NCBI GenBank assembly: GCA_902762785.1
Contig: CACWPL010000014.1
Coordinates: forward strand, 1-63,975
Length of the DNA stretch: 63,975 nucleotides
Origin: an uncultured Ruminococcus sp.
Lineage (GTDB): Bacteria > Bacillota > Clostridia > Oscillospirales > Ruminococcaceae
Direction: 5' to 3'
Position numbers and translations under genes: made by a program
Notes under the pieces: model-generated
What the model saw: only the letters and a program-made list of their open reading frames with translations
What the model was told of the DNA's origin: nothing
Databases searched by the model: none
Shown here: positions 1-63,975 of the stretch, one piece after another
Layout of the letters: every line of letters begins with the position of its first letter
Position numbering within the stretch: the first letter of the stretch is position 1

Positions 1-1041
1 GGCAGATTATAATAGTAAGTGCAACAGCGAAAAAAAGAAGTGGACTTCACGGCGAGAATAGTGTACAATGGAAGTAGCAACACAAAACATTGACACAGGA
101 GGTCACCATGAAGTCCTATACCCATCTTACACTAACTGAAAGAGAAATAATAGCAGAAAGAATGAACGAAGGAAAAAGTTTTCGTGACATCGCAAAGGAG
201 CTGGGAAGGAGCCCGTCAACGATCAGCCGAGAAGTGAAGAGGAACTACTCGAAGAAGAAAAACCGATACAAGCCATGGCGAGCGACCACGCTATATATCC
301 TGCGAAGAAGGGCTTGCCGAAGAAAGCGTATCTTAGATATCGATCCAAAGCTCAAAGCATACATCTTGGATCGGTTGAAACGGTACTGGTCGCCGGAGAT
401 GATCGCGGCAAGAGCACGGAGAGACGGCTATCAGATATCACATTCAACGATCTATCATGCGATCAAGAATAAAGTGTTTGGGGTCAATGCCCCTCGCGCC
501 TATCTTCGCAGGCGTGATGTTCGGAAATACACAAGAAACGCCTCTAAGTCGGGATTTAAGCCAGAGCATACGATCTACGAACGTCCGATAGAGTGTGAGA
601 CCAAGGAGCGTTTCGGCGACTTTGAAGGTGATACGGTCTTGGGTGCACCCGGCAAGGGATGCTTGGTCACGTTCGTTGATCGTAAGAGTAAGCTCCTTGT
701 TGCGTGTAAATGTGATAACAAGATCCCCGCAAACATCCGACGCGCGATCGAAAATGCGTTCAGGCTTTCCGACCTTCCGTTTGCTGTGAAGACCATCACG
801 CTCGATAGAGGCTCTGAGTTCAGTGACTTCAAAGGCATTGAAGAGGATCTTGGCGCCACCCTCTATTTTTGCGACCCTCACGCTCCTTGGCAGCGTGGCC
901 TGAATGAGAGCACGAATGACATGCTCCGCTTCTTCTTTCCTAAAGGCTGTAACTTCCATGACATCTCGGACGAGGAGATCGCTCGGGTCGTCTCCATTAT
1001 CAACGATCGAAAAAGTGTTGCACTTGACTTGACAATTTGCC
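1..1041 (+). mobile_element. IS30-family insertion sequence with 3' deletion
   Basis: The window opens exactly at an IS end. The left end GGCAGATTATAATAG followed by AAGTGCAACA is matched, inverted, by the right end at about 1011-1041, which read outward begins GGCAAATTGTCAAG and continues to AAGTGCAACA. One transposase gene lies between. Both terminal repeats are present, but the end of the transposase gene is missing (see the gene entry), so the copy looks immobile unless helped in trans. Target-site duplication cannot be checked because the left flank lies outside the window. Confidence 0.85.
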
Positions 1042-1127
1042 GGGCGGGGGGAGAAAACGGCGGCCCTGCGGGCCGCCGCCGCTTTTTCCGCCGCCTTACG
1101 GCGACGGTATCAAAAAGCACCAAATGA
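108..1127 (+). pseudogene. IS30-family transposase, C-terminal end deleted and frameshifted
   Basis: This is a DDE transposase of the IS30 family. The N-terminal part has the family HTH (LTLTEREIIAERMNEGKS and KELGRSPSTISREVKRN, about residues 6-45), and the catalytic core shows FEGDTV (Asp), TLDRGSEF (Asp) and GLNESTND (Glu). ATG at 108 is chosen because AGGAGG lies at 97-102; a TTG at 90 in the same frame has no ribosome site. After IINDR at about 1010 the usual IS30 ending (PRKxLGxxTPxE type) is absent. The bases that follow spell KVLHLT-stop in another frame at 1012-1032, which looks like the native terminus, so a short out-of-frame deletion has joined the two. The current frame runs through the right terminal repeat into flanking DNA and stops at 1127. 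Probably inactive. Confidence 0.8.
1059..1090 (+). terminator. GC-rich hairpin with T-run, just outside IS30
   Basis: GGCGGCCC (1059-1066) pairs with GGGCCGCC (1070-1077), followed by GCCGCTTTTT. It could end readthrough from the IS30 gene. Confidence 0.5.
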
Positions 1128-1156
1128 TAAAAATGAGGTTTTTCGACAAGCTGAGG

Positions 1157-1182
1157 GAGCGCAGCATCGGCTGCGCTCCCTA
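1157..1182 (-). terminator. Hairpin downstream of the GH97 gene
   Basis: A perfect 11-bp stem, GGGAGCGCAGC with GCTGCGCTCCC and a 4-base loop, lies 33 bases beyond the stop of the minus-strand glycoside hydrolase. T-rich bases follow only after a gap, so it is a probable rather than classical terminator. Confidence 0.5.
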
Positions 1183-1214
1183 TCGTCATATCGGAAGGTC
1201 GGATGCACGAGGCG

Positions 1215-4200
1215 TCAGGACAGGAGACGCCGCTTGCACGCGCCGAGATCGAGGGCATCGACCGTGCCGTCGGCCAGAAAGTCCGCGATCTTGTACTGCG
1301 TGGCATCGAAGGACGCCATGCCGTGGATGTACTTGGTCAGCAGCACGAGGTCGAGGACATCGAACGTGCCGTCATAGTTGAGGTCGCCCTCGACGAGGGT
1401 CTCCGGGATCGCGAGCGCGATGCGGTCGATCGAGGGACCGTAGGCCTGGTCATTGTAGAGACGGACGGTGTTCTTGCCCGCGGCCAGCTCCACCTCGACA
1501 TCGACCGCGCGGATGCCCGTCCAGTCGCCGCGGTTGGCGTAGCAGCCGTCGAGCTTGGCAGCGAACTTGCCGTTGACATCGACCTTGAGGGAGCGCGGCT
1601 CGCCGGAGATGTAGTAGATCCGCAGGGTGTACTTGCCTGCCGTGTCCGCAGTCACGTTGTCGAAGGTCACGGCATTGTCTGCGCCGCCGCCGACATAGCC
1701 GACATACGCGCCGCCGGAGCTGTAGCGGCCGTCCTTGCCGTCGGTCACGGACGCGCGGCCGGAGAGCTTGGCATGCTCGGCCTCATAGCTGCGATAGTTG
1801 GAATAGGGCGTGGTCAGCTTCATGACGCCCGGGGTCAGCTTGATGACGCAGCCGCCGTTCGCGAGGAGGTCACGGGAGATGGTGTCCGCTGCCGTCAGTC
1901 CGTGGAGCTCTGTGACCACGAGGTCGGTGCCGTCCTTGTTGTCGGCGAAGATATAGGCATTGTACGTCCCCGCGCCGATGAGGTCGGAGAGGTGGATGTC
2001 CACCTTGCGTGCCTGGATGGTCGAAGCGCCGATGTACCAGTTTTGGCCATTGCGCCGCGCGGTGACGTTGAACTGCATCGGATAGCCGTCGAGCACGCGC
2101 AGCTCGTCCCATACGACTGGGACATCATTGAGCATCGGCAGCGCCGAGGAGCCCTCGTAGGTGTAGACAGAGTGGGCGAAATGCTGGATGCCGGACTCGA
2201 TCGTGACCACGTCCGCGAGCGCGAAGCCCGCAGTCGCCTTGCTGTTGAAGACGGGCACGCCCGTGGGGGTGAAGTCTGCGGAGCCGACGACGTTTCGCGT
2301 GAAAGTATACGAGACGCGGTTCTCGAGCGAGGGGGAGGTGAACCACTTGTAATACTCCGAGCCGTTGACCGCCTCGTAGGAGATGACATGCGGATAGGTG
2401 CGGCTCTCACCGCGCGGGAGCGTGCAGCCATGGAAGAGCACCATCAGGTGATTTTTCGCCGCGATCTCGGCGCACAGGTGCATCTGGCGCATGGTCTCCT
2501 GCGTGTCGCTCTCGTAGTAATCGACCTTGACGCCCTTGACGCCGATGGCGCTGATCCGGGCGAACTCACGCGTGATGGTCGCCTCGTCGAGGAGCGAATA
2601 ATAGGGATAGGCCGTGTGGCCCTGGCTGTCCTTGTACATCTCGTGGCCGGTGTTGTTGACGCCGTACCAGAGGTAGATGCCGATGCCGCGCTCTGCCGCG
2701 TAGGCGCACAGCTCCTTGAGCTTGGCCTCACTGTCGTCCCACATCGCCCATCCGAAGTCGATGCAGACATCGTTCCATCCGTTGGCCGCGGCAAAGTCGA
2801 TGTAGTCCTTCTGCGTGTGGTACTCGACCGGGGAATCGCCGCCGGACGACCACCACGACCACGCCGCCTTGCCTGGCTCGATCCAGCTCGTGTCGCCGAT
2901 CTTATTCTCGGGGTTGAGATTCAGGATGAGGTCGCTGTTGGCCATGCCGTTCAGGTCGTCCGCGATGATGACGGCGCGCCACGGCGTATGGAAGGCCTTG
3001 GAGAACGAGACGTCCTCCTCCTTGACGCCGAATTTCCACCGCAGCGCCCGGCTCCCGCCTGTCGTGCAGACGCATCCGGCGCAGTACGGGTCGTCCTCAT
3101 TGAAGACGTTCGCCTCGCTGAGCAGCACCCAGCTATGCCCCGCCACATGCCCCGTGAACGGGCAGGAATAATCCGCCCAGGCGTCCGTGATCTTCTTGGT
3201 GGACAGCTCCACCATGTCCCATTCATAGGTCGCGTTCGGCCAGTTGCCCCAGAAGGTGCTGTTGTCCGGGAAGACGACCTCGCTGGCCTCCTCCTTGATC
3301 GCCGCGCCCTTGTTGACGCTGTAGCGGAAGCCCACGCCGTCGTCATACAGACGGAACGTCACGGTCAGGACGGTGCCGCCCTTCGACAGGGGGAAGCTCA
3401 TCTCATTGTAGCAGTCGCGGAGGGAGCGGTGCTTGCCGTAGGGCATGGTGTAGGTCTCGTCGTGGGACGTGCGCACAGCGGACGGCGCATCGCCGGAGAA
3501 ACCGCTCGACAGGTCCTCCGTCGTGGTCACGATGCCGAGCTGCGACGGCTCGATCACGACCTCGCCGGTGGCCTTCTCCACGGAATAATAGTACCGGCTC
3601 CCATCGGTCCAGATCTTGGTCACGAGGCGCCCGTCGGGTGACGTGGTCATGAGGTCGGGGATGCTGTGGATCTTGGCGCCCTTGAGGGTGACGGCGTCCT
3701 CCGGTTCGGTGACGGGCGCGCCCTCGGCGAGCGTATCGGCCTCGAAGGTGTATAGGAACGCCGGGTCGTTCGGGAGAGACTGCACCTCTGCGGCCGTCAG
3801 TGCGCGGCGGTAGAATGCCACATCATCGACCCGTGCGCGCAGGTCCTTGTCCGAATAGACGGAATGACCGACCGCATCATAGACATACGCCGCCAGCGTA
3901 TCGCCCTCGAACAGGCTCGCGGCCGCGGCATCGGCAGTCTCGGCCGTATAGGACACGGCCGCGCCGTCGAGATAGTACGTCACACCGCCCGGCGCGTAGA
4001 CGACCGTCAGCGTGTGCCAATCGGTATCCGGGGCGGCATCGAGGCTGAAGATGGCGCGATGCTTTTGGTCGTTCACGGTCGCGCTGCCCGTCCCGGCGAA
4101 CACGCTCGCGCGGAAGACGGTCTTGTCCTTCACATCGACCGAGAGGTCGGGGGAATCATAGGACGGCGCACTGCCGGTGCCGAAGGGCACGGTCGCGAAC

Positions 4201-4532
4201 TGGAAGAGGCGGGAATAGTCGGCCGTGTCGGCGGCGAGCATGACGGCCATGGAGAACGTGAAGCCGTCCGCGCCGCCTTCCTGGAAGAGGGGCGGCAGCT
4301 CGAGCCAGCCGGTGCCGAAGCCGTTGCCGGAGAGCGAGAGGACATCGGAGCCGCGGGCATCGTCATGGACGACAGCCGCGCCGCTCCCGCGCATCCGCGC
4401 GTCTCCCGTCTCGCTGCCCTGGCTCTGGACGACCGTCTTGGCCGCGGCCGCAGCCGGGACCGCCGGCACGGCACTTGCCGCCATCGCCGCTGTCAGGAGC
4501 GCGGCGGCCGTGCGCTGTATCATATCATGCAT
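1215..4532 (-). CDS. Secreted GH97 glycoside hydrolase with LamG, CBM35-like and dockerin modules
   Basis: A 1105-aa secreted enzyme. Order: signal peptide (1-31), LamG/concanavalin-like domain (about 45-255), GH97 N-terminal beta-sandwich and (beta/alpha)8 barrel (about 270-905), CBM35/CBM6-like module starting YEAEHA (about 914-1042), and a type I dockerin (about 1047-1105, with GDLNYDGTFDVLDL and the weaker DGTVDALDL loop). GH97 enzymes are alpha-glucosidases or alpha-galactosidases. Asp671 in GVKVDYYESD matches the nucleophile position of retaining members, and Glu720/Glu726 in SYEAVNGSEYY are acid/base candidates; retaining alpha-galactosidase-like activity is an inference. The dockerin implies cellulosome attachment or cohesin binding. 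The start follows AGAAGG and a 4605-4582 promoter. Monocistronic. Confidence 0.9.
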   Translation of the reverse strand: MHDMIQRTAAALLTAAMAASAVPAVPAAAAAKTVVQSQGSETGDARMRGSGAAVVHDDARGSDVLSLSGNGFGTGWLELPPLFQEGGADGFTFSMAVMLAADTADYSRLFQFATVPFGTGSAPSYDSPDLSVDVKDKTVFRASVFAGTGSATVNDQKHRAIFSLDAAPDTDWHTLTVVYAPGGVTYYLDGAAVSYTAETADAAAASLFEGDTLAAYVYDAVGHSVYSDKDLRARVDDVAFYRRALTAAEVQSLPNDPAFLYTFEADTLAEGAPVTEPEDAVTLKGAKIHSIPDLMTTSPDGRLVTKIWTDGSRYYYSVEKATGEVVIEPSQLGIVTTTEDLSSGFSGDAPSAVRTSHDETYTMPYGKHRSLRDCYNEMSFPLSKGGTVLTVTFRLYDDGVGFRYSVNKGAAIKEEASEVVFPDNSTFWGNWPNATYEWDMVELSTKKITDAWADYSCPFTGHVAGHSWVLLSEANVFNEDDPYCAGCVCTTGGSRALRWKFGVKEEDVSFSKAFHTPWRAVIIADDLNGMANSDLILNLNPENKIGDTSWIEPGKAAWSWWSSGGDSPVEYHTQKDYIDFAAANGWNDVCIDFGWAMWDDSEAKLKELCAYAAERGIGIYLWYGVNNTGHEMYKDSQGHTAYPYYSLLDEATITREFARISAIGVKGVKVDYYESDTQETMRQMHLCAEIAAKNHLMVLFHGCTLPRGESRTYPHVISYEAVNGSEYYKWFTSPSLENRVSYTFTRNVVGSADFTPTGVPVFNSKATAGFALADVVTIESGIQHFAHSVYTYEGSSALPMLNDVPVVWDELRVLDGYPMQFNVTARRNGQNWYIGASTIQARKVDIHLSDLIGAGTYNAYIFADNKDGTDLVVTELHGLTAADTISRDLLANGGCVIKLTPGVMKLTTPYSNYRSYEAEHAKLSGRASVTDGKDGRYSSGGAYVGYVGGGADNAVTFDNVTADTAGKYTLRIYYISGEPRSLKVDVNGKFAAKLDGCYANRGDWTGIRAVDVEVELAAGKNTVRLYNDQAYGPSIDRIALAIPETLVEGDLNYDGTFDVLDLVLLTKYIHGMASFDATQYKIADFLADGTVDALDLGACKRRLLS

Positions 4533-4581
4533 GGATCAGACCTTCTTTCTGCGTGTGGTGAGGGTATCGTCTACCATTTTC

Positions 4582-4610
4582 AGTATACTCGTTTTCAATG
4601 GCAGATCCAA
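4582..4610 (-). promoter_or_regulatory. SigA-type promoter of the GH97 gene
   Basis: Read on the minus strand: TTGGAT (4610-4605), 17-bp spacer, TATACT (4587-4582), about 45 bases before the ribosome site. Confidence 0.6.
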
Positions 4611-4766
4611 CCCATTTTTTGAATATTTGGTGGAGAAATATAAGGCTGTACGCACAAATGTGCGAGGGCGTCCCCCGCCGCTGTCCTTATCATAGCATGC
4701 GCACGCACGGATCGGCAATGATGTTTTGCCTCAAAAGGATGGCTTTTTGTGCCTTTCGTGGAGGTG

Positions 4767-4795
4767 TTGCATCTTCCGCGCTGGTATGCTATAAT
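4767..4795 (+). promoter_or_regulatory. SigA-type extended -10 promoter
   Basis: TTGCAT (4767-4772), 17 bp, TATAAT (4790-4795) preceded by TGC. It drives the small lipoprotein and probably the nitrilase/NUDIX genes behind it. Confidence 0.75.
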
Positions 4796-4831
4796 AGAAA
4801 GGGACGGTGCGCCGTCCTCCATATCCTAACA

Positions 4832-4948
4832 ATGACAGATGATACGATGAGAAAGACGATCCTCCCCCTGCTTCTGGCGATCAGCATGCTGGGGATGACG
4901 GCCTGTGCCCACAGGCCCTCCATACCCGCCGAGACTGCCGCGGCATGA
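4832..4948 (+). CDS. Small lipoprotein, 38 aa or shorter
   Basis: This short frame, too small for usual gene callers, encodes MTDDTMRKTILPLLLAIS and then LGMTACAHRPS. It has a charged start, hydrophobic stretch and lipobox LGMTAC, so after processing only about 15 residues would remain on the membrane. ATG at 4832 or 4847 are both possible. A strong promoter lies 37 bases upstream and the nitrilase-like gene starts 30 bases downstream, so it is the first cistron of that transcript. The mature peptide is too short for a functional assignment. It could also be a truncated lipoprotein. Confidence 0.5.
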   Translation: MTDDTMRKTILPLLLAISMLGMTACAHRPSIPAETAAA

Positions 4949-4977
4949 CGTCCCGCGGGCAGACTGGAGGTGTGCCG

Positions 4978-6312
4978 ATGTCCGAGATCTATGATACCTT
5001 CGCTTCGCTCTGTGCTGCGGTCATCCGCATCGCGGAGGACGCCTTCCGGCAGGAGACGGCGTCCGCCGTGCCGATGCTCTTTACGGAAGACGGCACCGTC
5101 CGGCAGCTCACGGAGGAGACGATCGATCGGGCGCTCCTTGACGCCCTCGATGCCCATATCGCCACGCTCACGCAGCGCCGGGACGGTCTGGCGATGATCG
5201 TCCTCCTCGAGCTGCTCGACTCGGCGCTCGCGGCGCTCCTTCGCCGCAAGGAGCGGGAGTTCCAGCAGATGCATTACTGCGTCGTCCTCAACCAGAACCG
5301 CGAGGCGACCGGGATCGGGCTCCTGCCGCGCTGCGGATGCATCTGGGAGCGCAAGCACCGGCTCTCCCACAGCTATGACCATTTGGACAATTTCCTGCAC
5401 TATTTTCTCCTGCTCGAGAACGCCATCCTCGGCGAGCTCATCGACATCCACTATTTCCTCAGCGCGGAGACGTTCCCACATTTCCGCGAGAACAACGGCC
5501 TGCGCATCGCCGCCACCCCGCTCCGCTTAGCGCCCCATTATGTCTACGACTATTTCGAGGAGGACAGCATCGCTCGCTTCCGGATCGTCCACGACCCGCA
5601 CCATGCAGAGGCAGACGATGCCCAGATCTGGGAGAAGATCTGCCAAGCAGCAGCCGCACAGACGGACATCATCGTCTTCCCCGAGATGGTCGGCACGCCA
5701 CAGACTCCTGCGTCCATCGCCGCGCGTCTGCGTGCGCTCGATCCCAAGGAGCGGCAGCAGTTCCCCGGTATGACGATCCTGCCGTCCTATTTCCAGAACG
5801 GCCAGAACACCGCCGTCATCCTCGACCGCGAGGGACGCGTCATCTGCCGTCAGACCAAACAAAACCCTTTCCGCAAGGAGAAGGACGGCCAGCAATACCT
5901 TGAGACCATCAAGATCGACCGCGTCGTCAACATCTTCCACTACGAGGGGATCGGCCACTTCGCCGTGCTCATCTGCAAGGACATGCTGACCACGCACTAC
6001 CTCGAGCAGATCATGCGCTGCTTCAAGCTCACGCTCCTCTTCGTGCCGTCCAATTCCACCGGCTCCTACGACTTCCGGCAGTCCTTCGACGTCTGCGCGC
6101 ACGATGACTGCAATGTCGTCTGGATCAACACCTGCGCCGCGCTCGTCCCCGGCAAGGAGGAGAATTTCGAGAACATCGGCCACGTCCGCAAGCGGATCGG
6201 GCGGCGCGATGACGATTCTCAGCGGCTCACCAAAATGCCGATCTGTCCCGGCGCTTTTCAGGGCGAATGTGCCGGAGACTGCCTATTTTTCGAGACCATC
6301 AAGGGGGTATAG
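4978..6312 (+). CDS. Carbon-nitrogen hydrolase (nitrilase fold) with unknown N-terminal helical domain
   Basis: 444 aa, with ATG at 4978 placed 5 bases behind GGAGGTG. Residues about 176-400 form a nitrilase-superfamily domain with a plausible Glu-Lys-Cys triad: Glu236 in IIVFPEM, Lys294 in CRQTKQNPF, Cys333 in AVLICKDM. The family hydrolyses or condenses amide/nitrile bonds. The first ~175 residues are helical, contain LLELLDSALAALLRRKERE and the Cys pair PRCGCIW, and match no domain I recognise. No signal peptide, so cytoplasmic. The NUDIX gene starts 2 bases after the stop, so the two are coupled. The substrate is unknown; NAD- or ADP-ribose-related amide chemistry is a guess from the neighbour. 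Confidence 0.7.
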   Translation: MSEIYDTFASLCAAVIRIAEDAFRQETASAVPMLFTEDGTVRQLTEETIDRALLDALDAHIATLTQRRDGLAMIVLLELLDSALAALLRRKEREFQQMHYCVVLNQNREATGIGLLPRCGCIWERKHRLSHSYDHLDNFLHYFLLLENAILGELIDIHYFLSAETFPHFRENNGLRIAATPLRLAPHYVYDYFEEDSIARFRIVHDPHHAEADDAQIWEKICQAAAAQTDIIVFPEMVGTPQTPASIAARLRALDPKERQQFPGMTILPSYFQNGQNTAVILDREGRVICRQTKQNPFRKEKDGQQYLETIKIDRVVNIFHYEGIGHFAVLICKDMLTTHYLEQIMRCFKLTLLFVPSNSTGSYDFRQSFDVCAHDDCNVVWINTCAALVPGKEENFENIGHVRKRIGRRDDDSQRLTKMPICPGAFQGECAGDCLFFETIKGV

Positions 6313-6314
6313 CC

Positions 6315-6878
6315 ATGCAGTACAAGGGCATCCACAAGATCCATCAGGGCGCGTTCCTCACACGCTACGACATCGACTACGAGACCCAGTCGGGCCTCCT
6401 GAAGCGCTACGAGATGATCAGCCGCGACCCGTCTGTCGACAGCCTCGAGGCGCTCCGCGGCCATGCGGCGGACGCCGTCGTGCTGATCGTGACTGACACG
6501 ACCGGCGAGCGGCTCCTCCTCGGGCGGGAGTTCCGCATGGCCGTCGGGGACTGGGTCTACAACTTCCCCGCCGGCCTGATCGACCCCGGCGAGACGCCCG
6601 TGGAGGCCGCCGCCCGCGAGCTGCGCGAGGAGACCGGCCTGCGCCTCGTGCGCATCCGCGAGCAGTGGGCGCCGAGCTATTCGGCGGTCGGCTTCTCGAA
6701 CGAGCGCACGATCGTGATCGTCGGCGAGGCCGCGGGCGAGATCGTCGGCAGCGACTCCGAGATGGAGGAGATCGCTCCCCGCTGGGTGACACGCCCCGCG
6801 CTCCGGCAGCTCCTGCAGGACGCCCCCTTCGCCGCAAGGACACAGGCCTACTGCATGCTCTGGTCTCAAGGCGCATAG
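6315..6878 (+). CDS. NUDIX hydrolase, ADP-ribose pyrophosphatase type
   Basis: 187 aa. The Nudix box is complete: GLIDPGETPVEAA followed by ARELREETGL (about residues 85-109), matching GX5EX7REUXEEXGU, so divalent-metal pyrophosphohydrolase activity is expected. The layout (N-terminal strand domain, then Nudix box at ~90, length under 200) resembles ADP-ribose pyrophosphatases, which split ADP-ribose into AMP and ribose 5-phosphate. The start is 2 bases after the nitrilase stop, within AAGGGGGTATAGCCATG. The pairing suggests the two enzymes act on linked metabolites. Confidence 0.85.
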   Translation: MQYKGIHKIHQGAFLTRYDIDYETQSGLLKRYEMISRDPSVDSLEALRGHAADAVVLIVTDTTGERLLLGREFRMAVGDWVYNFPAGLIDPGETPVEAAARELREETGLRLVRIREQWAPSYSAVGFSNERTIVIVGEAAGEIVGSDSEMEEIAPRWVTRPALRQLLQDAPFAARTQAYCMLWSQGA

Positions 6879-6883
6879 ACCAC

Positions 6884-6919
6884 AAAAAAGACGCTCTGCC
6901 GCACTTGGCAGAGCGTCTT
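6884..6919 (-). terminator. Rho-independent terminator, minus orientation
   Basis: AAGACGCTCTGCC (6888-6900) pairs with GGCAGAGCGTCTT (6907-6919). The A-run at 6884-6889 gives a T-run on the minus strand. It sits just past the decayed minus-strand lipoprotein gene and also faces the NUDIX gene. Confidence 0.75.
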
Positions 6920-6950
6920 CGTCATGTACTCGATGTGGATGCAGGAGCGG

Positions 6951-7036
6951 TCAGTTGGCGCTGTAGAAGGTGAATACGGGACCGTCGGCGATGTGCTCCT
7001 CCAGAAGGATGCTCGTTACAAATACTGCCTTTTCAT
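6951..7036 (-). pseudogene. Decayed paralogue of the adjacent lipoprotein gene
   Basis: The start region, AAGGAGCAAGATCATCATG then AAAAGGCAGT, closely copies that of the 7181-8122 lipoprotein gene (AAGGAGAGAATCATCATG, then AAAAAGGCAGT) but has lost one A. Restoring that base gives 28 codons: MKKAVFVTSILL, then EEHIADGPVFTFYSAN-stop. The first half matches the signal peptide MKKAVIVAGILL and the second resembles the end EGAADGDVFSLVK. So the remnant has a frameshift and a large internal deletion that fused the two termini. A terminator follows at 6884-6919. Confidence 0.6.
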
Positions 7037-7130
7037 GATGATCTTGCTCCTTACTGTCATCGTTTCCCGGCATTCATTGGTCTTGTGTGCTTTGAGGCGT
7101 TGGGTCAGGGGGATGCCGAGAATGCAAATA

Positions 7131-7159
7131 GGCACGCCCGCGCGGGACGTGCCTTTTTT
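7131..7159 (+). terminator. Hairpin with T6, between lipoprotein gene and its remnant
   Basis: GGCACGCCCGC pairs imperfectly with GCGGGACGTGCC and is followed by TTTTTT on the plus strand. No plus-strand gene precedes it closely, so it may mainly act as the minus-strand 3' end of the lipoprotein gene. Confidence 0.45.
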
Positions 7160-7180
7160 CATATCCAGGTCTTGTCGGTC

Positions 7181-8122
7181 TTACTTCACGAGGCTGAACA
7201 CATCACCGTCAGCGGCGCCCTCCTGGTAGTCGTTCCAGATGACGCTGTTGAAATGGAAGGTGAGCTTGCCGGAGCCGTATCCATACTCGATGGCATCGGT
7301 GAGGATGGAGCCGTCAGCGTTGTAGGCAACGTGCTCCTTGGTGCAGTCGGTGTACTCCACGATCACGCAGTCACCGATCGCCGAGGCCGGGCCGGACATC
7401 GTCCAAGTAGCGGCATCGTAGACGCTGCCCGCCCAGGTGATCTTGACGGTCGCGGCGTCGCTTCCCTTGCAGGAGACGGTCATCATCGCGCGGCCGTTGC
7501 TGTAGGTGCCTACGTAGTTCATGATCGCGTTCTGGGCAGGTGCCGGAGCGGGTGCAGGAGCCGGAGCAGGTGCCGGGGCCGGAGCAGGAGCAGGGGCGAG
7601 GGTGGTCTGGACGGGGGCAGGTGCCGGAGCCGGGGCAAGGGTGGTCTGTACGGGCGCAGGTGCCGGAGCCGGGGCAAGGGTGGTCTGTACGGGCGCGGGC
7701 GCCGTAGCGGGGGCGAGGGTGGTCTGCGTCGGGCAGGGCGGATTCGGGAGCGTGGCCTCAGTGGTCGCCGCGGGTTTGGTCGTGGTCGCGGCGGCAGTCG
7801 TGGCGGCGGGCTTGGCGGCGGTGGCGACCGTGGTGGTCACGGTCTTCACAGGCGCAGCGGCCGTGGTGACGATCGGGGCGGCGGTGGTCACGATGGGCGC
7901 GGGTGTCTCGACAGCCGCGGTCTCGATGACTGCCTCGGTCGTCAGGACGATGGCCTCGGTGGTCGCCTCCTCCGTGGCCGCGATGGTCGCGGCCTGTGCG
8001 GACGGTGCGGTCTGGACGGCCGCGATCGGGGCGGGGGCCGCCTCGTTCTTGGTGCTGCTGCAGCCGGTCATTGCCAGAGATGCTGCCAGAAGGATGCCTG
8101 CTACGATAACTGCCTTTTTCAT
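7181..8122 (-). CDS. Pro/Ala/Thr-rich lipoprotein with C-terminal beta domain
   Basis: 313 aa. The signal peptide MKKAVIVAGILLAASLAMTGC ends in a lipobox, so the protein should be lipid-anchored on the outer face. Residues about 25-205 are a flexible linker rich in Ala, Thr and Pro, with four copies of a 13-aa unit containing APVQTTLAPAP and then an (AP)n tract; LPNPPCPTQTT recalls the repeat motif of the neighbouring lysozyme. The last ~105 residues (NAIMNYVGTYSNGRAMMTVS onward) look like a small compact beta-rich domain that I cannot assign. It is expressed from a promoter overlapped by a GAAAACGTTTTC palindrome. Probably a surface or spacer protein. Function unknown. Confidence 0.75.
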   Translation of the reverse strand: MKKAVIVAGILLAASLAMTGCSSTKNEAAPAPIAAVQTAPSAQAATIAATEEATTEAIVLTTEAVIETAAVETPAPIVTTAAPIVTTAAAPVKTVTTTVATAAKPAATTAAATTTKPAATTEATLPNPPCPTQTTLAPATAPAPVQTTLAPAPAPAPVQTTLAPAPAPAPVQTTLAPAPAPAPAPAPAPAPAPAPAQNAIMNYVGTYSNGRAMMTVSCKGSDAATVKITWAGSVYDAATWTMSGPASAIGDCVIVEYTDCTKEHVAYNADGSILTDAIEYGYGSGKLTFHFNSVIWNDYQEGAADGDVFSLVK

Positions 8123-8194
8123 GATGATTCTCTCCTTATTCGTGTTATTTGATCTTCATTTTCTTCAGGGCTCTGTGTCCCTTGCTGTGTCTAT

Positions 8195-8223
8195 ATCATA
8201 CCACGAAAACGTTTTCAGTTCAA
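8195..8223 (-). promoter_or_regulatory. Promoter with cre/LacI-type palindrome in the spacer
   Basis: On the minus strand: TTGAAC (8223-8218), 17 bp, TATGAT (8200-8195). The spacer holds the perfect 12-bp palindrome GAAAACGTTTTC (8205-8216). Extended as CTGAAAACGTTTTCG, it fits all but one position of the CcpA cre consensus WTGNAANCGNWNNCA. Repression of the lipoprotein gene by a LacI/CcpA-type factor is inferred. Confidence 0.65.
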
Positions 8224-8297
8224 TATGCAGATGTCCCACAGACTGTCGCCAAAGCTACGATCGCGCGGGAGTCTGTCGCTTAGTCGACAGGAGCGGC

Positions 8298-8370
8298 AAA
8301 AACTGTCTGCGGCGCTCCAGTGCAGAGGACATGACGAAACGGCCTCGCCGGGGAGGGAGGCCGCAGACAG
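8298..8370 (-). terminator. Large hairpin terminator of the lysozyme gene
   Basis: CCGCAGACAG (8361-8370) pairs with CTGTCTGCGG (8303-8312) around an inner hairpin, and the minus strand then reads TTTTT (8302-8298). It begins right after the lysozyme stop codon. Confidence 0.65.
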
Positions 8371-8371
8371 A

Positions 8372-9673
8372 TCAGTAAAGGAAGGTGAACGGGATGAGGA
8401 ACGACAGAGGCGGCGCTGTGAGCGTGTCCTCACTCGCCTCGACGGACGGGCACGGCGCAGGCGTCATGCCATCCTCGCAGCGGATCACCTCGACGGTCGG
8501 GCACGGTGCAGGCGTCATGCCATCCTCGCAGTGGATCGCCTCGACGGTCGGGCACGGTGCAGGCGTCATGCCATCCTCGCAGCGGATCGCCTCGACGGTC
8601 GGACACGGCGCGGGCGTCATGCCATCCTCGCAGTGGATCACGTTGTCGGACGAGGACGGAGCGGTCGCCATCGCATCCTCGATGATGGGGATCACCACTG
8701 TACATGCGGGCGTCTGGGCGGTCGGGCACGGCGCAGGCGTCATGCCGACCTCGCAGTAGACCGGCTCAGGGGCCGGGGGCGGTGCGGGCGTTTCCTCGAT
8801 GACAGGTGCCGTTACCGCTGCTTCGGCGACCGGGCACGGTGCGGGCGTGAGCGTTTCCTCGAGAACAGGCGTCGTCACCGTGATCGAAGGCGTCTCGAAG
8901 GTCGGACACGGCGGGGTCGGCAAGGTCGCGAGCATGAAAGGTGCAGGAGCCGGCGTGTCCGTGATGAGGAACGGCGCAGGCGGTGCCTCGAGCGTGGTCA
9001 CATCCAAGATCGGCTGGGCGGTCTGGATGGGCGCCGACGTGGGGAACGCCGCATAGCATTCTCTCGCGAGCCGCGTCCGATAGGCGATCACGGCGTCGGA
9101 CTTGTCTCTTGGATTCTCGAATTGGATGGTCACGGCACGCGCCGCCTCTTCCAGTGTGATGCTCGTCGAGCAGAGCTTCTGATACAGACCGCTGAAGTCC
9201 TGCTTCAGCTCCTGGAGCGCGAACATCATCTGCATCTGTCCATCACCGATGGAGGTGCCGTTTGTTCTTGCAAAGGTGAGCAGCTTCGCCTTGCGACTCG
9301 CACTCGTCCATTGAGCAACGCCATACCCCACAGAATCCGTCGCAAAATCGCGATATTCTCCAGAGTCCACCCGATCTGTATAGACCAGGTCGGAGCCAAC
9401 GCGCGACTCGAAGGTGTTTTGGACGTTGGTCGGGATAAAGGCGCTCTCTGCTTCAAAAGAGCCGAGCAGTGCGGCGATCCCGACATCCGAGAGGCCTCTC
9501 TGATGATAAAACTCGTACATCTCGGTCACACGGAGCGCACCGGGCGTGTAGCTGGTGGATGCGGCGGCCGCCGTCATGAGAGACGGGTGCGTCTTCGGCA
9601 CGGTCGGCACGGCGGTGAGCAGGATCGCAGCTACGACGATCTGCATGATCTTGGCTTTTCCTTTCGCTTTCAC
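8372..9673 (-). CDS. Secreted phage-tail-type lysozyme with Cys-containing repeats
   Basis: 433 aa. The start is GTG at 9673, preceded by AAGGAGG nine bases away; the frame is open further upstream but lacks a ribosome site there and would cut through a structured leader. After a basic N-terminus and membrane/signal segment (about 9-25), residues 50-205 match the phage tail lysozyme family (GIAALLGSFEAESAF with Glu74/Glu76, then DSVGYGVAQWTSASRK), a peptidoglycan muramidase. A Pro-rich linker follows, then four exact-length 17-aa repeats (IHCEDGMTPAPCPTVEA type) plus degenerate copies. Each repeat has two Cys, which could form disulfides outside the cell. The repeats may bind wall or act as spacer. 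Probably a wall-remodelling enzyme rather than a prophage gene, since no phage genes surround it. Confidence 0.75.
   Translation of the reverse strand: MKAKGKAKIMQIVVAAILLTAVPTVPKTHPSLMTAAAASTSYTPGALRVTEMYEFYHQRGLSDVGIAALLGSFEAESAFIPTNVQNTFESRVGSDLVYTDRVDSGEYRDFATDSVGYGVAQWTSASRKAKLLTFARTNGTSIGDGQMQMMFALQELKQDFSGLYQKLCSTSITLEEAARAVTIQFENPRDKSDAVIAYRTRLARECYAAFPTSAPIQTAQPILDVTTLEAPPAPFLITDTPAPAPFMLATLPTPPCPTFETPSITVTTPVLEETLTPAPCPVAEAAVTAPVIEETPAPPPAPEPVYCEVGMTPAPCPTAQTPACTVVIPIIEDAMATAPSSSDNVIHCEDGMTPAPCPTVEAIRCEDGMTPAPCPTVEAIHCEDGMTPAPCPTVEVIRCEDGMTPAPCPSVEASEDTLTAPPLSFLIPFTFLY
8437..8640 (-). repeat. Four tandem 51-bp units in the lysozyme gene
   Basis: Units begin at 8437, 8488, 8539 and 8590, exactly 51 bp apart, each starting CCTCGACGG on the plus strand. 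They encode the 17-aa Cys-containing repeat. A degenerate copy lies at about 8710-8760. Confidence 0.9.
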
Positions 9674-9880
9674 GGATGATGACCTCCTTTTGAGTGTAAT
9701 AAACAGAACGTGGCTGCAAGAGCGCGCACGCGATGGGAACAGGGACGGTATCGCCATCCTGCTCGCCTCGCCGCGCAGCCTCTCAGCAGCCACGTTCTGC
9801 GTTTTCCTATGTCGCTCCCAGCTCCTGCCCTGAGAGGTGCTCACGTCTGAGCACCGACAGGGGCGGGGGCATTTTTTCGT
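9674..9880 (-). promoter_or_regulatory. Structured 5' leader of the lysozyme gene
   Basis: The untranslated region before GTG 9673 contains a perfect 14-bp inverted repeat, GCAGCCACGTTCTG (9786-9799) with CAGAACGTGGCTGC (9704-9717), enclosing about 68 nt. A second nested hairpin (GTGCTCA/TGAGCAC at 9837-9854 with outer CCCTG/CAGGG) lies further upstream. I do not recognise a known riboswitch class. The upstream hairpin also reads as a plus-strand terminator, being followed by T6 at 9871-9876. Confidence 0.5.
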
Positions 9881-10145
9881 TTCTCTTGACCCATCTGTCA
9901 AGATCTATCCAACGATCTCATTCAAATATTTCGTTCAGTTTCTCTTTTTCATGTTAGATCTAGCATGATGCACAGCTTTCACACTTGTGCCACAGCGATC
10001 TGCCCAGGATCATGTGTGCTGCCGCGAGCATATCACTTTGGTCGACCCGATCGATATGATATATGGCCTCCCTACCTGATCGACACGCACACTGAGCTAC
10101 GGATCACGACCGTGACTCGTACCGTTATCAGGAAGGAGAATCACG
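9881..10145. other. Intergenic, no gene seen
   Basis: AT-rich 9890-9960, then mixed composition with several GATC sites. I see no convincing promoter for the gene at 10146, only weak TATA-like bases near 10055. Confidence 0.5.
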
Positions 10146-10901
10146 ATGGGAAACTTCTCTAAGCACATTTACCCGGGCCTGTCGATCCAGGGCATCCTGT
10201 ACGATCATGATGAGATGATTCGTTTGAGCCACCTCATCGTACCTACCAGAGTGATGGAGGTCAATTCGATACTCGTGCCGATCGACAGAAACGCCCCCTC
10301 GACCTGGCCGATACCCCCTATCGGTCAAAACTGCAAGTACGCCAGCGGCATCTTCAACGGAGTGCGTAGTGTGCCCCAGAAAGATGTCGAGCTCTTCTAT
10401 ACTGGAATCAAAGAGGGCAAGACGTACAATGTCCACACGATCGACACGATCGCTGAGATGCTGGGGAGCACGCTCAGCGAAAAGTACCGCACTGAGCTTA
10501 TCATCAGAACGAAAGGGCGTGTTTGCAATGACCCAGTATTGACGCACTTCGTCCCCGAATTGCAGAAGCAGCTTCTGGATCTCCTTGCGCAGCAGACTGT
10601 TCTGCACAGGGACGAGTGTAACGGATCAGGATGTCCTCTGGGGGTATCAGCCTTCTACTTGGGCTGCATCCAGACCTCCTTTACGATGTATAATCTTCAT
10701 GATCGTAATACTAAGAAGGACATCTCTATTTATGATATGGAACAGACGCGAGCGACGAGAGTAAAACAGATCATGAAAGCGACCAACTCGCTTTACCATG
10801 CTCTGTTTGGCTATCCGCAGTTCGACCCGGCCTTGCTCGAGAAGATCGGCGCCGAACAGATGGCCACGGATCTGCTCTTTCAAACGATCCACCGCTTTTA
10901 A
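10146..10901 (+). CDS. Unrecognised 251-aa protein
   Basis: I do not recognise this gene. ATG at 10146 follows GGAAGGAG at a normal distance, so it is probably expressed. No signal peptide or membrane segment is visible; the protein is soluble with mixed charge. Landmarks are WPIPPIGQNCKYASGIFNG (about 57-75), a Cys-containing DECNGSGCPLG (about 158-168), and a helical C-terminus TRATRVKQIMKATNSL. It is followed by a second unrecognised gene and a long non-coding stretch. Base composition is lower in GC than flanking genes, which hints at transfer. No function is proposed. Confidence 0.55.
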   Translation: MGNFSKHIYPGLSIQGILYDHDEMIRLSHLIVPTRVMEVNSILVPIDRNAPSTWPIPPIGQNCKYASGIFNGVRSVPQKDVELFYTGIKEGKTYNVHTIDTIAEMLGSTLSEKYRTELIIRTKGRVCNDPVLTHFVPELQKQLLDLLAQQTVLHRDECNGSGCPLGVSAFYLGCIQTSFTMYNLHDRNTKKDISIYDMEQTRATRVKQIMKATNSLYHALFGYPQFDPALLEKIGAEQMATDLLFQTIHRF

Positions 10902-10922
10902 AAAGCGGACTCCGTCAAACAC

Positions 10923-10942
10923 TGAGTCGGCACCTGCCGACT
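10923..10942 (+). terminator. Short hairpin after the unknown gene
   Basis: GAGTCGGC and GCCGACTC form an 8-bp stem with a 4-base loop. There is no T-run, so it may be only a pause or mRNA-end structure. Confidence 0.35.
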
Positions 10943-10966
10943 CTTAGAAAGGACATACTTTCAAAC

Positions 10967-11014
10967 ATGAACGCGAAAACGCAGACCAACGATCTGATCA
11001 GTGGGAGCGGATGA
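10967..11014 (+). CDS. Possible 15-aa peptide
   Basis: ATG at 10967 encodes MNAKTQTNDLISGSG-stop behind AGAAAGGA (spacing long, about 13). It could be a leader peptide for the 11123 gene or chance. An imperfect GC hairpin follows (about 11039-11065). Confidence 0.2.
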   Translation: MNAKTQTNDLISGSG

Positions 11015-11122
11015 CGTTTGCTTTGACCTACCGGCGTGCCCGCCGTGCATGTGTCGGCCGGCGGGAGAACGCCTTGTGAAGTCATGAGCAAACAAAGCAG
11101 TCCTAACGTAAAGGAGGAAAGC

Positions 11123-11947
11123 ATGAGTATCAAGATGGAGTTAGAATGCCTGCATGCGTATAGGGAGACCTCGATAGTACCGATCAGACGTAAGAACTAC
11201 GCCTGGATCAATGCGATCGCGTATGCGCTCATCGATCTCATCATACCGATCTCTCCCCGGAAAAAGCGTTCCAATGTTTATGTAGACGAGATCACCGTCC
11301 GTCCCCTGGCCCGTACAGAGCGTTTGTATCTCAGGATACCTAGCACACGGCGGGAGAGGCTGACCTCGGTCCCATTCACATCTCAGACCACTGTAGCACT
11401 GTTCCGCAAGATGCAAACGAGCAGTCTGAACAGGCTCCGCGACGTTTTGCAGCTTTTGGCGACATGCCGGCTAGAGATCGAGCATCTCGCATCTCCACAA
11501 AGGAGCGGCGCATATCCATTGCCTGATATCCGGTGGCAGGAGCGATCGATCGAGAGGCGGAGGCTGATGTATTACCAAGATACTGCTGAAAAGGCTTCCA
11601 CATACCTCATCCAGAATAGCGTGTCCCATTACCTCTTCCATCAATCGCCAACAGAAGGTACGCGTCAAGATCTGCCACTAGAGAGGATCAACACTGCGTT
11701 CTATCATTATGGAGAGCAAGTGATCCAGCTAGAGGTGATCCGAGAGATGCAGCGGCAGCAGCTAGAACGTGTCGAGCGGCTGCAAAGCCTGCCCGCACCC
11801 GCTACCGATCCTAGCCAGCTATCGGAATGGAAGGAAGAGGCGGAAGAGTTCTATACTGAGAGGCTCCAAGCGCAGGAGAATGTGCTCGAGAAGTTGACAA
11901 AGGATCTATCACAGCAGCTAGAGCGATATACCGTTCGTTCTGCGTGA
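11123..11947 (+). CDS. Unrecognised 274-aa basic protein
   Basis: I do not recognise this gene. ATG 11123 sits six bases behind AAAGGAGG; the frame is open further upstream without a ribosome site. The N-terminal half is basic (IPISPRKKRSNVYV, then RPLARTERLYL), the rest is helical and charged, with coiled-coil-like stretches at about 195-215 (EVIREMQRQQLERVERLQ) and 240-270. No signal peptide, and the one hydrophobic patch (AIAYALIDLIIPI, about 30-42) is short for a membrane span. It lies between the other unknown gene and the GATC-dense non-coding region. Codon use is more AT-rich than in neighbours. Confidence 0.55.
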   Translation: MSIKMELECLHAYRETSIVPIRRKNYAWINAIAYALIDLIIPISPRKKRSNVYVDEITVRPLARTERLYLRIPSTRRERLTSVPFTSQTTVALFRKMQTSSLNRLRDVLQLLATCRLEIEHLASPQRSGAYPLPDIRWQERSIERRRLMYYQDTAEKASTYLIQNSVSHYLFHQSPTEGTRQDLPLERINTAFYHYGEQVIQLEVIREMQRQQLERVERLQSLPAPATDPSQLSEWKEEAEEFYTERLQAQENVLEKLTKDLSQQLERYTVRSA

Positions 11948-12271
11948 TGCGCATGGATCGTTGCGCGGATCCTGACCGACACAACATGTGATCGGGAGCT
12001 CATACGATCCAAATCACTCATTCTTATCATTCTTAACGGTCTATCCATTTGTGGGGCAACAGTTCGTGCGATCGCTATTTTGCGAAAGGCAGCGACCGAG
12101 CGATGTGAAAGTCATATTCTTATTGGGATGTGTTGCGTGCGATAGGATCAGTTTTTCAAGCTGATCTGACGAGCTCGATCATTCGTTTTTCAAAACAGAC
12201 CTCGACAGAACGTTCTCATCTGGTCTTCCTGGGGATGATCATGTAAAGATCCCTTGGTTTTTCAGAAAACA

Positions 12272-12464
12272 GTCTTATTATTGGATCGTTCCAGATCGAG
12301 AGAAGCTTTATTGTGATCGGATCTGGGAAAAACAATGATCATTCAAGGTCAAAATAACGATCGTTGGAAAAGAAATATCATGAAAAGTGCAGGAGAATCA
12401 TTCTTTATCTCTTGGGATACTTGATCATGATCCGTGTTTCTGTAACAACTTTTATTTTAAGATC
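12272..12464. repeat. Imperfect direct repeat, copy A
   Basis: Begins GTCTTATTATTGGATCGTTC; shares with copy B the blocks GGATCGTTCCAGATC, AACAATGATCATT, GATCGTTGGAAAAGAAAT, GATCATGATCC and a final AAGATC in the same order. Confidence 0.75.
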
Positions 12465-12580
12465 TTTGCTCGATGGAAAACTGTTGATGTGGTGGATGAG
12501 TTGGTGACGATGGAACGATCACTCGATCTGGTATCTAGGTGATATCCATGCAAAAAAAGCCTTGATATCGAAGAAAAATG

Positions 12581-12770
12581 GTCTTATGATGGATCGTTCC
12601 AGATCAAAAGAGATTCGATAAAAACTGAATCCTTAAAAACAATGATCATTTGTTATCAAGAAAGATCGTTGGAAAAGAAATGATAAGAAATAAAGAAAAC
12701 GGATTCTTGGATCCTTTGGTCTATCCAGATCATGATCCCTGTTTTCGTGACGTTCATTTTTTCCAAGATC
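12581..12770. repeat. Imperfect direct repeat, copy B
   Basis: Begins GTCTTATGATGGATCGTTCC, about 309 bp after copy A, with the same ordered blocks. The copies differ by many substitutions and small indels, so the duplication is old. Confidence 0.75.
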
Positions 12771-13087
12771 GATCGGATAACATTCAAAAATGATCGCAAA
12801 ACAGTTCGTTTCCGAATCCTTTCCTGAAAAACAGGAGGTGGTCTTATCGCGTAGCATTCGTTGATCGAATTAAAAAGAATTGTGAAATGTTCGACACCAT
12901 GAATAAAAAAGGATGATCACATCGAGGAGGCATACGCCTTATGAATGATCCATGAGATATGAATCGATCAAGATCGCTATGAACATCCACATCGCCGCCT
13001 CTGCGGCAACATGATACACCCTCCCGGCGTGATCTCCGTCGGGAGGGCGTTATCGTTGCAGAAATACGGCCGCGTTCCTTACCACAC

Positions 13088-13116
13088 TTGCATTCTCTTT
13101 CAAGTTGTGGTATACT
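13088..13116 (+). promoter_or_regulatory. SigA-type promoter of the GNAT/bcp/EFR1 group
   Basis: TTGCAT (13088-13093), 17 bp, TATACT (13111-13116) with TGG just before. Confidence 0.7.
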
Positions 13117-13188
13117 TGTAGAATAAAACAAGTCCGCCGTCTCAGCACGGCCTGTCCCCGCGCGCGAAGATCTAAGAAAGGAGTTGCT

Positions 13189-13641
13189 ATGCAGAACATC
13201 GTCATCGAAAAAGTCGAAAAAGATACAGCGCTCCATGCCGCGCTGACCGCGTTCGTGGAGGCATCCTCGTGGGACGAGGTGAAGGATCACACGAGCCGGC
13301 TCCTCCGCGAATGGGCGTTCACCGGATGGGAGACGCCCTTTGCCGCTGTCGCAGACGGTCAGACCGTCGGGATGGCGACCCTCATGCAGACGGACTATTA
13401 CCCGCTCCCGGAGCTCTGCCCATGAATCTCGACCCTCTTCGTCACCGAGGCATTCCGCGGGCAGGGCATCTGCGGTGAGCTGATCGCGGCCGCGGAGCGC
13501 TATGCGAAGTCGCTCGGCTTTGAAAAGGCCTATATCCCGACGTCGATCATCGGTCTTTATGAACGGTACGGCTATGTGTATGTCAAGGACATCGTCAACT
13601 ACGGCGGCGAGACCGACCGGCTCTATGCCAAGCCGCTCTGA
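13189..13641 (+). pseudogene. GNAT acetyltransferase with in-frame TGA
   Basis: ATG 13189, behind AAAGGAG, starts a GNAT N-acetyltransferase: DGQTVGMATLMQTDYYPLP, then after the interruption ISTLFVTEAFRGQGICGELI (acetyl-CoA loop, RGQGxxG type) and ERYGYVYVKD near the end. Codon 79 (13423-13425) is TGA where the family has Trp (CPWISTLFV context), and the same frame continues to TGA at 13639. One base change, TGG to TGA, explains it. Other genes here end normally in TGA, so recoding is unlikely. Either a recent nonsense mutation, a sequencing error, or suppression. bcp starts 31 bases later, so the gene leads a small oxidative-stress-like group. Confidence 0.75.
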
Positions 13642-13672
13642 CCCGCCACGACCACACAAAGGAGGTACGCCC

Positions 13673-14128
13673 ATGCTCCCAGTACAAACTCCCGCTCCCC
13701 TCTTCACCCTCCCCGACCAGAACGGCACGCCCCGCAGTCTCGCCGACTACCGCGGCAAGAGGGTGATCCTCTATTTCTACCCGAAGGACATGACCGCCGG
13801 GTGCAGCGCACAGGCGTGCAGCTTCGGCGCGCTGTATCCGCAGTTCCAGGAGAAGGGCGCCGTCATCCTCGGTGTCAGCAAGGACAGTGTGGCCTCGCAC
13901 AAGAAGTTCGAGGAGAAGTACGGTCTGCCGTTCCTGCTGCTGTCCGACCCGGCGCTGGAGGTGATCCAGGCGTATGGCGTCTGGAAGGAGAAAAAGCGCT
14001 ACGGCAAGGTCTCCATGGGCGTCGTCCGCACGACCTATCTCATCGACGAGAACGGCATCATCGTCCAGGCGTTCGACAAGGTCAAGGCCAAGGAGAACGC
14101 CGCACAAATGCTCGAGACACTGACTTGA
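13673..14128 (+). CDS. bcp: Thioredoxin-dependent peroxiredoxin (BCP type)
   Basis: 151 aa. AhpC/TSA fold protein of the BCP/PrxQ class that reduces H2O2 and organic hydroperoxides with thioredoxin. Peroxidatic Cys44 in KDMTAGCSAQACSF, with Cys49 five residues on as the PrxQ-type resolving Cys. VSKDSVASHKKFEEKYG and MGVVRTTYLID are family signatures. The start is fixed by AAAGGAGG at 13657-13664. It follows the broken GNAT gene by 31 bases and precedes the EFR1 gene by 19, so all three are probably on one transcript. Confidence 0.9.
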   Translation: MLPVQTPAPLFTLPDQNGTPRSLADYRGKRVILYFYPKDMTAGCSAQACSFGALYPQFQEKGAVILGVSKDSVASHKKFEEKYGLPFLLLSDPALEVIQAYGVWKEKKRYGKVSMGVVRTTYLIDENGIIVQAFDKVKAKENAAQMLETLT

Positions 14129-14147
14129 CCTCACAGGAGGTGACATC

Positions 14148-14870
14148 ATGATCTTTTACTTTTCCTCGACCGGGAACTGTCAGTATGTGGCCGAGCGGAT
14201 CGCGGCGGCGACCGGCGACCGTGCCGTCTCCATGCTCGACTGTCTCAAACGGAAGGCGCTGTCCTTCCCGGACTGCGAGCAGCTCGGCATCGTGGTCCCG
14301 ACCTATGCCTGGGGACTGCCGGACATCGTCGACCTGTTCCTGAAGCGCGTGCAGATCCGCGCCCGCTATGCGTTCTTTGTCGTGACCTACGGCACCACGC
14401 CCGGGAACACGCTCTATTTCGCAGAGACGTACCTGCGGCGGCGCTTCGACATCGCCTTCAGCCTCCAGATGCCGGACAACTTCACGCCCTGGTTCGACCT
14501 CTCCGCCCCCGAGAAGGTCGCCGCCCAGAATGCCGCCGCGGACGTCCGCCTCGATGCCATCATCCGCCAGATCACCGCGCGGGAGACGGGCCATTTCATG
14601 CAGCGTGTCCCGCCGCAGTTCACGAGTCTCTTCCACAAGATGGCCTACGACTGGCTCCGGCAGACGTCCAACCTCCGTGTCGAGGAGACCTGCATCGGCT
14701 GCGGGCTCTGCGCCAAGCGCTGCCCCGTCCACGCCATCGAGATGCGCGGCGGACGGCCGGTCTGGGTCAAGGACAAATGTACGATGTGCCTCGGATGCCT
14801 GCATCGCTGTCCCAAATTCGCGATCGTTTATGGCCGGTCTCCCGAGCACGGGCAATACCGACATCCGTAA
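14148..14870 (+). CDS. EFR1-type flavodoxin / 2[4Fe-4S] ferredoxin fusion
   Basis: 240 aa. The N-terminal half is flavodoxin-like, beginning MIFYFSSTGNCQYVAERIA (FMN phosphate loop SSTGN), and the C-terminus carries two 4Fe-4S motifs: Cys182-185-188-192 (CIGCGLCAKRC) and Cys211-214-217-221 (CTMCLGCLHRC). This is the EFR1 family of anaerobic electron carriers; the partner is unknown. The ribosome site AGGAGG lies 9 bases upstream. The position behind bcp suggests reducing power for redox defence. Confidence 0.88.
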   Translation: MIFYFSSTGNCQYVAERIAAATGDRAVSMLDCLKRKALSFPDCEQLGIVVPTYAWGLPDIVDLFLKRVQIRARYAFFVVTYGTTPGNTLYFAETYLRRRFDIAFSLQMPDNFTPWFDLSAPEKVAAQNAAADVRLDAIIRQITARETGHFMQRVPPQFTSLFHKMAYDWLRQTSNLRVEETCIGCGLCAKRCPVHAIEMRGGRPVWVKDKCTMCLGCLHRCPKFAIVYGRSPEHGQYRHP

Positions 14871-14896
14871 GTCCGTGCCGTATACCACAGGTATAC

Positions 14897-14925
14897 TTGA
14901 CATCTCCGCCGGCCTGTGCTATAAT
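14897..14925 (+). promoter_or_regulatory. Consensus promoter of the leader-HTH-tRNA operon
   Basis: TTGACA (14897-14902), 17 bp, TATAAT (14920-14925) with an extended TGC. It is the only promoter I see for the leader ORF, the HTH gene and the three tRNAs. Confidence 0.85.
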
Positions 14926-14980
14926 AAGACCATCAGCTCGGGGGAACGCCCCCAAAACAACGATAGAAAGGATGAGAAAG

Positions 14981-15127
14981 ATGACCACGATCAAGAACGC
15001 GCTCCGGCAGTATGTCTTTTTTGCACAGCAGTTCCAGTTTCGCTTTTTTCGCCAGTGGCAAGAGAAGCGCTTTATCGTGCTGCACCCAAGGCATACACGC
15101 GTTCGTTCGGCTCGCCCCATCGGGTGA
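14981..15127 (+). CDS. Phe/Gln/Trp-rich leader peptide, 48 aa
   Basis: ATG 14981 lies 8 bases behind AAAGGA. The peptide is basic and odd in composition: codons 10-27 read QYVFFAQQFQFRFFRQWQ, so 13 of 18 are Phe (6), Gln (6) or Trp (1). Five of the six Gln codons are CAG. A rho-independent terminator begins 46 bases after the stop, and the next RNA genes are tRNA-Trp(CCA), tRNA-Phe(GAA) and tRNA-Gln(CTG), the tRNAs that read those codons. I infer a regulatory leader in which ribosome stalling reports on charging of these tRNAs. The alternative, a small membrane-active peptide or toxin, is less likely because no antitoxin or hydrophobic helix is evident. Confidence 0.65.
   Translation: MTTIKNALRQYVFFAQQFQFRFFRQWQEKRFIVLHPRHTRVRSARPIG
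15079..15088 (+). promoter_or_regulatory. Candidate antiterminator arm
   Basis: GCTGCACCCA, inside codons 33-36 of the leader, is exactly complementary over 10 bases to TGGGTGCAGC at 15180-15189, which overlaps the 5' arm of the terminator. A ribosome held at codons 13-27 would leave this arm free to pair. Confidence 0.5.
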
Positions 15128-15172
15128 GGCCAGGTCGTGATCTGTTTTTCGGATCATCGTCGGATAGAACGG

Positions 15173-15209
15173 GACCGTCTGGGTGCAGCTGCACGCAGAC
15201 GGTCTTTTT
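15173..15209 (+). terminator. Rho-independent terminator, probable attenuator
   Basis: GACCGTCTG (15173-15181) pairs with CAGACGGTC (15196-15204), the stem extended inward by GTGCA/TGCAC, followed by TTTTT (15205-15209). It sits between the leader ORF and the HTH gene with no promoter after it, so downstream genes depend on readthrough. Confidence 0.85.
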
Positions 15210-15237
15210 ACATCTATCCGGAAAGGTGGTCCTCCCC

Positions 15238-15468
15238 ATGACGACAGTCGTCCCCATGATCGACATGACCGCGACCGGCGCGAACATCCGCGCGCTGATC
15301 CGCTCCAAAGGCCTCAGAGTCACAGATGTACAGCATATCTGCGGCTTCAACACGCCGCAGGCCATCTTCAAATGGATGCGCGGCGACGCGCTCCCCTCGA
15401 TCGACAACCTCGTGATCCTCGCGCATGTGCTCGAGGTCACGGTCGACGAGATCCTCGTCCTCCGCTGA
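15238..15468 (+). CDS. Small XRE-like helix-turn-helix protein
   Basis: 76 aa. Nearly the whole protein is a Cro/C1-type HTH: GANIRALIRSKGLRVTDVQ, then GFNTPQAIFKWMRGDALPS (recognition helix) and IDNLVILAHVLEVTVDEIL. It lacks a second domain. GAAAGGTGG precedes ATG 15238. Only 28 bases separate it from the terminator, and tRNA-Trp starts 21 bases after its stop, so it appears to be transcribed with the tRNAs under control of the attenuator. Its target is unknown; autoregulation or control of the tRNA operon is possible. Confidence 0.8.
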   Translation: MTTVVPMIDMTATGANIRALIRSKGLRVTDVQHICGFNTPQAIFKWMRGDALPSIDNLVILAHVLEVTVDEILVLR

Positions 15469-15489
15469 CGCCGCGTCGGGAGGACGCAT

Positions 15490-15563
15490 AGGAGGATCGT
15501 CCAATGGAAGGACAGCGGTCTCCAACACCGCCGATCACAGTTCGACCCTGTGTCCTCCTGCCA
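15490..15563 (+). tRNA. tRNA-Trp (CCA)
   Basis: Acceptor AGGAGGA/TCCTCCT, anticodon stem-loop GCGGT-CTCCAAC-ACCGC with anticodon CCA, T arm CACAG-TTCGACC-CTGTG, discriminator G, CCA encoded. Confidence 0.95.
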
Positions 15564-15566
15564 AAT

Positions 15567-15642
15567 GCCTCCGTAGCTCAGCCGGTAGAGCGCAGGTCTG
15601 AAGAGCCTGGCGCCGCAAGTTCGACCCTTGCCGGAGGCACCA
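15567..15642 (+). tRNA. tRNA-Phe (GAA)
   Basis: Acceptor GCCTCCG/CGGAGGC, anticodon arm CAGGT-CTGAAGA-GCCTG with anticodon GAA, T arm GCAAG-TTCGACC-CTTGC, discriminator A, CCA encoded. It starts 3 bases after tRNA-Trp. Confidence 0.95.
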
Positions 15643-15643
15643 C

Positions 15644-15717
15644 TTCCGCTTCGTCTAATGGTAGGACGTCTGCTTCTGACGCAGATGATGGGAGTTCGAC
15701 TCTCTCAGCGGGAACCA
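15644..15717 (+). tRNA. tRNA-Gln (CTG)
   Basis: Acceptor TTCCGCT/AGCGGGA, anticodon arm TCTGC-TTCTGAC-GCAGA with anticodon CTG (reads CAG), discriminator A, CCA encoded. It directly follows tRNA-Phe. Confidence 0.93.
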
Positions 15718-15721
15718 ACAG

Positions 15722-15761
15722 AAAAACCACGACGCCCCGGACATGTGCCGGGGCGCCGTGG
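15722..15761 (-). terminator. Strong shared terminator
   Basis: CCACGACGCCCCGG (15727-15740) pairs with CCGGGGCGCCGTGG (15748-15761). The A5 at 15722-15726 makes it a minus-strand terminator for the LPXTG-like protein gene; on the plus strand the stem alone may end the tRNA transcript. Confidence 0.75.
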
Positions 15762-15821
15762 CTGAAGATCATGCACGAAGATGCAATGATATTGTCGTCA
15801 TTTTGGGGAAACAAGGTCCGC

Positions 15822-16406
15822 TCAGGACTTCTTCTTGAGGGTGAAGGCAGCGGCTGCGCCTGCGGTCGCCACACCTGCAAGGAGGAGCGCCGGGAAGCTG
15901 TCGCCGGTCTTGGGGGAGTCAGCGGCGTTCTTGTTGCCGGACTTGGCAGCCTTGGTGGTCGTCGCGGCGGCCTTGGTGGTGCCGGTGGTAGCGGAAGCGG
16001 CGGCGGCATTGGTAGCGGCTGCGGCCTTCGTGGTCGCTGCAGCCATCGTGGTCGCTACGGGCTTCGTGGTCACTGCGGTCTTCGTGGTCGCTGCGGTCGC
16101 AGCAGACGTGGTGGGGGCAGCAGTGGTCCCTACCTGTGTAGTAGTCCCTACCTGTGCGGTGGTCTCGACCTGTGCGGTCGTCTCGACCTGTGCGGTGGTC
16201 TCGACCTGTGCGGTGGTCTCGACCTGTGCGGTCGTCTCTACCTGTGCAGTGGTCTCGATCAGGTCAGGCACCTCATCGAACACAGTAACGGCGGACGTCT
16301 CGTCGAGGATGGCGTCGGCCTCCTCGCCGCGCGCGGAAACAGTGCCTGCCATCGCGATCGAAGCGGTCAGGAGGATGGCGGCGATGAACGAAACAGTCTT
16401 TTTCAT
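15822..16406 (-). CDS. Cell-wall-anchored repeat protein with sortase-type signal
   Basis: 194 aa. The start is ATG 16406 behind AGGGAGATC; the frame upstream is open but would run through the promoter. It has a signal peptide (MKKTVSFIAAILLTASIAMA), a Glu/Asp-containing segment, six to eight VETTAQ/VGTTTQ hexapeptides (about 50-100), an Ala/Thr/Lys-rich spacer, and at the end SPKTGDS, a hydrophobic helix LLLAGVATAGAAAAFTL and KKKS. That is the layout of an LPXTG-type sorting signal with SPKTG as the variant motif. No enzymatic domain, so probably a surface stalk or spacer protein. Its promoter resembles that of the 7181-8122 lipoprotein. Confidence 0.8.
   Translation of the reverse strand: MKKTVSFIAAILLTASIAMAGTVSARGEEADAILDETSAVTVFDEVPDLIETTAQVETTAQVETTAQVETTAQVETTAQVETTAQVGTTTQVGTTAAPTTSAATAATTKTAVTTKPVATTMAAATTKAAAATNAAAASATTGTTKAAATTTKAAKSGNKNAADSPKTGDSFPALLLAGVATAGAAAAFTLKKKS
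16131..16254 (-). repeat. Tandem 18-bp units
   Basis: About six copies of GTGGTCTCGACCTGTGCG (plus-strand view), encoding VETTAQ, in the sortase-type protein gene. Confidence 0.85.
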
Positions 16407-16484
16407 GATAATGATCTCCCTTTCAATGTGTAGCTTATCCATTTCCTTCGTGTCAATGATGTCTATCACCCATGCTGTATCTCT

Positions 16485-16513
16485 ATGATACCACAAACGC
16501 TCACATAATTCAA
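16485..16513 (-). promoter_or_regulatory. Promoter of the sortase-type protein gene
   Basis: Minus strand: TTGAAT (16513-16508), 17 bp, TATCAT (16490-16485). The bases GTGGTATCATAGAGATACAG closely match those around the 8195-8223 promoter. Confidence 0.65.
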
Positions 16514-16530
16514 GTGTCGATCTTGCCACG

Positions 16531-16578
16531 ATTTGTCGTATAAGCAACAGATCGTGGCGCATTTGTCGTTTAAGCTAC
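16531..16578. repeat. Direct repeat between divergent promoters
   Basis: ATTTGTCGTATAAGCAAC (16531-16548) and ATTTGTCGTTTAAGCTAC (16561-16578), 30 bp apart, about three helical turns. They lie between the divergent 16406 and 16689 genes and could be an operator. Confidence 0.6.
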
Positions 16579-16688
16579 ATTTGACAAGCAGATCGTAGCC
16601 GATCATATATACCGCAGGAGACACATATGCTTCAAAAACGCGATCCCGCCTCTTGGTCGGGACGTGACAAGAGAAAGCAGGTGTGATC

Positions 16689-17414
16689 ATGAGAACGACT
16701 GTAAAAGGGATGCTCGTCCGGATCGCGGCGACGGCGGCGGTGGTCGGCGGGGTGATCGGGGCATCCGTCTGGCTCACGGACAAGAGCGAACGCCTTGCCG
16801 CCCCCGCGAGCACCGGCCTCCCCTCCCGCCCCGTGATCGTCCTCGACGCGGGACACGGCGGCATGGACGGCGGCTGCGTCTCCGAGACGGGCGACGTGGA
16901 GAAGGACATCGACCTGGCCGTGCTGCTCGACCTGCGCGAGCTGCTGCGGGCGTCCGGCTATGAGGTGCTCGTCACGCGCGACACGGACACCTCGATCCAT
17001 GACGAGGGCGTCGAGGGCATCGCCGCGCAGAAGCTCTCGGACATGGACAATCGCCTCGCGCTCTTCAATTCCGTGGACGGCGCGGTCTGCCTGTCCATCC
17101 ACATGAACCACTTCACCGACCCCAAGTACAGCGGCGCGCAGATGTTCTATTCCGAGACGAACAAGCGCAGCGCTGCCCTCGCGCAGACCCTCCAGACGCA
17201 GTTCGTCACCTTCCTGCAGCCGGAGAACAGGCGCGAGACCAAGCTCGTCGGGAAGGAGCTCTTCCTGTGCTACTACAGCGAGAATCCCACCGTCATGGCC
17301 GAATGTGGCTTTCTCTCGAACCCCGAGGAGGCCGCGCTCCTCGTCACAGAGGACTACCAGCAGAAGGTCGCCTTCACGCTCTACGCCGGGCTCGTGCAGT
17401 TCTGCGCCGGATGA
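16689..17414 (+). CDS. cwlD: N-acetylmuramoyl-L-alanine amidase (Amidase_3, CwlD-like)
   Basis: 241 aa. N-terminal membrane anchor/signal (about 8-28), then a single Amidase_3 domain with the zinc ligands His55 (VLDAGHGGMDGG), Glu71 (VEKDIDLAV) and His138 (SIHMNHF) and catalytic Glu205 (VMAECGFLSN). It cleaves the MurNAc-L-Ala bond of peptidoglycan outside the membrane. Length and the lack of wall-binding repeats fit CwlD, which makes muramic-delta-lactam in spore cortex; a vegetative role is equally possible. ATG 16689 follows AGCAGGTG. Confidence 0.85.
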   Translation: MRTTVKGMLVRIAATAAVVGGVIGASVWLTDKSERLAAPASTGLPSRPVIVLDAGHGGMDGGCVSETGDVEKDIDLAVLLDLRELLRASGYEVLVTRDTDTSIHDEGVEGIAAQKLSDMDNRLALFNSVDGAVCLSIHMNHFTDPKYSGAQMFYSETNKRSAALAQTLQTQFVTFLQPENRRETKLVGKELFLCYYSENPTVMAECGFLSNPEEAALLVTEDYQQKVAFTLYAGLVQFCAG

Positions 17415-17480
17415 TCTTCGGCAAGATCACCAGATCCGCCGTGCGCTCTTTCATCAACATGCTATCTTTATCGTTTACTG

Positions 17481-17509
17481 TTGACTTTTTTTGTGGGATG
17501 TGCTATAAT
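17481..17509 (+). promoter_or_regulatory. Promoter of the transglutaminase-dockerin gene
   Basis: TTGACT (17481-17486), 17 bp, TATAAT (17504-17509) with extended TGC. Confidence 0.8.
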
Positions 17510-17596
17510 ACATGCTAGAGGAATTGGGTCCTGTACAGAAAGAAACAGAAGTTTTGAAGGACGTCGGCGCTTGGCCGACAGGAAGGCAGGATCATC

Positions 17597-19459
17597 ATGA
17601 GAAACGAGAAGAGTAAGAAAAACAGCGATACATCGCGAAAAGCATCCAAACGGATCCGCCGCCGGCTCATCGCCGGGGCAGCAGCGGGCGCCATGCTCCT
17701 GATGCAGAGCGGGATCCTCCCCGTGCGCGCCGCACAGACGCCGGACTTCTCCGTCCTCGGCGCCGTCGGCACGCTCACAGCACAGCAGACGCAGGAGGCC
17801 GCGGCCATCATCTACAAGGGCCTCGCCGCCCATGCGGATGAGGTCGACTTCAGCGGCATGACGACCAAGGTCGCCGTGTCCAACGACACCTTCCAGGATC
17901 TGCTGACCGTCTATGCCACCGTCATCGACGGCTGGGACGTGGGGCTCCTGGGCTACAAGCGCTCGGCGAACTTCGGTCTCGCCTCGAGCCGCCGCAGCGG
18001 GACCTATGTCTCCGGCATGACGCTGACCTATATCGTGGACGATGCCGATTATGACGCGGAATATGCCCGCACCGCCGCCGCCGTGGATGCCATCGCAGAG
18101 ACGGTGGACCCGAGCTGGTCGGATGTCGAGAAAGCGCTCTATCTCCACGAATATCTGGCCATCCACTTCGACTATGACCATGACTACGATTCCTATGCGG
18201 ACGACTTCGAGACGGAGTCCTGTCATTCGCCCTACGGCCTCTTCCTGCGCGGGAAGGGCGTCTGCGAGGCCTATACCTCGCTCTATGGCATCCTGCTGCG
18301 CAAGGTCGGGATCGAGTCGCTGCCCGTTTTGAGCCTGACGCTCGGGCATACCTGGAATCTCGTGAACATCGGCGATTCCTGGTATCATGTCGACGTCACC
18401 TGGGACGACGCCAATGATGCCCACGCCGGGTACATCGGCCATTCGTACTTCATGAAGAGCTCGGCGTACATGACCGCCCATTCCCACGAGGCCTCCGACT
18501 GGGAGATGATCACCGGCGCGGCGGTCGACGAAGCTGCCGTCGCCTCCGATCTCGACGAGGGATTCTGGTGCGACACCCATTCCACGATCACCCCCTATCA
18601 GGGCGGCTGGGTCGCGATCGAGGCCGACGAGTCCCACAAGACGACCGGCTGGTTCCGTCACTATCTCTATGACGCCGCCACCGGCACGGCGACATCCACG
18701 GACATCCATTCGCTCGATGCCACCTGGTATGTCAGCGGCGACCCCGCACATTATTATGTGGGGACGTACATCGTCCCGAGCGCGGTCGGCGAGGTGCTGT
18801 ACTATACCGCCCCGCAGAGCATCTATGCCTATGTCGGCGGCGAGGTGTACTGGCTCTATGACCTCACGGACGAGCAGAAGGCCTATGGCGACATCTATGG
18901 CATGTATACCGAGGACGGCATGATGTACATCGACATCTCCCCCTCCCCGACGGCCGCGAGCACGCGCTTTTCCATCCCGCTGACCGATCTGCGTCCGAAT
19001 GTCACGGACGTAGAGACGACCACTGAGATGACGACCACGACTGAGGCGACGACCACCACCACCGAAGCCACCACGTCCACCACCGAGGCCACGACGACCA
19101 CGACCGAGGCCACGACGACCACGACCGAGGCGACCACGTCCACGACCGAGGCGACCACGTCCACGACCGAGGCCACCACGTCCACCACCGAGGCGACCAC
19201 GTCCACCACCGAGGCCACGACCACCACCACCGAGGCGACGACCGAGTCGCCCACCGAGCCCCCCGCTCCCGTCCTGGAGGACGGCGACTTCGACGGGGAC
19301 GGCATCATCGGCGTGACGGACGTGATCTGGCTCACGCGCTGTCTGCACGGCATCTCGCCGATCAGTGCAGAGCAAGCTGACCGCATGGACCTCTACACGG
19401 ACGGCTCGATCGACGTCTTCGACCTGGCGATGCTCAAGCGCATCGTGGTCGGCCGGTGA
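17597..19459 (+). CDS. Secreted transglutaminase-like protein with Thr-rich linker and dockerin
   Basis: 620 aa. Basic N-terminus and signal segment (about 20-46), then a transglutaminase/protease-like domain with the triad Cys223 (GKGVCEAYTSLYG), His251 (TLGHTWNLV) and Asp266 (WYHVDVTWDD). A beta-rich, Tyr-rich region (about 320-470) follows, then a 90-residue TTTTEA linker and a C-terminal type I dockerin (about 562-620: DGDFDGDGIIGVTDVIWL and DGSIDVFDLAMLKR). It should be secreted and held by a cohesin. Bacterial members of this fold are usually peptidases or crosslinkers; the substrate is unknown. Confidence 0.87.
   Translation: MRNEKSKKNSDTSRKASKRIRRRLIAGAAAGAMLLMQSGILPVRAAQTPDFSVLGAVGTLTAQQTQEAAAIIYKGLAAHADEVDFSGMTTKVAVSNDTFQDLLTVYATVIDGWDVGLLGYKRSANFGLASSRRSGTYVSGMTLTYIVDDADYDAEYARTAAAVDAIAETVDPSWSDVEKALYLHEYLAIHFDYDHDYDSYADDFETESCHSPYGLFLRGKGVCEAYTSLYGILLRKVGIESLPVLSLTLGHTWNLVNIGDSWYHVDVTWDDANDAHAGYIGHSYFMKSSAYMTAHSHEASDWEMITGAAVDEAAVASDLDEGFWCDTHSTITPYQGGWVAIEADESHKTTGWFRHYLYDAATGTATSTDIHSLDATWYVSGDPAHYYVGTYIVPSAVGEVLYYTAPQSIYAYVGGEVYWLYDLTDEQKAYGDIYGMYTEDGMMYIDISPSPTAASTRFSIPLTDLRPNVTDVETTTEMTTTTEATTTTTEATTSTTEATTTTTEATTTTTEATTSTTEATTSTTEATTSTTEATTSTTEATTTTTEATTESPTEPPAPVLEDGDFDGDGIIGVTDVIWLTRCLHGISPISAEQADRMDLYTDGSIDVFDLAMLKRIVVGR
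19021..19248 (+). repeat. Thr/Glu-rich linker repeats
   Basis: Near-identical copies of a unit encoding TTTTEA/TSTTEA inside the 17597-19459 gene, prone to length change by slippage. Confidence 0.85.
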
Positions 19460-19478
19460 CATCTCATCAGCATGACAA

Positions 19479-19510
19479 AAGCCCTGAACTGCACAGTTCA
19501 GGGCTTTTTT
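19479..19510 (+). terminator. Bidirectional rho-independent terminator
   Basis: AAGCCCTGAACTG (19479-19491) pairs with CAGTTCAGGGCTT (19494-19506), then a T-run to 19510; an A-run on the other side serves the convergent minus-strand gene. Confidence 0.9.
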
Positions 19511-19518
19511 ACGGGGCA

Positions 19519-20094
19519 TCAGCGCCCCTTGAAGATCACGATCGGGATGGGCGGGCAGTTCTGCCGATTGACGAAGGGCATCTCCACGACCGTGTAGCGG
19601 TCGCTGTCGAGGGTCGGGAGCCAGGCAAGGAGGGCGTCGCGCTCCTCGAAGCCGGTCTCGCGGCCGTAGTACAGGATCAAAGTCATGATGCCGTCGCCGC
19701 GCAGGAGGTCGAGACCCTGCGTGATGGCTCGGATGCTGGTGTCCGGGCGGGTGAAGATGTTGTGGTCGCCGCCGGGGAGCCAGCCGAAATTGAAGGTGAT
19801 CGCCGAGACCGTCCCGGGGACGGCGTGCTGCGCCATCTCGCTGTGGCTCGCGTGGAGCACGGTGCAGCGGTCGGCGACGCCGTTTTGCTCCAGGAGGGCA
19901 CGCGTGCTCTCCACGGCCGCAGCCTGGATGTCGAAAGCGGTGACGTGTCCTGTCTCACCGACCAGACCTGCCAAAAACAGCGTATCCTTGCCGCGTCCGG
20001 CTGTGGCGTCGATGCAGAGGTCGCCGGGGCGGACATGCTCCTCGAGCACACGGTGGATGATCTGGAGGGCGGAAAAATGCTTGCGCGGATCCAT
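19519..20094 (-). CDS. mnmM: SAM-dependent tRNA methyltransferase (MnmM/YtqB type)
   Basis: 191 aa. Class I methyltransferase of the former rRNA_methylase family: SAM motif DATAGRGKDTLFLAGLVG (about 30-47), FNFGWLPGGDHN (about 101-112) and LILYYGRETG. YtqB/MnmM proteins methylate the wobble 2-thiouridine side chain of tRNA (nm5s2U to mnm5s2U). The start lies one base after the stop of the upstream hexapeptide-repeat gene, so the two are one operon. Ends against the shared terminator. Confidence 0.85.
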   Translation of the reverse strand: MDPRKHFSALQIIHRVLEEHVRPGDLCIDATAGRGKDTLFLAGLVGETGHVTAFDIQAAAVESTRALLEQNGVADRCTVLHASHSEMAQHAVPGTVSAITFNFGWLPGGDHNIFTRPDTSIRAITQGLDLLRGDGIMTLILYYGRETGFEERDALLAWLPTLDSDRYTVVEMPFVNRQNCPPIPIVIFKGR

Positions 20095-20095
20095 C

Positions 20096-20761
20096 TCAAT
20101 ACTTCCGGATGATGACGCCGTCGTTCTTCCAGATGCTCTCCGACGGCACGACGCCGCGCACGCAGCTCGTGGGATAGATGTTGGAGTTCGAGCCGATGAT
20201 CGTGCCCGGGTTGAGGACGCTGTTGCAGCCGACCTCGACGAAGTCGCCGAGCATCGCGCCGATCTTCTTCATGCCAGTCTCGATGAGCTCGCCGCCCGCA
20301 CGGATGACGACGTTCTTCTTGTCGGACTTGACGTTCGAGGTGATGGAGCCGGCGCCCATGTGGGAGAAATAGCCAAGGATGCTGTCGCCGACGTAGTTAT
20401 AGTGCGGAGTCTGGACATGGTCGAAGAGGATGACGTTCTTGAGCTCCACGGAGTTGCCGACCACGCAGTCCGCGCCGACGAGCGCACTGCCGCGGATGAA
20501 GGCACAGTGCCGCACCTCCGTGCGCGGCCCGATGATGCAGGGCGCGCCCAGATAGGCCGAGGGGAACACGGTGGCCGTCTTGTGGACCCAGACATGCTCG
20601 CTCACGCAGTCGTACTCATTCGGGTCGAGCGTCTCACCGAGGGCGACGATCATGTCCTTGATGCCTGGGAGCGCCTCCCAGGGGTACTTGAAGCCGCGCA
20701 GATAGTCGGCAGCCAGCGTGTGCTCGAGGTCAAACAGCGCTTGGATGGTCAGTTCTTCCAT
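20096..20761 (-). CDS. Left-handed beta-helix (hexapeptide) nucleotidyl/acyltransferase-like protein
   Basis: 221 aa, from ATG 20761 behind GGGAAGGA. The protein is mainly hexapeptide repeats (VWVHKTATVFPSAYLGAPC onward), like the C-terminal half of GlmU/sugar-1-phosphate transferases, and contains YVGDSILGYFSHMGAGSITS, the kind of turn that carries acyl-acceptor residues. The N-terminal ~65 residues are short and lack a nucleotidyltransferase signature, so the common label UDP-GlcNAc pyrophosphorylase is doubtful; acetyltransfer is more likely. It is cotranscribed with mnmM. Confidence 0.75.
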   Translation of the reverse strand: MEELTIQALFDLEHTLAADYLRGFKYPWEALPGIKDMIVALGETLDPNEYDCVSEHVWVHKTATVFPSAYLGAPCIIGPRTEVRHCAFIRGSALVGADCVVGNSVELKNVILFDHVQTPHYNYVGDSILGYFSHMGAGSITSNVKSDKKNVVIRAGGELIETGMKKIGAMLGDFVEVGCNSVLNPGTIIGSNSNIYPTSCVRGVVPSESIWKNDGVIIRKY

Positions 20762-20821
20762 GATACGGTCCTTCCCTGCTGCATGCGGCAGCATCGTTTT
20801 TTGGTCACAGCGGACAGATAA

Positions 20822-20848
20822 AAGAAAAAGCCCGCTGACACAGCAGGC
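20822..20848 (-). terminator. Terminator of the Val-Asp-Gly-Cys tRNA operon
   Basis: Minus strand: GCCTGCTG pairs with CAGCGGGC, followed by TTTTTCTT. Confidence 0.8.
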
Positions 20849-20920
20849 CTAGTCCCGTTGGATGCAGAGCAAAAGAAAACACGCTCCCCACCTATTCTAG
20901 CGTGGAAAGCGTGTTTGCAG

Positions 20921-20991
20921 AGGCGCCAGCCGGATTTGAACCGGCGATCATGGTGTTGCAGACCAACGCCTTACCACTTGGCTATAGCGCC
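20921..20991 (-). tRNA. tRNA-Cys (GCA)
   Basis: Acceptor GGCGCTA/TGGCGCC, anticodon loop CTGCAAC with anticodon GCA, discriminator T; 71 nt, CCA not encoded. The first anticodon-stem pair is T-T. Confidence 0.9.
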
Positions 20992-20995
20992 ATAT

Positions 20996-21071
20996 TGGAG
21001 CGGATTACGAGGCTCGAACTCGCTACCTCCACCTTGGCAAGGTGGCGCTCTACCAGATGAGCTAAATCCGC
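20996..21071 (-). tRNA. tRNA-Gly (GCC)
   Basis: Acceptor GCGGATT/AATCCGC, anticodon arm CCACC-TTGCCAA-GGTGG with anticodon GCC, CCA encoded. Confidence 0.93.
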
Positions 21072-21076
21072 AAAAG

Positions 21077-21150
21077 CGACCCAGATGAGGCTCGAACTCA
21101 CGACCTCCGCCGTGACAGGGCGGCGCTCTAACCAACTGAGCTACTGGGCC
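21077..21150 (-). tRNA. tRNA-Asp (GTC)
   Basis: Acceptor GGCCCAG/CTGGGTC, anticodon arm CCGCC-CTGTCAC-GGCGG with anticodon GTC, discriminator G; CCA not encoded. Confidence 0.93.
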
Positions 21151-21152
21151 AT

Positions 21153-21228
21153 TGGTGGAAACTATAGGGCTCGAACCTATGACCCTCTGCTTGTAAGGCA
21201 GATGCTCTCCCAGCTGAGCTAAGCTTCC
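21153..21228 (-). tRNA. tRNA-Val (TAC)
   Basis: Acceptor GGAAGCT/AGTTTCC, anticodon arm TCTGC-CTTACAA-GCAGA with anticodon TAC, discriminator A, CCA encoded. First in the operon. Confidence 0.93.
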
Positions 21229-21259
21229 ATCCGTTGTCGTCATCCCTGACGACTTGTTT

Positions 21260-21288
21260 ATTATACCACATCTTCGCGAGATCGTCAA
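21260..21288 (-). promoter_or_regulatory. Promoter of the four-tRNA operon
   Basis: Minus strand: TTGACG (21288-21283), 17 bp, TATAAT (21265-21260) with TGG before it. Confidence 0.85.
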
Positions 21289-21468
21289 GGGGTTTTTTCA
21301 AATTTTTTCAAAAAATCTTTGCCGGCTCGCCGAACTGACGAAAAGCAGCGGATACTGTCGCAAAAATGATCTCCATGCGTCTCCCCGCTCCACGCATCGT
21401 GCCCCGCTCCACCTTGGGAACGGGGCATATCAAAAGGAGAAATGAAGAAGATAATGGAGCTGTCGATG

Positions 21469-23001
21469 TTAGAGGGACTGGCCGTCCTGGGTGTCGATGC
21501 CGTAGCCCTGCGGGAGCGCCTCCTGCGTGGAGCCGTCCTGGCCAAAGACCTGACCGCCTCTGCCGCGGCCGTAGGACTGTCCGTCCTGCGGGTAGCCGGT
21601 CTGGCCATCCTGTGCGGCACCGTCCTGTGTGAAGTCACGACCGTAGCCCTGTGCAAAGCCGTCCTGCGGATAGCCGGACTGGCCATCCTGTGCGTAGCCC
21701 TGGCCGCCGAAGCCCATGCCGCCGCGGCCGCCGAAGCCGCCCATACCGCCGCCCATCATCGAGGCAGGGATCTCGTCGACCTCGGTGCCGTTGATGATGA
21801 TGGTGCCGCCGTTGAACTCGGCTGTGCGGTCATAGTCGAAGGAGGAGGTCGGCGCGGTGATGTCGATGGTGCCGCCGTTGACGTAGACGCTGCCGTTGGA
21901 GTCGATCGCGTCGGTGTCGCCCTGGCCCATCTGGATGGTGACGCTGCCGCCGTTGATCTCGACGGCCGTCTCGACCGTCGTGGTGGACGCGGCGGCGTTG
22001 ATGCCATCATCGGTCGCGGCGATGGCGATGGTGCCGTCGTTGATCTGGACATAGGTGGCCTCGAGGCCCTCGGGGGCGGTGATCGTGAAGGTGCCGCCGT
22101 CGATCTGGAGGACGGTGGTCGCCTGGACGCCGTCGCTGCCGGCCTGGATCTGGAAGGTGCCGTCCGTGATGAGGATGGCGCCCTCGCCCTCATCGTTCTC
22201 ACAGTGCATGGCGTCCTTGTCGGTGGTGATGGTAAAGCTGCCGCCGCAGATGGAGATGCTGTCGTTCGCCTCGAGGGCGTCCGCGGCGCAGGTGATGGTA
22301 TAGGTACCGCCCGTGACCTTGAGGTCGTCCTTGGTGGTGACGCCGTTATCGGTGGAGCTGATCGTCAGGGAGCCGGTGCCATTGAGCACGAGGTCGGACT
22401 TTGAGAAGATCACGGCGTCCGTGTTGTTCTCACCGTCGGCGGTGAAGGTGCCGGTGACAGAGAGCGTGTTGTCCGCGGCGCTGGTCACGAAGACCTTGTC
22501 GGCGCTCTTGACATAGATCGCAGGAGCAGCGGCGTTCGTGATGCTCACACCGTCGAGCACGAGCTGGACCTTATCGCTGTCAGCCGCCTCGATGAGGACG
22601 GTGCAGTCGGTCGCCGTACCGCTGAGGACGTAGACGCCCTCGCTCGTGATGGTCAGGGTATGGCCGCTCTCGGCGGTGAGGTACTGTGCCGCAGAGAGAT
22701 CGGCGGTCTGGGTGAGGTCACGCTCGGTGAAGAGGGACGTGCTGTCGATCATGCCGGATGCGTTGCCGGTGAAGGCCGTCGTCACGACGGCTGCGCTGTT
22801 CACAGCGGAGACGGTCTCGGACGGCGCCTCATCCTCGGCAGACGCGGCCTCGGTGTTCGCGTCGTTGTCCACATCGGCAGAGACAGCGGCCGTGGTCTCA
22901 TCGAGGACGGCGGTCGTGCCGGAGAGGTCGGTGCTGCAAGCGGTCATCGCCAGCGAGGCGGCGAGCAGGGCAGCAGTCATCAGCATGTTCTTCTTATTCA
23001 T
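21469..23001 (-). CDS. Cthe_2159-like carbohydrate-binding lipoprotein
   Basis: 510 aa. Lipobox LAMTACS at residue ~22 follows a standard signal peptide. An acidic spacer (about 30-90) leads into repeated beta-strand turns with GGTxTI, NGG and DxI patterns (about 105-410), the layout of the Cthe_2159 family of beta-helix, polygalacturonate-binding proteins. The tail (about 415-510) is low-complexity Gly/Gln/Tyr/Asp (GMGGFGGRGGMGFGGQGY, then QDGQSGYPQDG repeats). Likely a surface protein touching plant polysaccharide. Monocistronic, in line with the dockerin enzymes elsewhere in the window. A possible TATAAT lies near 23070 on the minus strand, without a clear -35. Confidence 0.8.
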   Translation of the reverse strand: MNKKNMLMTAALLAASLAMTACSTDLSGTTAVLDETTAAVSADVDNDANTEAASAEDEAPSETVSAVNSAAVVTTAFTGNASGMIDSTSLFTERDLTQTADLSAAQYLTAESGHTLTITSEGVYVLSGTATDCTVLIEAADSDKVQLVLDGVSITNAAAPAIYVKSADKVFVTSAADNTLSVTGTFTADGENNTDAVIFSKSDLVLNGTGSLTISSTDNGVTTKDDLKVTGGTYTITCAADALEANDSISICGGSFTITTDKDAMHCENDEGEGAILITDGTFQIQAGSDGVQATTVLQIDGGTFTITAPEGLEATYVQINDGTIAIAATDDGINAAASTTTVETAVEINGGSVTIQMGQGDTDAIDSNGSVYVNGGTIDITAPTSSFDYDRTAEFNGGTIIINGTEVDEIPASMMGGGMGGFGGRGGMGFGGQGYAQDGQSGYPQDGFAQGYGRDFTQDGAAQDGQTGYPQDGQSYGRGRGGQVFGQDGSTQEALPQGYGIDTQDGQSL

Positions 23002-23178
23002 AAGATCGCTTCCTTTCTAGGGGCGTCCCTCCGTGGGAGGGGGTATCTTCTGTTTCATTGTCTGTATTATACGCCCCTATTTTGTGGAACAGCGCATGGG
23101 TCTGTGAAGATCTGGAGAAAGACTGGTGAGGTTTTTGGAAGACGTTCACAAAAAGTCAACAGATCGTGCCATCCGATA

Positions 23179-23187
23179 TGGTATAAT
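23179..23187 (+). promoter_or_regulatory. Extended -10 promoter of nrnA
   Basis: TGGTATAAT with no good -35 box at the expected distance; the extended TG may compensate. Confidence 0.5.
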
Positions 23188-23219
23188 ATAGGTATTATGA
23201 GCTTTCAGGAGGGATACCC

Positions 23220-24164
23220 ATGACGAACACCATCGACCAGCTCGCCCGGCAGCTCCTCACGGGCGAGGACAAGGCTTTCACGATCTATTCCCACAAACGC
23301 CCGGACGGCGATACCATCGGCTCTGCCTACGCGCTCGCGCTCGCCCTGCAGGCGCTCGGCTGCCGCACACAGAACCTATGCAGCGACGCGATCCCCGACG
23401 TGTACCGGCGCCTGACTGACCAGGTGCCCGCGGAGGCGGTCGAGGGGGCAGCGGGATTCTCGGTCGACGCCTCGACCCCGGAGCGGCTCGGGACGTATGC
23501 CGATGCGCCGATCCGCTACTGCATCGATCACCACGAGGGCAACACGATCGAGGCTGCGTACAAGTATGTCGACCCCGGCGCGTCCTCCTGTGCGCAGCTC
23601 GTCTATGCGCTGATCGTGCGGCTCGGTGTGGAGGTGACGCCGCTGATGGCGGAGCTTTTGTACACCGGCCTTGCGACCGACACCAACGGTTTCCGCACCG
23701 TCAGCACGAACTACGACTCCCTCCAGACGGCGGCAGAGCTGGTGCGCTGCGGCGCCGATCCCGCTGCGATCGCGAAGCGCCATTTCGGCACGAAGAGCCG
23801 CAAGCGCATGGATGCCGAGCAGGCGATCATCGACAGCTTCCGCTACACCCATGACGGCCAGATCCTCAGCGCCGTCCTCGACTACGAGACGCGCACGCGC
23901 ATCGGCATCGACCCGAACGCGCTCGAGGGCATCAATGCGCTGGTCGATCAGGTGGAGGGCGTGCAGTTCGGGATCGTCGTCCGGGAGTATGCGCCGAAGA
24001 AGTGCCGGATCTCGGTGCGCGCGGCCGAGGGACTGCGTGCCGATCTAGTCTGCGCGCAGTTCGGCGGCGGCGGCCACCGCAACGCGGCAGGCGGCGAGGC
24101 GGTCGGCGATGCCGAGACCGTCCGTGCCCTGGTCGAGGCGGCCTGCGAAAAGGAACTGGGATAA
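23220..24164 (+). CDS. nrnA: DHH-family oligoribonuclease / pAp phosphatase (NrnA type)
   Basis: 314 aa. DHH/DHHA1 phosphoesterase: metal motifs HKRPDGDTIGSA (His25, Asp29, Asp31), VDAS (Asp83), CIDHHEGN (Asp103, His104, His105), TGLATDTNGF, and the C-terminal DHHA1 loop FGGGGHRNAAGG. NrnA enzymes degrade 2-5-nt RNA and dephosphorylate 3'-phosphoadenosine 5'-phosphate; a pGpG/c-di-AMP role is possible in this family. GGAGGG lies 7 bases before ATG. Confidence 0.88.
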   Translation: MTNTIDQLARQLLTGEDKAFTIYSHKRPDGDTIGSAYALALALQALGCRTQNLCSDAIPDVYRRLTDQVPAEAVEGAAGFSVDASTPERLGTYADAPIRYCIDHHEGNTIEAAYKYVDPGASSCAQLVYALIVRLGVEVTPLMAELLYTGLATDTNGFRTVSTNYDSLQTAAELVRCGADPAAIAKRHFGTKSRKRMDAEQAIIDSFRYTHDGQILSAVLDYETRTRIGIDPNALEGINALVDQVEGVQFGIVVREYAPKKCRISVRAAEGLRADLVCAQFGGGGHRNAAGGEAVGDAETVRALVEAACEKELG

Positions 24165-24167
24165 CGA

Positions 24168-24206
24168 AACGCGTCCCCCTCCAAGATGGAAGGGGACGCG
24201 TTTTTT
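24168..24206 (+). terminator. Shared terminator of nrnA and pyrE
   Basis: AACGCGTCCCC (24168-24178) pairs with GGGGACGCGTT (24192-24202), then T6; A-rich on the other side for the convergent pyrE. Confidence 0.85.
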
Positions 24207-24219
24207 GCGTCTTATCGGC

Positions 24220-24870
24220 TCAAACGCCGTACTGCTCGCGATAGGCGAGCATCTTGTCGAGGTACTCCTTGCCGGGGACGATGTCGTCGCGGATGGCGGC
24301 GATGATGTCCTCCATCGTCACGATCGGGTAGACCGTCACGCCGAACTCCTCCTTGACCTCCTGCACGGCCGACTTCGTGCCGGTGCCGCGCTCCTGGCGG
24401 TCCACGGTGATGACCATGCCGGTCACGTCCACCTTGGCAGCGCCCATCAGCTTGGGCATGGACTCGCGCAGCGCCTTGCCGGACGTCATGACGTCGTCGA
24501 TGATGATGACCTTCTCGCCGTCCGTGAGGGTCTTGCCGACGAACATGCCGCCCTCGCCGTGGTCCTTGGCCTCCTTGCGGTCGAAGCAGTAGAAGACCTC
24601 CTGGTCGTACTTCGCGCTCAGCGCGGTCGCCGCGGCCACCGCCAGCGGGATGCCCTTGTAGGCCGGCCCGAACAGCGTCTCCACGGGAACGGCGTTCTCA
24701 TGGATGCAGGCGGCGTAATACTCGCCGAGACGGCGGAGCTGGCCGCCGGTGCGGTAGTTGCCGCAGTTGATGAAGTACGGCGCGATTCGGCCGCTCTTGA
24801 GCGTGAACTCCCCGAAGGTGAGCACCCCGCAGTCTACCATGAATTTGATGAAGCTCTCTTTGTATGTCAT
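24220..24870 (-). CDS. pyrE: Orotate phosphoribosyltransferase
   Basis: 216 aa. Converts orotate and PRPP to OMP in pyrimidine synthesis. The PRPP site KVIIIDDVMTSGKALRE (about 118-134) is canonical, with the substrate loop CFDRKEAKDHGEGG (about 94-107) and an N-terminal FGEFTLKSGRIAPYFINCG. ATG 24870 follows TAGGAGGTCATCATC. A perfect 9-bp hairpin (24890-24910) lies immediately upstream of the ribosome site, behind the PIN-like gene, and could modulate expression. No other pyr genes are adjacent. Confidence 0.93.
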   Translation of the reverse strand: MTYKESFIKFMVDCGVLTFGEFTLKSGRIAPYFINCGNYRTGGQLRRLGEYYAACIHENAVPVETLFGPAYKGIPLAVAAATALSAKYDQEVFYCFDRKEAKDHGEGGMFVGKTLTDGEKVIIIDDVMTSGKALRESMPKLMGAAKVDVTGMVITVDRQERGTGTKSAVQEVKEEFGVTVYPIVTMEDIIAAIRDDIVPGKEYLDKMLAYREQYGV

Positions 24871-24889
24871 GATGATGACCTCCTATCGC

Positions 24890-24910
24890 ATCCCCTGCGC
24901 GGCAGGGGAT
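24890..24910 (-). promoter_or_regulatory. Hairpin just before pyrE
   Basis: ATCCCCTGC and GCAGGGGAT form a perfect stem with a 3-base loop, 7-10 bases upstream of the pyrE ribosome site. On the plus strand it is followed by ATTTTTG, so it could also be a plus-strand terminator. Confidence 0.35.
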
Positions 24911-24933
24911 ATTTTTGATGTGTATGGCGCGGC

Positions 24934-25551
24934 TCACTTGATGAGCGGCCGGATGGCGCCCCAGATGACCTTGGTCTTTTCGCCGCCGAGCTGGGCGACG
25001 AGCTCGTTGTTGATGCTCACCTTGATGTGGGAGAGGTGGGGCGAGCCGGTGCGCAGGTGCTTCCAGACGAGGTCGGCGGCCTGCGTCTTGTCCTCATCGG
25101 AGATCTCGAGGGCAGCGAGCGCCTCCTCGACGTCTCCACGCTTGACGGAGACTCCGGCACGCTCCGCGATGGACGGGATCAGGCGCACCTCCTCGCCCTG
25201 CTTGTACCAGAAGATCTGGACATTGCTGTACCCCCGGTCATGGGAGACGATGTAGCAGCGGCAGTGCGGGTCGCGCCCGAGCAAAAAGCCGATGTAGGAC
25301 GAGAGCTGGAAATCCAGCGCGTTGCGTCCCTGCGTGTCCACCTTGATGTAGTCCACGCGCGCCTTGGTGCGGGTGAGGAGCATCATGATGTCGAAATTCA
25401 GCGAATCGGCGTTCTGACTGTAGAAGACGATGACGCGGTCGGACTTGTGCAGCTCCTCGAGCCCCTTCAGACCGGCCATGTGGACGTTCTCATAGTCGAT
25501 GAGGAAATAGCGGCGCCCCTTCTCCGGCTTGTTCTCTTTTTTCTTAGACAA
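24934..25551 (-). CDS. PIN/NYN-like nuclease-fold protein
   Basis: 205 aa. The start is TTG 25551, behind AAAGGAG and seven bases; no ATG fits. After a Lys-rich start (SKKKENKPEKGRRYF), the protein shows a PIN-like fold: LIDYENVHMAGLKGLEEL (first Asp and Asn), DFQLSSYIGFLLG (middle acidic) and YIVSHDRGYSNVQIFW (third Asp). Such proteins are often RNases of unknown target. A helical C-terminus (about 140-205) is extra. It lies between nadE and pyrE on the same strand, 13 bases after nadE, so likely cotranscribed. Confidence 0.72.
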   Translation of the reverse strand: MSKKKENKPEKGRRYFLIDYENVHMAGLKGLEELHKSDRVIVFYSQNADSLNFDIMMLLTRTKARVDYIKVDTQGRNALDFQLSSYIGFLLGRDPHCRCYIVSHDRGYSNVQIFWYKQGEEVRLIPSIAERAGVSVKRGDVEEALAALEISDEDKTQAADLVWKHLRTGSPHLSHIKVSINNELVAQLGGEKTKVIWGAIRPLIK

Positions 25552-25564
25552 TGTGATGCTCCTT

Positions 25565-27496
25565 TCAGTCCTCCGCGGCCGCTTCCTCGAGCGCCGCGAT
25601 CCAGACGGCCGCGGACGCATCGCTCGGCATCCGCCAGTCACCGCGCGGCGAGAGCGTGACGCTGCCGACCTTCGGACCGTCCGGCAGGCAGGAGCGCTTG
25701 AACTGCTGGGAGAAGAAGCGCCAGTAGAACTTCTTCTGCCATTTCAGGATGGTCTCGCGGTCGTAAACGTCCTCGAAGGCTCGACGCGCCAGCCGGAAGA
25801 TCTTCCCCGGCGTGAAGCCCATGCGGACGTGGTAGTAGAGGAAGAAGTCGTGCAGCTCGTAGGGGCCGACGAGGTCCTCGGTCTTTTGTGCGATCTGGCC
25901 GTCCTTGTCGGGCGGGAGCAGCTCCGGGGAGACGGGCGTGTCGAGGATGTCGAGCAGCACGTCCCGCAGCTCGCCCCCCGCGTGTGCGGCCTCATAGGCC
26001 ACCAGATACCGCACGAGGGTCTTGGGGATGGAACTGTTGACGCCGTACATGCTCATGTGGTCGCCGTTATAGGTCGCCCAGCCGAGCGCGAGCTCCGAGA
26101 GGTCGCCCGTGCCGACGACGATGCCGCCGCACTGGTTGGCCACGTCCATGAGGATCTGCGTGCGCTCGCGCGCCTGGCCGTTCTCGTAGGTGACGTCGTG
26201 GACACGCTCGTCATGGCCGATGTCGGCAAAGTGCTGGCGAACGCTCTTCTCGATGTTGATCTCCTTGAGGGTGGCACCGTAGGCGGCCGCGAGCTTGCAG
26301 GCATTGGTATAGGTGCGGTCGGTCGTGCCGAAGCACGGCATCGTGACGGCGCGCATCCCGGACGGGTCGAGCCCGAGACGGTCGAACGCATGGCGCATCA
26401 CGATCAGGGCGAGCGTGGAGTCCAGTCCGCCCGACAGGCCGACGACGGCGTTCTTGCAGCCGATGTGCTGCAAACGCGTGGCCAGTCCCACCGACTGGAT
26501 CGCCAGGATCTCCTCGCAGCGGTCATCGAGCACCTGCTTGTCCGAGGGGACGAACGGATGCGGCGCGATATCGCGGTCGAGCGGGGTCTCCGTCACGGGG
26601 AGGTCGATGTGGATGATGTCGTACTCCCTGCCGGAGAAGGTCGCCTCGCAGTCCCATGTCGAGGTGCGGCGGCGCTCGTTGGTGAGGCGCTGGATGTCGA
26701 TGTCCGCGACGGTCAGACCGTTCGAGAAGAGCTTGGATTCCGCGAGGGTGGAGCCGTTCTCGCAGATGATATTGTGTCCGGCGAAGACCATATCCTGCGT
26801 GGATTCGCCGATCCCTGCGTCTGCATAGGCATACGCGCAGAGGAGCGAGCCGGAGCGGGACTTGACGAGCATCCGCCGATAGTCCGCCTTGCCGATGATC
26901 TCATCGGAGCAGGAGAGGTTGAAGATGAGGGTCGCGCCGTCCCGCGCGAGGCCGACGCTCGGAGGATCGGCGACCCAGAGATCCTCGCAGATCTCCACGC
27001 CGAAGAGCAGTCCCGCCTCTGTGCAGAGGAACACCTGATCGGTACCGAACTTGACGTCCTCGCTGATGGCCGTGTCGATGAGATAGGTCGTCCGGCCGCC
27101 GGGGGTAAAGTGGCGGCGCTCGTAGAATTCGCCGTAATTGGGCAGATGCTGCTTCGGCACGAGGCCCTTCAGCTCGCCGCGGTAGAGCACGGCCGCGCAG
27201 TTGTAGAGCTTGTCGTCATAGTCATAGGGGAGCCCGACGATGATGACGATGTCGAGGCCGGCCGTCTCCTCGGCGAGGCGGGCGAGCTGCTCCTCCGCGG
27301 CGGAGATCAGCGCCTCCTGGAGGAACAGGTCCCCGCAGGTGTAGCCCGTGATGCAGAGCTCCGGGAAGCAGACAATCTTGACGCTCCTGTCATAGGCCTC
27401 CCGTACCAGCTCGAGGATGCGGTCGGTATTGTAGACACAGTCCGCGACCTTGAGCTGCGGGGTCGCGCACGCGATCTTCACGAATCCGTCTTTCAT
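25565..27496 (-). CDS. nadE: Glutamine-dependent NAD(+) synthase
   Basis: 643 aa. Two domains: an N-terminal glutaminase of the nitrilase fold with Glu46 (CFPELC), Lys115 (LVPKQHLPNY) and Cys170 (GVEICEDLW), and a C-terminal ammonia-dependent synthetase with the ATP loop VVGLSGGLDSTLA (about 351-363). It amidates deamido-NAD to NAD. Length is normal for the fused type. RBS AAAGGAGG lies 8 bases before ATG; promoter at 27559-27531. The PIN-like gene follows. Confidence 0.94.
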   Translation of the reverse strand: MKDGFVKIACATPQLKVADCVYNTDRILELVREAYDRSVKIVCFPELCITGYTCGDLFLQEALISAAEEQLARLAEETAGLDIVIIVGLPYDYDDKLYNCAAVLYRGELKGLVPKQHLPNYGEFYERRHFTPGGRTTYLIDTAISEDVKFGTDQVFLCTEAGLLFGVEICEDLWVADPPSVGLARDGATLIFNLSCSDEIIGKADYRRMLVKSRSGSLLCAYAYADAGIGESTQDMVFAGHNIICENGSTLAESKLFSNGLTVADIDIQRLTNERRRTSTWDCEATFSGREYDIIHIDLPVTETPLDRDIAPHPFVPSDKQVLDDRCEEILAIQSVGLATRLQHIGCKNAVVGLSGGLDSTLALIVMRHAFDRLGLDPSGMRAVTMPCFGTTDRTYTNACKLAAAYGATLKEINIEKSVRQHFADIGHDERVHDVTYENGQARERTQILMDVANQCGGIVVGTGDLSELALGWATYNGDHMSMYGVNSSIPKTLVRYLVAYEAAHAGGELRDVLLDILDTPVSPELLPPDKDGQIAQKTEDLVGPYELHDFFLYYHVRMGFTPGKIFRLARRAFEDVYDRETILKWQKKFYWRFFSQQFKRSCLPDGPKVGSVTLSPRGDWRMPSDASAAVWIAALEEAAAED

Positions 27497-27530
27497 GTAG
27501 AAAAGACCTCCTTTCGGGTCGTTTATCTAT

Positions 27531-27559
27531 AGTATACCATATCTCGCAGACAGATGCAA
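27531..27559 (-). promoter_or_regulatory. Promoter of nadE
   Basis: Minus strand: TTGCAT (27559-27554), 17 bp, TATACT (27536-27531), TGG before the -10. Confidence 0.75.
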
Positions 27560-27659
27560 GCATTATTTTATAAGAAGGTATGGGAGGGGCGCTGTCCGGC
27601 ACCGGGAAAGCTGACGAGATCTCGCGAAAACAGACGATAAAAACCGTCATTTTACCATC

Positions 27660-27688
27660 TTGCAAACCACAAAAATTAGTGATATACT
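27660..27688 (+). promoter_or_regulatory. Promoter of the MATE gene
   Basis: TTGCAA (27660-27665), 17 bp, TATACT (27683-27688). Confidence 0.65.
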
Positions 27689-27760
27689 GTCTATTACAAA
27701 ATCGAAGAAAACGCAAGATACCGCGCTCTGCGGAGCGCACGAACAGAAAGGTGATGGATC

Positions 27761-29128
27761 ATGACCAAGGACATGACGAAGGGACGCCCGCTGTGGCTCA
27801 TCCTCAGCTTTTGCCTGCCGATGGTGTTCGGCAACATCCTCCAGCAGCTCTACAACATGGCCGATACCGCCATCGTCGGGCGCTGCATCGACGCGGACGC
27901 GCTCGCGGCCATCGGCGGCACCGGCGCGGTCTGCTTCCTCGTGATCGGCTTCGCGACGGGACTTTGCACCGGCCTGTCCATCCCGGTCGCACAGGCCTAC
28001 GGTGCGGGCGATATGTCCAAGATGCGCCGCTATATGGCCAACGCCGCCCTCATCGCCGCTGTCACGGCGATCGTGCTGACGGTGCTGACCGTGGTCTTCT
28101 GCCGTCCCCTGCTGCACCTCATGCAGACCCCGGAGGAGATCCTCGACGACTCCGCGGCCTACCTCACGGTCATCTTCGCTGGTCTCGCCGCGACCATCCT
28201 CTATAACCTGCTCGCCGGGTTCCTGCGTGCCATGGGCGACTCGACCACGCCGCTGCTGTTCCTCGGCCTGTCCTCCGTGCTCAACATCGTGCTCGACCTC
28301 ATGTGCATCCTCGTGTTCCACATGGGCGTGATGGGCGCCGGTGTCGCGACCGTGGCCGCACAGGCCGTGTCCGCGGTCGGGTGCCTGCATTTCATGTACA
28401 CCCACTTCGACGAGCTGACCTTCTCCCGTGAGGAGCTGCGTCCACGCGCCGACCACATCGCGCGTCTCTGCGGTGTCGGTCTGCCGATGGCGTTCCAGTT
28501 CTCCATCACAGCGATCGGCTCCATCCTCCTCCAGACGTCCGTCAACGGCTTCGGCCCCGCCATCATCGCCAGCGTCTCCACCGCACAGAAGATCCAGAAC
28601 GTCGTGGCCGGCCCGATGGAGTCCCTCGGCATCACCATGGCGACCTACTGCGGCCAGAACCTCGGTGCCGGCCGCGTCGACCGCATCCGCACCGGCCTGC
28701 GCAGCAGCGTGCTGACGGGCCTCCTCTACGCCTGCTTCGCCTATGCGTTCTGCTATCTGCTGGGCGGATGGTTCGTGGGGCTCTTCCTCTCGGCGGACGA
28801 CCCGGCCTATGCGGTCATTATGGCGCACGCCACGCAGTATCTCCGGATCTCCGGCCTGTTCTACCCGGTGCTCGCGGTGCTCTTCGTCCTGCGCAATTCC
28901 CTGCAGGGCATGGGCTACAGCTTCCTGCCCATGAGCGCCGGCATCCTCGAGCTGATCGCGCGCGCGTTCGCCGTGGCCGTGCTGATCACGGCGATGGGCT
29001 TCACGGGCGTCTGCCTCGCGAGCCCGACGGCATGGGTCGCCGCGGACGTGCTGCTGATCTCGGCCTCCGTCTACGCCCTCTCCACCCTGGAGCGCCGCGT
29101 GCCGAACGGTGCCGTCCAGAAGATCTGA
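27761..29128 (+). CDS. MATE-family multidrug/metabolite exporter
   Basis: 455 aa with about 12 membrane segments in two MatE halves. The first starts RPLWLILSFCLPMVFGNILQ and contains QQLYNMADTAIVGRCI; the second begins near 235 (GVGLPMAFQFSITAIGSI). These are Na+/H+-coupled antiporters of cationic drugs or metabolites; the substrate is not predictable. AGAAAGGTG lies upstream of ATG 27761. Monocistronic; nadE is divergent. Confidence 0.9.
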   Translation: MTKDMTKGRPLWLILSFCLPMVFGNILQQLYNMADTAIVGRCIDADALAAIGGTGAVCFLVIGFATGLCTGLSIPVAQAYGAGDMSKMRRYMANAALIAAVTAIVLTVLTVVFCRPLLHLMQTPEEILDDSAAYLTVIFAGLAATILYNLLAGFLRAMGDSTTPLLFLGLSSVLNIVLDLMCILVFHMGVMGAGVATVAAQAVSAVGCLHFMYTHFDELTFSREELRPRADHIARLCGVGLPMAFQFSITAIGSILLQTSVNGFGPAIIASVSTAQKIQNVVAGPMESLGITMATYCGQNLGAGRVDRIRTGLRSSVLTGLLYACFAYAFCYLLGGWFVGLFLSADDPAYAVIMAHATQYLRISGLFYPVLAVLFVLRNSLQGMGYSFLPMSAGILELIARAFAVAVLITAMGFTGVCLASPTAWVAADVLLISASVYALSTLERRVPNGAVQKI

Positions 29129-29192
29129 ACGCAGCGTCTCCGCGTCTCGTCCCCTTCCCCGGGGCGGGGCGCGGCGCTTTCAGAATTTATGG

Positions 29193-29221
29193 TTGACTTT
29201 GTGAAAGTTATATGGTATAAT
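29193..29221 (+). promoter_or_regulatory. Promoter of the LRR protein gene
   Basis: TTGACT (29193-29198), 17 bp, TATAAT (29216-29221), TGG before the -10. Confidence 0.8.
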
Positions 29222-29274
29222 GAAAAAGATAAATTCGGACGATACGTCCCGGAAAGGACAGGAGAAGATCCAAG

Positions 29275-30813
29275 ATGAGTACCATAAATGAGATGAACGA
29301 GGATCAGGCGATCCTCCAGAACGAGGAGACCGCCGTCCCCGCAGAGGCAGAGCCCGCTGACCGCGTGCCGACCCGCCGCGAGAACGACATCATCCTCTGG
29401 GAGCTGGATGAGGACGGCACTCTGACCCTCTCCACTCCCCTGCGCCCCAAGAAGAAGTCCAAGGACGCCGCTGCGGATGAGAACGCACCTGCAGCCGCAC
29501 CCGACACGACACCTGCTGCTGCGCCCGCGCCGACTACCGGTGAGGAGGGTGAGAAGCCTGCCGAGGGCGAGAATGCCGACAAGGCAGCCCCGAGCCTCGT
29601 GGCCATGTCCGACTTCTATGTCGGCGACTATCCGCCCCCGCCGTGGCACGACTTCAAGGACAAGATCCGCAGCCTCGTGGTCAAGGAGGGCATCACCGAG
29701 CTCGGTGCGCGCGCCTTCGAGGACTGCGTGAACCTGACCGATGTCGAGCTGCCCCGCACCATGCGCCGCATCCACTTCGGATGCTTCTCCGGCTGCACCA
29801 GCCTGATCGACATCGAGATCATCCTCCGCGGCCGCATGATCCACATGAGCGAGTTCATGAACGAGCAGACCGAGGAGGAGGACCGCGGCGATCACCAGAC
29901 CATCCAGATCGGTATGCACGCCTTCTGCCGCACGCCCTGGGCGCTCGAGGCATTCGGCGAGTTCTACATCGTGGACGGCACCCTCTATGACTACTACGGC
30001 GACAGCGATGAGATCGTCATCCCCGATGGCGTCGACACGATTGGCCGCTTCGCCTTCTCCGGTCTCGGCATCAAGCGCGTGACGCTCCCGCAGACCGTGA
30101 CCACCATCGGCCTGTGTGCCTTCGAGGACAACGACCTCACCGAGATCGTGTTCCCGGCACAGCAGCCGGGCGGTGCGCCGCTCTTCGTGCGTGCGCTGGC
30201 CTTCCATAACAATCCCCGCCTCTCCCGCGTGGTCATCCCGGATCTTGAGGGCAGCCACATCGAGCGCAACGCCTTCCTCGGCACCAACTTCCTGCTCCCG
30301 CTCAAGGAGTCCGAGAAGCCGCCGGTCCTCTACAAGATCACGCTGACCCGCAACAAGGCCGTCGCCGGTACGAGCCGCATCGAGGTGCGCGAGAACGAGA
30401 ACGGCGTGCCGGAGGCGAACCTCGGCATCGGCAAGAACATGCTCAAGCGTCTGCGTCAGGGCGCCGTGATCCTGCGCATCGAGCCGAATCTCGCCAAGCT
30501 CACCATCGGCCGCGCCGTGACCTTCTCCTATGATAAGGACGAGGCCGACCATGTATGCGTGACCGTTTGGTACCCCGCCGAGCCGGGCAGCGGCGCCGCG
30601 GCAGACTTTGGCCGCACGAGCCTCTACCAGGGCGAGAGCACCCGTCCCTACGGCAAGGACGATGCCTTCGCGGATGACTTCGCTTCCATCGAGGACGACG
30701 AGGTCTTCCAGATCAAGAAGGAAGCGTATTCCGTAGAAGCGCTCTGTGCCGTCATCGACGACTGGGCGAACCGTCACCGCAACTTCCGCCGTCTCCGCAC
30801 GGACGAATTTTGA
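29275..30813 (+). CDS. Cytoplasmic BspA-like leucine-rich repeat protein
   Basis: 512 aa. No signal peptide. An acidic N-terminus and Ala/Pro/Glu-rich linker (about 55-110) precede BspA-type LRR_5 repeats: GITELGARAFEDCVNLTDVE, then RRIHFGCFSGCTSLIDIEI (about 140-185) and a second block near 240-330 (VDTIGRFAFSGLGIKRVTL). The C-terminal part (about 355-512) is a separate domain with GIGKNMLKRLRQGAVILRI. BspA repeats usually mediate protein contacts and are often surface-exposed, so a cytoplasmic form is uncommon. Partner unknown. Confidence 0.75.
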   Translation: MSTINEMNEDQAILQNEETAVPAEAEPADRVPTRRENDIILWELDEDGTLTLSTPLRPKKKSKDAAADENAPAAAPDTTPAAAPAPTTGEEGEKPAEGENADKAAPSLVAMSDFYVGDYPPPPWHDFKDKIRSLVVKEGITELGARAFEDCVNLTDVELPRTMRRIHFGCFSGCTSLIDIEIILRGRMIHMSEFMNEQTEEEDRGDHQTIQIGMHAFCRTPWALEAFGEFYIVDGTLYDYYGDSDEIVIPDGVDTIGRFAFSGLGIKRVTLPQTVTTIGLCAFEDNDLTEIVFPAQQPGGAPLFVRALAFHNNPRLSRVVIPDLEGSHIERNAFLGTNFLLPLKESEKPPVLYKITLTRNKAVAGTSRIEVRENENGVPEANLGIGKNMLKRLRQGAVILRIEPNLAKLTIGRAVTFSYDKDEADHVCVTVWYPAEPGSGAAADFGRTSLYQGESTRPYGKDDAFADDFASIEDDEVFQIKKEAYSVEALCAVIDDWANRHRNFRRLRTDEF

Positions 30814-30819
30814 TCCATC

Positions 30820-30852
30820 CGGCTCCTCTGCCAGCGCAGGGGAGCCGTTTTT
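30820..30852 (+). terminator. Terminator of the LRR gene
   Basis: CGGCTCCTCTG pairs with CAGGGGAGCCG, followed by TTTTT. Confidence 0.8.
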
Positions 30853-30857
30853 GACTC

Positions 30858-30886
30858 TTGCATTTTCTATCCAAAACTGGTATAAT
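30858..30886 (+). promoter_or_regulatory. Promoter of the ABC exporter gene
   Basis: TTGCAT (30858-30863), 17 bp, TATAAT (30881-30886), TGG before it; only five bases after the preceding T-run. Confidence 0.8.
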
Positions 30887-30931
30887 ATCCTTAGCACCCC
30901 TCCCCATCCTACTGACAAGGAGTGATCCGAT

Positions 30932-32779
30932 ATGCCGCCACGCGGAGGTCCCCGTCAGCAGTTCCTGACCGAGGAGGAGAAGAAGGCTCGTCCCAAGGTC
31001 ACGTCCGCACTGCTGAAACGCATCTTTTCCTATCTGCTCCCCTACTGGAAGCAGATGCTGCTGGTGCTGTGCGCCATCGTCATCTCGTCCGTGCTGTCCA
31101 TGCTGCCCTCGGTACTCACCGGGCGCATCATCGACGAAGGCCTCATCGGCCGGAGCATGGAGAAGCTCGTCCTCTACATCGTGCTGTCCCTCGCCGTCAC
31201 CCTCGGTGCGAACCTGATCGGCGTCCTCGAGAGCTACCTCAATTCCTGGATCGCCCAGCACATCACCTTCGACATGCACAATAAGATGTACGCCCACCTC
31301 CTGCGCATGTCCCACCGATTCTTCACGACCAACAGCCAGGGCGACATCATCACCCGCATGACCAGCGACATCTCCGGTGTCCAGCAGATCATCACGAACA
31401 CCCTCTCCAGCATCCTCTCGAACAGCATCACGCTGATCGTGGCGCTCGTCATCATGTTCCGGCAGAACTGGATCCTCGCGATCGTGGGCATCCTGGTGGT
31501 GCCGCTCTTCGTCCTGCCGACCCGCAGCGCGGGCAAGGCACGCTGGACGATCACCAACGAATCCCAGGCGTGCAGTGACGAGATCAACGGCATCCTCAAC
31601 GAGACGCTCTCCGTCAGCGGCCAGCTCCTCGTGAAGCTCTTCGGCCGCGAGCAGCGTGAATACGAGCGCTACGAGGCCGTGGGGCGGCGTCAGGTCGCGC
31701 TGAACATCCGCGAGAGCATGGCCGGGCGGTGGTTCCGTGTGGCGCTCTCGACCTTCTCGAGCATCGGGCCGATGCTGCTCTATCTGGCGGGCGGCGTCAT
31801 CATGATGCGGTATGACGAGACGCTCACCGTCGGCGACATCACCGTCCTCGTGACGCTCCTCGGCCGCATGTATGGGCCTGTGAGCCAGCTTCTCAACATC
31901 CAAGTGGACTGGATCCGCTCGATGGCGCTCTTCACGCGCATCTTCGACTATTTCGACATGGTCCCCGAGGTCGGCCAGCCTGCCGCGCCCGTCCATCCCG
32001 TGACGGCCAAGGGCGAGGTGACGTTCGAGCATGTCGACTTTTCCTATGACCCCGACCGCCAGATCCTCCGCGACGTGAGCTTTCAGCTCCCTGAGGGGCG
32101 CTGCATCGCGATCGTGGGGCCGTCCGGCTCCGGCAAGAGCACGCTCATCAACCTGATCCCGCGCCTCTATGACGTCACGGCGGGACGCGTGCTGTTCGAC
32201 GGGGAGGACGTGCGGACGCTCGACCTCGCGTTCCTGCGCAGCCACATCGGCATCGTGAGCCAGGAGACGTACCTCTTCAACGGCACGATCCGTGAGAACC
32301 TGCTCTATGCCCGCCCGGACGCCACCGAGGAGATGCTCCTCGACGCGTGCCGTCAGGCGAACATCCTCGACTTCATCGAAAAGCAGGAGAACGGCCTGGA
32401 CACCGTGGTCGGCAACCGCGGCCTGAAGCTCTCGGGCGGCGAGAAGCAGCGCATCTCCATCGCGCGCGTGCTGCTGAAGGACCCGGCGCTGATGATCTTC
32501 GACGAGGCGACGTCCGCGCTGGACTCCATCTCGGAGCAGAAGATCCAGGACGCCATCGAGCCGCTGATCGCCTCGCGTACGTCCATCCTGATCGCGCACC
32601 GGCTCTCGACCATCCTCGCGGCAGACGAGATTCTGGTCGTCAAGGACGGCGAGATCGTCGAGCGCGGGACGCATCATGAGCTGGTCGGTGCAGGCGGTGT
32701 CTACACGCAGCTCTACGAGACGCAGTTCAACAAGTCCGCCGACGCCCCTCCGGCACAGGAGTACAGCGAAGGCGAATGA
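30932..32779 (+). CDS. ABC exporter, fused membrane and ATPase domains (type IV, MsbA-like)
   Basis: 615 aa half-transporter that should act as a homodimer. Six membrane helices (about 40-330), then an ATPase domain: Walker A GPSGSGKST (396-404), Q-loop SQETYLFN, signature LSGGEKQR (500-507), Walker B ALMIFDEATSALDS (519-532) and His-switch IAHRLST. The family exports lipids, peptides or drugs; substrate unknown. AAGGAG lies before ATG 30932. Own promoter and terminator, so a single-gene unit. Confidence 0.92.
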   Translation: MPPRGGPRQQFLTEEEKKARPKVTSALLKRIFSYLLPYWKQMLLVLCAIVISSVLSMLPSVLTGRIIDEGLIGRSMEKLVLYIVLSLAVTLGANLIGVLESYLNSWIAQHITFDMHNKMYAHLLRMSHRFFTTNSQGDIITRMTSDISGVQQIITNTLSSILSNSITLIVALVIMFRQNWILAIVGILVVPLFVLPTRSAGKARWTITNESQACSDEINGILNETLSVSGQLLVKLFGREQREYERYEAVGRRQVALNIRESMAGRWFRVALSTFSSIGPMLLYLAGGVIMMRYDETLTVGDITVLVTLLGRMYGPVSQLLNIQVDWIRSMALFTRIFDYFDMVPEVGQPAAPVHPVTAKGEVTFEHVDFSYDPDRQILRDVSFQLPEGRCIAIVGPSGSGKSTLINLIPRLYDVTAGRVLFDGEDVRTLDLAFLRSHIGIVSQETYLFNGTIRENLLYARPDATEEMLLDACRQANILDFIEKQENGLDTVVGNRGLKLSGGEKQRISIARVLLKDPALMIFDEATSALDSISEQKIQDAIEPLIASRTSILIAHRLSTILAADEILVVKDGEIVERGTHHELVGAGGVYTQLYETQFNKSADAPPAQEYSEGE

Positions 32780-32785
32780 CACCCT

Positions 32786-32817
32786 GCCCCTCCCCGCCTG
32801 TGGGGAGGGGCATTTTG
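32786..32817 (+). terminator. Terminator of the ABC exporter gene
   Basis: GCCCCTCCCC (32786-32795) pairs with GGGGAGGGGC (32802-32811), then ATTTTGT. Confidence 0.8.
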
Positions 32818-32953
32818 TACATCTCTTATATAGAATAGAAGGACAGGATCGTTCACTTTCCCGATTTTTTCGGAGGTGGTCAAAAAAATGTCAGGTTTTC
32901 GCCCTTCGCTGTGTCTTAGTAATAGAGCAGCGTGCAAAGGCGGCCCAGACCCC

Positions 32954-32982
32954 TTGCATTCTTGGCAGAGATATGGTATCAT
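32954..32982 (+). promoter_or_regulatory. Upstream promoter of the permease/adaptor operon
   Basis: TTGCAT (32954-32959), 17 bp, TATCAT (32977-32982) with TGG. The 280-bp gap before 33091 holds this and a second promoter but no gene. Confidence 0.65.
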
Positions 32983-33026
32983 GATAGATGTGGCGGCCGC
33001 TGCGCCGTTTCCCTGTCATCCTGGGC

Positions 33027-33055
33027 TTGACATTCTATCTTATCTGTGCTATCAT
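33027..33055 (+). promoter_or_regulatory. Downstream promoter of the permease/adaptor operon
   Basis: TTGACA (33027-33032), 17 bp, TATCAT (33050-33055) with TGC. Tandem with the 32954 promoter, 73 bp apart. Confidence 0.7.
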
Positions 33056-33090
33056 AAGTAATACAGTCCGCCTCCACCCGGAGGCATACC

Positions 33091-34005
33091 ATGAAAGGAC
33101 GTGATCCTATCTTGCAGACACAAGTGACCAAGGCACACCGCAAGCGGATGCTGCGGGAGCAGGCAGCCGGATGGGGATGGCTCCTGCCGAGCCTCATCGG
33201 CGTGATGGTGTTCTTCATCCTGCCGTTCTGTGTCGTGATCTATTATTCCGTGCTGGACAACCCCATCTTCGCCCATTTCGTGGGGCTCCAGAACTTCACC
33301 GCCCTCTTCCGCAACACCGCGTTCCTGCGTGCGGTCAAGAACACGGCCATCTTCTCCGTGATCTCGGTGCCGCTCTCGGTGGTGCTGTCGCTGTGGATGG
33401 CGTTCGCGCTCAATTCCAAGATCCCCGGCAAGAGCTGGCTGCGGTCGTGCTTCCTGTGCCCGCTGATGGTGCCGATCGCATCGGTCGTGCTGGTGTGGCA
33501 GGTCATCTTCCACTACCACGGCACGCTCAACCAGGTCACGGCGCTCTTCGGCCTGGAGCCTGTCGACTGGATCAAATCGAACTGGAGCTACCTCGTGCTC
33601 ACGGTCATGTTCCTCTGGAAGACGCTGGGGTATAACATGATCCTCTTCATGTCCGCGATCGCGGGCATCCCGCGCGACATCATCGAGGTCGCCGAGCTCG
33701 AGGGCGCAGGCGGATGGTACACCTTCCTGCACATCAAGCTGCGCTATCTCTCTCCGACCATCCTCTTCGTCACCATCCTCTCGATCATCAGCTCGTTCAA
33801 GATGTTCCGCGAGGTCTACCTGCTCTCCGGCGACTACCCCTACCAGAGCATGTACCTCCTCCAGCACTTCATGAACAACACCTTCAACTCCCTCGATTAC
33901 CAGAAGCTCTCGAGCGCGGCCGTGCTGCTTGCCGTGTTCATGGTCATCCTGATCGGCATCCTGTTCCTGATCGAGCGCAGATTCGGGGAGGATGTGGAAG
34001 AATGA
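33091..34005 (+). CDS. Sugar-type ABC permease (MalF family)
   Basis: 304 aa, six predicted membrane helices. The cytoplasmic coupling (EAA) loop is EVAELEGAGGWYTFLHIKL (about 202-220), placing it in the MalF/UgpA import-permease group. GGAGG lies seven bases before ATG 33091. It overlaps the next gene by ATGA. Importers of this class need a MalG partner (present), an MsmX/MalK-type ATPase and a lipoprotein binding protein, neither of which is encoded here, so those must come from elsewhere or the complex is unusual. Confidence 0.88.
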   Translation: MKGRDPILQTQVTKAHRKRMLREQAAGWGWLLPSLIGVMVFFILPFCVVIYYSVLDNPIFAHFVGLQNFTALFRNTAFLRAVKNTAIFSVISVPLSVVLSLWMAFALNSKIPGKSWLRSCFLCPLMVPIASVVLVWQVIFHYHGTLNQVTALFGLEPVDWIKSNWSYLVLTVMFLWKTLGYNMILFMSAIAGIPRDIIEVAELEGAGGWYTFLHIKLRYLSPTILFVTILSIISSFKMFREVYLLSGDYPYQSMYLLQHFMNNTFNSLDYQKLSSAAVLLAVFMVILIGILFLIERRFGEDVEE

Positions 34006-34904
34006 AGCATTTTTTATCCAGACGTTTCCGTGAGGGCCTCGCGACCACGCTCTTGTTCCTCCTTGCGCTGGTCGCGGCGATCCTCTTTATCATGCCGACG
34101 GTGCTGACGATCACCAACTCCTTCATGACCGAAAAGGAGATCACCGCCAACTACGGCGCCATGATCGACAACGCCACACAGGACAAGAAGACCTACATCG
34201 CCGAGGACCTGAACCTGAAGTTCATCCCCGACCGGGTGAGCCTCCAGCAGTTCGCGACCGTGCTCTTCAAGAGCCCGGACTACCTGCTGAAATTCTGGAA
34301 CTCGGTGATCCTGGTCGTCCCGATCACGGTCTTCCAGATCCTGCTCGCCGCCGTGACGGCCTACGGCTTCTCGCGCTATCGAGGACGCTTGCGGGAGATC
34401 ATCTTCTTCTCGTACATCATCCTCATGCTGATGCCCTACCAGGTCACGCTCGTGCCGAACTACCTCGTCTCGGACTGGCTCGGCATCCTCGGCACGCGCT
34501 GGGCGATCGTGCTGCCCGGCATCTTCTCGCCCTTCTCGGTCTACCTGCTGACCAAGGTCATGCGGCGCATCCCGAAGGCATACTATGAGGCAGCGCGTCT
34601 CGACGGCGCCAGCGAGCTCCAGGTCTTTTTGCAGATCTGCCTGCCGCTGTGCCGCAGCGCGATGCTGTCGGTCGGTCTGCTGGTCTTCATCGACTACTGG
34701 AACATGGTCGAGCAGCCGCTGATCCTCCTGGGCGATGAGGATCAGTACCCGCTCTCGGTGTTCCTCTCGCAGATCAACACTGGTGATGTCGGCCTCGCGT
34801 TCGCGGTCGCCGTCGTCTACATGATCCCCGCCCTGCTGCTGTTCCTCTACGGTGAGGAATACCTCGTCGAGGGCATCACCTATTCGGGCGGCGTCAAGGG
34901 ATGA
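34002..34904 (+). CDS. Sugar-type ABC permease (MalG family)
   Basis: 300 aa. Partner permease with EAA loop EAARLDGASELQVFLQICL (about 197-215) and six helices. The external loop after helix 1 is long (about 45-95, MTEKEITANYGAMIDNATQ onward) for the family. ATG 34002 overlaps the MalF-like stop by 4 bases. The HlyD-like gene follows after 75 bases, in which no promoter is evident. Confidence 0.88.
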   Translation: MKHFLSRRFREGLATTLLFLLALVAAILFIMPTVLTITNSFMTEKEITANYGAMIDNATQDKKTYIAEDLNLKFIPDRVSLQQFATVLFKSPDYLLKFWNSVILVVPITVFQILLAAVTAYGFSRYRGRLREIIFFSYIILMLMPYQVTLVPNYLVSDWLGILGTRWAIVLPGIFSPFSVYLLTKVMRRIPKAYYEAARLDGASELQVFLQICLPLCRSAMLSVGLLVFIDYWNMVEQPLILLGDEDQYPLSVFLSQINTGDVGLAFAVAVVYMIPALLLFLYGEEYLVEGITYSGGVKG

Positions 34905-34979
34905 TACATCCTATCTATACGATAACAGATCACAGACTGCGCCCCGTGCGCCGTCATCCAAAACATGGGAGGAAAACAA

Positions 34980-36890
34980 ATGGAAGAACATGACCGCAGC
35001 GCCAAGCGGCGCGAGAGGATCAAGACGATCCTGATCATCTTTCTGATCATCCTGCTGCTGCTGACATTTTTCTCGAACACCATCATGAACTACAGTCTGC
35101 CGACCGTCACCGCGCAGTATGCCAGCTACGGCACCATCTCGGAGAAGGTCCGCGGCTCCGGCATCGTGGCCGCGAACCAGAGCTATGACGTCCTCTCCGA
35201 GGGCGACCGCACCGTCTCCAAGGTGCTCGTCAAGGTCGGGGACGAGGTCAAGGCGGGCGACCAGCTCTTCGTCCTCGACGCGGCCAACTCCGAGGAGAGC
35301 ATCAAGACCGCCGAGGAGGCCATCCGTGCCGCCGAGCTGGAGTACCAGAAGGCGCTCCTGACCGCCGCCCCGGACTACACCGCCGAGAACCAGGAGATCG
35401 CCAATGCCCGTGCCGACCTCCAGACCGCGCGCGCACGTCTCGCAGCCGCAGGACGCGGTACCGGCGGCATCTCCGCAGCGGCGTTCCAGCAGGCGTCCAA
35501 GACGGCCGCGGACGCCGGGGAGCGCATCGCCACCCTCAAGGGCTATCTCGCCGTGCTCGATAGTGGCGAGACCGAGGGCGTCCCGGCTGAGTACCTGACC
35601 GATGCGTCCGCGGCACAGGCCGCGTTCGAGGATGCCTCTGCACGTCTTGCCGACGCGACGGCCGACCTCGAGGCCAAGACCGCTGCCCTGACCGTCACCT
35701 CTGCCGAGCAGCGTGCGACCATCACGAGCCTCCAGCGTGAGGCCGAGAAGGCCGAGACCGCTTACCAGCGTGCCAAGGCCGATGCCGACGCCGATCCTGC
35801 CGACACCGAGCTCGTCCGCGCCATGGAGGATGCCCAGACCGCCGCACGCTATGCCCGTGAGGACGTCGAGGCCGCACAGGCCGCGCTCACGGACATCCAG
35901 GCGCAGGAGGCCGCCATCGCCGCCGCCAAAACGGCCGTCACCCAGGCGACCGCGGAGGTCGAGGCCGCGCGCCGTGCCAAGAGCGATGCCCTCGGCACCC
36001 CCGCCTATCTCATCCAGAACGACATCAACGCCGCACAGGCCGAGCTCGATGACGCCAACGCGACCATCGCCGCCTACGAGGCACAGGGCGAGGGCAGCGC
36101 CGTCGACGATCCCGATGCCCTCCAGGAGACCGTGACCTCGCTCGAGCGTTCGCTCCAGGAAAAGATCCTCGCCCTCGCGAAGACCCAGAAGGACGACAAG
36201 CTCTCCTCCCAGGTCGCGGCGCTCGACCTCCAGGGGCAGCAGGACGCCATCCAAAAGCAGAAGGAGGCGCTCGAAAAGCTCAAGAAGGACGCCGGCACCG
36301 TCACTGTCACCAGCAAGAACAGCGGCATCATGAACGCCGTCAACTTCGCGGCGGGCGATGAGGTCCCGGACGGCTCCGTCCTCGGGTCCGTCACGCTCAC
36401 CGACCAGGGCTATACGCTCCAGTTCACCGTCTCGGCAGACCAGGCGCGCAAGGTCAAGGTCGGCACCCTCGCCGAGATCACGAACGCCTATTACAGCGAC
36501 ATCACCGCCAAGCTCGTCAGCAGCCGCGCCGATACCGAGGACCCCACCAGTCAGAACAGGATCCTGACCTTCGACATCTCCGGCTCGGACGTGACGCCCG
36601 GGCAGATGCTCGCGCTCTCCATCTCCTGCTCGAGCCAGAGCTATGACTGCGTCGTCCCGAACAGTGCCATCCGCACGGACAACGACGGCAAGTTCGTCCT
36701 CGTCATGCGGTCGAAGAACACGCCCCTCGGCAACCGCTACTACGCCGACCGCGTCGACGTCAAGGTGCTCGCCGCGGACGAGATCAGCAGCGCCGTGCAG
36801 GGCGAGGTGAACTTCTCCGATTTCGTCATCACGACCTCGGAAAAGCCCATCGAGCCCGGCGCACAGGTACGCATGGAGGATAAGACATGA
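34980..36890 (+). CDS. HlyD/MacA-like membrane-fusion (adaptor) protein with long coiled coil
   Basis: 636 aa, from ATG 34980 behind GGGAGG. One N-terminal membrane helix (IKTILIIFLIILLLLTFFS, about 15-35), a split biotinyl-lipoyl-like domain (KVLVKVGDEVKAGDQLFVLD about 85-104; second half near 438-455), and between them a very long Ala/Glu-rich coiled coil (about 110-430). A beta-barrel and C-terminal domain follow. Such adaptors normally work with MacB-type or RND exporters. Here it is encoded behind import-type permeases and overlaps by ATGA the MacB-core-like gene, so all four products probably form one complex. Confidence 0.82.
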   Translation: MEEHDRSAKRRERIKTILIIFLIILLLLTFFSNTIMNYSLPTVTAQYASYGTISEKVRGSGIVAANQSYDVLSEGDRTVSKVLVKVGDEVKAGDQLFVLDAANSEESIKTAEEAIRAAELEYQKALLTAAPDYTAENQEIANARADLQTARARLAAAGRGTGGISAAAFQQASKTAADAGERIATLKGYLAVLDSGETEGVPAEYLTDASAAQAAFEDASARLADATADLEAKTAALTVTSAEQRATITSLQREAEKAETAYQRAKADADADPADTELVRAMEDAQTAARYAREDVEAAQAALTDIQAQEAAIAAAKTAVTQATAEVEAARRAKSDALGTPAYLIQNDINAAQAELDDANATIAAYEAQGEGSAVDDPDALQETVTSLERSLQEKILALAKTQKDDKLSSQVAALDLQGQQDAIQKQKEALEKLKKDAGTVTVTSKNSGIMNAVNFAAGDEVPDGSVLGSVTLTDQGYTLQFTVSADQARKVKVGTLAEITNAYYSDITAKLVSSRADTEDPTSQNRILTFDISGSDVTPGQMLALSISCSSQSYDCVVPNSAIRTDNDGKFVLVMRSKNTPLGNRYYADRVDVKVLAADEISSAVQGEVNFSDFVITTSEKPIEPGAQVRMEDKT

Positions 36891-37954
36891 CGATCCGCAA
36901 GGAGCATCTCCGTTTCCTGCTCCCCATCGGCATCGCGCTCGTCATGGTCGCGGCGTGCGGCATCCTCGAGCTGGTGAGCCGGTCGCTGATCCGCGGCCAG
37001 ATCCACCAGCAGGCTGCCGAGCGCTGGGCGTCGGACGGGTCGTATGCGATGGTCAGTGTCTTCGCGGCCGAGGATTCCGGCTTCGACGAGGCGTCCGCCG
37101 ACGCCCTCGGCGAGCAGGTCGATGCCGCCCTCAAGGAGGCCTCCCTCAAGGCCGAGCGCAAGGACGTCCCGCTCTGGTACCGCGCATGGAGCGTGCCCTT
37201 TGGGACGGTCTCGGTGAACGGTGCCACCCGCACGACGGCCACTGCTGCCGTCACGGCCGTGGGCGGCAGCTTCTTCACGATGCATCCCATGACGCTCGTG
37301 GACGGTGTCTACCTTACCGAGAACGACCTCATGCACGACCGCATCGTCATCGACACGACCCTCGCCTGGCAGCTCTTCGGCTCCCCGCACGTCAGCGGGC
37401 AGGAGGTACGCATCAACGACCAGACCTACCTGATTGCCGGTGTCGTCCGTCCCGAGAAGACAGCAGCCTACAAGGCCGCCTACAGCGACCGCCCCTGCCT
37501 CTACATCGACTACGCGCTCTACCGCGACTGGATCGTCGCCGACGGTGGGACGCCGCGGATCGCGTGCTATGAGGCGGTGCTCCCCTGCCCCGTGCGGGGG
37601 TTCGCACGGAAGCCCTTCGACGAGGCGCTCTCGGAGCAGACGGGCATCACCGTCGTGCAGAATACCGGGCGCTACTCGCTCATGCAGCGCTGGAAGACGC
37701 TGCGCGGGCTGCGGAGGATGGTCATGCAGGACACCGGCGTCGCCTATCCCTATTGGGAGAACGCCGCGCGTCTGACGGCCTATGACACGGCCGTGCTGTT
37801 CGGGTGGCAGATCGCGCTGCTGGTGTGGCCGGTCATCGTGCTGATCGTGCTGTTCTGGAAGGGCTACCGCCGTCTGGAGCGCTTCCTCACTGCCCGCCGT
37901 GAGGCACGCAAGCGCCGCTACCGCACCCCGCTCGATGAGCTGGAGCAATATTGA
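36887..37954 (+). CDS. MacB-like extracellular-core protein lacking the FtsX helices
   Basis: 355 aa. An N-terminal membrane helix (FLLPIGIALVMVAACGIL, about 10-28), then a large external domain like the MacB periplasmic core (VGGSFFTMHPMTLVDGVYLT and VIDTTLAWQLFGSPHVSGQEV, about 125-180), and one C-terminal helix (about 300-325) with a basic tail. Full MacB/FtsX permeases have three more helices at the C-terminus, so this is a two-helix derivative, perhaps a platform for the adaptor. It overlaps the adaptor gene by 4 bases. No ATPase gene is present in the operon. Confidence 0.7.
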   Translation: MTIRKEHLRFLLPIGIALVMVAACGILELVSRSLIRGQIHQQAAERWASDGSYAMVSVFAAEDSGFDEASADALGEQVDAALKEASLKAERKDVPLWYRAWSVPFGTVSVNGATRTTATAAVTAVGGSFFTMHPMTLVDGVYLTENDLMHDRIVIDTTLAWQLFGSPHVSGQEVRINDQTYLIAGVVRPEKTAAYKAAYSDRPCLYIDYALYRDWIVADGGTPRIACYEAVLPCPVRGFARKPFDEALSEQTGITVVQNTGRYSLMQRWKTLRGLRRMVMQDTGVAYPYWENAARLTAYDTAVLFGWQIALLVWPVIVLIVLFWKGYRRLERFLTARREARKRRYRTPLDELEQY

Positions 37955-37962
37955 TACTAGAT

Positions 37963-37994
37963 GCCCTCCCCGGTCCGCGCCGGTGGAGGGCTTT
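37963..37994 (+). terminator. Terminator of the permease/adaptor operon
   Basis: GCCCTCC pairs with GGAGGGC around a GC-rich inner stem, then TTTCTCGTG. The T-run is short. Confidence 0.6.
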
Positions 37995-38049
37995 CTCGTG
38001 TCCGATCTGTAAGAGTCACACGATCCGACATCTCATTCGCAGATCACAC

Positions 38050-38078
38050 TTGACGATCTTGCCAGATCAGGGTATAAT
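38050..38078 (+). promoter_or_regulatory. Promoter of the GH-A-like dockerin gene
   Basis: TTGACG (38050-38055), 17 bp, TATAAT (38073-38078). Confidence 0.75.
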
Positions 38079-38128
38079 GAAAGGGAGAACGAGGGACGTC
38101 CGCCGTCCCGGAAACAGGAGGTAGAAAT

Positions 38129-40714
38129 ATGAACCGTCATCCCATCCCCCGCCGCCTCACGGCCGCTGCGGCCGCCGTGCTGCTGGCGTCACAGGCGCTC
38201 CCGTCCCCTGCCGCAGCGGCAGAGGAGAGCGGTCTGATCGACGCGGCGGCCTTTCGTATCTATGACGAGAATCTCGTCTATCTTGGTGCGGACTATTTGG
38301 ATCCCGCGACCGTCCTCTTCGATGACCAGGACAAGGTCCCCGCCTCCCCGACCGAGACGAGCGTCGACAAGGAGATCTGGTCCGCCACGACCCTCAACAA
38401 GAACTGGAAGCCCAACCATCAGTCCGAATATGGCCCCGATACGTTCTTCCTCGACCTTGGCGCGAACTATGTCGTCACCGGGATCTGCTTCATCGACACC
38501 AACGGCGTCCAGACGTGGACGATCGAGGATGGGGAGCCGTTCGCCTGGAAGACGCGCGCCACCTTCGAGACCGACTGGTACAACGCATGGCGCGGCCTGA
38601 CCTTCGAGAGTCCCCGTGAGACGCGCTGGCTCCGCTTCTCCACGGCCACCGGCGACAGCGGCGTGAGCGAGCTTGCCATCTACGGCTACAAGGTCTCCGA
38701 CCTGACGGACGCCCAGAAGGCCAAGGACGCCTCCTGTGCCCCCGCCGCCGCCAAGACCGACCTCACCGCCGGCCAGCGCATCGGCACGAACGCCTTCATC
38801 GACGACCCCATGACCGCCATGATGTGCGCGGGCAACATCCGCGAATACCACAACTTCAACTGGCTCTATGACAGCGACGGCCACGTCAAGTTCACACAGG
38901 GCACCTGGGGCGATATGGACAGCTATTACAGCGCCCTGAAGGCGCGGGGCATCAGCGTCATCCCCTGCTTCCAGGGCGGCAGCGCGTATGTCTCCGGCTC
39001 GAAGTTCGCGGAGATCCCTGTGGCGGCGGATGCCGATACCACGGATCCCGCGAGCTATGCGCTCCACGCACAGGCGTTCTATCAGGTCGCCGCGCGCTAC
39101 GGTGCCAACAAGGACGTCGACCCCGCGACCCTGAATGTCGCGGAGGGCAAGGAGCCTGTGGCCGGTCTCGGTCTGCTGGAGGCGCTCGAGAATTCCAATG
39201 AGCCCAACAAGACCTGGAGCGGCAAGGCCAATTACTTCGCCCCCTATGAGATGGCCGCGATGTGCTCTGCCGACTATGACGGCCACCAGGGCACCATCCC
39301 GAATGCCGGCGTCAAGCAGGCCGACCCCGACTTCAAGCTGGCCATCGGCGGCATGCTGAACACCGCCTCCCTCATCGAATACCTCGATGAGATGAAGATC
39401 TGGTGCGCCTACCACCGCACGGACGGTAAGTTCCCCGTGGACATCCTCAACGTCCACATGGGGCCGGATACCGATTGTCCCGAGGAGTCGTCCTTCGCGG
39501 CGGGCGTGAAGCGCTTGCAGGACTGGATCGACGCGAACGCCCCCGGCATGGAGCTCTGGGTCTCCGAGTTCGAGATCCCCATGGGCGACTGTGCCAAGGA
39601 GGATGTGGATGCCCATGAGGACGAGACGTATCAGCTCCGCTATGCCCAGCGCGTGGCGCGGACGTACCTCATGGCCATCGGCACGGGCGTCGACCGCATG
39701 ACCAAGTTCCAGCTCCGTGACGAGGGCGAGGGCGTCTACTACAATTCCGGCCTCACCACCGGCAAGGGTGAGTGGAGCAAGAAGCTCGCATGGTACTATA
39801 CGGCGTGCATGACGAACGTCCTCAAAAATGCCGACTTCGTGCGCGATGCGTCCGCGGACGGCGTGTGCGACTATGTCTTCACCGACCGCGTCACCGGCGA
39901 CGAGATCCACTGCCTCTGGTCGCCCACCAACGAGGACAAGGTCATCAAGGGCCACGCCCTCTCCACCGACGCCGCCTATGCAGCCCTGACCGTCCCCGGG
40001 ACGTATGCCGAGGGCGTCGTCTCGGCGCTCGAGGTCAAGAAGGGCGCCGTCACGGTCGATGTGAGCGAGACGCCCGTCTTCGTGACGCTCTCCGGCAGCG
40101 CCAAGACCATCATCAACGGCCGCGGCCAGTACATCCCCCCGCAGTCCCTCGAGGCCACGGAGGGCGGTGACGACCGGCTCGCCAAGATGTTCGATGAGCC
40201 GCAGTCCATGCCCGAGATGATCTACGGCGACACCAAGGGTCTCACGAGCCCTGAGACGAGCGTCGGCGGCTCCGGCCTGTCCGGCATCGTCCACCTCGAC
40301 AAGCCCTATGTCCTCACGGGCTTTGCCGTCTACGACACGTTCGGCACGGGCAGTCTCGAGATCTATGACGCGAACACGGACGCCCTCCTATGGTCGAGCG
40401 ACCTCGGCAGCTACATGAGCCGCAGCATCGACCTCACGGAGGACAGCGCTCCGACCGATACCCTGCGCATCGTCAAGGGCGGCGGCGACCTGAACGAGGT
40501 CGCGCTCTACGGCTACCCTGCCCCGGAGACGAGCCCGGTCAAGTATGACGTCACGAACGACGGCGCGTTCGACGTGCGCGACATCGTCGCCATGACGCGC
40601 TGGATCCACCTGTCTGCGCCCCTCGCCGCCCCCGCTGCGGGCGATGCCGACGGGGACGGGCGGCTCGACGTCCTCGACCTGGCGTACATGAAGCGTGCGC
40701 TGACGAAGAAGTGA
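38129..40714 (+). CDS. Secreted clan GH-A-like glycoside hydrolase with dockerin
   Basis: 861 aa. Signal peptide (1-31), an F5/8-type-C-like beta-sandwich (about 35-190), a (beta/alpha)8 barrel (about 215-600), a second beta-sandwich (about 690-800), and a type I dockerin (about 803-861: YDVTNDGAFDVRDIVAM and GDADGDGRLDVLDLAYM). In the barrel, Glu358 in LENSNEPNKTW and Glu480 in LWVSEFEIP have the spacing and context of the acid/base (NEP) and nucleophile of clan GH-A. I cannot name the GH family. Expected to act on plant polysaccharide on the cellulosome. AGGAGG precedes ATG 38129. Confidence 0.8.
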   Translation: MNRHPIPRRLTAAAAAVLLASQALPSPAAAAEESGLIDAAAFRIYDENLVYLGADYLDPATVLFDDQDKVPASPTETSVDKEIWSATTLNKNWKPNHQSEYGPDTFFLDLGANYVVTGICFIDTNGVQTWTIEDGEPFAWKTRATFETDWYNAWRGLTFESPRETRWLRFSTATGDSGVSELAIYGYKVSDLTDAQKAKDASCAPAAAKTDLTAGQRIGTNAFIDDPMTAMMCAGNIREYHNFNWLYDSDGHVKFTQGTWGDMDSYYSALKARGISVIPCFQGGSAYVSGSKFAEIPVAADADTTDPASYALHAQAFYQVAARYGANKDVDPATLNVAEGKEPVAGLGLLEALENSNEPNKTWSGKANYFAPYEMAAMCSADYDGHQGTIPNAGVKQADPDFKLAIGGMLNTASLIEYLDEMKIWCAYHRTDGKFPVDILNVHMGPDTDCPEESSFAAGVKRLQDWIDANAPGMELWVSEFEIPMGDCAKEDVDAHEDETYQLRYAQRVARTYLMAIGTGVDRMTKFQLRDEGEGVYYNSGLTTGKGEWSKKLAWYYTACMTNVLKNADFVRDASADGVCDYVFTDRVTGDEIHCLWSPTNEDKVIKGHALSTDAAYAALTVPGTYAEGVVSALEVKKGAVTVDVSETPVFVTLSGSAKTIINGRGQYIPPQSLEATEGGDDRLAKMFDEPQSMPEMIYGDTKGLTSPETSVGGSGLSGIVHLDKPYVLTGFAVYDTFGTGSLEIYDANTDALLWSSDLGSYMSRSIDLTEDSAPTDTLRIVKGGGDLNEVALYGYPAPETSPVKYDVTNDGAFDVRDIVAMTRWIHLSAPLAAPAAGDADGDGRLDVLDLAYMKRALTKK

Positions 40715-40721
40715 GGTGCCC

Positions 40722-41132
40722 ATGGTACGCGACATCTGCCGGGACATCCGGCTCTTGAGAAGGAAGTCCCTCCCCGCGGACGAGAACGATGCGGCCGTCA
40801 TCACTGACCTGCGCGACACCCTCCGTGCGAACCGTGACCGCTGCATCGGCATGGCCGCGAACATGATCGGCGTGTCCAAGCGCATCATCATCCTCTCGGA
40901 CGGGATGCTCGAGGTCGTCATGGTCGACCCCGTCATCACGAAGAAGACCGGCCGCTATCAGACGGTCGAGGGGTGCCTGTCCCTGACCGGCCAGCGCAAG
41001 GCCGTGCGGTACCGCGAGATCGAGGTGGACTACAAGGACTCCCAGTTCCGCCCGCAGCACCAGAGGTTCTCCGGCCTCACCGCCCAGATCATCCAGCATG
41101 AATGTGACCACCTCGATGGGGTCATCATATAA
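40722..41132 (+). CDS. def: Short peptide deformylase-like protein
   Basis: 136 aa, starting 7 bases after the dockerin gene stop. Motifs: CIGMAANMIG (41-50) in place of GxGxAAPQ, EGCLS (83-87; metal-ligand Cys) and HECDH (126-130; two His and catalytic Glu). So metal site and catalytic Glu are intact, but the Gln of motif 1, which stabilises the oxyanion, is Met. This short form with AANMIG is a known clostridial-type subgroup, in which activity as a deformylase is plausible but less certain. It may be cotranscribed with the following pepF gene. Confidence 0.8.
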   Translation: MVRDICRDIRLLRRKSLPADENDAAVITDLRDTLRANRDRCIGMAANMIGVSKRIIILSDGMLEVVMVDPVITKKTGRYQTVEGCLSLTGQRKAVRYREIEVDYKDSQFRPQHQRFSGLTAQIIQHECDHLDGVII

Positions 41133-41167
41133 CATATCTATCCTATCACACACCGAAAGGAGCCAAA

Positions 41168-42952
41168 ATGGATCGTAACGAGATCAATGTACAGGACACC
41201 TGGGACCTGACGCCCGTGTTCGCGGACGTCGCCGCATGGGAGGAGGCCCGCGCCAAGGCCGAGGCCGCGCTGCCGGGCTTCGCACAGATGCTCCCCGGCA
41301 TGACCGCGAGCGCACAGGCGCTCTACGACACCACGCAGATGCTCGTCTCGCTCTCGAGCGACATCGAGCGCGTCTACACCTACGCGCATCTGCGCTATTC
41401 CGAGGACACCACGAACAACGAGGCGCGTCAGCTCATGGGCAAGGCGCAGGACCTCATCGTCCGTTTCTCCGAGGCCGCCACGCCCTATGACACCACCCTC
41501 CTCACGCTCACGCCCGATCAGCTCGAGAGCTATCTCCAGACGCTCCCCGCGCTCGAGGCCGAGTTCGGCATCCTCCTGCGCGAGCGCTTCCGCTACAAGC
41601 CCCACACCCTCTCCGAGGCCGAGGAGCAGCTCCTTGCTGCCTTCACCAAGGTGCGCGGCGCCTCCGAGGACACCTACGAGACCTTCACCGCCTCCGACCT
41701 CAAGTTCGGCACCATCCGTGACGAGAAGGGCGAGACGGTCGAGCTGACCGACACCAACTACGCCATGTATCTGCGCTCCCCCGACCGTGACGTGCGCCGC
41801 AGCGCCTTCCAGACGCTCTACGCCGTCTACAAGCAGTACGGCAACACCTTCGCGTCCCTCTATGCTGGGCAGATCGAGAACGCCAAGGTCACGGCGCGTG
41901 TCCGGCACTACGGCTCCGCGCTCGAGGCCGCGCTCTTCCCCGACCACGTCACCCCGGAGATCTATCAGAACATCATCTCCAACATCGAGGGACATCTCGA
42001 CGTCCTCTTCCGCTACTACCGTCTCAAAAAGCGCGTCCTGGGTCTGGAGGAGCTGCATCTCTACGACATCTACCTCCCCATGAGCGAGGGCTCTCCGCGC
42101 AAGTTCACCTACCAGGAGGCCGTCGATGAGGTGCTCGCGGCGTGCCAGATCTTTGGGGACGAGTACGTCTCCACCCTCCGGCAGGGCTATGCCGACCGCT
42201 GGGTCGACGTCTACCCGAACACCGGCAAGGTCGGCGGCGCGTTCTCCGGCGGCTGCGCCGTGACGCCGCCCTATATCCTGCTGAATTTCCAGGGCCTCGA
42301 TGACGATGTCTCCACCCTCGCCCACGAGAGCGGCCATTCCATGCACAGCCACTTCACCCGCACGACCCAGCCGCTCCAGTATGCGGACTACTCCATCTTC
42401 GTCGCGGAGGTGCCGTCCACGGTGAACGAGCTGGTGCTGGCCTACCACCGTCTCGAGCACACAGACGACAAGGACGAGCAGCGCGCCATCCTCGGCCATC
42501 TGCTCGACCTCTACAAGGCGACCATCTACCGTCAGATCATGTTCGCCGCCTTCGAGCAGCGCACCCATGCCCTCAGCGAGGCCGGTGAGGTGCTAACGGC
42601 AGAGCTGCTGTGCAAGGAGTATTACGCGCTCAACGAGAAGTATTTCGGCGGCGAGGTCGTCCTCGATGAGGAGATCGCGTGCGAGTGGATGCGCGTGCCG
42701 CATTTCTATTATGATTTCTATGTCTACAAATACGCCATCGGCCTGACGGCGGCGAGCCACATCGTCCGCCGGATCCGCAGCGGCGAGCCGGGCGCACGGG
42801 AGGCCTACTTCGACTTCCTGCGCCTCGGCAATACGAAGGACCCCATCGAGTCTCTCAAGGTCGCCGGTGTGGACATGACGCGCACGGAGGTGTTCGACAG
42901 CGCCGTCGCCATGTTCGATGAGCTGATCGACCGCTTCGAGGCGCTCCTGTGA
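41168..42952 (+). CDS. pepF: Oligoendopeptidase F (M3B metallopeptidase)
   Basis: 594 aa, the normal length. Zinc site HESGHSMHSHF with His386, Glu387 and His390; third ligand Glu in the following helix region (SIFVAEVPSTVNE). The N-terminal helical lobe starts DTWDLTPVFADVAAWEEA. PepF cleaves peptides of 7-17 residues in the cytoplasm. GAAAGGAG lies seven bases before ATG 41168. Confidence 0.95.
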   Translation: MDRNEINVQDTWDLTPVFADVAAWEEARAKAEAALPGFAQMLPGMTASAQALYDTTQMLVSLSSDIERVYTYAHLRYSEDTTNNEARQLMGKAQDLIVRFSEAATPYDTTLLTLTPDQLESYLQTLPALEAEFGILLRERFRYKPHTLSEAEEQLLAAFTKVRGASEDTYETFTASDLKFGTIRDEKGETVELTDTNYAMYLRSPDRDVRRSAFQTLYAVYKQYGNTFASLYAGQIENAKVTARVRHYGSALEAALFPDHVTPEIYQNIISNIEGHLDVLFRYYRLKKRVLGLEELHLYDIYLPMSEGSPRKFTYQEAVDEVLAACQIFGDEYVSTLRQGYADRWVDVYPNTGKVGGAFSGGCAVTPPYILLNFQGLDDDVSTLAHESGHSMHSHFTRTTQPLQYADYSIFVAEVPSTVNELVLAYHRLEHTDDKDEQRAILGHLLDLYKATIYRQIMFAAFEQRTHALSEAGEVLTAELLCKEYYALNEKYFGGEVVLDEEIACEWMRVPHFYYDFYVYKYAIGLTAASHIVRRIRSGEPGAREAYFDFLRLGNTKDPIESLKVAGVDMTRTEVFDSAVAMFDELIDRFEALL

Positions 42953-42983
42953 GCCGCGGTGTCCAGAAAAGGAGGTATTTCTC

Positions 42984-43793
42984 ATGATGGAGGAACGACA
43001 TGCCCTCGCCGCCGTATTCGAGGACACGATGCGTCAGATCCGCGATGACGAGACACTGAACAAGGCCGCTGCCGCCTCTGCCGCCAAGACGGTGCTCTAC
43101 CGCGAGGGCGAGGCACCGGCGCTCCCGGCCGCCGACCCGACCGTGCAGACCACTGTGACCGTCAATGGCTCGCGGACGTTCGAGGCGGTGGGACATCTGC
43201 GGAAGGAATGGCCGGACGGCCGCATCGGCGTGCTGAACTTCGCCTCCGCCACGACCCCCGGCGGCGGTGTCAAGAACGGCGCCCGTGCGCAGGAGGAGGC
43301 GCTCTGCCGCTGCTCGACGCTCTACCCAGCGCTCGCGCAAAAATGGCTCTGGGACGACTATTACCAGTTCCACCGCGCCCGCGATGCCCGCTATACGGAT
43401 GCGGTCATCTACACGCCGGACGTGCGGATCATCAAGTCCGACACGCGCATCCCCCAGCGGCTCGCCCCCCAGGACTGGGGCATCACGGACGTGCTGACCT
43501 GCGCCGCGCCGAATCTGCGGAACGTCTCCGTGACGCCCGCAGAGCTGGCGGCCATCCATGAGCGCCGCGGACGTCAGATCATGACCGTGGCGGCCGCCAA
43601 CGGCGTGGAGATCCTGGTGCTGGGCGCGTTCGGATGCGGTGCGTTCCGCAATGACCCCAAGATCGTCGCCGAGGCATATCGGCGTCTGCTGCCCGCGTTC
43701 GAGGGGCAGTTCCGGCAGATCGTGTTCGCGGTCTACTGTCCGCCCCACGACCCGCGCAACCTCGATGCCTTCAAGCAGGTGTTCGGCAGATGA
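42984..43793 (+). CDS. Bacterial-type poly(ADP-ribose) glycohydrolase (TIGR02452 family)
   Basis: 269 aa. Macrodomain-derived fold with the catalytic loop TPGGGVKNGARAQEEALCR: Gly92-95 and the QEE at 103-105, whose second Glu is the catalytic base in bacterial PARGs. LVLGAFGCGAFRNDP (about 212-226) is the second ADP-ribose-binding loop. It removes ADP-ribose from proteins or splits polymer. AAAGGAGG precedes ATG 42984. It follows pepF by 31 bases and may be cotranscribed. Confidence 0.9.
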   Translation: MMEERHALAAVFEDTMRQIRDDETLNKAAAASAAKTVLYREGEAPALPAADPTVQTTVTVNGSRTFEAVGHLRKEWPDGRIGVLNFASATTPGGGVKNGARAQEEALCRCSTLYPALAQKWLWDDYYQFHRARDARYTDAVIYTPDVRIIKSDTRIPQRLAPQDWGITDVLTCAAPNLRNVSVTPAELAAIHERRGRQIMTVAAANGVEILVLGAFGCGAFRNDPKIVAEAYRRLLPAFEGQFRQIVFAVYCPPHDPRNLDAFKQVFGR

Positions 43794-44209
43794 GCACGCG
43801 CCCGGCTGCGTGTTTTGCCCTCGTGCCCAAAAGCCGAAAATGGAGACGCGAACGTCTCGTAATGAGGGCGGCGTCTCCCCATCCCTCGGTATCTCCCGGG
43901 TCGGCGTCCATCCCCTGAAACATTCCCTCGCGCGCGTATACGCTATGCGTTCAGGCGTCACAGGCGTTCGTTTTTCCCCCTGTGTCCTCTGTTTTTTATC
44001 TCTATATAGATAGATGTTTCAACTGTTTCATTCACAAGATACCGCGAAGGCGCGCCAAAAGTGCTGAAACAAGCGGGTGAAACATCAGTGAAACATGTTT
44101 CGATACTGCTGAAACATCGCGCCTCGATGTTTCACTGGACGTTTCGCCGGATGACCCATATCGGCAGCCACCCGCGTGACGATACCCTGTGCAAATTAGG
44201 AAAAAAGGA
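43794..44209. other. Intergenic region before tRNA-Pro
   Basis: About 415 bases without a gene. The left half holds GC-rich imperfect repeats (GAGACGCGAACGTCTC at about 43850); the right half holds the TGAAACA motif array listed separately. Confidence 0.6.
44015..44146. repeat. Array of TGAAACA/TGTTTCA motifs
   Basis: Eight 7-bp copies in about 120 bp: TGTTTCA at 44015, 44024 and 44128; TGAAACA at 44065, 44078, 44089 and 44110; TGTTTCG at 44096 forming GAAACATGTTTC with its neighbour. CGTTTCG at 44140 is a partial copy, and another TGAAACA lies at 43917. Confidence 0.75.
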
Positions 44210-44238
44210 TTGACGATCGGCCAAACTTGTGTTATAAT
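44210..44238 (+). promoter_or_regulatory. Promoter of tRNA-Pro
   Basis: TTGACG (44210-44215), 17 bp, TATAAT (44233-44238). Confidence 0.8.
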
Positions 44239-44265
44239 AACAATTGCGCGAGGTCTTCGCGCGAA

Positions 44266-44339
44266 CGGGATGTAGCTCAGTTTGGTAGAGTGCCTGCTTT
44301 GGGAGCAGGATGCCGCAGGTTCGAGTCCTGTCATCCCGA
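44266..44339 (+). tRNA. tRNA-Pro (TGG)
   Basis: Acceptor CGGGATG/CATCCCG, anticodon arm CCTGC-TTTGGGA-GCAGG with anticodon TGG, T arm GCAGG-TTCGAGT-CCTGT (one mismatched or G-T end pair), discriminator A; CCA not encoded. Confidence 0.93.
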
Positions 44340-44351
44340 TACGACTGGGCA

Positions 44352-44383
44352 CCGCCCCTCTCGGTATACGCCGGGAGGGGCGG
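44352..44383 (+). terminator. Hairpin after tRNA-Pro
   Basis: CCGCCCCTC (44352-44360) pairs with GAGGGGCGG (44375-44383), inner TCGG/CCGG. T-run weak (CGCGTTT). Confidence 0.55.
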
Positions 44384-44415
44384 GTCGCGTTTCGGGACAT
44401 TTTTACATTTCCCTC

Positions 44416-44444
44416 TTGACGATCCTTGGAAGATGTGGTATAAT
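44416..44444 (+). promoter_or_regulatory. Promoter of the NrdD-related gene
   Basis: TTGACG (44416-44421), 17 bp, TATAAT (44439-44444), TGG before it. Confidence 0.8.
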
Positions 44445-44532
44445 AGGAGTATACCAAAACACAATATCTAGTGTCACATGGCAAGAACAGACGCCATATC
44501 CGACACATCAAAAAAACAGGGAGGTCCTATCC

Positions 44533-44814
44533 ATGGGAACACAGGTCAATACGAAGTATCAGGTCATCGGCGGCGAGATGGCGATGGAGGAGATGCAGGC
44601 CTACGAGGACATGCTCAAGGCGAAGTACCCCGAGCGCATCTTCACCCATATCACCTTCAAGCTCGACGGCGATTATGTGGATGTCGATTATGAGTACGAT
44701 GTCGTACCGTTCGACCGCATCCGCCGCATCACCGGCTATCTGGTGGGCAACATGACCCGCTGGAACGATGCCAAGCGTGCCGAGGAGGCCGACCGCGTCA
44801 AGCACGGCGTCTGA
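44533..44814 (+). CDS. Small protein related to the NrdD C-terminus
   Basis: 93 aa. ATG 44533 lies behind AGGGAGG. The end, RIRRITGYLVGNMTRWNDAK then RAEEADRVKHG, resembles the C-terminus of anaerobic ribonucleotide reductase (GYL...RWNxxKxxExxxRxKH), but the glycyl-radical and zinc Cys pairs of full NrdD are absent. Such ~90-aa proteins are common in clostridia and are often annotated as reductase, though they cannot be the enzyme. Role unknown. Confidence 0.7.
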   Translation: MGTQVNTKYQVIGGEMAMEEMQAYEDMLKAKYPERIFTHITFKLDGDYVDVDYEYDVVPFDRIRRITGYLVGNMTRWNDAKRAEEADRVKHGV

Positions 44815-44835
44815 TCCTTCCGCACGATATATCGG

Positions 44836-44870
44836 AAAAAGCGCCCTTCCCCGCGATGGAGAAGGGCGCT
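44836..44870 (-). terminator. Terminator between convergent genes
   Basis: AGCGCCCTTC (44840-44849) pairs with GAAGGGCGCT (44861-44870); the A5 at 44836-44840 gives a minus-strand T-run for the FtsX-type permease gene. Confidence 0.8.
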
Positions 44871-44880
44871 TCGTGCTGCC

Positions 44881-47800
44881 TTATTCGACGGATTTGAGCG
44901 ACTCGGCCATGTTGATCCGGTCGAGCTTGAGGCCCATGAAGAGGTCTACGATCAGGTCGAAGCCGATGGTCAGGAGCACGCTCCACACGAAGGAGAGCGG
45001 CAGGATCCTCACCCGGAACGACACCAGATCCACGATGATCTGCGCGATCACGAAGCGGTGCAGCGCGATGCCCAAAAACAGGCCGCAGACCGTTCCGACC
45101 GCCGTGAGCGCGAGGTTCTCGCGGAGGACGTAGGCGGACGTCTCGCTGCGGAAGAAGCCGAGCACCTTGATGGTCGCGATCTCGCGGATGCGCTCGGTGA
45201 TGTTGATGTTCGTCAGGTCGTAGAGGACGATGAACGCCAGTCCCGCCGCGCAGAGGATCACCACGAGCACGATCAGGTCGAGCGACTTCATCATGTTCCC
45301 CATGCGGATCCGGATCTCGTCGAAGAGGGAGACAGTCGTGATCTTGTCCTCCTGCGCGAGTGTCGCGGCGGCCTGGTAGGGGTCGGCGTCCTCAGGGAAA
45401 TGGAGGTAGGCTGCGTTGCACGCCGCCGGCTCCCCGAGCTGCGACGCGAGCGTCCCCGGCGAGAGGATGATATAATTATAGACATGGTTCTCGAACACGC
45501 CCGCCACCTTCACGCGCAGCTCCCGCATGTCCTCGTCGCGCAGGAGGATGGTCTCACCTGGGACGGCGCCGTAGCGCTCCGCGATGGCGTTGCAGACCAG
45601 CGCCTCGCCGTCCGCAGGGAGGGAGAGCGGGTCGCCGTCGAGGGTGCGCAGGGTCATGTAGTCAGCGAAGGCGTCCCCGTCCAGCGGCACGAGCACGCTC
45701 ATGCCCTTGGTCTTGTCCTTGGTCACGAGGTCCCAGCTCGCCTCATGGAGGAGGGTGTAGTCGGCCGTGACGGCATCGAGCTTGGCAGTCAGGGCGGGCG
45801 GGAGCGTGTCGCCGATGTCGGACTTGAACACGACCGATGCGTCCGCCGTCACGATCTCGCCGTACTGCACGTCCGCGAAGCCCGCCACGGAGTCCTTCAG
45901 GCCGAAGCCCGTCAGCAGGAGCGCCGTGCAGCCGCTGATGCCGATGACCATCATGAAGAACCGCCCCTTATAGCGGAAGATGTTGCGGATGGAGACCTTG
46001 TGGAGGAACTTGAGCCTGTTCCAGATGAACGGCACATGCTCGAGCAGCACGCGCTTGCCGGCCTTGGGCGCCTTCGGACGCATGAGACCGGCGGCTGTCT
46101 CGGCCAGCTCCAGGCGGCACGAGATCCACGTCACACCGAGTGAGCCCAGCAGCGACACGCCCAGCGCCGCCGCCGCGAGCCCCCAGTCGATGACCAGATG
46201 GAGCCGCAGCGGGATGTACATGAGCTGGTACGACCGCCAGATGACCGTCGGGAACAGCACGATCCCGACCGCATACCCGATCACGCACCCCAGCACGGCG
46301 GCCAGTCCGGAATAGAACATGTACTTTCCCATGATGTCGCCTTCGGAGTAGCCAAGGGCCTTGAGTGTGCCGATCTGCGTGCGCTGCTCCTCGACCATGC
46401 GGCTCATGGTCGTCAGGCAGACGAGCGCCGCCACGAGGATGAAGAAGATCGGGAACACCCTTGCCACCTGCTCGACGATCTGGGAATCGCTCTCGAAGCA
46501 CGCATAGCTGATGTTGGTCCCGCGGTCGAGGACGAAGGTGTCGGGGGCGTCGATGTCGTCGATCTTCTGCTGGGCGTCGGCGATGTCGGCCTCGGCGTCG
46601 GCGATCTTCTCATCGAACTCTTCCTTGCCGTCCTCGTATTCGGCCAGACCGTCCTCATAGTCCTTGACGCCGTCCGCATACTCGGCCTTACCGTCCTCGT
46701 ACTCCTTGACGCCGTCCTCGTACTTGGCCAGACCGTCCTCATATTCCTTGACGCCGTCCTCATAGGCCTGCTTGCCGTCCTGCCATTTGGCGAGGCCCTC
46801 GTCGTATTGGGCCTGTGCATCGGCGAGGTCGGCCCTTCCCTGCTCGAGCTGCGCCCATCCGTCGGCCAGCTCGGCGCGCTTCTCGTCCAGGAGGGACTGC
46901 TGCGCCTCGAGCTCCCTCCGGCCCGCTGCAAGGCCGGCACGCGCCTGCTCGATCTGCACGCGCCCTGCCTCGACCTCGGCCTGTCCGGCCAGCACGGCCT
47001 GACGCTGCTCGTCGGGCAGATAGTCCAGCATCGTGAGCGCCTGTGCCAGCTCTGCGGCCTTGCCCTCGAGCACCTGTGCCTGCGCCTCGACCATGGCCTC
47101 GTTCTCCGCGAGGGACGCGGCGGCCGCGTCGATCTGCGCCTGGCCGTCGCTGATCTGGGCTTCGCCGTCTAGGAGCTGTGCCTCGCTGTCGTCGAGCGTC
47201 GCCTGACCGTCCTCGATCTGCTGCTTGGCGTCGGCCAGCTCCTGCTCGCCGCTATCGAGCTCTTCCTTGGCATCGGCCAGCTCCTTGGCGGCATCGTCGA
47301 GCTCCTTTTTGGCATCCGCCAGCTCCTGCTCGGCGTCGGCGAGCTCTTCCTTGGCGTCGTCCAGCTTTTGCTTTCCGTCAGCGAGCTCCTGTGCGGCGTC
47401 ATCGAGCTCCTGCTGTCCCTCGGCACGCTTGTCGGCCAGCTCGGCACGGCCGTCATCCAGCTCTGCCTGTGCATCGGCCACGAGACGGTCATAGCGGCGC
47501 TCCGCGATCGTCTGCGTGAGCTGCTCCCAGACGGGATCGCGCGCATCCATGGCGTCCTTGTAGGCCTTGGAATAGATGACGTCATCCGCATCGAAACGGA
47601 CATAGATCTCCGAATAATAGTCTACGTCCCACGCATCCTCGGGCAGATACAGATACCCCGAGACAGAGCCGTTCCCGAGCGAGGTCGTCCCTCGCTCGAA
47701 GTTCGCATAGAGGGACGAATGTGCTGCCCCGACGATCGTATAGGCACGGTGGGAGAGCGCGTCGAGCGTGTCCTCCTCATTGCCGTCGGCGATGTAAACG

Positions 47801-48240
47801 GTGTCGCCGACACGGAGCGTCCCGGGCATCCCGGCGTCCATGATACATTCATTGCCGGCGGTCGGCATACGCCCCTCGGTCAGCGTCAGGAGGTTCACAT
47901 CCTTGGTGATGCTGTGTGCCTTGAGGACGAACTCATTGTCCGCCTTGTCATGACAGAGCAGGTCGAGGGTATGGGAGCCCTCCGCATCGCGCACGCCCTC
48001 GGCGGCGGCGAAGCGTGCGACATCGTCCTCCTCCCAGCCCAGGGTCGAGATGAGGCGGTAGTCGTAGAGCTGTTTCTCCTGCCAAAAGCGATCCATCGTG
48101 TTGACCATGGCGGGCGTCGTGATCCGCACGCCGCAGAAGAACCCCACGCCGAGCGCCACGATGGCGAGGATGGCGAGGAACCGCCCCATGCTCCCGCGGA
48201 TCTCGCGGAGGGTGGTGCGGCGGAGCATCTTTTTCTTCAT
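44881..48240 (-). CDS. Large FtsX/MacB-type ABC permease with extracellular coiled coil
   Basis: 1119 aa. N-terminal helix (about 20-40), an external domain, then a long Ala/Asp/Glu/Leu coiled coil (about 255-600) built of ELADAKEELDDAAKEL-type heptads and a striking YEDGVKEYEDGLAKYEDG repeat. Two FtsX domains follow, each with three or more helices (about 615-760 and 1000-1110). Clostridial proteins of this layout work with a LolD-like ATPase in export, lipoprotein handling or peptide sensing. The ATPase gene is 12 bases upstream in the same operon. The coiled coil may reach through the wall. Confidence 0.85.
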   Translation of the reverse strand: MKKKMLRRTTLREIRGSMGRFLAILAIVALGVGFFCGVRITTPAMVNTMDRFWQEKQLYDYRLISTLGWEEDDVARFAAAEGVRDAEGSHTLDLLCHDKADNEFVLKAHSITKDVNLLTLTEGRMPTAGNECIMDAGMPGTLRVGDTVYIADGNEEDTLDALSHRAYTIVGAAHSSLYANFERGTTSLGNGSVSGYLYLPEDAWDVDYYSEIYVRFDADDVIYSKAYKDAMDARDPVWEQLTQTIAERRYDRLVADAQAELDDGRAELADKRAEGQQELDDAAQELADGKQKLDDAKEELADAEQELADAKKELDDAAKELADAKEELDSGEQELADAKQQIEDGQATLDDSEAQLLDGEAQISDGQAQIDAAAASLAENEAMVEAQAQVLEGKAAELAQALTMLDYLPDEQRQAVLAGQAEVEAGRVQIEQARAGLAAGRRELEAQQSLLDEKRAELADGWAQLEQGRADLADAQAQYDEGLAKWQDGKQAYEDGVKEYEDGLAKYEDGVKEYEDGKAEYADGVKDYEDGLAEYEDGKEEFDEKIADAEADIADAQQKIDDIDAPDTFVLDRGTNISYACFESDSQIVEQVARVFPIFFILVAALVCLTTMSRMVEEQRTQIGTLKALGYSEGDIMGKYMFYSGLAAVLGCVIGYAVGIVLFPTVIWRSYQLMYIPLRLHLVIDWGLAAAALGVSLLGSLGVTWISCRLELAETAAGLMRPKAPKAGKRVLLEHVPFIWNRLKFLHKVSIRNIFRYKGRFFMMVIGISGCTALLLTGFGLKDSVAGFADVQYGEIVTADASVVFKSDIGDTLPPALTAKLDAVTADYTLLHEASWDLVTKDKTKGMSVLVPLDGDAFADYMTLRTLDGDPLSLPADGEALVCNAIAERYGAVPGETILLRDEDMRELRVKVAGVFENHVYNYIILSPGTLASQLGEPAACNAAYLHFPEDADPYQAAATLAQEDKITTVSLFDEIRIRMGNMMKSLDLIVLVVILCAAGLAFIVLYDLTNINITERIREIATIKVLGFFRSETSAYVLRENLALTAVGTVCGLFLGIALHRFVIAQIIVDLVSFRVRILPLSFVWSVLLTIGFDLIVDLFMGLKLDRINMAESLKSVE

Positions 48241-48252
48241 AGCGCCCTCCCG

Positions 48253-48957
48253 TCACCACTCGATGTCGCGGACATCGACGATGTGGTCGTTCTTGCGGAC
48301 GCTCTGGATGGTGCCGGAGCGGACGGTGATGATGCGGTCGGCCATGCCAGCGAGGGCGGAGTTGTGCGTGATGACGATGACGGTCATGCCCTTCTTGCGG
48401 CAGGTGTCCTGGAGGAGCGCGAGGACGGCCTTGCCCGTCTGGTAGTCGAGGGCGCCGGTGGGCTCGTCGCAGAGGAGGATCTTGGGCGCCTTCGCGAGCG
48501 CACGCGCGATCGCGACACGCTGCTGCTCGCCACCGGAGAGCTGCGCGGGGAAGTTCTTCATGCGCTCGCCGAGCCCGACCTGCCGGAGCACCTCCTCGGC
48601 ATCGAGCGGCTCGCGGCAGATCTGCGCGGCCAGCTCCACGTTCTCCTTGGCGGTCAGGTTCTGGACGAGGTTGTAGAACTGGAACACGAAGCCCACATCA
48701 TACCGGCGGTAGGCCGTGAGCTGCTTCCTTTTATAAGAGGAGATCTCGGAGCCGTCGAGCCAGACGGCGCCCTCGGTGAGGGTGTCCATGCCGCCCAAGA
48801 TGTTGAGGATGGTGGTCTTGCCCGCGCCGGACGCCCCTACGATCACGCAGAACTCGCCCTTCTCGATGGTGAAGCTCACATCATGCAGCGCCTCGATCTC
48901 CATCTCGCCGGTCTTGTAGACCTTGCGGACGTTTTGAAATTCGACAAATGTACTCAT
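48253..48957 (-). CDS. ABC ATPase, LolD/MacB type
   Basis: 234 aa. Walker [10 protein letters not shown] (about 39-47), signature LSGGEQQR (about 142-149), Walker [13 protein letters not shown] (about 160-171). The sequence type (DEPTGALD) is that of the MacB/LolD/FtsE ATPases that power FtsX-like permeases, and its partner starts 12 bases downstream. It drives mechanotransmission or export rather than import. Confidence 0.93.
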
Positions 48958-49016
48958 GCAGCGATCCTTTCTGTCTCAATGCTGACCGGCGCCGGTGCGC
49001 CGTGACGTACTCCACT

Positions 49017-49045
49017 ATTATAGCATAGTTTTAACTAGAATACAA
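49017..49045 (-). promoter_or_regulatory. Promoter of the ABC ATPase/permease operon
   Basis: Minus strand: TTGTAT (49045-49040), 17 bp, TATAAT (49022-49017), TGC before it. Confidence 0.75.
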
Positions 49046-49078
49046 GAGCTGTCGCGAAAAAAGAAGTCCCCTCCCCTG

Positions 49079-49107
49079 TTGACATCCCGCCCGCGATGTG
49101 GTATGAT
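49079..49107 (+). promoter_or_regulatory. Promoter of the fluoride-channel gene
   Basis: TTGACA (49079-49084), 17 bp, TATGAT (49102-49107), TGG before it. Expected start of transcription near 49114 leaves too little leader for a fluoride riboswitch. Confidence 0.75.
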
Positions 49108-49140
49108 GAGAACAGCATGATCCAGGAAAGGGGCGGTCAA

Positions 49141-49509
49141 ATGGACTTTTTCTTCGTCGCGCTCGGCGGCGCGGTCGGTGCGGTGGGGCGGTATGCGGTC
49201 AGTCTGCTCCCGGTCAAGGGGGCGTTCCCGGTGCTGACGCTCGTCACGAACGTGGTCGGTGCGGTGCTGATCGGGCTCGTGGTCGGTCTATCCAGCGGCC
49301 GGGAGGACACGTCCCGGCGCGCGCTCCTCTTTTGGAAGGCCGGCGTCTGCGGCGGCTTCACGACGTTCTCGACCTTCTCGCTCGAGGCGTTCTCCCTCTT
49401 TGAACAAAAGCGTTATGGACTGGGCGGCGCGTACCTACTGCTGAGCTGCGGGCTATGCCTGCTCGGCGTGTTCTGCGGGACGCGGCTCGCTGCCCTCCTC
49501 CGCGCGTGA
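49141..49509 (+). CDS. crcB: Fluoride channel CrcB/Fluc
   Basis: 122 aa, from ATG 49141 behind AAAGGGG; an upstream in-frame start would cover the promoter. Four short membrane helices and the family signatures GGAVGAVGRYAVS, TLVTNVVGA (Asn) and GVCGGFTTFSTFSLE. Dual-topology dimer exporting fluoride. The acetyltransferase gene starts 11 bases after the stop. Confidence 0.92.
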   Translation: MDFFFVALGGAVGAVGRYAVSLLPVKGAFPVLTLVTNVVGAVLIGLVVGLSSGREDTSRRALLFWKAGVCGGFTTFSTFSLEAFSLFEQKRYGLGGAYLLLSCGLCLLGVFCGTRLAALLRA

Positions 49510-49520
49510 AAGGAGCACCT

Positions 49521-50174
49521 ATGCATAACGGGAAACGGCCCGATCCGAACGTCATCCACCCGATCCCCGGGTACGAGGATGAGATCTACATCAAGCCCAC
49601 GATCACGCGAAAAAACATCCGCGTCGGCGACTTCTCCTACATCGCCGACCGCGACTTCGAGCGCCATGTGACGCATCATTACGAATGGCTCGGGGATAGC
49701 CTCGTGATCGGGAAGTTCTGCCAGATCGCGGCGGGCGTGGAATTCATCATGAATGGCGCGAATCACCAGATGGATGCCGTGACCACCTTCCCTTTCTATA
49801 CTATGGAGGGGTGGGAGATGGCACCGCCCGCGCGGGCGCATCTGCCGCTCAAGGGCGATACCGTCGTCGGGAACGACGTCTGGATCGGCCAGAACGCGGT
49901 CATCCTCCCGGGCGTCCACATCGGGGACGGGGCGATCGTCGGCGCGAACAGCGTCGTCGGGCGGGATGTCGCGCCCTATACGATCGTCGCGGGCGACCCG
50001 GCAAAGCCGATCCGCAAGCGCTTTGACGAGGCGCTGATCGGCCTTCTGCTCCGCTTTCGCTGGTGGGACAGGCCGATCGAGGAGATCCAGACGCTGATCC
50101 CCCTCCTCACATGCAGCGACCTCGAGCGGGTCAGGGCGTTTTTGAAAGAGGCGCTCGATCCGGCCGATCCATGA
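49521..50174 (+). CDS. Hexapeptide-repeat O-acetyltransferase (CatB/Vat-like)
   Basis: 217 aa, from ATG 49521 behind AAAGGAG. Left-handed beta-helix with the xenobiotic-acetyltransferase marks: HHYEWLGDSLVIGKFCQIA, NGANHQMDAVTTFPF (catalytic His), and VWIGQNAVILPGVHIGDGAI. The family acetylates hydroxyl groups of chloramphenicol, streptogramins or, more often, unknown metabolites. Resistance should not be assumed. Cotranscribed with crcB. Confidence 0.85.
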   Translation: MHNGKRPDPNVIHPIPGYEDEIYIKPTITRKNIRVGDFSYIADRDFERHVTHHYEWLGDSLVIGKFCQIAAGVEFIMNGANHQMDAVTTFPFYTMEGWEMAPPARAHLPLKGDTVVGNDVWIGQNAVILPGVHIGDGAIVGANSVVGRDVAPYTIVAGDPAKPIRKRFDEALIGLLLRFRWWDRPIEEIQTLIPLLTCSDLERVRAFLKEALDPADP

Positions 50175-50250
50175 TGTAAGATGCGATGCCCCTCGTCGGT
50201 CTGACCGGCTGGGGGCATCCCTATGCAAGTTATAGGTATTCTCTATATCT

Positions 50251-50298
50251 AACGATCGAATATAACTGATTGACTTTTCGATAGACCTATGCTATAAT
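50251..50298 (+). promoter_or_regulatory. metY promoter with upstream AACGATCGAA element
   Basis: TTGACT (50270-50275), 17 bp, TATAAT (50293-50298), TGC before it. AACGATCGAA (50251-50260) ends 9 bases before the -35, as also at the 2-oxoacid oxidoreductase promoter. CCTAT...ATAGG (50220-50236) is a second small inverted repeat. The ~100-nt leader shows no SAM riboswitch. Confidence 0.7.
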
Positions 50299-50399
50299 TA
50301 AACCATACCAAACAGATAGGCAAAATAAGAAACGAGCCTACTGACAAGACCAAAACGCCGCAGCGACGGCGTCACATCATACTTTAGGAGGATACGATC

Positions 50400-51689
50400 A
50401 TGGCAAACGAGAAGCTTCATTTTGAGACCCTTCAGCTCCATGTGGGACAGGAGCAGGCAGACCCGGCGACGGACGCACGCGCCGTGCCGATCTACGCGAC
50501 CACTTCCTATGTGTTCCGCGACAGCCAGCACGCCGCTGACCGCTTCGGTCTGCGCGACGCCGGCAACATCTACGGCCGCCTCACCAACTCCACACAGGAC
50601 GTGTTCGAGAAGCGCATCGCCGCGCTCGAGGGCGGCACCGGCGCACTGGCCGTCTCCTCCGGCGCAGCCGCCATCACCTACACCGTGCAGGCGCTGGCCA
50701 AGGCCGGCGAGAACATCGTCGCCGCGAAGACCATCTACGGCGGCACCTACAACCTCCTCGCCCACACCCTCCCGCTCTACGGCATCACCGCCAAGTTCGT
50801 CGATCCGCAGGACCTTGCCGCATTCGAGGCCGCCATCGACGAAAACACCAAGGCGCTCTACATCGAGACCCTCGGCAACCCGAACTCCAATGTCTCTGAC
50901 ATCGCCGCGATCGCGGACATCGCGCATCGCCACGGCATCCCGCTCGTCGTGGACTCCACCTTCGCGACGCCCTATCTGCTGCGTCCGCTCGAGCACGGCG
51001 CCGACATCGTGGTACACTCCGCGACCAAGTTCATCGGCGGCCACGGCACGGCCATCGGCGGCGTCATCATCGAGGGCGGCAGCTTCGATTGGAAGGCCTC
51101 CGGCCGCTATCCGTGGATCGCAGACCCGAACCCCAGCTACCACGGCATCTCCTTCGCAGACGCGGTCGGCCCTGTGGCGTTCGTGACCTACATCCGCGCG
51201 ATCCTGCTGCGTGACACCGGCGCGACCCTCTCGCCGTTCCATGCGTTCATCTTCCTCCAGGGCCTTGAGACGCTGTCGCTGCGTGTGGAGCGTCATGTCG
51301 AGAACGCGCTGAAGATCGTGGACTTCCTCGCGAAGCATCCGCAGGTCGAGGCCGTGCATCATCCGTCTTTGCCCACCGAGCCGACCCACGCCATCTATGA
51401 GAAGTATTTCCCGAACGGCGGCGGCAGCATCTTCACCTTCGAGGTGAAGGGCACCGAGGACGATGCCAAGAAGTTCATCGACAATTTGGACATCTTCTCC
51501 CTCCTCGCGAACGTGGCAGACGTGAAGTCGCTGGTGATCCATCCGGCGTCCACGACCCACAGCCAGCTCACCGAGGCGGAGCTCCTCGAGCAGGGCATCA
51601 AGCCCAACACCATCCGCCTGTCCATCGGCACCGAGCACATCGACGACCTGATCGCCGCGCTCGAGAAGGCGTTCGCCGCCATCCGCTGA
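50400..51689 (+). CDS. metY: O-acetylhomoserine sulfhydrylase (MetY)
   Basis: 429 aa. PLP enzyme of the Cys/Met metabolism group; Lys210 in [13 protein letters not shown] binds PLP. Length, an [16 protein letters not shown] start and the insert [24 protein letters not shown] mark MetY rather than MetB/MetC. It makes homocysteine from O-acetylhomoserine and a sulfur donor (sulfide, methanethiol, or a protein thiocarboxylate). AGGAGG precedes ATG 50400. A rhodanese-ThiF protein is encoded 75 bases downstream, which fits use of activated sulfur. Confidence 0.93.
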
Positions 51690-51707
51690 TCGGTCTTTGT
51701 CCTCCGC

Positions 51708-51737
51708 GCCCCATCCTGATGCTCTACAGGATGGGGC
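51708..51737 (+). terminator. Hairpin between metY and the rhodanese-ThiF gene
   Basis: GCCCCATCCTG (51708-51718) pairs with CAGGATGGGGC (51727-51737). With no T-run it may only reduce readthrough. Confidence 0.5.
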
Positions 51738-51764
51738 ATCGTTATGAAGAGATGAGGTGATGAT

Positions 51765-52793
51765 ATGGATGATGCGATCGAGCTGTCGCTCGACGCGTTT
51801 CGGGAGCTCCCGAAGGACAGCTATCTGCTGATCGACATCCGCAATGAAGTGTCCTATCAGCTCGGACATATCGACGGCGCGGTCCCCTTCCACGACGCTG
51901 CCGCGCAGGCGGATGGCCGCATCCTGGTATTCTACTGTCAGTACGGCATCGAGAGCCTCAAGACCGCAGAGCGATCCCGAAGCCGCGGATCTCAGGCGTA
52001 TAGTCTCAAGGGAGGATATGCGGCATGGCTGCGGGCACAGCTCCGCGCCTTTGACAGGGAGGAATGGGAACGCTATGACAGGCAGATCATCCTCCCGCAG
52101 ATCGGCATGCGCGGGCAGGAGAAGCTGAAGGCTGCAGGCGTGCTCCTGATCGGTGCCGGCGGTCTGGGATGTCCGTGCGGGATGTATCTTGCCGCGGCCG
52201 GTGTGGGCAGGATCGGGATCATCGACCATGACGAGGTGAGCCTGTCCAACCTGAATCGCCAGGTCGCGCATCGTCAGTGCGGCATCAATAAGGCGATCTC
52301 GCTGAAAAACACGCTCGCCGGGATCAATGACAGGATCGAGGTGACAGCGTACCCCTATCGGTTCGGGGAAGAGGAGGCCGCCGCGCTGCTCGACAGCTAT
52401 GATCTTGTGATCGACTGCACCGACACCGCCGATACGAAGTTCATGGTGAATGACCTCTGTGTGCGCTATGACAAGCCCTACTGCTACGGCGGCGTGATCG
52501 GCTTTGAGGGGCAGGTGATGACGGTGATCCCCCACAAGACCGCGTGCCTGCGCTGTATCTTTGAAGCGCCGCCCACAGGCTGTGAGACCTGTGAGAGCCA
52601 CGGCATCATCGGCGCAGCGGCAGGCATCATCGGCTGTGTCCAGGCGCTCGAAGCGATCAAGTATCTCACCTCCCGGGACGAGCTCCTGACGGATCGGATG
52701 TTCATCTTCGATATGCTCACGATGACGACGAGGACGGTCAAGTTTGGCGGCATCCGGCCGGGGTGCCCTGTCTGTCATGCCGCGCAGATATAG
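51765..52793 (+). CDS. Rhodanese-ThiF/MoeB fusion (sulfur-carrier activating enzyme)
   Basis: 342 aa. The N-terminal rhodanese domain (about 1-95) has its persulfide Cys58 in VFYCQYGIES. The E1-like domain (about 100-342) shows YDRQIILPQIGMRGQEKL, the ATP loop LIGAGGLGCPCG (128-139), DHDEVSLSNLNRQ and two zinc pairs, Cys261/264 (CLRC) and Cys334/337 (CPVC). In eukaryotic and many bacterial fusions the rhodanese is C-terminal, so this order is reversed. Expected role: adenylate and thiolate the C-terminus of a ThiS/MoaD-like carrier. No such carrier gene is seen nearby. Placement after metY suggests sulfur supply for homocysteine. Confidence 0.87.
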   Translation: MDDAIELSLDAFRELPKDSYLLIDIRNEVSYQLGHIDGAVPFHDAAAQADGRILVFYCQYGIESLKTAERSRSRGSQAYSLKGGYAAWLRAQLRAFDREEWERYDRQIILPQIGMRGQEKLKAAGVLLIGAGGLGCPCGMYLAAAGVGRIGIIDHDEVSLSNLNRQVAHRQCGINKAISLKNTLAGINDRIEVTAYPYRFGEEEAAALLDSYDLVIDCTDTADTKFMVNDLCVRYDKPYCYGGVIGFEGQVMTVIPHKTACLRCIFEAPPTGCETCESHGIIGAAAGIIGCVQALEAIKYLTSRDELLTDRMFIFDMLTMTTRTVKFGGIRPGCPVCHAAQI

Positions 52794-52808
52794 ACATTGC
52801 CTATCACA

Positions 52809-52856
52809 AACGATCGAAAACAGGCATTTGACAAATACCTGTTTTTGTGTTATTCT
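52809..52856 (+). promoter_or_regulatory. Promoter with strong operator before the oxidoreductase operon
   Basis: TTGACA (52828-52833), 17 bp, TATTCT (52851-52856). AAAACAGGCATTTG (52817-52830) and CAAATACCTGTTTT (52832-52845) are inverted repeats with one mismatch, covering the -35. AACGATCGAA (52809-52818) ends 9 bases before the -35. Confidence 0.75.
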
Positions 52857-52893
52857 AAATCATACTGATACTATCGGATATGGAGGGATAGAG

Positions 52894-53409
52894 ATGAAAG
52901 AGATCCTATGGCTCGGGCGCGGCGGACAAGGCGCGTTCACAGCCGCAAAGCTCCTTGGCGCTGCATATGCGGCAAAAGGCGAGGTCGCCTATTCGCTGGC
53001 GTTCCCGTCCTTTGGGCCGGAGCGCAGAGGGGCGCCGGTGAGGGCCTTCACCAAGCTCGACAGCAAGCCGATCCTCGACCGCAGCGAGACGGTGCTGGCG
53101 GACTATATCGTGATCCTGGACGAGACGCTGTATGCACCGTCCCTGCAGGACGGGCTGAAACAAGGCGGCAAGATCATCGTCAATACGAAAAAAGAGGGAC
53201 CCGACTGGACGGCGTTCGACGGCGACGCGATCGCAAAGGAGCTGCGTCTGCCTGTCGTCAATACCGTGATGCTGGGGGCGCTGTCCGGCGTGTCGGATGT
53301 GGTCGGCATCAAAGATCTGGAGGCCGCCATCGACGCCCATCTGGCGCCGAGGATCCGGGAAAAGAACCGTCTTGCCATTGCAAGAGCGATCGAGGAGGTG
53401 CGCCGATGA
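52894..53409 (+). CDS. 2-oxoacid:ferredoxin oxidoreductase, gamma subunit
   Basis: 171 aa. Catalytic-domain gamma subunit of the pyruvate/ketoisovalerate oxidoreductase family: WLGRGGQGAFTAAKLLGAA (CoA-side loop), AFPSFGPERRGAPVRAF and NTVMLGALSG. ATG 52894 lies behind GGAGGGATA. First gene of a six-gene operon with 4-base ATGA overlaps at most junctions. The complex converts a 2-oxoacid plus CoA to acyl-CoA, CO2 and reduced ferredoxin. Confidence 0.9.
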   Translation: MKEILWLGRGGQGAFTAAKLLGAAYAAKGEVAYSLAFPSFGPERRGAPVRAFTKLDSKPILDRSETVLADYIVILDETLYAPSLQDGLKQGGKIIVNTKKEGPDWTAFDGDAIAKELRLPVVNTVMLGALSGVSDVVGIKDLEAAIDAHLAPRIREKNRLAIARAIEEVRR

Positions 53410-53699
53410 GACCCTATCTGCGAGAAAAAACGAGCTTCGGCTTCGCGGACGTCCCCGAAGCGACGTGCTATGAGGCGGGCTATCTCGTCACGAAGAATGC
53501 CGGATGGCGGAGCATCCGCCCGGTGATCGACGCCCAGAGATGCGTGGGATGCTATCAGTGCTACCTGTACTGCCCGGACGGCGTCATCCGCATCGAGGAC
53601 GGCAAGGCAGTCGTGGATCTCGACTTCTGCAAGGGGTGCGGGATCTGCCAGAAAACGTGCAGGATCGGCGCGATCGAAATGGAGGCGGAGCGAAAATGA
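53406..53699 (+). CDS. 2-oxoacid:ferredoxin oxidoreductase, delta (ferredoxin) subunit
   Basis: 97 aa. Two 4Fe-4S motifs, CVGCYQCYLYC (about 48-58) and CKGCGICQKTC (about 77-87), pass electrons from the TPP site to ferredoxin. The ATG overlaps the gamma stop, and the stop overlaps the alpha ATG, indicating translational coupling. The gamma-delta-alpha-beta order is typical of four-subunit POR/VOR enzymes. Confidence 0.92.
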   Translation: MRPYLREKTSFGFADVPEATCYEAGYLVTKNAGWRSIRPVIDAQRCVGCYQCYLYCPDGVIRIEDGKAVVDLDFCKGCGICQKTCRIGAIEMEAERK

Positions 53700-54856
53700 A
53701 GCAGTATCTATCCGGAGATGAGGCGTTCGCCGCAGGCATCCGTCTGGCACGCCCGGAGGTCATCTCGGCCTACCCCATCACACCGCAGACGATCGTCGTC
53801 GAGCGTCTGTCCGACATGGTGGAGGACGGCAGTCTGGATGCGGAGTTCATCCACGTCGAATCCGAGCATTCCGCGCTGTCCTGCGCGATCGGCGCCTCGG
53901 CGGCGGGCGTGCGGACGTTCACCGCGACCTCCTCGCAGGGGCTCTTGTACATGGCGGAGGGACTGGTCTATGCGTCCGGCGGACGTTTCCCGATCGTAAT
54001 GATGAACGCGAACCGCTCGACCGCGCTCCCGTGGAACATCTACGGCGACCAGCGCGATTCCCTCGCGCTCCTCGACACGGGATGGATCCAGGCATATGCG
54101 CAGGATGCACAGGAGGCGCTGGACCTTGCGCTCATGAGCTACTATATCGCAGAGAAGGAGGACGTATCGACGCCATTCATGGTGAATCTGGACGGCTTCA
54201 TCCTGACCCATACCTATGAGGAGGTGGATGTGCCGGAGCAGGCGGATGCGGACGCGTTCCTCCCGCGCTACGAGACGGAGAACTGCTTTGACCTCGAGCA
54301 TCCGAAGAATATGGCGTTCTCCGCAGGTCCCGACACCAATTACATCTTCAAGTACAAGGAGCACGCCGCGCTGCTCCGCGCTGTCCCGGCGATATACGAG
54401 GCCGAGGCGCGGTTCGCGAAGATCTTTGGGCGGAGATATACCGGCCTGATCGAGACCTACAGGACCGAGGACGCCGATCAGATCCTCATCACGCTCGGCA
54501 CGATCGCGGGGCTGTCCCGCGAGATCGCAGACGAGCTCCGCGCCCAGGGCAAGAAGGTCGGCGTGGTCAGGATCCGCTATATGCGGCCGTTCCCGACGCA
54601 GGAGATCGCGGACGCTGTCAAGGGCGCGAAGGCCGTCGCCGTCCTCGAGAAGGACATCTCGTTCGGTGCGGCGGGCACGGTCTTCACGAACGTGACGAGC
54701 GCCCTGCAAGCTGCCGGGATCGGCATCCCTGCGTACAACTTCATCGGCGGGCTCGGCGGCAGGAACATCTCGCATAAGGACATCGAGCAGATCTTTGCGC
54801 TGACCGAACGCGGGACTGAACGCGTGACATTCATCGGACTGGAGGGAGAGCGATGA
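53696..54856 (+). CDS. 2-oxoacid:ferredoxin oxidoreductase, alpha subunit
   Basis: 386 aa. Pyrimidine-binding (Pyr) TPP domain: AYPITPQTIVVERL, FIHVESEHSALSCAIGASAAG (conserved Glu for TPP activation), SSQGLLYMAEGLVYASGG, and a C-terminal domain (VVRIRYMRPFPTQEIADA). Overlaps neighbours by ATGA on both sides. Sequence alone does not separate pyruvate, 2-oxobutyrate or branched/aromatic substrates. Confidence 0.92.
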   Translation: MKQYLSGDEAFAAGIRLARPEVISAYPITPQTIVVERLSDMVEDGSLDAEFIHVESEHSALSCAIGASAAGVRTFTATSSQGLLYMAEGLVYASGGRFPIVMMNANRSTALPWNIYGDQRDSLALLDTGWIQAYAQDAQEALDLALMSYYIAEKEDVSTPFMVNLDGFILTHTYEEVDVPEQADADAFLPRYETENCFDLEHPKNMAFSAGPDTNYIFKYKEHAALLRAVPAIYEAEARFAKIFGRRYTGLIETYRTEDADQILITLGTIAGLSREIADELRAQGKKVGVVRIRYMRPFPTQEIADAVKGAKAVAVLEKDISFGAAGTVFTNVTSALQAAGIGIPAYNFIGGLGGRNISHKDIEQIFALTERGTERVTFIGLEGER

Positions 54857-55749
54857 GCGTGGATGTGAGAAAGCTGGACACGAACGAGTATTTTTACGGG
54901 CACAAGGCTTGCGCCGGATGCGGCGGCTCTCTTGCCGTCCGTGCGGCACTGAAGGTGCTTGGGGAGAGGGCGGTCGCCGTCCTTCCGGCAGGCTGTATGT
55001 CGGCGGTCGGATTCAATTTCCCGCAGCTCTGCTTTGCGAACAACGCCATCATCTCGATGTTCGCAGGCACAGCGTCGATGCTCACGGGCGTCGAGGCGGG
55101 CCTGCGCAGACGGGGCATCACCGACTTCCATGCGGTGGGCTTTGCCGGTGACGGCGGTACGGCAGACATCGGGATCCAGGCGCTGTCCGGCGCGATCGAC
55201 CGGGGAGATGACATCCTCTATATCTGCTACGATAACGAGGCCTATATGAACACCGGCATCCAGAAGTCGGGACTGACGCCGTTCGGCGCCAAGACGACGA
55301 CGACCCCGGCAGGCGCGAATATCCACGGCAATCTGCGCCCGAAGAAAAACCTCTTCGAGATCGTCGCAGCGCACGACATCCCCTATGCGGCGACCGCGAC
55401 GGTCGGCTATCTGCCGGACTTCCTGAATAAGGTCGAGAAGGCGAGCCACATCAAGGGGACGCGGTTCATCCACGTCATCGCACCCTGTCCGACCGGCTGG
55501 GGGATCCCGGTGAGCGATACGGTCGAGGCGGCGCGGGAGATCGCAGACTGCGGTCTGTGGTACCTTGCCGAGTACGAGAACGGCGAATTCACGTTAAATC
55601 GAGACCCGAAGCAGTTCACGAGCGTGGAGGCCTACCTGAAGCGTCAGGCACGTTTCAAGCACTTGACAGATGACGACATCCGTGTTATCATAGATTCCAG
55701 AGACAAAAAGTGGGCGAAGATCCGCCAAAACTGGAAAACGAAGGAGTAA
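54853..55749 (+). CDS. 2-oxoacid:ferredoxin oxidoreductase, beta subunit
   Basis: 298 aa. TPP pyrophosphate-binding subunit with ACAGCGGSLAVRAALK, GDGGTADIGIQALSGAIDRG (TPP motif start GDG) and YDNEAYMNTGIQKSG. HVIAPCPTGWG is a conserved loop. The start overlaps the alpha stop. The aminotransferase gene starts 5 bases after its stop. Confidence 0.92.
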   Translation: MSVDVRKLDTNEYFYGHKACAGCGGSLAVRAALKVLGERAVAVLPAGCMSAVGFNFPQLCFANNAIISMFAGTASMLTGVEAGLRRRGITDFHAVGFAGDGGTADIGIQALSGAIDRGDDILYICYDNEAYMNTGIQKSGLTPFGAKTTTTPAGANIHGNLRPKKNLFEIVAAHDIPYAATATVGYLPDFLNKVEKASHIKGTRFIHVIAPCPTGWGIPVSDTVEAAREIADCGLWYLAEYENGEFTLNRDPKQFTSVEAYLKRQARFKHLTDDDIRVIIDSRDKKWAKIRQNWKTKE

Positions 55750-55754
55750 GACAT

Positions 55755-56924
55755 ATGCCAGCATTATCGCAAAAGACCGCAGGGTTCACCGATTCCGTCA
55801 TCCGCAGGATGACGCGCATCTCCGCGCAGTACGGCGCCGTCAACCTATCACAGGGCTTCCCGGACTTTGATCCGCCGCGCGAGATCCTCGACCGCCTCGC
55901 GGAGGTGTCGAAGGAGGACTTCCACCAGTATTCGATCACATGGGGCGCGCAAAATTTCCGTGAGGCGCTCGCGCGGAAGCACGAGCATTTCTCCGGCCAG
56001 AGGATCGACCCGAATTCCCAGATCTGCGTCACCTGCGGCAGTACCGAGGCGATGATGGCCTCCTTGATGTCGGTCGTCGATCCTGGCGATAAGGTCATCG
56101 TCTTCTCGCCGTTCTATGAGAATTACGGCGCGGACACGATCCTGTCCAATGCATCGCCGATCTATGTGCCGCTCGTCCCGCCGACCTATGATTTCGACCC
56201 GGAGGTGCTGGAGGATGCGTTCCGGCAGCATCCCAAGGCGATCATCGTCTGCGACCCCTCCAATCCCTGCGGCAAGGTGTTCACCCGGGAGGAGCTGCAG
56301 ATCATCGCAGATCTCGCGATCAAGTACGACGCGTTCGTCATCACGGACGAGGTCTATGAGCACATCCTCTATGCGCCGCACAAGCACACGCACATCTCCG
56401 CGCTCCCCGGCATGGCAGAGCGCACGATCGTGTGCAGCTCGCTCTCCAAGACCTATTCCATCACAGGATGGCGGCTCGGTTACGTCATCTCCTCGCCGGA
56501 GATCATCGAAACGGTGAAAAAGGTGCATGACTTCCTGACCGTCGGCGCGGCACATCCGCTGCAGGAGGCGGCTGTCGTCGGGCTGAATTTCCCGGATTCG
56601 TATTATCAGGCATTGCAGGCGAAGTATACCCATATGCGGCAGCTCTTCCTCGATGGGCTCGACCGCATCGGTATCCCGCACAATGTCCCGGAGGGCGCGT
56701 ATTTCATCATGCTGGACATCTCGGAGTTCGGCTACGAGGACGATCTGCGATTCTGTGAGGATCTCGCACGGCTGGTCGGCGTGGGCGCCGTCCCGGGGTC
56801 GAGCTTCTTCAGGGAGCCGGAGAATCGCTATATCCGCTTCCATTTTGCCAAGAAGGACGAGACACTGAACGAAGCCCTCACGCGTCTGAACGACATCCGC
56901 AGGAAGATGCCGTACCAAAAATGA
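55755..56924 (+). CDS. Class I PLP aminotransferase (methionine/aromatic type)
   Basis: 389 aa, from ATG 55755 behind AAGGAG. PLP Lys in VCSSLSKTYSITGWRLGY (about 237), with CDPSNPCGKVF, VITDEVYEHI and RIRFHF-like RYIRFHFAKK at the end. It resembles the YbdL/KAT group that transaminates methionine, aromatic amino acids or glutamine. Being coupled to a 2-oxoacid oxidoreductase, it probably supplies the 2-oxoacid by deaminating an amino acid, or the reverse for amino-acid synthesis. The stop overlaps the amidohydrolase ATG. Confidence 0.88.
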   Translation: MPALSQKTAGFTDSVIRRMTRISAQYGAVNLSQGFPDFDPPREILDRLAEVSKEDFHQYSITWGAQNFREALARKHEHFSGQRIDPNSQICVTCGSTEAMMASLMSVVDPGDKVIVFSPFYENYGADTILSNASPIYVPLVPPTYDFDPEVLEDAFRQHPKAIIVCDPSNPCGKVFTREELQIIADLAIKYDAFVITDEVYEHILYAPHKHTHISALPGMAERTIVCSSLSKTYSITGWRLGYVISSPEIIETVKKVHDFLTVGAAHPLQEAAVVGLNFPDSYYQALQAKYTHMRQLFLDGLDRIGIPHNVPEGAYFIMLDISEFGYEDDLRFCEDLARLVGVGAVPGSSFFREPENRYIRFHFAKKDETLNEALTRLNDIRRKMPYQK

Positions 56925-57751
56925 GCGATCTGATCCCCATCATCGACGCGCACTGCCATGTCTTCCCCGACCCGATCGCGGAGAAGTCGAAGCAGGCCGT
57001 CTCTGACTTCTATGATCTCCCGATGTACACCGCAGGAACGGTACAGAATCTGAAAAAAGAGCGAGAACGCGTCATCTCTGTCGGCGGGACAGGGTACCAG
57101 ATCACCCGGCAGCTCATCTGTGCGCCTGCCGTCACCCCGAAGCAGACCGCGAGCATCAATGCCTTTATCGCGCAGCTCGTGCAGGAGGATGCGGCGTTCA
57201 TCGGCTTTGGCACGCTGCATCCGCGCGATCATGACCGCCTCGAGATCCTGCAGAGCCTCCGGCAGCATGGACTGGTCGGCCTCAAGCTGCACTCCGACCT
57301 CCAGCGCTTCGACATCGACGATCCGGAGATGGACCCGGTCTACGCCGAAGCAGAAAGACTCGGCATCCCGGTCCTGTTCCACATGGGCGACCGTAAGCTG
57401 GACTTCTCCCACCCGCGCAGAGCACGCGCGGTCCTCGAGCGGTTCCCGCATCTGATCGTGACCGCTGCACACATGGGCGGGTATTCGCACTGGGACGAGG
57501 CATTCGACGTCCTAACGCCGTCTGAGCGCCTGTATTTCGACATCTCGAGCACGCTCCAATTCATCGACGGCAGTCTCCTCCGGCGATTTTTGGACAAATT
57601 CGGCGAGACGCAGTTCTTCTTTGGCAGCGACATGCCGATGTGGGATCCGGCAAAGGAGCTGGAGCGGCTCTTGTCGTTCGGTCTCCCGGAGCATACCCTG
57701 CAAAACATCCTGCATGATAATTTTATGCGATATATCGAGGAGATAGTCTGA
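56921..57751 (+). CDS. Amidohydrolase-2 family metal-dependent hydrolase
   Basis: 276 aa. TIM-barrel with the metal motif DAHCHVFPDPIAEKS (about 9-23), VGLKLHSDLQRFDIDDP (about 120-136), VTAAHMGGYSHWDEA and FFFGSDMPMWDP (Asp near the end). Members are hydrolases or metal-dependent decarboxylases (ACMSD, resorcylate type). Last gene of the oxidoreductase operon by ATGA overlap. Its substrate is presumably tied to the 2-oxoacid pathway, but I cannot say how. Confidence 0.82.
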   Translation: MSDLIPIIDAHCHVFPDPIAEKSKQAVSDFYDLPMYTAGTVQNLKKERERVISVGGTGYQITRQLICAPAVTPKQTASINAFIAQLVQEDAAFIGFGTLHPRDHDRLEILQSLRQHGLVGLKLHSDLQRFDIDDPEMDPVYAEAERLGIPVLFHMGDRKLDFSHPRRARAVLERFPHLIVTAAHMGGYSHWDEAFDVLTPSERLYFDISSTLQFIDGSLLRRFLDKFGETQFFFGSDMPMWDPAKELERLLSFGLPEHTLQNILHDNFMRYIEEIV

Positions 57752-57824
57752 TATACGTCATGCTGCCGCGCTCGACAAAACAGTATGGCCTCAGGAGGCC
57801 GTACTGTGCGCGCGCCCTCCCCTG

Positions 57825-57853
57825 CCCCCTCTCCCATGCGGAGAGGGGGTTTT
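57825..57853 (+). terminator. Terminator of the oxidoreductase operon
   Basis: CCCCCTCTCC (57825-57834) pairs with GGAGAGGGGG (57840-57849), then TTTT. A second hairpin (ACAGTA..TACTGT with GGCCT/AGGCC) lies at about 57780-57807. Confidence 0.8.
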
Positions 57854-57937
57854 CTTGCGCGAGGGATCGACAGCGCGCTTATAGATGGATCGGTCTCTTA
57901 TTGAAAAAATCGATAGCTCGTTATCTACTTTACATAC

Positions 57938-57966
57938 TTGACAAATAGGGATAGTAGGCGTATAAT
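57938..57966 (+). promoter_or_regulatory. Perfect consensus promoter of the PaaK-Mcc operon
   Basis: TTGACA (57938-57943), 17 bp, TATAAT (57961-57966), about 58 bases of leader before ATG 58025. Confidence 0.9.
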
Positions 57967-58024
57967 AGATACATACACAGACGAGATATCCTCGAGACTG
58001 CGATATATTATGGAGGTAAGGATT

Positions 58025-59374
58025 ATGAGCAGCACAAAAACATGGACAGAACGCAAATACTGGAACGAGGCACTTGAAACGATGCCGCGCGAGGAGCTGG
58101 AGAAGTTCCAGCTCGAGAAGCTGAAGGAGATCGTTCGCCACGCCTACGACAACGCGCCCTACTACAAGAGGACCTGGGATGAGGCCGGCGTCTCTCCCGA
58201 TGACATCCATTCGCTGAAGGACATCGAGCGCTTCCCGTTCATCAATAAGATCACCCAGCGTGAGACGCAGGGCGTGGGCAGCTTCCTCGGTGAGCTGGCA
58301 GCCGTCCCGGAGGAGGAGGTCGTCTTCATCTCCACGTCCTCCGGCTCGACCGGTGTGCCGACCATGAGCCCGTTCACCAAGGCAGATTTTGACGCCTTCC
58401 AGGAGACGGAATCCCGCTGGTTCTGGCAGATCGGCATGAGACCGAACGACCGCTATGTCCACGCGCTGAACTTCTCGCTCTATGTCGGCGGCCCCGATGT
58501 CATCGGCGCACAGAATCTCGGCGCGCTCTGCATCTGGGGCGGCACGCTCCCCTCGGAGCGCCTGCTGTATGTGCTGAAGACCTATCAGCCGACCGTGATC
58601 TGGACGTCCCCGTCCTATGCATGGCAGCTCGGCGAGAAGGCGAAGAAAGCCGGCATCGACCCCAAGACCGACCTTTCCATCAAGAAGATCATCGTTGCCG
58701 GTGAGCTGGGCGGCTCCATCCCGGCGACCCGCAAGGCGATCGAGGATCTCTGGGGCGCGGAGCTCTACGATTTCTACGGTCTTTCCGACATCTTCGGCGC
58801 CTGCGCCGCACACTGCGAATACCATGACGGCCTGCATATCGCGGAGGACCACATCCTCGTCGAGACAGTAGACATCCACACCGGCGAGATCCTCCCGCCC
58901 GGCAGCGTCGGTGAGCTGGTCTACACGACCCTCCAGAAGAAGGCGCGCCCGCTCATCCGCTTCCGTACCGGCGACATCGGCTACATCGACCAGACGCCCT
59001 GCAAGTGCGGCCGCACGCATGGCAGGATCCACATCAACGGACGCAAGGACGATATGTTCATCGTTTCGGCAGTCAATGTGTTCCCGTCGGACATCGAGGC
59101 GGTCGTACACGATCTCGACGGCATCACGGGCGAGTATCTGATCCGCATCTTCGAGGAGAACTTCACCTGCCGCTATGCGGTCGAGGTCGAGAAGAACGCC
59201 GATAACACGAAGTCGGATGACGAGGTCGCTGCGGAGCTGTCCGCTGCGCTCAAGGCGCGCATCGGTGTCAAGCCGGCACGCGTAACGATCCACCCGGACG
59301 GCGGTCTCGACACGCGGAGCGAGCACAAGTCCAAGCGCATCATCGACGAGCGTGTCTCTGACTATTCGATCTGA
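58025..59374 (+). CDS. PaaK-like acyl-CoA ligase (adenylate-forming)
   Basis: 449 aa, from ATG 58025 behind GGAGGTAAGGATT. Adenylation motif ISTSSGSTGVPTMSP (about 96-110), YGLSDIFGACAAHC (about 241-254), FRTGDIGYID (about 309-318), zinc-like CKCGRTHGRI, and the C-terminal lysine region EHKSKRIIDERV. PaaK family enzymes link arylacetates, or other short acids, to CoA. With the oxidoreductase next door, it may interconvert the same acyl-CoA and acid. First gene of a four-gene operon with a methyltransferase and MccB-MccA. Confidence 0.88.
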   Translation: MSSTKTWTERKYWNEALETMPREELEKFQLEKLKEIVRHAYDNAPYYKRTWDEAGVSPDDIHSLKDIERFPFINKITQRETQGVGSFLGELAAVPEEEVVFISTSSGSTGVPTMSPFTKADFDAFQETESRWFWQIGMRPNDRYVHALNFSLYVGGPDVIGAQNLGALCIWGGTLPSERLLYVLKTYQPTVIWTSPSYAWQLGEKAKKAGIDPKTDLSIKKIIVAGELGGSIPATRKAIEDLWGAELYDFYGLSDIFGACAAHCEYHDGLHIAEDHILVETVDIHTGEILPPGSVGELVYTTLQKKARPLIRFRTGDIGYIDQTPCKCGRTHGRIHINGRKDDMFIVSAVNVFPSDIEAVVHDLDGITGEYLIRIFEENFTCRYAVEVEKNADNTKSDDEVAAELSAALKARIGVKPARVTIHPDGGLDTRSEHKSKRIIDERVSDYSI

Positions 59375-59376
59375 GC

Positions 59377-60261
59377 ATGATACAGGATCAGGAGAGTTAT
59401 ACTGCCAAGCTCTGCGCATTTGCGCGGGCTTGGCATTCCAATACGGCGCGGCAGAAGATCTTTGATGACTATCTGGCCTTCGATCTGATGGGATGGGAGG
59501 GCTATGAGCGCATCAAAGCCGAGGTCATGCAGCGCTACGGGGTCGCCACACGCGACGATCTGGGGCGGTTCGTCAACGAATATTTTGCCCCGATCCCGCT
59601 GGCACGGCTGCGGTTCACGGAAAGTCGTCTGCTCAAATTCGCGCAGTCCGGCAAGGTGCAGTATGTGATCTGCGGCGCGGGTGCGGACAGCTTTTCGTTT
59701 CGGAACGCGAATCAGGACATCGAGGTGTTCGAGGTCGATCACCCGGACACGCAGCGCTACAAGCGCGAACGGATCCGCGCATTGGAATGGAACATCCCGA
59801 AGAACGTCCATTTCGTCCCGGTCGACTTTGAGAAGGAGACGATGATCGGGAGACTGCTGTCGGCAGGGTTCTCGCCCGAAAAGCCGACGTTTTTCAGCAT
59901 CCTGGGCGTGACCTACTATCTGACGCTCCCCGTGTTCACGGAGACGCTGCGGCAGATTGAGCTGCTGGCGTCGCTCGGGAGCGTGGTGGTGTTCGATCTT
60001 CCTCTGCGGTCGGGCGACCGTCCGCCCCGTGTGGCGGCGCTGGAGCAGATCACCGCGGATCTGGGGGAGCCCATGCGCGGCGGATACGATCACGCAGAGG
60101 TGTCGCGCGCCTTGTATGCACTGGGATTCCAGATCGACACGTATTATACGCCGAGGATGGTGCAGGAGCATTATTTTGCAGACCGTGCGGACGGGATGCA
60201 CGCTTGGGAGAACGTCTGTCTGCTGAGTGCGACGCTCACCAACGGAAGATGCTACGAATAA
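59377..60261 (+). CDS. Class I SAM-dependent methyltransferase, PPM/LCM family
   Basis: 294 aa, starting 2 bases after the PaaK stop with little ribosome site, so probably coupled. The fold shows VQYVICGAGADSFSFR (SAM loop, about 93-108), EVFEVDHPDTQRYKRERI (acidic loop) and FSILGVTYYL, as in leucine-carboxyl and polyketide O-methyltransferases. These methylate carboxylates or hydroxyls on small molecules. Its place among sulfur and acyl-CoA genes hints at methylation of a carboxylate or thiol, but nothing in sequence fixes the acceptor. Confidence 0.82.
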   Translation: MIQDQESYTAKLCAFARAWHSNTARQKIFDDYLAFDLMGWEGYERIKAEVMQRYGVATRDDLGRFVNEYFAPIPLARLRFTESRLLKFAQSGKVQYVICGAGADSFSFRNANQDIEVFEVDHPDTQRYKRERIRALEWNIPKNVHFVPVDFEKETMIGRLLSAGFSPEKPTFFSILGVTYYLTLPVFTETLRQIELLASLGSVVVFDLPLRSGDRPPRVAALEQITADLGEPMRGGYDHAEVSRALYALGFQIDTYYTPRMVQEHYFADRADGMHAWENVCLLSATLTNGRCYE

Positions 60262-60282
60262 CAGAGAAATGAGGAAGGATCT

Positions 60283-61443
60283 ATGAGTCAGTTTGAACAT
60301 ATCAGCACCGCCCTGATCCACGGCGGCGTTGCAGGGGACGAACGCACGGGTGCCGTGAACGTCCCGATCTATCAGACCTCGACCTACCAGCAGGACGGCC
60401 TTGGGAAGATGCGCGGCTACGAGTATACGCGCACCGGCAACCCGACCCGCGAGGCGCTGGAGGCCCTTATCGCAGAGCTGGAGGAGGGCTACGCGGGGTT
60501 CGCGTTCGCTTCCGGCATGGCGGCGATCACGGCCGTGCTGAGTCTGCTGCATGCGGGCGACCGTGTGCTGATCTCCTCGAACGTCTACGGCGGTACGTTC
60601 CGCCTGCTCGCAAAGGTGTTCGATCATTTTTCGATCGGCTACCGCATCGCGGATACGACCGATGCCGCGAGATTCGAGTCCGACATCACCGAGGATGTGA
60701 AGGCCGTCATCATCGAGAGCCCCGCGAATCCGCTCATGACCGTGACGGATATCCGCGAGATCGCGGACATCTCCCATGCGCACGGTCTGCTCGTGATCGT
60801 GGACAACACGTTCATGACCCCCTATCTGCAAAAGCCGCTGACCCTCGGCGCCGACATCGTCGTCCATTCCGCAACGAAGTACCTTGGCGGTCACTCGGAT
60901 GTGGTCGCGGGGCTCGCTGTGGTGAACAGCAAGGCGCTCGCAGAGAAGATCGCGTTCATCCAGAATTCCACGGGCGGCGTCCTTCCGCCGTTCGACAGCT
61001 TTCTGCTCATCCGCGGCATCAAAACGCTCGGCGTCCGCATGGATCGGCATGTGGAGAACGCCATCAAGGCCGCAGAGTTCCTGCAGGCGCATCCGGCCGT
61101 GGCACAGGTGCATTATCCGGGACTGCCCACCGATCCGGGCTATGCCGTGAATCAGAAGCAGGCGAAGAACGGCGGCGTCATGATCTCCTTCGAGCTGCAC
61201 GAGAACTATGACATCGAGAGATTTTTCGAGAGTCTGAAGCTCGTGATCCTTGCCGAATCGCTCGGCGGTGTGGAGTCCCTGGTATGCCATCCGTCCACGA
61301 TGACGCACGCCTCCATCCCGCCTGAGATCCGCGCACAGGTCGGCATCACAGACGGCCTCATCCGGCTGTCCGTTGGCATCGAGGACATCCGCGACATCCT
61401 GGCAGATCTCGATCAGGCGATCAAAGCGAGCGAGGTGGTCTGA
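60283..61443 (+). CDS. mccB: Cystathionine gamma-lyase/synthase-type PLP enzyme (MccB-like)
   Basis: 386 aa. Cys/Met metabolism PLP family; Lys199 in VVHSATKYLGGHSDVVAG. YEYTRTGNPTREALEALIAELE and SLGGVESLVCHPSTMTHASI are typical of gamma-lyases and gamma-synthases. The gene next to it, starting on the next base, is a cystathionine beta-synthase-like gene, so the MccA-MccB reverse transsulfuration route (homocysteine to cysteine) is the best reading. GAGGAAGGA precedes ATG. Confidence 0.88.
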   Translation: MSQFEHISTALIHGGVAGDERTGAVNVPIYQTSTYQQDGLGKMRGYEYTRTGNPTREALEALIAELEEGYAGFAFASGMAAITAVLSLLHAGDRVLISSNVYGGTFRLLAKVFDHFSIGYRIADTTDAARFESDITEDVKAVIIESPANPLMTVTDIREIADISHAHGLLVIVDNTFMTPYLQKPLTLGADIVVHSATKYLGGHSDVVAGLAVVNSKALAEKIAFIQNSTGGVLPPFDSFLLIRGIKTLGVRMDRHVENAIKAAEFLQAHPAVAQVHYPGLPTDPGYAVNQKQAKNGGVMISFELHENYDIERFFESLKLVILAESLGGVESLVCHPSTMTHASIPPEIRAQVGITDGLIRLSVGIEDIRDILADLDQAIKASEVV

Positions 61444-62355
61444 ATGGCACTCTATCGTTCCATGCAGGAGCTGATCGGCGATACGCCGCTGGTGCAGCTG
61501 CAGCATTTTGATGTCCCGGACGGGGTGAAACTGTTCGCGAAGCTCGAGCTATACAATCCGTCCGGCAGTGTCAAGGACCGGACGGGACTTTACATGATCC
61601 GCGCGGCAGAGCGATCCGGCGTCCTGCGGCCGGGTGCGACCATCGTGCTCGGGACAGCCGGGAACACCGGGCTCGGCATCGCTTTTGCGGCGCTGAATCG
61701 CGGCTACGAGCTGCTGTTCGTCGTGCCGACGAAATTCTCGGAGGAAAAGCAGATCCTCCTCCGCGCCCTTGGTGCGCAGGTCATCAACACGCCGCGGGAG
61801 GACGGGATGCTCGGTGCAGAACGTAAGGCTGCGGAGCTAACGCGCCAGATCCCTGGCGCCGTCACGCTCGACCAGTTCAAGGATCAGAGCAATCCGCAGG
61901 CACATTACGAGACGACCGGGCGCGAGATCTGGGAGGATCTGCGCGGGGACGTGCAGTATGTCGTGGCGGGCGCCGGGAGCGGCGGGACGATCACCGGCAT
62001 CCTGCGCTACCTCAAGGAGAAGGACCCCTCTGTGCAGGGCGTCCTCGCCGATCCGGAGGGCAGCACGATGGGCGGCGGTGAGCATCATGACTACGACATC
62101 GAGGGGATCGGGAACGATTTCATCGCCGATACGATGGATATGTCGCTGATCGACCGCGTCATCAAGATGAACGATGAGGAGGCTTTCACGCACGTCCGTC
62201 TGCTCGCGGAGCGTGAGGGCATCATCGCCGGCTCCTCCTCGGGCGCGGCGCTGGCGGCGTCCCTGAAGCTCGCCAGGTCCGGCGTCAAGGGGAACATCGT
62301 GACGGTATTCCCTGACCGCGGCGACCGGTATTTCAGCACGAAGCTCTTTACCTGA
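61444..62355 (+). CDS. mccA: Cysteine synthase / cystathionine beta-synthase family (MccA-like)
   Basis: 303 aa. PLP fold II with Lys44 in NPSGSVKDRTG, LGTAGNTGLGIAFAAL (phosphate-substrate loop), and GAGSGGTITGILRYL. EGSTMGGGEHHDYDIEGIG replaces the usual CysK ending and fits O-acetylserine-dependent cystathionine beta-synthase. It starts on the base after the MccB stop. It would make cystathionine from homocysteine, feeding MccB to yield cysteine. Plain cysteine synthase activity cannot be excluded. Confidence 0.88.
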   Translation: MALYRSMQELIGDTPLVQLQHFDVPDGVKLFAKLELYNPSGSVKDRTGLYMIRAAERSGVLRPGATIVLGTAGNTGLGIAFAALNRGYELLFVVPTKFSEEKQILLRALGAQVINTPREDGMLGAERKAAELTRQIPGAVTLDQFKDQSNPQAHYETTGREIWEDLRGDVQYVVAGAGSGGTITGILRYLKEKDPSVQGVLADPEGSTMGGGEHHDYDIEGIGNDFIADTMDMSLIDRVIKMNDEEAFTHVRLLAEREGIIAGSSSGAALAASLKLARSGVKGNIVTVFPDRGDRYFSTKLFT

Positions 62356-62374
62356 TACGGCGTCTGTCTCTATC

Positions 62375-62429
62375 CTTACAACGCTGCGCGTCTGCTTTTT
62401 TGGCAGACGCGCAGATCGTTGTTTGTAAG
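62375..62429 (+). terminator. Long hairpin after mccA
   Basis: CTGCGCGTCTGC (62384-62395) pairs with GCAGACGCGCAG (62403-62414) with TTTTTT in the loop, and an outer CTTACAACG/CGTTGTTTGTAAG. There is no T-run after the stem, so the end point is uncertain. Confidence 0.55.
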
Positions 62430-62448
62430 GCATGGGAGCGAAACGCAC

Positions 62449-62859
62449 TCATCCGCACTGCACGTCCGCACGGGACGCCGTGTCGTCGAGCGCGATCTCG
62501 ATGCCGAAGAGATAGCGATAGTCCGCGATCGTCAGGCAGCATTTGTTGGTGTCCAAGCAGTCGTCGATCTCGCCCTCGGGGAGGAAGAGGACACCATTCC
62601 TGGCGATCTGGAAAATGCTCCTGTCATAGCCCTTCCCATTCTTCCGCGTGATGACGATGCGGTCCTCGCCGCGTGTGATCTCGATTCTGTTGGCCGTTGC
62701 CTGATAGGTATAGCCGCAGGATCGGCAGATCGTACAGAGGGTCGGAAGATCCAGCGCTTCTCCCAGCGGCACGGTATCCTCTGTGACATACATCCCCGAA
62801 TAGAAGGACGTCAGTTCGCCGATCTTCGTTTCCCCGAGGAGAACCCCATAAAAGTACAC
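62449..62859 (-). pseudogene. C-terminal remnant of an unknown stalk-domain-like protein
   Basis: The frame of about 136 codons begins with GTG at 62859 without a ribosome site, 12 bases beyond the recombinase stop, and the frame remains open upstream into the recombinase gene in another reading frame. It reads VYFYGVLLGETKIGELTS, then GMYVTEDTVPLGEALDLP, RIEITRGEDRIVI and GIEIALDDTA. The alternation of short strands resembles a copper-amine-oxidase-type stalk domain, but I am not sure. Seven Cys are present. Probably the 3' part of a gene cut by insertion of the mobile element; an internal ATG could allow a shorter product. Confidence 0.5.
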
Positions 62860-62870
62860 CCAAATATTAT

Positions 62871-63975
62871 TTACTCCACATTCTGCGGAAGCAGAATGTT
62901 TCTTTTCTCCGTAAGCCCTTTGTCAAGGAACTTGTAAAAGATGTGAATCTGCCTGTCCTCGTCCTTGCTTTCGGGACGATCACCAATCACGATGTACTCG
63001 ATAAGCTCCAAACAAGTCTCACGGGTAAGCTCCTGAATATCGACATACTTCTTGATATTTTCAATGTATCTGTCAATATCCTTTTCAGCCTGTTCAGCGG
63101 TTTCGCACTTTTCTTTCAGTACAGCGACTTTCTCTCTCAGCATCTTCTGCTCATCAAGATACTGATTCAGCATTTTCACGCAGAGTTCTTCGGGTACAGT
63201 ACCGAGGAGCTTTTCTTCATAGGTCTTACTGATAAGCGTTTCGAGCTGTGCAAGCCTTTTCTCACCCTCATGGAGTTCCTTGCTGTTATGCTGGCTCTCC
63301 GCATCGGCAGTAGCCTGTCTGCGTTTTCTAACGGCTTCACGGAGTGCGTCCTCGTCCTCAACGGCAAGTCGTGCCTTTGCTCTAATATCGTCAACAACAA
63401 TCTGTGAAATTACTCTTTCCAAAATGGAATGAGGAGTGCAGCCGTCCATTCCGCTTCTAACATAAGTACCACAGCGATAGCTGACAGTCTCATATGTTCC
63501 ACGCTTCTTAGAGGTGTGCATGGTTCTGTTCATTTTCATCTTGTAACCGCAGTCTGGGCAGTACATAAATCCTGACAGCGGAAGAATCACGCCTTCTTTT
63601 GTTGTCTTGCCGATACTCACCGATGCGTCAACCTCTCTAACCTTGTCCCACAGCTCTCTTGAAATGATAGGTTCATGATTATTTTCAATCACTATCCATT
63701 CCGACCTGTCCTTGCGTATCTGCTTGTGATTTTTGTAGGATACCGTTGTCACTCTCTGCTGTGCGAGATTTCCGATATAAATCTCATTGTTAAGAATGCC
63801 ACGCACCATACAATCATTCCACAGATGTGAAGTCACAAGGGGATTATCTTTGCCTTTAAGCTGATAACGATGATCCGAGGGAGTTGCGATGCCGTCCTTG
63901 TTAAGCTGTATAGCGATCTGCTTCGGACTTAACCCTCTTGCCCTCTGCTCAAATATACGTCTTACGATAACGGCG
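62871..63975 (-). CDS. Large serine recombinase, partial (runs off the right edge)
   Basis: At least 368 codons lie in the window; the frame enters from the right (AVIVRRIFEQRARG onward) so the catalytic N-terminal resolvase domain is outside. Visible are the recombinase domain (VRGILNNEIYIGNLAQQRVT), a zinc ribbon with CPDCGYKMKMNRT and YRCGTYVRSGMDGC, a long coiled coil (about 160-270 from the first visible Met-like codon), and the end RNILLPQNVE. GC is clearly below that of the left neighbours. This is the integrase type of clostridial ICEs and phages, usually at an element's end, so the attachment site should lie near 62860-62880. Confidence 0.88.
   Translation of the reverse strand, partial: AVIVRRIFEQRARGLSPKQIAIQLNKDGIATPSDHRYQLKGKDNPLVTSHLWNDCMVRGILNNEIYIGNLAQQRVTTVSYKNHKQIRKDRSEWIVIENNHEPIISRELWDKVREVDASVSIGKTTKEGVILPLSGFMYCPDCGYKMKMNRTMHTSKKRGTYETVSYRCGTYVRSGMDGCTPHSILERVISQIVVDDIRAKARLAVEDEDALREAVRKRRQATADAESQHNSKELHEGEKRLAQLETLISKTYEEKLLGTVPEELCVKMLNQYLDEQKMLREKVAVLKEKCETAEQAEKDIDRYIENIKKYVDIQELTRETCLELIEYIVIGDRPESKDEDRQIHIFYKFLDKGLTEKRNILLPQNVE

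Follow-up and report, generated by a model that had tools for sequence, protein, structure and literature searches.

A putative accessory tRNA operon behind a codon-matched leader in an uncultured Ruminococcus

Why should a short reading frame crowded with Phe, Gln and Trp codons, followed by a terminator, precede the genes for exactly the tRNAs that read those codons? This arrangement lies in a 63,975-nucleotide stretch of contig CACWPL010000014.1 from an uncultured Ruminococcus sp., hereafter the window. A preliminary description read it as a tRNA operon attenuated by its own codon-matched leader, a reading that the sequence comparisons below support, and in our view the locus is very probably an attenuated, self-sensing operon of accessory tRNAs.

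Layout of the locus

Direct reading of the sequence re-found all the parts previously described, namely promoter, 48-codon leader, terminator, HTH gene and genes for tRNA-Trp, tRNA-Phe and tRNA-Gln, each on the plus strand. The sigma-70 type promoter (14897–14925, TTGACA-17-TATAAT with TG before the -10 box) carries 12 of 12 consensus bases, and it is indeed single, no other consensus promoter being found within 14401–16000, where shuffled sequences give 0.3. RNA folding places a short hairpin at 14940–14953 (plus strand) in the 5' untranslated leader, and similar ones were seen by eye in relatives. The leader reading frame (MTTIKNALRQYVFFAQQFQFRFFRQWQEKRFIVLHPRHTRVRSARPIG, 14981–15127) is preceded by the Shine-Dalgarno sequence AAAGGATG, and its codons 10–27 (15008–15061, plus strand) form a cluster in which 13 of 18 are Phe, Gln or Trp. 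This enrichment, already remarked on from the sequence, is the top 18-codon count among the 1542 open stretches in the six frames of the window; the runner-up reaches 10 and lies in a low-complexity frame.

Behind the cluster lie the candidate antiterminator arm (arm 2, GCTGCACCCA, 15079–15088, plus strand) and the rho-independent terminator (GACCGTCTGGGTGCAGCTGCACGCAGACGGTC-TTTTT, 15173–15209), part of whose 5' arm and loop constitutes arm 3 (15180–15189), with which arm 2 is predicted to pair. Folding also gives an outer stem around the terminator, absent from the preliminary description, in which GGATAGA (15162–15168, plus strand) pairs with TCTATCC (15213–15219); it was seen by eye in relatives. 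The HTH gene (15238–15468) encodes a 76-aa Cro/CI-type protein (PF01381, E 4.4e-8), probably an autoregulator, and is followed by accessory copies of tRNA-Trp (CCA, 15490–15563), tRNA-Phe (GAA, 15567–15642, with G37) and tRNA-Gln (CTG, 15644–15717). A strong hairpin 3' of the array (15725–15763), listed in a scan as terminator-like on the minus strand, may mark where the operon ends. At relaxed settings a tRNA-Lys(CTT) was also called in the window array and was rejected as false, default ARAGORN and Rfam both omitting it, and across the window Rfam gives tRNA alone at gathering score, with no other known RNA family, T-box included.

The array is separate from the housekeeping copies, and further Trp, Phe and Gln(CTG) genes are found elsewhere in the host genome. 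Contig C2 carries a different tRNA-Trp and C23 a very different tRNA-Gln (CTG), while position 37 of tRNA-Phe is G in the array copy and A in the copy on C4. Across loci, G37 was found in 24 of 25 array tRNA-Phe copies vs none of 4 host copies, and C33 in 19 of 289 array tRNAs vs 1 of 98 host tRNAs (p 0.03), the host figures in both cases being a sample of high-scoring tRNAs.

Leader codons and tRNA identity in relatives

Related loci were collected with the HTH protein as bait, one search for HTH relatives contributing 80 kept of 572 reported; L203, a viral locus, and the weak hits of the genus set (L019–L040) were kept out of the working set. Of 138 loci studied, 83 had tRNAs nearby. The idea that the HTH gene marks tRNA arrays in general was rejected, 55 of the 138 loci having no tRNA in range; none was found near it at L092 (L. 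salivarius plasmid), nor at 15 of 19 other-genome loci from an order-level search. The same layout occurs in gut bacteria, one plasmid and sequences filed as phage. Leaders were picked blind to their codons, by promoter and Shine-Dalgarno only, and those of relatives are preceded by high-scoring promoters.

Leader codon content tracks tRNA identity in these relatives, as the preliminary reading had led us to expect (16 clusters, 0 of 50,000 permutations). The permutation set comprised the 69 of 83 units with a chosen leader and at least two tRNAs; these units are kin, forming only 13–16 separate clusters (16 in the permutations), with 45 of the 69 in two related groups (31 + 14). Leaders matched their own arrays at 0.429 vs 0.300 when swapped (69 units, 16 clusters, 0 of 20,000 permutations), a run that still contains the false tRNA-Lys(CTT). 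This call is gone from the stricter runs, which gave 0.415 vs 0.285 with stricter tRNA calls and 0.480 vs 0.325 after removal of three loci without a real leader (0 of 50,000 permutations in each), and from the counts that follow.

Codon presence was scored in leader codons 5–30 of the 63 units with at least three strictly called tRNAs. At least one own codon was present in the leader for 238 of 241 array amino acids, the three missing being Pro in L179 and Tyr in L155 and L177. Leaders also contained at least one codon without a matching detected tRNA, for Phe and Ser (32 of the 63 units each), Tyr (25), Glu (24), Asp (19) and Gln (7). Since most amino acids thus occur in leaders without their tRNA, presence alone carries little information for the common ones, and the weight of evidence therefore falls on Trp, Cys, His and Gln together with the permutation. 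A Trp codon was found in the leaders of all 10 arrays with tRNA-Trp and 2 of the 53 without, and at least two Gln codons in all 27 with tRNA-Gln and none of the 36 without. Sister leaders (L072 vs L073 and L181) differ in Cys codons, with tRNA-Cys present or absent in step. Even synonymous codons follow the anticodon, the AGY:TCN counts of Ser codons being 75:14 in leaders whose arrays have Ser(GCT) alone and 12:16 in those whose arrays include Ser(TGA) (p 3.7e-5).

A single leader can hold codons for between five and eight unrelated amino acids (L157, L169); in L157 the leader core KGLEYGKELYELQGKLYG stands ahead of Glu, Gly, Lys, Leu and Tyr tRNAs. Plasmid pRUMAL01 and L098 carry Ser/Tyr-rich leaders without an HTH gene, followed by Tyr and Ser tRNAs. 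Among the relatives studied, no case was seen of tRNAs behind a real leader that lacked enrichment. Two arrays have no leader at all and are placed behind RtcB (L094, L164), and three loci keep a rich leader and HTH gene with no tRNA found (L156, L167, L173). At four of the seven loci that have leader and HTH gene but no tRNAs, the cluster is less dense than in every unit of the same group; as a rule for tRNA-less loci this was discarded, since a recount holds for 4/7 only. At 15 array loci Rfam gave nothing but tRNAs, and at the seven leader-plus-HTH loci without arrays nothing but two TPP riboswitches. We regard the proposed sensor logic, leader codons naming the downstream tRNAs, as well supported by these comparisons.

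Terminator and antiterminator pairing

The terminator at 15173–15209 is strong, its stem reaching -26.5 kcal/mol as cut, with the leader RNA 14930–15220 folding 5.7 sd below shuffles, and the 10-base match between 15079–15088 and 15180–15189 is real. A simple terminator scan missed this terminator, presumably from its loop limit of <=8.

Of 71 units, 57 have a leader that pairs with the 5' arm of the terminator better than do 95% of shuffles; the other 14 stay below this threshold, L157 ranking 97 of 200. Across 19 units picked by hand, leaders paired better with their own terminators than with swapped ones (0 of 20,000 permutations). Arm 2 usually lies just behind the codon cluster, while terminator sequences vary between groups. 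Five loci with no leader in place (L094, L164, L165, L180, L196) were left out of the pairing test, the folding and the 63-unit counts; the pair count omits G026C301, G023C24 and L106, the automatic terminator search was blank at G035C124 and pRUMAL_u2, and the folding states omit L118, L152, L161 and L171, where the picked terminator or pairing looked wrong.

An equilibrium model that omitted all RNA 5' of the ribosome gave values of 0.13 for untranslated RNA, ~0.70 for a stalled ribosome and 0.00 for one at the stop, and was set aside because this last figure is built in by construction. Folding was therefore redone with the upstream RNA kept, and the contrast became weaker: in 67 units the median pairing of arms 2 and 3 was 0.00 untranslated and 0.14 with the ribosome at the stop (mean 0.28), and late stalls opened arm 2 partly (0.24–0.29 mean). 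In the window, arm 2 is blocked only when the ribosome itself covers it (0.01) and otherwise stays free (0.73–0.76). The weakness conceded in the preliminary description, that a ribosome at the stop would leave arm 2 uncovered, is thus eased for most relatives (median 0.14) and remains in the window (0.76 paired with arm 3).

Candidate operator and neighbouring genes

A perfect inverted repeat, GTATACC-ACA-GGTATAC (14880–14896), abuts the -35 box on its upstream side and is a candidate operator for the HTH protein, which probably feeds back on the promoter at this site. This repeat does not appear in the preliminary description. It is also perfect at L095, a locus in a phage record, and its 16-base core has an exact match at one place only in the genome.

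Genes for RNA repair adjoin the HTH gene at some of the 138 loci, with RNA ligase at 13, RtcB at 12 (counted by a C-terminal motif search, with a Pfam check on 5 of the 12) and RlaP at 1; none lies beside the window array. By eye, L097 has a cysteine-synthase-like reading frame upstream on the opposite strand.

Discussion

In the trp, his and phe operons, a leader peptide is a short reading frame with regulatory codons, followed by mutually exclusive antiterminator and terminator. The Ruminococcus locus resembles these attenuators in its promoter, short reading frame with codon cluster and exclusive antiterminator and terminator, the last here computed, and differs in that its output is the cognate tRNAs, that several amino acids are addressed at once and that an HTH gene is part of the operon. 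T-box leaders in Firmicutes likewise control transcription by tRNA state, their RNA binding uncharged tRNA directly; the window leader would share this kind of control, but shows no T-box at gathering score.

Under the attenuation model, transcription would begin a few bases past the -10 box (14925) and normally end at 15173–15209. The translating ribosome would meet codons read by exactly the downstream tRNAs and, were any of these scarce, would stall short of arm 2; the freed arm would pair with the 5' arm of the terminator, which could then not form, and RNA polymerase would continue through the HTH gene and the tRNA array, so that the missing tRNAs are replaced. We infer that stalling is the signal, with readthrough after the stall, and that what sets it off in nature is not starvation for amino acids but tRNA destruction, for instance through anticodon nucleases deployed by phages, by rivals or by the cell's own defences; the reserve probably serves against tRNA damage.

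The same attenuator could instead sense amino-acid starvation through uncharged tRNA, the tRNA output being incidental. Classical leader peptides such as those of trp, his and phe do answer to charging, and a stall would look alike, but we consider this unlikely: extra tRNA genes would presumably not cure a shortage of amino acids, the leaders of L157 and L169 mix too many unrelated amino acids, RNA ligases, RtcB and RlaP adjoin the HTH gene at other loci, and the anticodon loop of the array tRNA-Phe is unlike that of host copies.

Far less probable is that the leader peptide is itself a small protein with a role of its own, for instance as partner to the HTH protein, and that its codons follow this role. 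Purifying selection on 14 R. flavefaciens-type leaders (group b, pN/pS ~0.09) would fit, as would the loci that retain leader and HTH gene with no detected tRNA; a synonymous/nonsynonymous count over eight group-a leaders gave no signal (7 vs 23; pS 0.016, pN 0.010). However, the peptide sequence differs between groups while the codon-tRNA correspondence stays, peptide function leaves the tracking of anticodon class by synonymous Ser codons unexplained, and the thinner clusters at four of the seven tRNA-less loci also speak against it.

Supply of a mobile element's common codons, with the leader merely sharing the element's codon and amino-acid use, is a frequent explanation for phage accessory tRNA arrays (PMC10264068), and units are indeed present on pRUMAL01 and on some contigs filed under viruses. 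Yet codon supply predicts neither dense clusters right before the antiterminator arm nor the arrival of Cys codons with tRNA-Cys between close relatives, and the window leader is the densest of the 1542 stretches compared within the window; we hold it to be highly improbable. Least probable of all is chance or shared descent, in which one biased ancestral leader was copied along with its tRNAs: two related groups do hold most units, but the cluster-level permutation (0 of 50,000), separate leader clusters at L095, L155, L157, L169 and L189 and the HTH-less leaders of pRUMAL01 and L098 argue against it.

Returning to attenuation by tRNA loss, a comparable system in the literature is the trn operon of Anabaena, a plasmid-borne accessory tRNA array that is silent until translational stress, has rtcB in its regulon and is controlled by the ribbon-helix-helix repressor TrcR (PMC10272220). 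It shares with the window an accessory array apart from housekeeping copies but, as there described, is a cyanobacterial system under TrcR, where the Ruminococcus operon has an HTH_3 regulator of its own; neither "leader" nor "attenuat" occurs in the text of that paper. The Rtc operon, according to its abstract, is a set of genes for RNA repair that tRNA damage switches on through the CARF-domain activator RtcR, which senses tRNA fragments (PMC7790460). A motif search places RtcB beside the HTH gene at 12 of the 138 loci, the window locus not among them; the sensor proposed here is ribosome stalling, and that abstract names no tRNA array. Phage tRNAs are described as replacing those destroyed by tRNA-cleaving defences (PMC10264068, PMC11555353), the title of PMC10264068 mentioning anticodon-loop changes, and Cas13a as cleaving tRNA (PMC11042736). 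The term "leader" is absent from PMC10264068, and "leader" and "attenuat" from the text of PMC11555353. We found no description of a leader-controlled tRNA operon in the literature searched, mostly outside subscription journals.

On balance, we lean towards a leader that acts as an OR-gate over its array, such that loss of any one tRNA to an anticodon nuclease would release partly nuclease-resistant replacements and, in some lineages, RNA ligases that mend cut tRNAs, making the operon a defence or counter-defence module carried by Clostridia of the rumen and gut, by a plasmid and by phages. If this is true, the absence of a tRNA, read by the ribosome, would drive its own replacement in a closed loop, and attenuation would be linked to tRNA damage and repair. 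The specificity of the sensor would be readable from sequence, as leader codons would name the threatened tRNAs, and the purpose of some accessory tRNA arrays would have an answer.

Elements of the tRNA operon

All the elements of the preliminary description were present when the sequence was read directly: promoter (14897–14925), leader ORF (14981–15127), terminator (15173–15209), HTH gene (15238–15468), tRNA-Trp/Phe/Gln genes (15490–15717), and a 10-base match between arm 2, the antiterminator arm behind the codon cluster (15079–15088), and arm 3, the terminator 5′ arm plus loop (15180–15189). The described enrichment is also borne out, with 13 Phe, Gln or Trp codons in leader codons 10–27, the highest 18-codon count of 1542 open stretches in the window. 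The promoter is the sole consensus promoter in 14401–16000, and a consensus promoter scan of the terminator-to-tRNA interval gave no matches. The array tRNAs are extra, since elsewhere the genome encodes a second tRNA-Trp and a second tRNA-Phe, as well as a tRNA-Gln(CTG) that differs strongly from the array copy. A 5′ untranslated hairpin precedes the leader (14940–14953), relatives showing other sequence of similar shape (by eye). A surface-type protein encoded beside the operon (15822–16562, minus strand) shows, by eye, TTAQVE repeats and a terminus resembling LPXTG.

Two further elements were detected: an outer stem enclosing the terminator, and a perfect inverted repeat (14880–14896) abutting the −35 box. 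This palindrome is also perfect in phage-record locus L095, and occurs with up to five mismatches in 49 of 73 units (loci with leader and tRNA array), abutting the best −35 box in 38 of these 49. Its core has no other exact copy in the genome. We infer that it is a candidate operator, through which the HTH protein may regulate its own expression.

Leader codons and array tRNAs among relatives

Relatives (L-numbered loci) were sought with the 76-aa HTH protein as bait, hence the leader played no part in the search. Counting the window's own genome, close copies (≥65% identity) were found in 5 of 38 genomes of the genus, and matches at E 1e-12 in 17 of 394 genomes of the order, drawn from a larger group. 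We kept 80 loci of at least 572 relatives in GTDB species genomes and 26 of 27 IMG/VR loci, and fetched two of 34 plasmid and four of seven phage records. The working set comprised 138 loci, two from pRUMAL01 (a Ruminococcus albus 7 plasmid) and three pairs being identical across the tested region; 83 had a tRNA call on the same strand (−900 to +2500 bases). Leader-HTH-tRNA units were also seen on contigs filed as viral (L189 and L190, of 55 and 253 kb; L177; L181).

Leaders of the 83 loci were picked solely by promoter and Shine-Dalgarno score. The 69 units with a picked leader and at least two tRNAs formed 16 clusters (50% identity), each represented by the unit richest in tRNAs. The leader-array match was 0.429 for own arrays versus 0.300 (sd 0.025) for swapped arrays, with 0 of 20,000 permutations as high. 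Stricter tRNA calls gave 0.415 versus 0.285, and exclusion of L094, L164 and L180, which have no leader at that place, 0.480 versus 0.325 (0 of 50,000 permutations each), hence leader codon content tracks tRNA identity at cluster level, a check proposed in the preliminary description. The own array was ranked first by six clusters and fifth or worse by six. As units are related, only this cluster test represents near-independent evidence.

Strict calling left 63 units with three or more tRNAs, and of the 241 amino acids represented in their arrays, 238 were encoded at least once within leader codons 5–30. Missing were Tyr from the L155 and L177 leaders and Pro from that of L179, where the tRNA itself is doubtful. 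Leaders contained a Trp codon in 10/10 arrays with tRNA-Trp versus 2/53 without (L101, where the contig ends, and L104), a Cys codon in 19/19 versus 8/44 and a His codon in 20/20 versus 10/43. For Gln, at least one codon was present in 27/27 versus 7/36, and at least two in 27/27 versus 0/36. Codons for Phe (32 units), Ser (32), Tyr (25) and Glu (24) were frequent in leaders whose arrays lack the tRNA, so the mere presence of common amino acids' codons is uninformative. Serine is a codon-level test of the putative match: AGY:TCN codons were 75:14 with Ser(GCT)-only arrays versus 12:16 with Ser(TGA) arrays (p = 3.7e-5, units not independent).

Individual loci resemble natural experiments. The leaders of L072 and L073 are alike but differ by Cys codons, of which L073 has two in the cluster (a third at the cluster end), and of these two arrays only that of L073 includes tRNA-Cys; L181, with one leader Cys codon, also includes tRNA-Cys. 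The L157 leader core, KGLEYGKELYELQGKLYG, precedes Glu, Gly, Glu, Lys, Lys, Leu, Leu and Tyr tRNAs. In L169 (Erysipelotrichaceae), leader codons for Tyr, Ser(TCA), Gln, Glu, His, Asp, Cys and Ile (one ATA, one ATC) accompany Gln, His, Gln, Ser(TGA), Tyr, Ile(TAT), Cys and Glu tRNAs, with an additional Rfam tRNA at 5823–5895, Asp(GTC) by eye. Plasmid pRUMAL01 carries three units inside 3.4 kb. In one, Leu, Leu and Glu tRNAs follow a leader rich in Leu, Ser and Glu codons; another has an Asp/Gln/Cys/Phe/Trp/Ser leader and then tRNAs for Asp, Gln, Cys, Phe, Gln and Trp; the third is HTH-less, with leader MKNTVFAFSYSYSYSSVVQK, its own promoter and terminator (by eye), then Tyr and four Ser tRNAs, a type also found in L098. 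Between the first plasmid terminator and the Leu tRNAs lies a degenerate tRNA-like stretch (L091:4440–4560, by eye), which may be an array tRNA in decay. Two R. flavefaciens strains (L113/L134, L114/L141) each carry a Gln/Cys/Phe-type unit ~7–9 kb from a Tyr/Glu/His/Ser-type unit, hence the arrays complement each other.

Leader-terminator pairing

For 71 units, we computed the terminator and the best pairing of the leader with the terminator's 5′ arm and loop. The site is usually right behind the codon cluster (about codons 28–36). Compared with shuffled leaders, 57 units had a pairing ranked 10th or better of 200, and 14 did not (L161 and L157 worst). Terminators vary by group (CCGTCTGTGTGCAG, CCGCTTGTCTTGA, GACCATCTGTACACAG), with complementarity to the own leader mostly retained. 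In 19 hand-picked units, own pairing energy was −18.8 versus −14.3 kcal/mol when swapped (0 of 20,000 permutations); the own terminator ranked first in only six, because related terminators resemble each other. In group a, one of two related leader sets, 95% of cells in 13 distinct rows pair versus 92% with shuffled partners (6 of 2000 reach it) and 6–64% when slid, with four two-sided changes.

The operon would operate like a trp-type attenuator. We modelled folding before the 3′ arm is made, with upstream RNA retained (67 units). Mean arm 2-arm 3 pairing was 0.13 untranslated, 0.00 with a ribosome on arm 2, 0.28 with one at the stop, 0.41–0.47 for stalls at codons 10–16 and 0.24–0.29 at codons 19–25. 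The modelled logic of many units fits a stall sensor. In the window, pairing was 0.73–0.76 in every state except with arm 2 covered (0.01). The weakness conceded in the preliminary description, that a ribosome at the stop leaves the antiterminator arm uncovered, therefore holds for the window, where timing would have to be kinetic.

Probable leader translation, and leaders without tRNAs

Among 14 R. flavefaciens-type (group b) leaders, pairwise codon differences were 316 synonymous and 147 non-synonymous (pS 0.257, pN 0.023), as would be expected of a translated peptide; for group a this comparison was uninformative. A tRNA search at seven loci with leader and HTH found none. Cluster density was 0.50 each in L097, L102 and L103 (group-a minimum 0.55, mean 0.71, 25 units) and 0.45 in L123 (group-b minimum 0.65, mean 0.85, 34 units), whereas in L156 and L167 (0.80 each) and L173 (0.65) it was not thinner than in their group. 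Decay of the cluster once tRNAs are lost is only suggested, since four of seven loci were thinner, three were not, and the residue sets behind the densities were chosen after the leaders had been viewed. An RNA ligase still follows the HTH gene in L097 and L103. L156, L167 and L173 may represent lost arrays, undetected tRNAs or a different output.

RNA-repair neighbours and the putative trigger

The literature searched yielded no tRNA operon under leader-peptide control, in line with the preliminary description; absence there is not proof, and as far as found the control circuit appears recurrent and undescribed. In function, the nearest system found is the trn operon of Anabaena, which is induced by stress and controlled, together with rtcB, by the repressor TrcR; the text describing it names neither leader nor attenuation (PMC10272220).

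Genes neighbouring the HTH at other loci seem the strongest hint to purpose. In 13 of 138 loci, an RNA ligase 80–100% identical to that of L108 starts 22–208 bases downstream of the array or HTH, in the same orientation. The L108 ligase contains PF09414 and PF21189, matches Naegleria gruberi RNA ligase (PDB 5cot, E 7.5e-49) and scores 140 bits against TIGR02306, just below the 151 cut-off; we take it to be of Rnl5 type. RtcB ends 25–217 bases ahead of the small HTH gene in 12 of 138 loci by C-terminal motif search (L077, L078, L093, L094, L160, L164, L168, L172, L174, L192, L193, L194), all five of those checked being PF01139; in L094 and L164 the order is RtcB, HTH, then tRNAs without a leader. 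Within the minority of flanks annotated, L074 has RlaP, an RNA-repair family per Pfam, after its array (E 1.7e-88), and L116 a macro-domain protein and an ADP-ribosylglycohydrolase. None of these genes lies beside the array in the window. In the Rtc operon, RtcR detects tRNA fragments (PMC7790460).

Anticodon loops also differ. C33 was found in 19 of 289 array tRNAs versus 1 of 98 host tRNAs (p = 0.03); that single host tRNA is doubtful, and sampling of host copies was biased to high-scoring tRNAs. U33 is near-universal in tRNAs; the C33 copies span several amino-acid families (L076, L104, L108, L109, L110, L113, L117, L118, L131, L152, L154, L157, L169, L189, L190). G37 occurred in 24 of 25 array copies of tRNA-Phe versus 0 of 4 host copies. 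These differences recall phage tRNAs that are said to evade anticodon nucleases (PMC10264068). Starvation is the main rival as trigger of the operon; owing to the RNA-repair genes near the HTH elsewhere and the anticodon-loop differences of the arrays, we favour tRNA loss through cleavage.
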